A stretch of DNA of 10,832 nt from the NCBI GenBank assembly GCA_945492685.1, contig CALYUZ010000010.1, forward strand, positions 1 to 10,832. The letters run 5' to 3'. Positions 1 through 10,832 of this stretch are shown one piece after another. The stretch's first letter is position 1; each line of letters begins with the position of its first letter. Source of the DNA: an uncultured Methanomassiliicoccaceae archaeon. Lineage in GTDB: Archaea > Thermoplasmatota > Thermoplasmata > Methanomassiliicoccales > Methanomethylophilaceae. The notes under the pieces are model-generated. The model worked only from the letters and a program-made list of their open reading frames with translations, was not told the origin of the DNA and made no database searches. A program made the translations under genes and the position numbers.

Positions 1-52
1 CGATGCGAAGGTCTTCGCCACAGTCTACTACAATATGTGCCTCAAGGGCTGA
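1..52 (+). CDS. C-terminal fragment of an unidentified protein
   Basis: The frame starting at base 2 is open from the window edge and ends with TGA at 50-52. The last 16 residues read DAKVFATVYYNMCLKG. The stop is followed at once by a GC-rich hairpin and a second palindrome with a T-run, as expected at a real gene end facing the convergent ftsY. Too little is visible to assign a family. The call as coding rests on the open frame and the terminator-like context only. Confidence 0.55.
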   Translation, partial: DAKVFATVYYNMCLKG

Positions 53-62
53 GGATCAAAAC

Positions 63-78
63 GGCCCCTCCGGGGGCC
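63..78 (+). terminator. GC-rich hairpin after the left-edge gene
   Basis: GGCCCC (63-68), loop TCCG, GGGGCC (73-78) form a perfect 6-bp stem 11 bases after the upstream TGA, followed by TAAAA. It lies between convergent genes and could mark the 3' end of either transcript. Archaeal termination depends mainly on U-runs, so the hairpin itself may serve RNA end processing or stability. Confidence 0.5.
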
Positions 79-90
79 TAAAACCGTATC

Positions 91-117
91 CGGGTGATAT
101 CACCCGTATCTGTTTTT
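91..117. terminator. perfect palindrome plus T-run between convergent genes
   Basis: CGGGTGATATCACCCG at 91-106 is a perfect 16-base palindrome, followed by TATCTGTTTTTA on the + strand. This suits termination of the left-edge + gene; the same palindrome lies 42 bases past the ftsY stop on the minus strand. A palindrome of this kind could also bind a dimeric protein, but its position between two gene ends favours an end signal. Confidence 0.5.
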
Positions 118-147
118 ATCAAGAATTATAGGGATGTTCCCGGACGG

Positions 148-1356
148 TCACTCATCGGAGAACATCCTGTCGATCATCCACTCGGTGTTGAACTTGACGA
201 TGTCGTCGTATTCCTGACCGTTGCAGACGAATGCGATGGGTTTGCCGATGGTGTGTGCGATTGACAGTGCGGCGCCGCCCTTAGCATCCGTGTCGATCTT
301 CGTCAGGATGACTGCATCCACGCCTATCGCGGCATCGAAGACCTTCGCCTGCTCGATGGCATCGTTCCCTGCAAGGGAATCTCCGACGAACACCTTGAGG
401 TCGGGCTTGGAGACCCTGACGATCTTCTTCATCTCCTCGATGAGGTTGTTGTTCGTCTGCATGCGTCCCGCGGTGTCGATGAGGACGATGTCCTTCCTCT
501 TGGATTTGGCGTGCTCGATGGCATCGTATGCCACTGCTGCGGGGTCGGCGTCGTGCTCCTGCTTGACGATCTTGCATCCGAGCTTCTCGGAGTGGAACGT
601 GAGCTGCTCGATGGCCCCGGCCCTGAACGTGTCGCATGCCGCCATGACGACCGTCTTCCCTTCCTCCTGCAGGCGGTTGGCGATCTTCGCGATGGCGGTG
701 GTCTTCCCGGTACCGTTGATACCGACGAACATGATCACCGTGGGTCTGTCCTTTCCTTCGACCCACTGGTCGAAGTCGAACTCGTTGATCTTCAGGACGT
801 TCCTCACGGCATCCTTGACCGCCAGCTCGACGACCTCCTCGAGGCTGTAGGAGCGGTCGTATTTCTTGCCGACGAGGTTCTCCCTCACACCGGCCTTGAT
901 CTCCTCGACCACGGGATAAGCCACATCGGCTTCCAGAAGGATGATCTCGAGTTCATCCAGGATCTCGTCCAGGGGGTCCTCCTTGATCCTCTTACCCGAG
1001 GATTCGGAGACGGGTGACGCGGATGCATCCTCGCTGTGTGTGGCGGAGCGCTTGGCCTCTTTGGCCTCCTTCTTCTCTTGCTTCTTCAGCTTGAGGAGCT
1101 CCTTTCTGGAGAGCTTGGGTTCCTCCTTCACCGGTTCCTCTACCTTGGGTTCCTCTTTGACGGGTTCGACCTTCGGTTCGGGGACAATTTCCGGTTCAGC
1201 GGAGGGAATGGGTTCGGAAACGGTTTCGGGCTCCTTTGTGACGGGTGCCGGGGTGGGCTCGACCTTCGGTTCGTCCTTGTAGATCTTCTCCTCATCCAGG
1301 TTCTTGTTCGCCCTGGAGAAGAGGTTCTTCATCTTGGACTTGAGAGAGTCGAACAT
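148..1356 (-). CDS. ftsY: signal recognition particle receptor FtsY
   Basis: SRP-receptor GTPase that docks ribosome-SRP complexes at the membrane by forming a GTP-dependent heterodimer with SRP54. From the start used here (402 aa), an acidic, Pro/Glu/Lys/Val-rich A domain covers about residues 25-105, with repeated EPKVEP/VKEEPK words. A helical N domain follows at about 125-190, then the G domain: P-loop GINGTGKTT (212-220), DTFRAGAIEQL (242-252), DTAGR (294-298) and TKID (352-355). DTFRAGAIEQL separates SRP-type GTPases from other P-loop proteins, and the N-terminal MFDSLKSK and long acidic arm indicate FtsY rather than SRP54. An in-frame GTG lies 6 bases upstream at 1362, but it is only 2 bases from the Shine-Dalgarno AGGGGG, while ATG at 1356 is 8 bases away and gives the usual MFDSL start. 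Last gene of the rpl18a-pfdA-ftsY group; stop TGA. Confidence 0.97.
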   Translation of the reverse strand: MFDSLKSKMKNLFSRANKNLDEEKIYKDEPKVEPTPAPVTKEPETVSEPIPSAEPEIVPEPKVEPVKEEPKVEEPVKEEPKLSRKELLKLKKQEKKEAKEAKRSATHSEDASASPVSESSGKRIKEDPLDEILDELEIILLEADVAYPVVEEIKAGVRENLVGKKYDRSYSLEEVVELAVKDAVRNVLKINEFDFDQWVEGKDRPTVIMFVGINGTGKTTAIAKIANRLQEEGKTVVMAACDTFRAGAIEQLTFHSEKLGCKIVKQEHDADPAAVAYDAIEHAKSKRKDIVLIDTAGRMQTNNNLIEEMKKIVRVSKPDLKVFVGDSLAGNDAIEQAKVFDAAIGVDAVILTKIDTDAKGGAALSIAHTIGKPIAFVCNGQEYDDIVKFNTEWMIDRMFSDE

Positions 1357-1364
1357 CCCCACAG

Positions 1365-1370
1365 CCCCCT
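1365..1370 (-). promoter_or_regulatory. Shine-Dalgarno site of ftsY
   Basis: On the minus strand AGGGGG at 1370-1365 overlaps the end of the prefoldin stop codon TGA (1372-1370) and stands 8 bases before ATG 1356. It decides the ftsY start in favour of ATG 1356 over GTG 1362 and indicates translation from a polycistronic message. Confidence 0.6.
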
Positions 1371-1810
1371 CACTGGATTCCCTGTGCGGCCTGCTGCCTG
1401 TTGACGTACTCCTGCTGCACGGCGTTGGAGATGGTCGTCAGGGCCTGCTGGGCCTCGTTGAGGGCTTCGGCGGACTTCTTCAGCGCCTCTGCGATCTCGG
1501 CGTTGTTGGCGTCCATGTAGCCGATGGCGTCGTCGATGTCCTTCTCGACGGAGATGTTGCTCCCGATGCCGACGACGACGTTCCTGTTGGAGGTCACCTT
1601 GACGGTGATGAAAGACGAGGCACCGACAGGGACCATGATCTCGTCGCCTTCCTTGGCGTTCTTGAACGCCTTGAGGGCATCTGCGGACATGGTGACCTCT
1701 TCGAGGGAGACGCGGAGGACCTGAACCTGGCGGCTCAGTGCCTCGACCCTCTCCTTGTATGATTCCATCGCGGCGATGGCCTGACGGAGCTCGTTGTCTT
1801 CCAAGTTCAC
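1370..1810 (-). CDS. pfdA: prefoldin alpha subunit
   Basis: Alpha subunit of the archaeal prefoldin (GimC) hexamer (2 alpha, 4 beta), a cytosolic ATP-independent chaperone that holds unfolded proteins and hands them to the thermosome. At 146 aa it has the family's usual size. Two coiled-coil helices (about residues 1-50 and 88-140, the second rich in Ala, Glu and Gln) flank a beta-hairpin core with VPVGASSFITVKV and VVVGIGSNISVEKD, the characteristic alpha-subunit centre. The start is GTG at 1810, overlapping the rpl18a TGA as GTGA. The Shine-Dalgarno-like GGTGA directly abuts this GTG, so a TTG at 1804 with 6-base spacing is a possible alternative start. It lies between rpl18a and ftsY, an order common in archaea that couples ribosome, folding and targeting genes. 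Confidence 0.95.
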   Translation of the reverse strand: MNLEDNELRQAIAAMESYKERVEALSRQVQVLRVSLEEVTMSADALKAFKNAKEGDEIMVPVGASSFITVKVTSNRNVVVGIGSNISVEKDIDDAIGYMDANNAEIAEALKKSAEALNEAQQALTTISNAVQQEYVNRQQAAQGIQ

Positions 1811-2034
1811 TCACCGATCTGGTATTTCACGACGTGGTTCGTGACCTGGTCCGCAGCGAGCTCGGTGACGTCGGTGATGTTGATCTGCCATCTCTTGAGC
1901 TTGTGCTTGCTTCCGATGGTGGACAGTGCCTTCTCTTTCACTGCCGCCTCGTCCTCTGCCGCCATCTCGACGGAGAAGGGCTGCTGTTTCTGCCTGGGGT
2001 CAAAATAGGATCCGGTTACGCGGAATGCTTTCAT
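1807..2034 (-). CDS. rpl18a: 50S ribosomal protein L18Ae (LX)
   Basis: Small archaeal/eukaryotic-type protein of the large ribosomal subunit, 75 aa as is usual for archaeal LX. It opens MKAFRVTGSYF, then has QPFSVEMAAEDEAAVKEKALSTIGSKH with the conserved GSKH turn, followed by KRWQINITDV, a pattern specific to this family. ATG 2034 is preceded by an AGGT Shine-Dalgarno core with 7-base spacing, so the message should carry a leader, unlike several neighbours. First gene of a translationally coupled run; its TGA overlaps the prefoldin GTG by 4 bases. In many archaea the same run also contains rpl31e and eIF6 upstream; here the upstream neighbour is priS. Confidence 0.94.
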   Translation of the reverse strand: MKAFRVTGSYFDPRQKQQPFSVEMAAEDEAAVKEKALSTIGSKHKLKRWQINITDVTELAADQVTNHVVKYQIGE

Positions 2035-2041
2035 TTTAATT

Positions 2042-2101
2042 ACCTTGATTCCTTGAACTACAGGGCATTAATAAAGGCTTTGGTACTTTTTTATTATATA
2101 A
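2042..2101 (-). promoter_or_regulatory. promoter and ribosome-binding site of rpl18a-pfdA-ftsY
   Basis: On the minus strand TTATATAA (2101-2094) is a good archaeal TATA box and predicts a start near 2071, giving a leader of about 37 nt that contains the AGGT Shine-Dalgarno core (2045-2042). A second AT-rich box TTTATTAA (2075-2068) would start transcription near 2045 and clip the ribosome site, so the distal box is preferred. The whole stretch is far more AT-rich than its surroundings. Confidence 0.55.
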
Positions 2102-2123
2102 TTGGGGAAAGGGAGCATTTTCG

Positions 2124-2165
2124 ACATGGTCCGAAAACCATGTGCCAGACACCCGGAAACGGGTG
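2124..2165 (-). terminator. tandem hairpins after priS
   Basis: Two perfect stems lie downstream of the priS stop. CACCCG/CGGGTG with a 4-base loop spans 2150-2165 (GAAA loop on +, TTTC on the minus transcript), and ACATGGT/ACCATGT with a 6-base loop spans 2124-2143. No long T-run follows on the minus strand. They probably mark the 3' end of the priS message before the rpl18a promoter. Confidence 0.45.
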
Positions 2166-2176
2166 ATCGGGAACCA

Positions 2177-3406
2177 TCAGAACAGCTTCTTCTGTTCGGG
2201 GGCTTCGGAGGCCCATCCAACATCCGCCATCTTCCTTCCCACCAGGAATATCGCCGCGAACTCGGGAACCTCGGTCTCCCCCTTGAGGACGATGTGCTCG
2301 CCCTTCATGTCTAGCTCCGAGTCCCTCTTCATGGTGATCTTGACGGGATCGTCGGTGTACACATCGGGGACCGCCATCTGCAGGGGATCGAAGTCGGTGA
2401 GCTCCTGTCTGGTGATGGGGGTCACCCTGAGGCCGCTCTTCCCGTGTACCGATCCGGGCAGACGGATGAGTCTCTTGATGTCCGCGGTGACGGGCTCGTC
2501 GACCTCTCCCGACAGACGGTATGCGACATCCTCCTTCATGATCTTGACCAGCATGTTCTGGGTCGTCTGGGACACAACCGCCATGGTGTTCTTCTCGAAC
2601 ATGAAGGCCCTGTTCCTGGCGAGCTCCTCCTGCGCCTTCACGACGGACTGTTTGTCACTCCCCTTGATGCTCGGGTACTCCCTGCGTATGTCCTTCACAT
2701 CCCTGGTGCAGAAGTCCTCCACAACATCGATCAATCCGTTCCTCATCCTCAGCTTCCATCCGCCGGAGTCCGGCGGCGGGATGAGGCGGTCCTTAGCCAC
2801 GTTTGTCCTGACCCCGTTCCCCATGGCCACCTTGGAAGTCGCCACCTTGTTGTATGGGAACACCCAGTCGATGCTCAGTCCGGAGCAGGTGATGTAATCG
2901 ACCAGCTCCCTCCTCTCGTGTGTCCCAAGTCCCATCACATCGGGGGTCCTCACATGCGCATGGTATCCCCTTCCGCCGGAGAACGTTATGTGGACCTGGT
3001 CCTCTGAGAATCCCAGATCGCCCAACAGGAACGAGTCCACCAGGTTCATCATCTCGCCGCGGATCTGGACCAGCATCTCCGCGTACGTCATCTCCTTGGC
3101 ACCGTCCAGATGGTCGGCGTCCAGGTCGAAGATCAGCTCGGCACCCATCCAATCCTTCTCGTCCATCGTGGGTGCGTTGGGCTTGCGGTAGTAGGATGTG
3201 GAGTAGTAGCTGTGCGACGGGACTTGTCCGTACATGAACCGGTCCAGCTCCTCGGGCCTTCCGAAGCCCATGTGCCTCTGGACATAGTTCTTGTCGAAGA
3301 ACATGAATCCGAACTCCCTGCGGGTGAACCTGTCGGGCATTATCGGATGGTTGGTCCTGTAGTACCGACGGAACGCCTTGAAGAGGAAACGCTGGTTCGA
3401 ATCCAT
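2177..3406 (-). CDS. priS: DNA primase small (catalytic) subunit PriS
   Basis: Catalytic subunit of the archaeal/eukaryotic-type primase, which with PriL makes primers at the replication fork. The catalytic acidic cluster lies in ELIFDLDAD (DLDAD at 94-98), the nucleotide-binding SGGRGYHAH at 143-151, and the third acidic residue and basic patch in VTADIKRLIRLPGSVHGKSG (about 306-325). With start ATG 3406 it is 409 aa, somewhat long for the family. A GTG at 3430 would add 8 residues but abuts the TATA-like box at 3431-3439; ATG 3406 sits about 29 bases from the box centre, as expected for a leaderless message. The Cys/His zinc knuckle that Pyrococcus PriS has between the DxD and SGRGYH motifs is absent. 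The protein ends QKKLF. Divergent from the TatD-like gene; stop TGA. Confidence 0.96.
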   Translation of the reverse strand: MDSNQRFLFKAFRRYYRTNHPIMPDRFTRREFGFMFFDKNYVQRHMGFGRPEELDRFMYGQVPSHSYYSTSYYRKPNAPTMDEKDWMGAELIFDLDADHLDGAKEMTYAEMLVQIRGEMMNLVDSFLLGDLGFSEDQVHITFSGGRGYHAHVRTPDVMGLGTHERRELVDYITCSGLSIDWVFPYNKVATSKVAMGNGVRTNVAKDRLIPPPDSGGWKLRMRNGLIDVVEDFCTRDVKDIRREYPSIKGSDKQSVVKAQEELARNRAFMFEKNTMAVVSQTTQNMLVKIMKEDVAYRLSGEVDEPVTADIKRLIRLPGSVHGKSGLRVTPITRQELTDFDPLQMAVPDVYTDDPVKITMKRDSELDMKGEHIVLKGETEVPEFAAIFLVGRKMADVGWASEAPEQKKLF

Positions 3407-3430
3407 AACATCGTGGGATTGACGATTCAC

Positions 3431-3439
3431 CTAATATAG
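3431..3439. promoter_or_regulatory. shared, nearly symmetric TATA box of priS and the TatD-like gene
   Basis: CTAATATAG at 3431-3439 reads CTATATTAG on the other strand. Its centre (3435) is 28 bases from ATG 3463 on + and 29 bases from ATG 3406 on minus, so a transcript in either direction would start at or within a few bases of the start codon. Neither gene has a convincing Shine-Dalgarno site at the proper distance (only AGGA, 2 bases before ATG 3463), which supports leaderless messages from one central box. Confidence 0.55.
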
Positions 3440-3462
3440 GTGAGCGTTTCTCCTTCAGGACC

Positions 3463-4299
3463 ATGAGCGAGAAGGTCCCCGTCTACGACAACCACATCCA
3501 TATGAGTCCATCGGGACGCAATGTCGATGCACTCAGGGAGTTCCAGGCCGCGGGCGGGACCGGACTCACATTGGTCACCCTTCCGTACAAGGAGGTGCAG
3601 ATCTCCAAGGGTGAGGATTTTGCCACTTCCTACGAGATCACCTACAACCTTGCAGAGAAAGCGAGGGAATGTACGGACCTGGAGATCAACATCGCGGTCG
3701 GACCCTATCCGGTCCTGATCATCCCGTTGGCGGAGGCATACGGTCTCGAGAGGGCCGAGGAGATGCTCATGAAGGGCATGGACGATGCCGCCAGGGACGT
3801 TGCGGAGGGCAGGGCTGTGGCCATAGGGGAGATCGGGAGACCTCATTTCCCCGTTTCCCAGGAGATATGGGACGCATCCAACAGGGTCCTCCTCCACGGG
3901 ATGGAGCTTGCGAAGGAGAACGACTGTCCCGTCATCATACATTGCGAATCCGAGGACGACACCGACAGGTCACTCGCGGAGCTGGCGGATATGGCTGGTC
4001 TGGACCGTGGACTCGTGGTCAAGCATTCCTCTCCCCCATGGGTCACCGATGAGGAGACGCACGGCGTCATGCCATCCATCCCCGCATCCAAGTCCAATCT
4101 GAAGGAGGCACTGTCCAAGGGCACGGACAGGTTCATGATCGAGACCGACTACATCGACGATCCGGAGAAACCCGGGGCCATAATGTCGGTCAACACGGTG
4201 CCCAAGAAGGTGGCCGCATGGGTCGCCAACGGGCAGGTCCCCGAGGAGAGCATATACAGGATATGCAGGGACATTCCCGATTCACTCTACAAGCGCTGA
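3463..4299 (+). CDS. TatD-like TIM-barrel metal-dependent hydrolase
   Basis: Member of the amidohydrolase superfamily close to TatD nucleases, resembling the archaeal predicted metal-dependent hydrolases of COG1099. At 278 aa the set of metal ligands looks intact: HIH (H11, H13) after the first strand, E123 in VAIGEIGRPHF, H160 in CPVIIHCES, H188 in VVKHSSPP and D229 in MIETDYIDDPE. TatD relatives are often 3'-5' DNA exonucleases, but the substrate of this archaeal branch is not established to my knowledge. It diverges from priS and is followed after 9 bases by the MBL-fold gene, whose Shine-Dalgarno overlaps this gene's end (GAGG at 4299-4302), so the two are probably one operon. A role in nucleic-acid processing is suggested only by the priS neighbour. 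Confidence 0.85.
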   Translation: MSEKVPVYDNHIHMSPSGRNVDALREFQAAGGTGLTLVTLPYKEVQISKGEDFATSYEITYNLAEKARECTDLEINIAVGPYPVLIIPLAEAYGLERAEEMLMKGMDDAARDVAEGRAVAIGEIGRPHFPVSQEIWDASNRVLLHGMELAKENDCPVIIHCESEDDTDRSLAELADMAGLDRGLVVKHSSPPWVTDEETHGVMPSIPASKSNLKEALSKGTDRFMIETDYIDDPEKPGAIMSVNTVPKKVAAWVANGQVPEESIYRICRDIPDSLYKR

Positions 4300-4308
4300 G
4301 GGATTGAA

Positions 4309-5058
4309 ATGGAAGCCAGGATCACATGCGTATACGACGAGGGGGCACTCGAGAACACGAGCTTCATCGGTGCCAAGGGGACATCGTTCCTCATAGACAT
4401 AGGCGGGAAGAGGGTCCTCTTCGACACCGGACTCAGGAACAAGTACCTCCTCCACAACCTGGAGTACCTGGAGGTCTCCCCCGATTCAATCGATGCCGTG
4501 GTCGTCTCCCAGTCCCATCCCGACAACTGCAGGGCGCTGGATGCCCTGGTCGGTGCGAGGACGGCACCTGTGGATGTCTACTGTCCCGCAGGATTGTACA
4601 ACGGTAAGCCCGGGATGTTCTCCAGGAGCATCGGGATCTCCGATGAGAACAAGGGCAAGGTCGTCTTCCACGATCTCGAGGGATGGACGGACATCGTCCC
4701 CGGCGTCACCGTCACACCTTCCATCATCTATGACGACGGCTATTCCGAGGCCTTCCGGGTGGTTGAGGGAACGCATGTGACCATCGTAAGCGGTCGCGGG
4801 GTCCAGGGTCCCGCGGAGGTCATAGCGATGGTCTCGAAGAGGTTCAACAGGCAGGTCCGTGCATTCTACGGTTCCGTCCTGCTCGAGAAGAAGAAAAAGC
4901 CGGTTGCGGAGTCCTATGCGAAGATCTTTGAGCAGGAGGGGGTCACCGATCTGTACCTCAATCACTGCACCGGACCTTCCGGAATGACCAACCTGCGTGT
5001 CCATCTCGGTCTCAAGGGCGTGAAGGACATGTATGTCGGACAATCACAGGACCTGTAA
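4309..5058 (+). CDS. metallo-beta-lactamase-fold protein with degenerate metal site
   Basis: The 249-aa protein follows the metallo-beta-lactamase fold of the COG1237 type (MJ0301-like, described as dihydropterin-linked ribofuranosylaminobenzene phosphate synthases): GTSFLIDIGGKRVLFDTG (24-41), then the metal motif, then a late HCTG (219-222). The usual HxHxDH is here Q-S-H-P-D-N (68-73): first His replaced by Gln, last His by Asn, leaving H70 and D72. The second metal segment, normally GCxHxG, is GRGVQG (162-167) with no His. H219 is kept. It therefore cannot bind two metals in the standard way; it may be a one-metal enzyme, or a non-catalytic binding protein. Start ATG 4309 has GAGG about 6 bases upstream; stop TAA. 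Probably cotranscribed with the TatD-like gene. Family assignment is good; function unknown. Confidence 0.82.
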   Translation: MEARITCVYDEGALENTSFIGAKGTSFLIDIGGKRVLFDTGLRNKYLLHNLEYLEVSPDSIDAVVVSQSHPDNCRALDALVGARTAPVDVYCPAGLYNGKPGMFSRSIGISDENKGKVVFHDLEGWTDIVPGVTVTPSIIYDDGYSEAFRVVEGTHVTIVSGRGVQGPAEVIAMVSKRFNRQVRAFYGSVLLEKKKKPVAESYAKIFEQEGVTDLYLNHCTGPSGMTNLRVHLGLKGVKDMYVGQSQDL

Positions 5059-5073
5059 CAATTGTAGTATTAC

Positions 5074-5081
5074 TTTATATA
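5074..5081 (+). promoter_or_regulatory. TATA box of htpX
   Basis: TTTATATA at 5074-5081 is a near-ideal archaeal TATA box in the 47-base gap after the MBL-fold gene. Its centre is 28-31 bases from the two candidate ATG codons (5106, 5109), so htpX has its own promoter and a message with almost no leader. GGTGAT at 5097-5102 resembles a Shine-Dalgarno site but may lie upstream of the transcription start. Confidence 0.65.
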
Positions 5082-5105
5082 CAAGGTCAAACACACGGTG
5101 ATTCC

Positions 5106-5999
5106 ATGATGCAATGGCGCCTTCGTACGGCGGCGATGTTCGCGGCCATGACCGGTCTCCTTGTCGTGATCGGCATGCTCGTGGGCTACCTGTTCCACAA
5201 TGTGTGGCTGGGGCTCGTGATAATGCTCGCGGTGTCGGTGCTGTTCAATGTCTACTCATACTATTGTTCGAAGAGCATGGCACTCCGTGCCAACAAGGTC
5301 CGCATCGTCACACGCGACGAGGCGCCCAGGCTCTACGATATCGTCGAGAACCTTGCCAACAAGGCGGGGCTCCCCATGCCCGAGGTTGGTATCTCAAGCA
5401 TGCCCATGCCCAACGCCTTCGCGACAGGACGCAACCCCAAGAACGCCGCTGTCGTCGCGACGGAGCAGATCCTCAATCTCCTGAACGATGACGAGCTCGA
5501 GGGTGTGATGGCCCATGAGCTCTCCCATGTGAAGAACAGGGATATCCTCGTGATGTCCGTGGCATCCACCATGGCATCCCTGGTCGCATACGTCACCAGG
5601 ATGGCCGTTTGGGCGTCCATGTTCAGCAGCAGCAACGAGAACAATGGTGCGGGATTCGCCATCGCTCTTCTGGCCGATATCCTGCTCCCCATCGCGGCCA
5701 TGCTCGTGCAGCTCGGTGTATCCAGGAACCGTGAGTATCTCGCCGACGAATCCGGTGCGAGGCTCACCGGCAGGCCCATGGCACTCGCCAACGCCCTCCT
5801 GAAGCTCGAGGGAGGATGCAGCGCGAGGACCAACAACTACGACAACCCATCTTGTGCAAACATGTGGATCTCCAACCCCTTCGGGAAGAAGAAGTGCTCC
5901 GGACTCGTCAACCTCTTCCGCACGCACCCCTCCACCGAGGACCGCGTGGAGAGGCTCAGGAAGCTCGACCAGGAGCTCAACAAGCTCCCCTGGGAGTGA
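5106..5999 (+). CDS. htpX: HtpX-type membrane zinc metalloprotease
   Basis: M48-family protease anchored in the cytoplasmic membrane with its active site in the cytoplasm; it degrades damaged membrane proteins alongside FtsH-type or LonB systems. The 297-aa protein has the family's usual size: hydrophobic segments at about 10-29 and 33-50, the zinc motif HELSH (137-141), further hydrophobic segments at about 145-170 and 183-206, and the third zinc ligand E210 in SRNREYLADE. The C-terminal THPSTEDRVERL is also typical (substrate-side conserved region). All catalytic residues are present. Two ATG codons in a row (5106, 5109) leave the start uncertain by one residue. Preceded by its own TATA box and followed by a strong hairpin, so probably a single-gene transcript. 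Confidence 0.95.
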   Translation: MMQWRLRTAAMFAAMTGLLVVIGMLVGYLFHNVWLGLVIMLAVSVLFNVYSYYCSKSMALRANKVRIVTRDEAPRLYDIVENLANKAGLPMPEVGISSMPMPNAFATGRNPKNAAVVATEQILNLLNDDELEGVMAHELSHVKNRDILVMSVASTMASLVAYVTRMAVWASMFSSSNENNGAGFAIALLADILLPIAAMLVQLGVSRNREYLADESGARLTGRPMALANALLKLEGGCSARTNNYDNPSCANMWISNPFGKKKCSGLVNLFRTHPSTEDRVERLRKLDQELNKLPWE

Positions 6000-6014
6000 T
6001 CCCAAACCCAATTT

Positions 6015-6033
6015 CCCCGGACATGTTCCGGGG
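6015..6033 (+). terminator. hairpin downstream of htpX
   Basis: CCCCGGA (6015-6021), 5-base loop, TCCGGGG (6027-6033) form a perfect 7-bp stem 16 bases after the htpX stop. The following bases (CTATGTATTCT) are only moderately T-rich. It probably marks the htpX 3' end and separates it from deoA. The rest of the 97-base gap shows no clear TATA box; AGGGG at 6086-6090 is the deoA Shine-Dalgarno site. Confidence 0.5.
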
Positions 6034-6096
6034 CTATGTATTCTCCATCCATCGTATTCTTCAACACCGTTCCCATTCACCCGTCAGGGGCCCAAC

Positions 6097-7596
6097 ATGG
6101 AACTCATCGCCGACAGATACGACATAGACCTGCCAGAACCCACCGTACTCCTCAACGCCGAGGACTGCACCCTCATGGGTGTGGATGACGGTGACCGTGT
6201 CAGGGTCAACGGCGGACGTTCCTTCGTGGCGATCGTCAATGTCTCCAGGACATTGGTCGGCAGGGGGACTGTCTTCCTCACAGACAAGGTCCTCAGGGCC
6301 TGTTCCGTCAGACCCGGTGATAGAGTGGATGTCACTTCGTCGACAGGTCCCGATTCGGTCAGGACCATACGTGAGAAGATGGATGGTAAAACCGTCACCG
6401 AGGAGCAGCTCAGGGAATTGGTCTCCGATGTGATGGGTGGAAGGCTCTCCAGGCTGGAGGTCTCCTCCTGGCTCACCGCACTGTACATCAGGGGCATGGG
6501 CATCGATGAGATCGCATCTTACGCCAGGGTGATGGCCTCGACAGGAAGGCAGTTGGACTTCGGCGAGAGGAGGGTCTTCGACTTCCACAGCTTCGGTGGC
6601 GTTCCCGGGAACAAGATCACGCCCATCGTGGTGTCCATAGTCGCCTCCGAGGGTCTTCTGATACCGAAGTTGTCATCCAGGGCTATCAGCAGCCCGTCCG
6701 GAACCGCTGATTTCGTCGAGACCTTCTGCCGTGTCGACCTGGATTCCGATGAGGTCGCATCCATCACCGATTCCGTAGGAGGGGTTTTCTCATGGACGGG
6801 TGCGACGGACATCGCCCCCGCGGGAGATGCGTTCATAACGGTCCAGAGGCCGCTGGGCATCGATCCCCGCCCGCAGATGCTGGCATCCATCATCAGCAAG
6901 AAGCTCGCGGCAGGATGCACAGACCTAGTCATGGATATCCCGATGGGTGCCGGTACGAAGGTTCCCACCATCGACATGGCCAACTCCTATGCACGTGACC
7001 TCATGGACCTCGGCGAGGTGTTGGGGATCAACGTGGAATGTGCCGTGACCTATGCCGATCAGCCGTTGGGGCATGCGGTCGGTCCCGGATTGGAGGCGAG
7101 GGAGTGCATCGAGACCCTCGAGAAGGGTGACGTCCACACGGATGTGGCCGACAAGGCCTGCGTCTGCGCCGGTATGATCCTGGAGATGGCAGGCATCCCG
7201 GCAGGTGCGGCGAGGGCACGTGAGATCCTCTCATCTGGGCGTGCATTGGAGAAGTTCAGGGAGATTGTGTCGGCCCAGGGTGGTAAATCTGGGATCTCTT
7301 CCGATGACATCCCCCTCGGCGGATTCGTTTCGGAGATCGTCGCGGACAGGTCCGGCTTCGTCAGTTCGATATCCAACAAGGCGGTCGTTGCCGTGGCGAA
7401 GGCGGCGGGTGCACCTTCGGATCACGGTGCGGGGGTGGTCATCCACAAGAAGAGGGGTGCCAAGGTATCGAAGGGGGACGTCATCCTGACGGTCTACGCC
7501 GAGACGGAGGAGAAGCTGCAGCATGCTCTCTCCGTGGCGAAATCCTCCGAACCCGTGGATGTGGATGGGATGCTACTCGAGAGGATACGTTCCTGA
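6097..7596 (+). CDS. deoA: AMP phosphorylase (archaeal DeoA family)
   Basis: Phosphorolysis of AMP (and other NMPs) to ribose 1,5-bisphosphate and base, the first step of the archaeal pathway through R15P isomerase and form III RuBisCO to 3-phosphoglycerate. The 499-aa length fits the archaeal enzyme (about 500 aa), longer than bacterial thymidine phosphorylase because of the N-terminal extension (1-85, seen here). The core shows HSFGGVPGNK (164-173), SSRAISSPSGTAD (193-205), LASIISKKLAAGCTDLVMDIPMGAGTKVPT (262-291) and PLGHAVGPGLEARE (323-336). The Lys of the usual DKHS phosphate-binding motif is Phe here (DFHS, 162-165). The start is ATG 6097 with AGGGG 6 bases upstream; upstream in-frame extension into htpX gives no family sequence. 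It converges on the Hps-RraA gene. Partner genes for R15P isomerase and RuBisCO are not in the window. Confidence 0.93.
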   Translation: MELIADRYDIDLPEPTVLLNAEDCTLMGVDDGDRVRVNGGRSFVAIVNVSRTLVGRGTVFLTDKVLRACSVRPGDRVDVTSSTGPDSVRTIREKMDGKTVTEEQLRELVSDVMGGRLSRLEVSSWLTALYIRGMGIDEIASYARVMASTGRQLDFGERRVFDFHSFGGVPGNKITPIVVSIVASEGLLIPKLSSRAISSPSGTADFVETFCRVDLDSDEVASITDSVGGVFSWTGATDIAPAGDAFITVQRPLGIDPRPQMLASIISKKLAAGCTDLVMDIPMGAGTKVPTIDMANSYARDLMDLGEVLGINVECAVTYADQPLGHAVGPGLEARECIETLEKGDVHTDVADKACVCAGMILEMAGIPAGAARAREILSSGRALEKFREIVSAQGGKSGISSDDIPLGGFVSEIVADRSGFVSSISNKAVVAVAKAAGAPSDHGAGVVIHKKRGAKVSKGDVILTVYAETEEKLQHALSVAKSSEPVDVDGMLLERIRS

Positions 7597-7658
7597 TCTT
7601 CCGATCATCCGTATCCGACATCACGGTTCTTTCTTGGTTCTGAAAGGCAGATGTGGGG
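7597..7658. other. gap between convergent deoA and hps, possible 3' ends
   Basis: The 62-base gap has no convincing hairpin. The + strand carries TTCTTTCTTGGTTCT (7626-7640), a pyrimidine-rich run that could end the deoA transcript. It contains CCGTATCCGAC (7609-7619), a word found again at 9130-9140 and, over 9 bases, at 84-92. Confidence 0.35.
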
Positions 7659-8951
7659 TTACTTCACGGGTTCCCATTTGGCGAGCTCGTTGACCTTCGC
7701 CAGGGTCGAACCCCTCATGATCTCCTCACGGGTGCGGTTCTCCCTCTCGTGGACGTCCAACGCACGGTTGGCGACCTCCACGGCCATCTCCTTGGGGATC
7801 ACGATGATTCCGGACTCGTCCCCGACGATCCAATCGCCGGTCCTGACCCTCTGTCCTCCGACGGTCACCTCTATGCCGATTCCGCCGTATCCCTTGGGTT
7901 CACCCGCACAGGGTGCGACTGTCCTGGAGAATGCGGGGAATTTCAGCTCCCTGATGTCGTCGATGTCCCTTATCGCACCGTCGATGACGATGCCGTTGAC
8001 GCCCTTTCCGATGGCGGAGCATGTGGCCAGTTCTCCCCATACTGCGACGGGTGCGCCTCCCACATCGACGACCAGGACATCACCCTCGGATGCCCTGTCT
8101 ATCGCCTCCACGGGTTTCGCCCAATCGCCGTTGGATGTCTGTACGGTGAGTGCGCGTCCGACCATCCTCTGTCTGTGCTGGAGTGACTGTGGAATGATTC
8201 CGAACATCACCCCCTGCTTGTGGAACGCATCGGATATGTTGCATGTGGAGACCCTGGAGAACGCCTCGAACAGGTCCTCCTCGGAGTATTTCTTCGCCAG
8301 GTTGGTGTCGATCTTGGCACCGGCCATTGCCTTCTTGACGTTCTCCGCGGCTCCTCTGATGTCCTCGGTCTTGATTATCGCGCCGCCGACGATGACGTCC
8401 GATGCCCCTGCCTCGACGTACTGTCCCGCGTTCTCCGCGGTGATCCCGCCTGCGACGGCCACGGGTATGGACACGGCATCCACGATCCTCCTGAGGACGT
8501 CGATAGGCGGTTCCGCACCCTTCATCTGTGTGTCGATCCCCATGTGGAGGCAGATGTAGGAGACCCCTAGCTTCTCGACCTCCTTGGCACGGGCGACCCT
8601 GTCCTCCACGTTGATCATGTCGACCATGATCTCGGCGCCGTACTTCCTGCCGGCCATCACGGCCTCCTCGATGGTGGAGTCCTCGGCGAGTCCCAGGACG
8701 GTGACGATGTCCGCACCGGCCTTGGCCATGATCTCGACCTCGAACGCGCCCACATCCATGGTCTTGGTATCCGCGATGATCTTCTTCCCGGGGAACTCCC
8801 TGCGCAGTGCGCGCACGGCCTCCGCACCCTCGCTTTTGATGAGGGGTGTTCCGGCCTCGATCCAGTCGGCACCTCCGTCCACCGCCTCGTGGGCGATGAC
8901 GACGCTTCTGTTCAGTTGCATGAGGTCCAATGCGATCTGCAATGTGGGCAT
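7659..8951 (-). CDS. hps: fusion of 3-hexulose-6-phosphate synthase and RraA-like domain
   Basis: Residues 1-210 form a TIM barrel of the OMPDC superfamily: LQIALDL (D8), IEAGTPLIKSEG (31-42), the diagnostic DTKTMD (61-66), LHMGID (135-140), VAGGIT (167-171) and VIVGGAI (186-192). This is 3-hexulose-6-phosphate synthase, which condenses formaldehyde with ribulose 5-phosphate; archaea lacking an oxidative pentose pathway run it backwards to make ribulose 5-phosphate. After a linker, residues 220-430 are an RraA/HMG-aldolase-like domain with GELATCSAIGKGVNG (306-320) and DGAIRD (324-329), which keep the Arg-Asp pair of the metal-dependent aldolases. Fusions of this type are known in archaea; the RraA half has no settled role there. 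No phosphohexulose isomerase gene is visible here. Start ATG 8951 fits a leaderless message; stop TAA. Convergent with deoA, a second pentose-phosphate gene. Confidence 0.92.
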   Translation of the reverse strand: MPTLQIALDLMQLNRSVVIAHEAVDGGADWIEAGTPLIKSEGAEAVRALRREFPGKKIIADTKTMDVGAFEVEIMAKAGADIVTVLGLAEDSTIEEAVMAGRKYGAEIMVDMINVEDRVARAKEVEKLGVSYICLHMGIDTQMKGAEPPIDVLRRIVDAVSIPVAVAGGITAENAGQYVEAGASDVIVGGAIIKTEDIRGAAENVKKAMAGAKIDTNLAKKYSEEDLFEAFSRVSTCNISDAFHKQGVMFGIIPQSLQHRQRMVGRALTVQTSNGDWAKPVEAIDRASEGDVLVVDVGGAPVAVWGELATCSAIGKGVNGIVIDGAIRDIDDIRELKFPAFSRTVAPCAGEPKGYGGIGIEVTVGGQRVRTGDWIVGDESGIIVIPKEMAVEVANRALDVHERENRTREEIMRGSTLAKVNELAKWEPVK

Positions 8952-8972
8952 GTCGAGTGGATTATGGCAACG

Positions 8973-8979
8973 TTATTTA
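8973..8979 (-). promoter_or_regulatory. TATA box of the hps fusion gene
   Basis: TAAATAA on the minus strand (8979-8973) is centred 25 bases from ATG 8951, so transcription should begin at the start codon. No Shine-Dalgarno site is seen before the ATG. An inverted repeat adjoins the box on its upstream side. Confidence 0.55.
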
Positions 8980-8983
8980 CGAT

Positions 8984-9005
8984 TTGTCGATGGAAGCTTC
9001 GACAA
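8984..9005. repeat. inverted repeat TTGTCGA / TCGACAA beside the hps TATA box
   Basis: TTGTCGA (8984-8990), 8-base spacer, TCGACAA (8999-9005), extendable by AT/TC with one bulged base. It lies 5 bases upstream of the hps TATA box and 22 bases downstream of the guide RNA's 3' end. Possible roles are an operator for hps or the 3'-end hairpin of the minus-strand RNA; the sequence does not decide between them. Confidence 0.4.
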
Positions 9006-9026
9006 TCGACGGAATTCAAAGAATCG

Positions 9027-9087
9027 GCCACTCAGCTCGCCCGTCTATCATCAGTGATCAGCACGAAAAACGAATCATCACCGTGGC
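9027..9087 (-). ncRNA. box C/D guide sRNA (2'-O-methylation guide)
   Basis: Reading the minus strand from 9087: GCCAC (9087-9083), one G, box C GTGATGA (9081-9075, perfect RUGAUGA), 13-nt guide (9074-9062), box D' CTGA (9061-9058), spacer TCAC, box C' TGATGA (9053-9048), 12-nt guide (9047-9036), box D CTGA (9035-9032), GTGGC (9031-9027). GCCAC and GTGGC pair as the 5-bp terminal stem. The single G between stem and box C supplies the third base of the kink-turn bulge bound by L7Ae. Total length is 61 nt, with guide lengths and D'-C' spacing usual for archaeal sRNAs that assemble with L7Ae, Nop5 and fibrillarin. A T-rich TATA-like box is centred 26 bases upstream. The D guide can pair with 16S rRNA around C1402; I do not recognise the target of the D' guide. 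Found by eye; no covariance search was run. Confidence 0.85.
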
Positions 9088-9108
9088 ATAATCCGGACCC
9101 TTCCGGGA

Positions 9109-9117
9109 CTAAAAAAG
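9109..9117 (-). promoter_or_regulatory. probable promoter of the box C/D sRNA
   Basis: CTTTTTTAG on the minus strand (9117-9109) has its centre at 9113, exactly 26 bases before the first base of the terminal stem (9087), the archaeal TATA-to-start distance. A small stem CCGGA/TCCGG (9093-9106) lies between box and start. The box is T-rich rather than a TATATA type, so the call depends on spacing. Confidence 0.45.
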
Positions 9118-9193
9118 TTGTCGATTCACCCGTATCCGACTCCGAGGCCCCTACGGGGCCTATCCCGGACTCCTGCGAAGGGGGAGCGACAAC
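9117..9193. repeat. 77-base structured element with outer 7-bp inverted repeat and inner GC hairpin
   Basis: GTTGTCG (9117-9123) pairs with CGACAAC (9187-9193); inside, AGGCCCC (9145-9151) pairs with GGGGCCT (9155-9161) over a 3-base loop. CTCC/GGAG can add a further arm near 9170-9186. The minus-strand copy is followed by TTTTTT. It lies between the sRNA promoter and the promoter of the + operon and codes for nothing. It may be a non-coding RNA, a transcription-end element or a protein-binding structure. Confidence 0.4.
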
Positions 9194-9233
9194 CCTTATC
9201 TACGGTGGATGATACACCGTCAGCTTTTGGTGG
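9194..9233 (+). promoter_or_regulatory. promoter and ribosome-binding site of the 9239 operon
   Basis: CCTTATCTA at 9194-9202 is a TATA-like box predicting a start near 9224 and a leader of about 15 nt. GGTGG (9229-9233) is a Shine-Dalgarno-like site 5 bases before ATG 9239. The inverted repeat ACGGTG/CACCGT (9202-9220) lies between TATA box and predicted start, where a bound repressor would block transcription. Confidence 0.45.
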
Positions 9234-9238
9234 TATTC

Positions 9239-9712
9239 ATGTTCAAGAAAGGGAAGAAGGTGCGTGTGCTCTTCGTCGAGCAGAAGAACGACTACGTCTC
9301 TCAGATCGCGGAGCATTTCACGAACCAGCTGTATCCCGGGCAGTACGAGGCCTACAGCGCGGGACCCGAGAAGGACATCATCGACTGCGAGATGATCTCC
9401 AGCATGTACCAGTGCGGGGAGGACATCAGGAGGCAGGTCTCCAAGGACTTCAAGGACAGGGACTACCTCCGCGAGGATGAGGAATACGATGTCGTGGTGT
9501 TCCTGGAGAAGGCCACCTTCGATGAGTGGGCGACCAAGACGCCCTGGCAGGGGAAGCAGTTGCTCGCTCCCATGAAGATGAGGTCCGAGTTCACCGCTAC
9601 CGATGACCTCGAGCTCTACCACGAGTACGTAGCCGTCATGGAGCAGGTCAGGGACTGGGTGAAGGAGAACCTGAAGGATCCCGAGAAGCTCCTCTCCATG
9701 GTATCCGCATGA
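9239..9712 (+). CDS. low-molecular-weight phosphatase/ArsC-fold protein lacking catalytic residues
   Basis: The 157-aa protein aligns by eye with low-molecular-weight tyrosine phosphatases and thioredoxin-type arsenate reductases: VRVLFVEQKNDYVSQIAEHF (8-27) in place of the P-loop strand and helix, AYSAGPEKDIID (38-49) matching the SAGTxP segment, and CGEDIRRQVSKDF (59-71) matching the GIDIS..SK segment. In the P-loop CxxNxxRS, Asn17 and Ser21 are kept, but the nucleophilic Cys is Glu14 and the phosphate-binding Arg is Val20, so phosphatase or reductase activity is not expected. The start is ATG 9239 with GGTGG 5 bases upstream; an ATG at 9209 would add ten residues but lies before the predicted transcription start. 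It overlaps tsr3 by ATGA, so the two are translated together and its role may be tied to 16S rRNA maturation. Confidence 0.75.
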   Translation: MFKKGKKVRVLFVEQKNDYVSQIAEHFTNQLYPGQYEAYSAGPEKDIIDCEMISSMYQCGEDIRRQVSKDFKDRDYLREDEEYDVVVFLEKATFDEWATKTPWQGKQLLAPMKMRSEFTATDDLELYHEYVAVMEQVRDWVKENLKDPEKLLSMVSA

Positions 9713-10272
9713 TCCCCGTAATCATCTACGACAAGTGTCAATGCGACCCGAAGAAATGCACCGCCAAGCGCATGCTCAAGTTCGGTCTGGGGAAGGAGGC
9801 GAAGACCCTCGGGGCCATACCGAAGGGCTCCATCGTGCTGTCGCCGTTCTCCGACCGTGCCATGTCCCCGGCGGACATCGTCCATGCCCGCAAGGGCCTG
9901 GTCGTCATGGACCTGACATGGACCAACATAGACGAGTTCCCCCGCCTGAAGAAGGTGGAGGAGCGCGCACTCCCGTATCTCCTCGCATCCAACCCGATAA
10001 ACTGGGGAAGGCCGATGGAGTTGAACAGTGCCGAGGCCGTGATGGCCGCGCTGTGGATCCTGGGGGAGAGGGAGCAGGCGGAGCAGTTCATGGGACGCTT
10101 CAACTGGGCGCCGGAGTTTATGAGGCTCAACGGCGCCATGCTCGACGACTATTCCCGTGCCAAGGACAGCACGGAGGTGGTCCGTATACAGAACGAGTAC
10201 ATCGAATCCGTCGTCTCACAGGGGAGGCACGGAGAGCCCGGACCGGAGGACTCCGGGGACGAAACATCTTGA
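9709..10272 (+). CDS. tsr3: 16S rRNA aminocarboxypropyltransferase Tsr3
   Basis: SPOUT-fold enzyme (formerly DUF367) that moves the 3-amino-3-carboxypropyl group of S-adenosylmethionine to a hypermodified small-subunit rRNA base, a late step of ribosome assembly in archaea and eukaryotes. The 187-aa protein shows all family blocks: KCQCDPKKCTAKRM (9-22), SIVLSPFSDRAMSPAD (41-56), GLVVMDLTW (63-71), ALPYLLASNPINWGRPMELNSAEAVMAALWILG (87-119) and FNWAPEFMRLN (131-141). The last 15 residues are acidic and Gly/Pro-rich and probably disordered. ATG 9709 overlaps the preceding stop. Followed after 25 bases by the winged-helix gene. No truncation or motif loss seen. Confidence 0.95.
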   Translation: MIPVIIYDKCQCDPKKCTAKRMLKFGLGKEAKTLGAIPKGSIVLSPFSDRAMSPADIVHARKGLVVMDLTWTNIDEFPRLKKVEERALPYLLASNPINWGRPMELNSAEAVMAALWILGEREQAEQFMGRFNWAPEFMRLNGAMLDDYSRAKDSTEVVRIQNEYIESVVSQGRHGEPGPEDSGDETS

Positions 10273-10297
10273 ACCATATCGATCGGGGGAGTAAAAG

Positions 10298-10537
10298 ATG
10301 GGAGACGACCTTGTTCCCATGATTTGGGAATCGCTCGGTGACGACAGGCTCACCACCAGGGAGGCCAGCGAGAGGCTGGACCACCTGTTCAACTACAGAT
10401 GCCCGGACGACCTGGCGAAGACTCTGACGAAGCTGCGTAGCGAGGGTCTCGTCAAGGGGCAGATCTCCATGGACCGCGGAGGGTGGATCTGGTGGGTCGA
10501 TGACGAATGCCGCTCCAAGAGGGGGTCTGGACAGTGA
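10298..10537 (+). CDS. small winged-helix protein upstream of mcm
   Basis: A 79-aa protein with a strong Shine-Dalgarno GGGGGAG (10285-10291) 6 bases before ATG. The pattern IWESLGDDRLTTREASERL (9-27), a helix-turn-helix core with CPDDLAKTLTKLRSEGLVKGQISMD (35-59) as second and recognition helices, and GGWIWWVDD (61-69) as the wing hairpin indicate a single winged-helix domain. There is room for nothing else. I do not recognise a named family. Its TGA overlaps the mcm GTG by 4 bases, so it is made together with the helicase. It could be a local transcription regulator or a protein-binding accessory of MCM; winged-helix domains occur at the C-terminus of archaeal MCM itself. Function is inferred from fold and position only. 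Confidence 0.8.
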   Translation: MGDDLVPMIWESLGDDRLTTREASERLDHLFNYRCPDDLAKTLTKLRSEGLVKGQISMDRGGWIWWVDDECRSKRGSGQ

Positions 10538-10832
10538 CCGTCAGCTTCCAGGACAACGAGATACAGGCGGCATGGTCCGATGTGTTCTCCAAGGATAACT
10601 ACCGCATCATGATCTCCGACATCGCGGACAACTATCCCCAGAAGAAGAGTGTCACCGTAGATTACGCCGATGTCAACGCTTACAACGTGGATTTCGCCAT
10701 GTACGTCCTCGACAACCCGGACAAGTGCATGGACATCGCCAGGAAGACTGTGATGTCACTGGTTCCAAACATCAACCGTCCCGGGGATGCGATCAATGTC
10801 AGGCTGTTCAACCTGCCCCGTGATGCGAAGGT
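10534..10832 (+). CDS. mcm: replicative DNA helicase MCM, N-terminal part
   Basis: The frame starts at GTG 10534 (GTGA overlap with the previous stop) and runs off the window after 99 codons. The visible part has the beginning of the MCM N-terminal domain A: a W...F...YRIMISDIADNYPQKKSVTVDYADVNAYN block, the helical VDFAMYVLDNPDKCMDIARKTV, and INVRLFNLPRDAKV, which matches the start of the OB-fold region where MCM proteins read VR..NLP..... IR. MCM is the hexameric fork helicase of archaea. The zinc-binding, AAA+ and C-terminal winged-helix parts lie outside the window. Confidence rests on the overall pattern, since no ATPase motif is visible. Confidence 0.87.
   Translation, partial: MTVSFQDNEIQAAWSDVFSKDNYRIMISDIADNYPQKKSVTVDYADVNAYNVDFAMYVLDNPDKCMDIARKTVMSLVPNINRPGDAINVRLFNLPRDAK

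Follow-up and report, generated by a model that had tools for sequence, protein, structure and literature searches.

A box C/D guide sRNA gene kept across most of the Thermoplasmata, with 16S rRNA C1402 as its predicted target

Positions 9087 to 9027, on the minus strand of the window (the whole stretch of 10,832 nt analysed here, from an uncultured Methanomassiliicoccaceae archaeon), are a real gene for a box C/D guide sRNA, of the ordinary kind. The gene lies between two protein genes, has a predicted mature RNA of about 61 nt, and is kept over most of the class Thermoplasmata. We consider it likely that it is transcribed from its own promoter, that its D guide directs methylation of C1402 (numbering read off E. 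coli 16S rRNA), and that its D' guide is an orphan. The window is a contig of a 1.05-Mb, 67%-complete assembly of 200 contigs.

Read 5' to 3' on the minus strand, the gene opens with the 5' half of a terminal stem, GCCAC (9083-9087), and closes with the 3' half, GTGGC (9027-9031), which pair over 5 bp in the window. Between them, in order, are an unpaired G (9082), box C, GTGATGA (9075-9081), the 13-nt D' guide TTCGTTTTTCGTG (9062-9074), box D', CTGA (9058-9061), a TCAC spacer (9054-9057), box C', TGATGA (9048-9053), the 12-nt D guide TAGACGGGCGAG (9036-9047), and box D, CTGA (9032-9035). The original prediction, made from the letters alone, described the same order and spacings (GCCAC-G-GTGATGA-13 nt-CTGA-TCAC-TGATGA-12 nt-CTGA-GTGGC), which are right base for base, and its 3-nt k-turn bulge is found where the unpaired G separates stem from box C. 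All four boxes are exact for their type: C (RUGAUGA), D' (CUGA), C' (UGAUGA) and D (CUGA). A hairpin within the D' guide, picked out by eye, was dropped because several members have no such hairpin.

Boxes and terminal stem that persist in relatives, with compensatory changes, were the check proposed with the original prediction, and this is what the relatives show. The alignment used takes in 50 of 67 distinct sequences. Two-sided changes occur in five of the six terminal-stem pairs, filling 17 cells, compared with shuffled means of 2.1 and 5.4; none of 500 shuffles (which do not preserve relatedness among the sequences) is as high on either count, and every version with the stem slid is lower. 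The outermost of the six pairs probably lies outside the true stem, because it is unpaired in 30 of the 50 aligned sequences. Invariance of the boxes in this alignment is partly a matter of selection, since loci with deviating boxes were left unparsed. Eight of 80 loci did not parse as full sRNAs. Seven of these retain GACGGGCGAG-CTGA-GTGGC, with D' or C' deviating or with the copy cut by a contig end; the eighth, L118 in genome G277, was rejected as a chance match to the pattern, the rest of the RNA being absent. Box C, box D, the stem and the D guide are preserved in the copies read, and boxes D' and C' are looser in seven (D' read as CCGA or CAGA, C' as TGACGA or TGAAGA). At L029, L030, L032, L033, L047, L048 and L049, D' or C' deviates while box C, the D guide, box D and the stem are kept, a pattern that would fit weaker constraint on the D'/C' half in those seven copies.

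At E <= 0.001, a covariance model built on the 50-sequence alignment matches 130 of the 150 class genomes, and 85 of the 91 that are high-quality. Sequences it was trained on are bound to match; a hand count puts 106 of the 130 matched genomes outside the near families f1 and f2 and the four other training genomes (the family labels, f1 to f67, are anonymous). The model finds no match in the other 20 of the 150; six of these 20 are high-quality, and one of the 20, G044, is 99% complete. There is one copy per genome in all positive genomes but one; that genome, G447, has two (L304 and L305), with an identical 12-nt D guide. Comparing the 281-nt spacer region by blastn to 60 genomes, its own included, gives a match at E <= 1 in 53, and the best match is at E <= 8e-4 in 48. 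Besides that in its own genome, nearly all of these are confined to the sRNA segment; matches extending beyond it are found in G019 and G010. Of 389 genomes from the phylum, 56 contain an 18-base pattern spanning C', guide and D, and none its reversed control. A scan of named genomes for the pattern returns at least 117 stretches, and among the matches listed are records of Methanomethylophilaceae, Methanomassiliicoccaceae, Methanomassiliicoccales, Thermoplasmata, Ca. Methanoplasma and Ca. Methanomethylophilus, together with scattered Bathyarchaeota, Diapherotrites and bacterial records. Conservation and covariation thus support the reading as a guide sRNA with which the work began; that the gene is expressed, we infer.

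Upstream of the stem is a BRE/TATA-like promoter (9110-9121, minus strand), made up of ACAAC (9121-9117) and TTTTTTA (9116-9110), the latter being the T-rich box that the original prediction had pointed out. Among 72 loci anchored on the stem, A peaks at -33 to -31 and A/T at -28 to -22, where it reaches 96%; a further A/T pair stands at -9/-8 before the stem. This layout is that of an archaeal BRE/TATA promoter, with a predicted start at the stem base, where the distance rule from BRE/TATA to start in archaea puts it. Only about 20% of the C/D genes of archaea are reported to have TATA-like motifs (PMC7994747). On the plus strand, divergent from the sRNA gene, are a low-molecular-weight phosphatase/arsenate-reductase-like protein (9209-9712, PF01451) and then Tsr3 (DUF367; 9709-10272, NF002621 and PF04034), of the 16S rRNA aminocarboxypropyltransferase family. 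A divergent phosphatase-like or Tsr3 gene is present in 15 of 30 family loci. Of 41 parsed loci (L003-L050), sister families included, 25 have Tsr3 close to the sRNA, always divergent. A 16S-modifying enzyme adjoining a putative 16S guide is suggestive.

The original prediction gave no target, and the guide-RNA reading can be extended to one. By the fifth-nucleotide rule, the target base faces the guide base that stands fifth from box D or D' (PMC7994747). Applied to TAGACGGGCGAG, it selects position 9040 and, opposite it, the C of ACCGCCCGUCAA, which is C1402 on E. coli 16S; at 12 nt, the D guide is of the size (about 10-12 nt, target opposite the fifth base) usual for C/D RNAs. Relatives' rRNA was used for all targets because no rRNA was found in the 67%-complete genome itself. 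In two genomes of the same genus, G014 and G030, 16S C1402 ranks first by energy among 1,923 and 1,932 registers. The window's lineage forms only eight contiguous pairs there, guide positions 1 and 2 being mismatched to A1398 and C1399. In 50 parsed family members, where the D' guide varies at 0.68 bits per position, and in four unparsed ones too, the D guide's final 10 nt are invariant; this invariance is partly selection, because the parser, and the search for part of the loci, required the core. The guide is unusually constant, and its predicted target is an important one. In six genomes searched, the exact complement CTCGCCCGTCTA occurs only within the gene itself (five matches), and the perfect 12-nt targets beyond the gene come to one, TTCGCCCGTCTA, in G033. 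Among 30 of the 43 tRNA loci of G030 there is no convincing target, the best (8.4 with G-U) lying outside the tRNA body.

Tested as a single guide, the D guide is not significant against rRNA (24 of 60 shuffles are as good), and for this reason a test across lineages was adopted. Its 132 sequences (72 parsed, plus 60 of the 101 covariance-model matches without a ready locus, with 30 ready loci left out) reduce to 54 family-guide variants from 30 families, with 38 distinct guides. At least eight contiguous pairs form at 16S C1402 in 49 of the 54. It is also the best mean site for the 54 variants in the 16S and 23S rRNA of G036, scoring 8.04, a value that 2 of 1,000 column-permuted controls equal or exceed; this score weights G-U at 0.3, requires a Watson-Crick target base, and was chosen after the unweighted result was known, and the variants come from related lineages, all scored against this one rRNA set. 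The unweighted permutation of run counts, in which G-U counts as a full pair, is marginal (18 of 500 as high), and in the unweighted count G-U pairs bring 23S EC1323 level with C1402, at 49 of 54. The five variants below eight pairs at C1402 belong to f9 and f10. In these families the D guides that contain GACAGGC (L302, L328, L343, L356) lose pairing at position 7, both at 16S C1402 and at 23S C2558, possibly through decay or a change of target.

The D' guide behaves differently. In 50 family members it is T-rich, and its length is 11-14 nt in 49 of them, the 8 nt read for L136 being a parsing artefact. For the window's family its best rRNA site is no better than those of permuted guides, 49 of 500 being as good. 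One D' variant forms eight pairs with a G030 tRNA whose anticodon reads as Ser-CGA, no convincing match either. The D' guide of f2, TAAACCCAGCT, matches 23S G2581 with 11 pairs, and that of f3 matches 16S 962 with 10. Loci L146-L151, of f8 and f9, have a D' guide like TTCAGCCTTA common to the two families, with no clear target in the rRNA used. Judged by complementarity, the D' guide in the window's family is an orphan, and only the D guide has a consistent rRNA target; sister families differ. With the D guide constant and D' targets differing by family, one guide is kept while the other turns over. Both orphan guides and empty ones are described in archaea (PMC7994747; PMC4644070).

Two readings would bring the large subunit in. 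That 23S C2558 in the A-loop region (UUCGCCCAUUAA) is the main target of the D guide, or an additional one, is in our judgement unlikely. It is second-best for the 54 variants (7.32 vs a null 95% value of 6.58, the third site scoring 6.02), and guide position 2, a purine in all 54 and A in 41, fits the U of 23S and not the C of 16S. Where position 8 is T, as in 23 variants, 8-11 contiguous pairs form with 23S, but the other 31, the window's included, have C there, and a C-A mismatch then interrupts the 23S duplex. Eight or more pairs are thereby reached at 23S in only 23 of the 54 variants vs 49 at 16S, and for the window's own guide the 23S site is only rank 14 and 17 by energy. Moreover, CGCCC is common to both rRNA sites, so that a guide fitted to one partly matches the other. 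The likeness of the two regions goes further: in G036, 16S at about EC1400-1425 and 23S at about EC2556-2585 have similar strings, CGCCC..U.AAA and then GAGYUGGGUUU, and because both carry them, guides for one region partly fit the other. Between the two predicted target bases lie 20 positions in 16S and 23 in 23S. The D' guide of f2 fits both subunits near the same sites (23S G2581 with 11 pairs, 16S G1422 with 10 pairs, one of them G-U), which would let a single small RNA act on both functional centres. A bispecific D guide, directed to 16S C1402 and to A-loop C2558 in 23S, with lineages shifting between them through guide positions 2, 8 and 10, is conceivable from these matches, and we hold it as a rather doubtful proposal.

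The position of the gene suggests another alternative, in which the k-turn is a leader element within the hps 5' UTR, bound by L7Ae to control that gene, and no trans-acting RNA is made. The original prediction placed the sRNA upstream of hps, and in the window an hps-rraA fusion (bifunctional hexulose-6-phosphate synthase/ribonuclease regulator; 7659-8951, minus strand, NF005442 over its cut-off) does begin 75 nt downstream. The same arrangement, hps on the same strand within 200 nt, holds in 18 of 30 family loci. It is not constant, however: hps is not found within 200 nt downstream in the other 12 (one of which has only 128 nt of sequence), and has no match in the fetched loci of f2 to f5. 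Five of the 30 have none of hps, the phosphatase-like gene and Tsr3, several flanks ending at contig ends. Since a leader needs neither two box pairs nor a constant guide, and since, judged by its distance, the promoter would start transcription at the base of the stem, we regard control of hps as very improbable. Chance assembly of motifs in a spacer can be set aside with still more assurance, as next to impossible. The motifs are short, and the folding energy of the sRNA by itself is ordinary (z -1.4), but the core pattern TGATGA-N8-16-CTGA-N1-9-TGATGA, a single occurrence in the window, appears in none of 200 dinucleotide shuffles, in line with the small chance that the original prediction gave the set of boxes, and class-wide conservation and covariation of the stem speak against chance as well.

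A trans-acting C/D guide sRNA, the preferred reading, has close parallels among known RNAs. An Rfam search returns no family at gathering threshold on the sRNA stretch, and all 19 sub-threshold matches there are typed C/D-box. The best is archaeal sR2 (RF01139), at 31.7 bits and E 1.7e-5 vs a gathering threshold of 42, which leaves the RNA outside sR2; sR9 (RF01312) scores 22.8 bits and snoPyro_CD (RF00095) 19.1. These archaeal box C/D sRNAs have the same box order and sizes as the RNA here, but their guides differ from its guides, and none reaches its gathering score. Human SNORD43 and yeast snR70 guide the methylation equivalent to Cm1402. In Arabidopsis, AtU43 guides 18S Cm1645 (PMC11542601). 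Such eukaryotic snoRNAs share with the sRNA here the predicted target nucleotide and mechanism. Cm at the equivalent of C1402 is reported for E. coli (1402), human (1703), yeast (1639), Arabidopsis (1645) and P. abyssi (1369) (PMC11542601). The 16S modifications given for H. volcanii in PMC2584109 include none at 1402, so, as far as that list goes, Cm1402 is not universal in archaea. Tte sR152, like the sRNA here, has one working guide and another without rRNA complementarity; its working guide targets 23S (alignment position 2880, E. coli C2606), unlike the predicted 16S target here (PMC4644070). In the literature on archaeal C/D guides and C1402, supplements aside, we did not find this sRNA described, and it may have been predicted before.

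Two partners of such a particle are encoded: fibrillarin and Nop (Nop5) have matches in all seven genomes tested, the sRNA's own included. PF01248, used as the test for L7Ae, matches two proteins in each of six relatives, and one in the incomplete own genome, where it corresponds to the weaker paralogue (61.2 bits). Bacterial RsmI modifies the same nucleotide, as C1402 2'-O-methyltransferase, but as a stand-alone protein enzyme. No RsmI homologue was found in the seven genomes (the own one 67% complete) with a model that matches 12 of 14 controls, two of them the archaea M. jannaschii and S. acidocaldarius; this leaves room for an RNA-guided route to C1402.

That route would run as follows. 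Transcription would begin from the gene's own archaeal promoter, near the stem base. By analogy with the known system, L7Ae would bind at the C/D k-turn and at the C'/D' k-loop, with Nop5 and fibrillarin joining to complete the particle. The D guide core GACGGGCG is complementary to 16S at E. coli positions 1400-1407, a stretch of the decoding centre in which C1402 comes to face guide base five; because of that placement, fibrillarin would methylate the 2'-hydroxyl of C1402. Expression, assembly of the particle and the methylation itself are steps that we infer.

Ribose methylation at C1402 is reported from all three domains, its bacterial maker being a stand-alone enzyme, and the sRNA offers a candidate route to it in most of one archaeal class, gut methanogens included. 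If the bispecific proposal is true, one small RNA would act on the functional centres of both ribosomal subunits. A guide held constant over 30 families, beside a partner guide that empties or changes, would be a clean natural series for the study of guide evolution.
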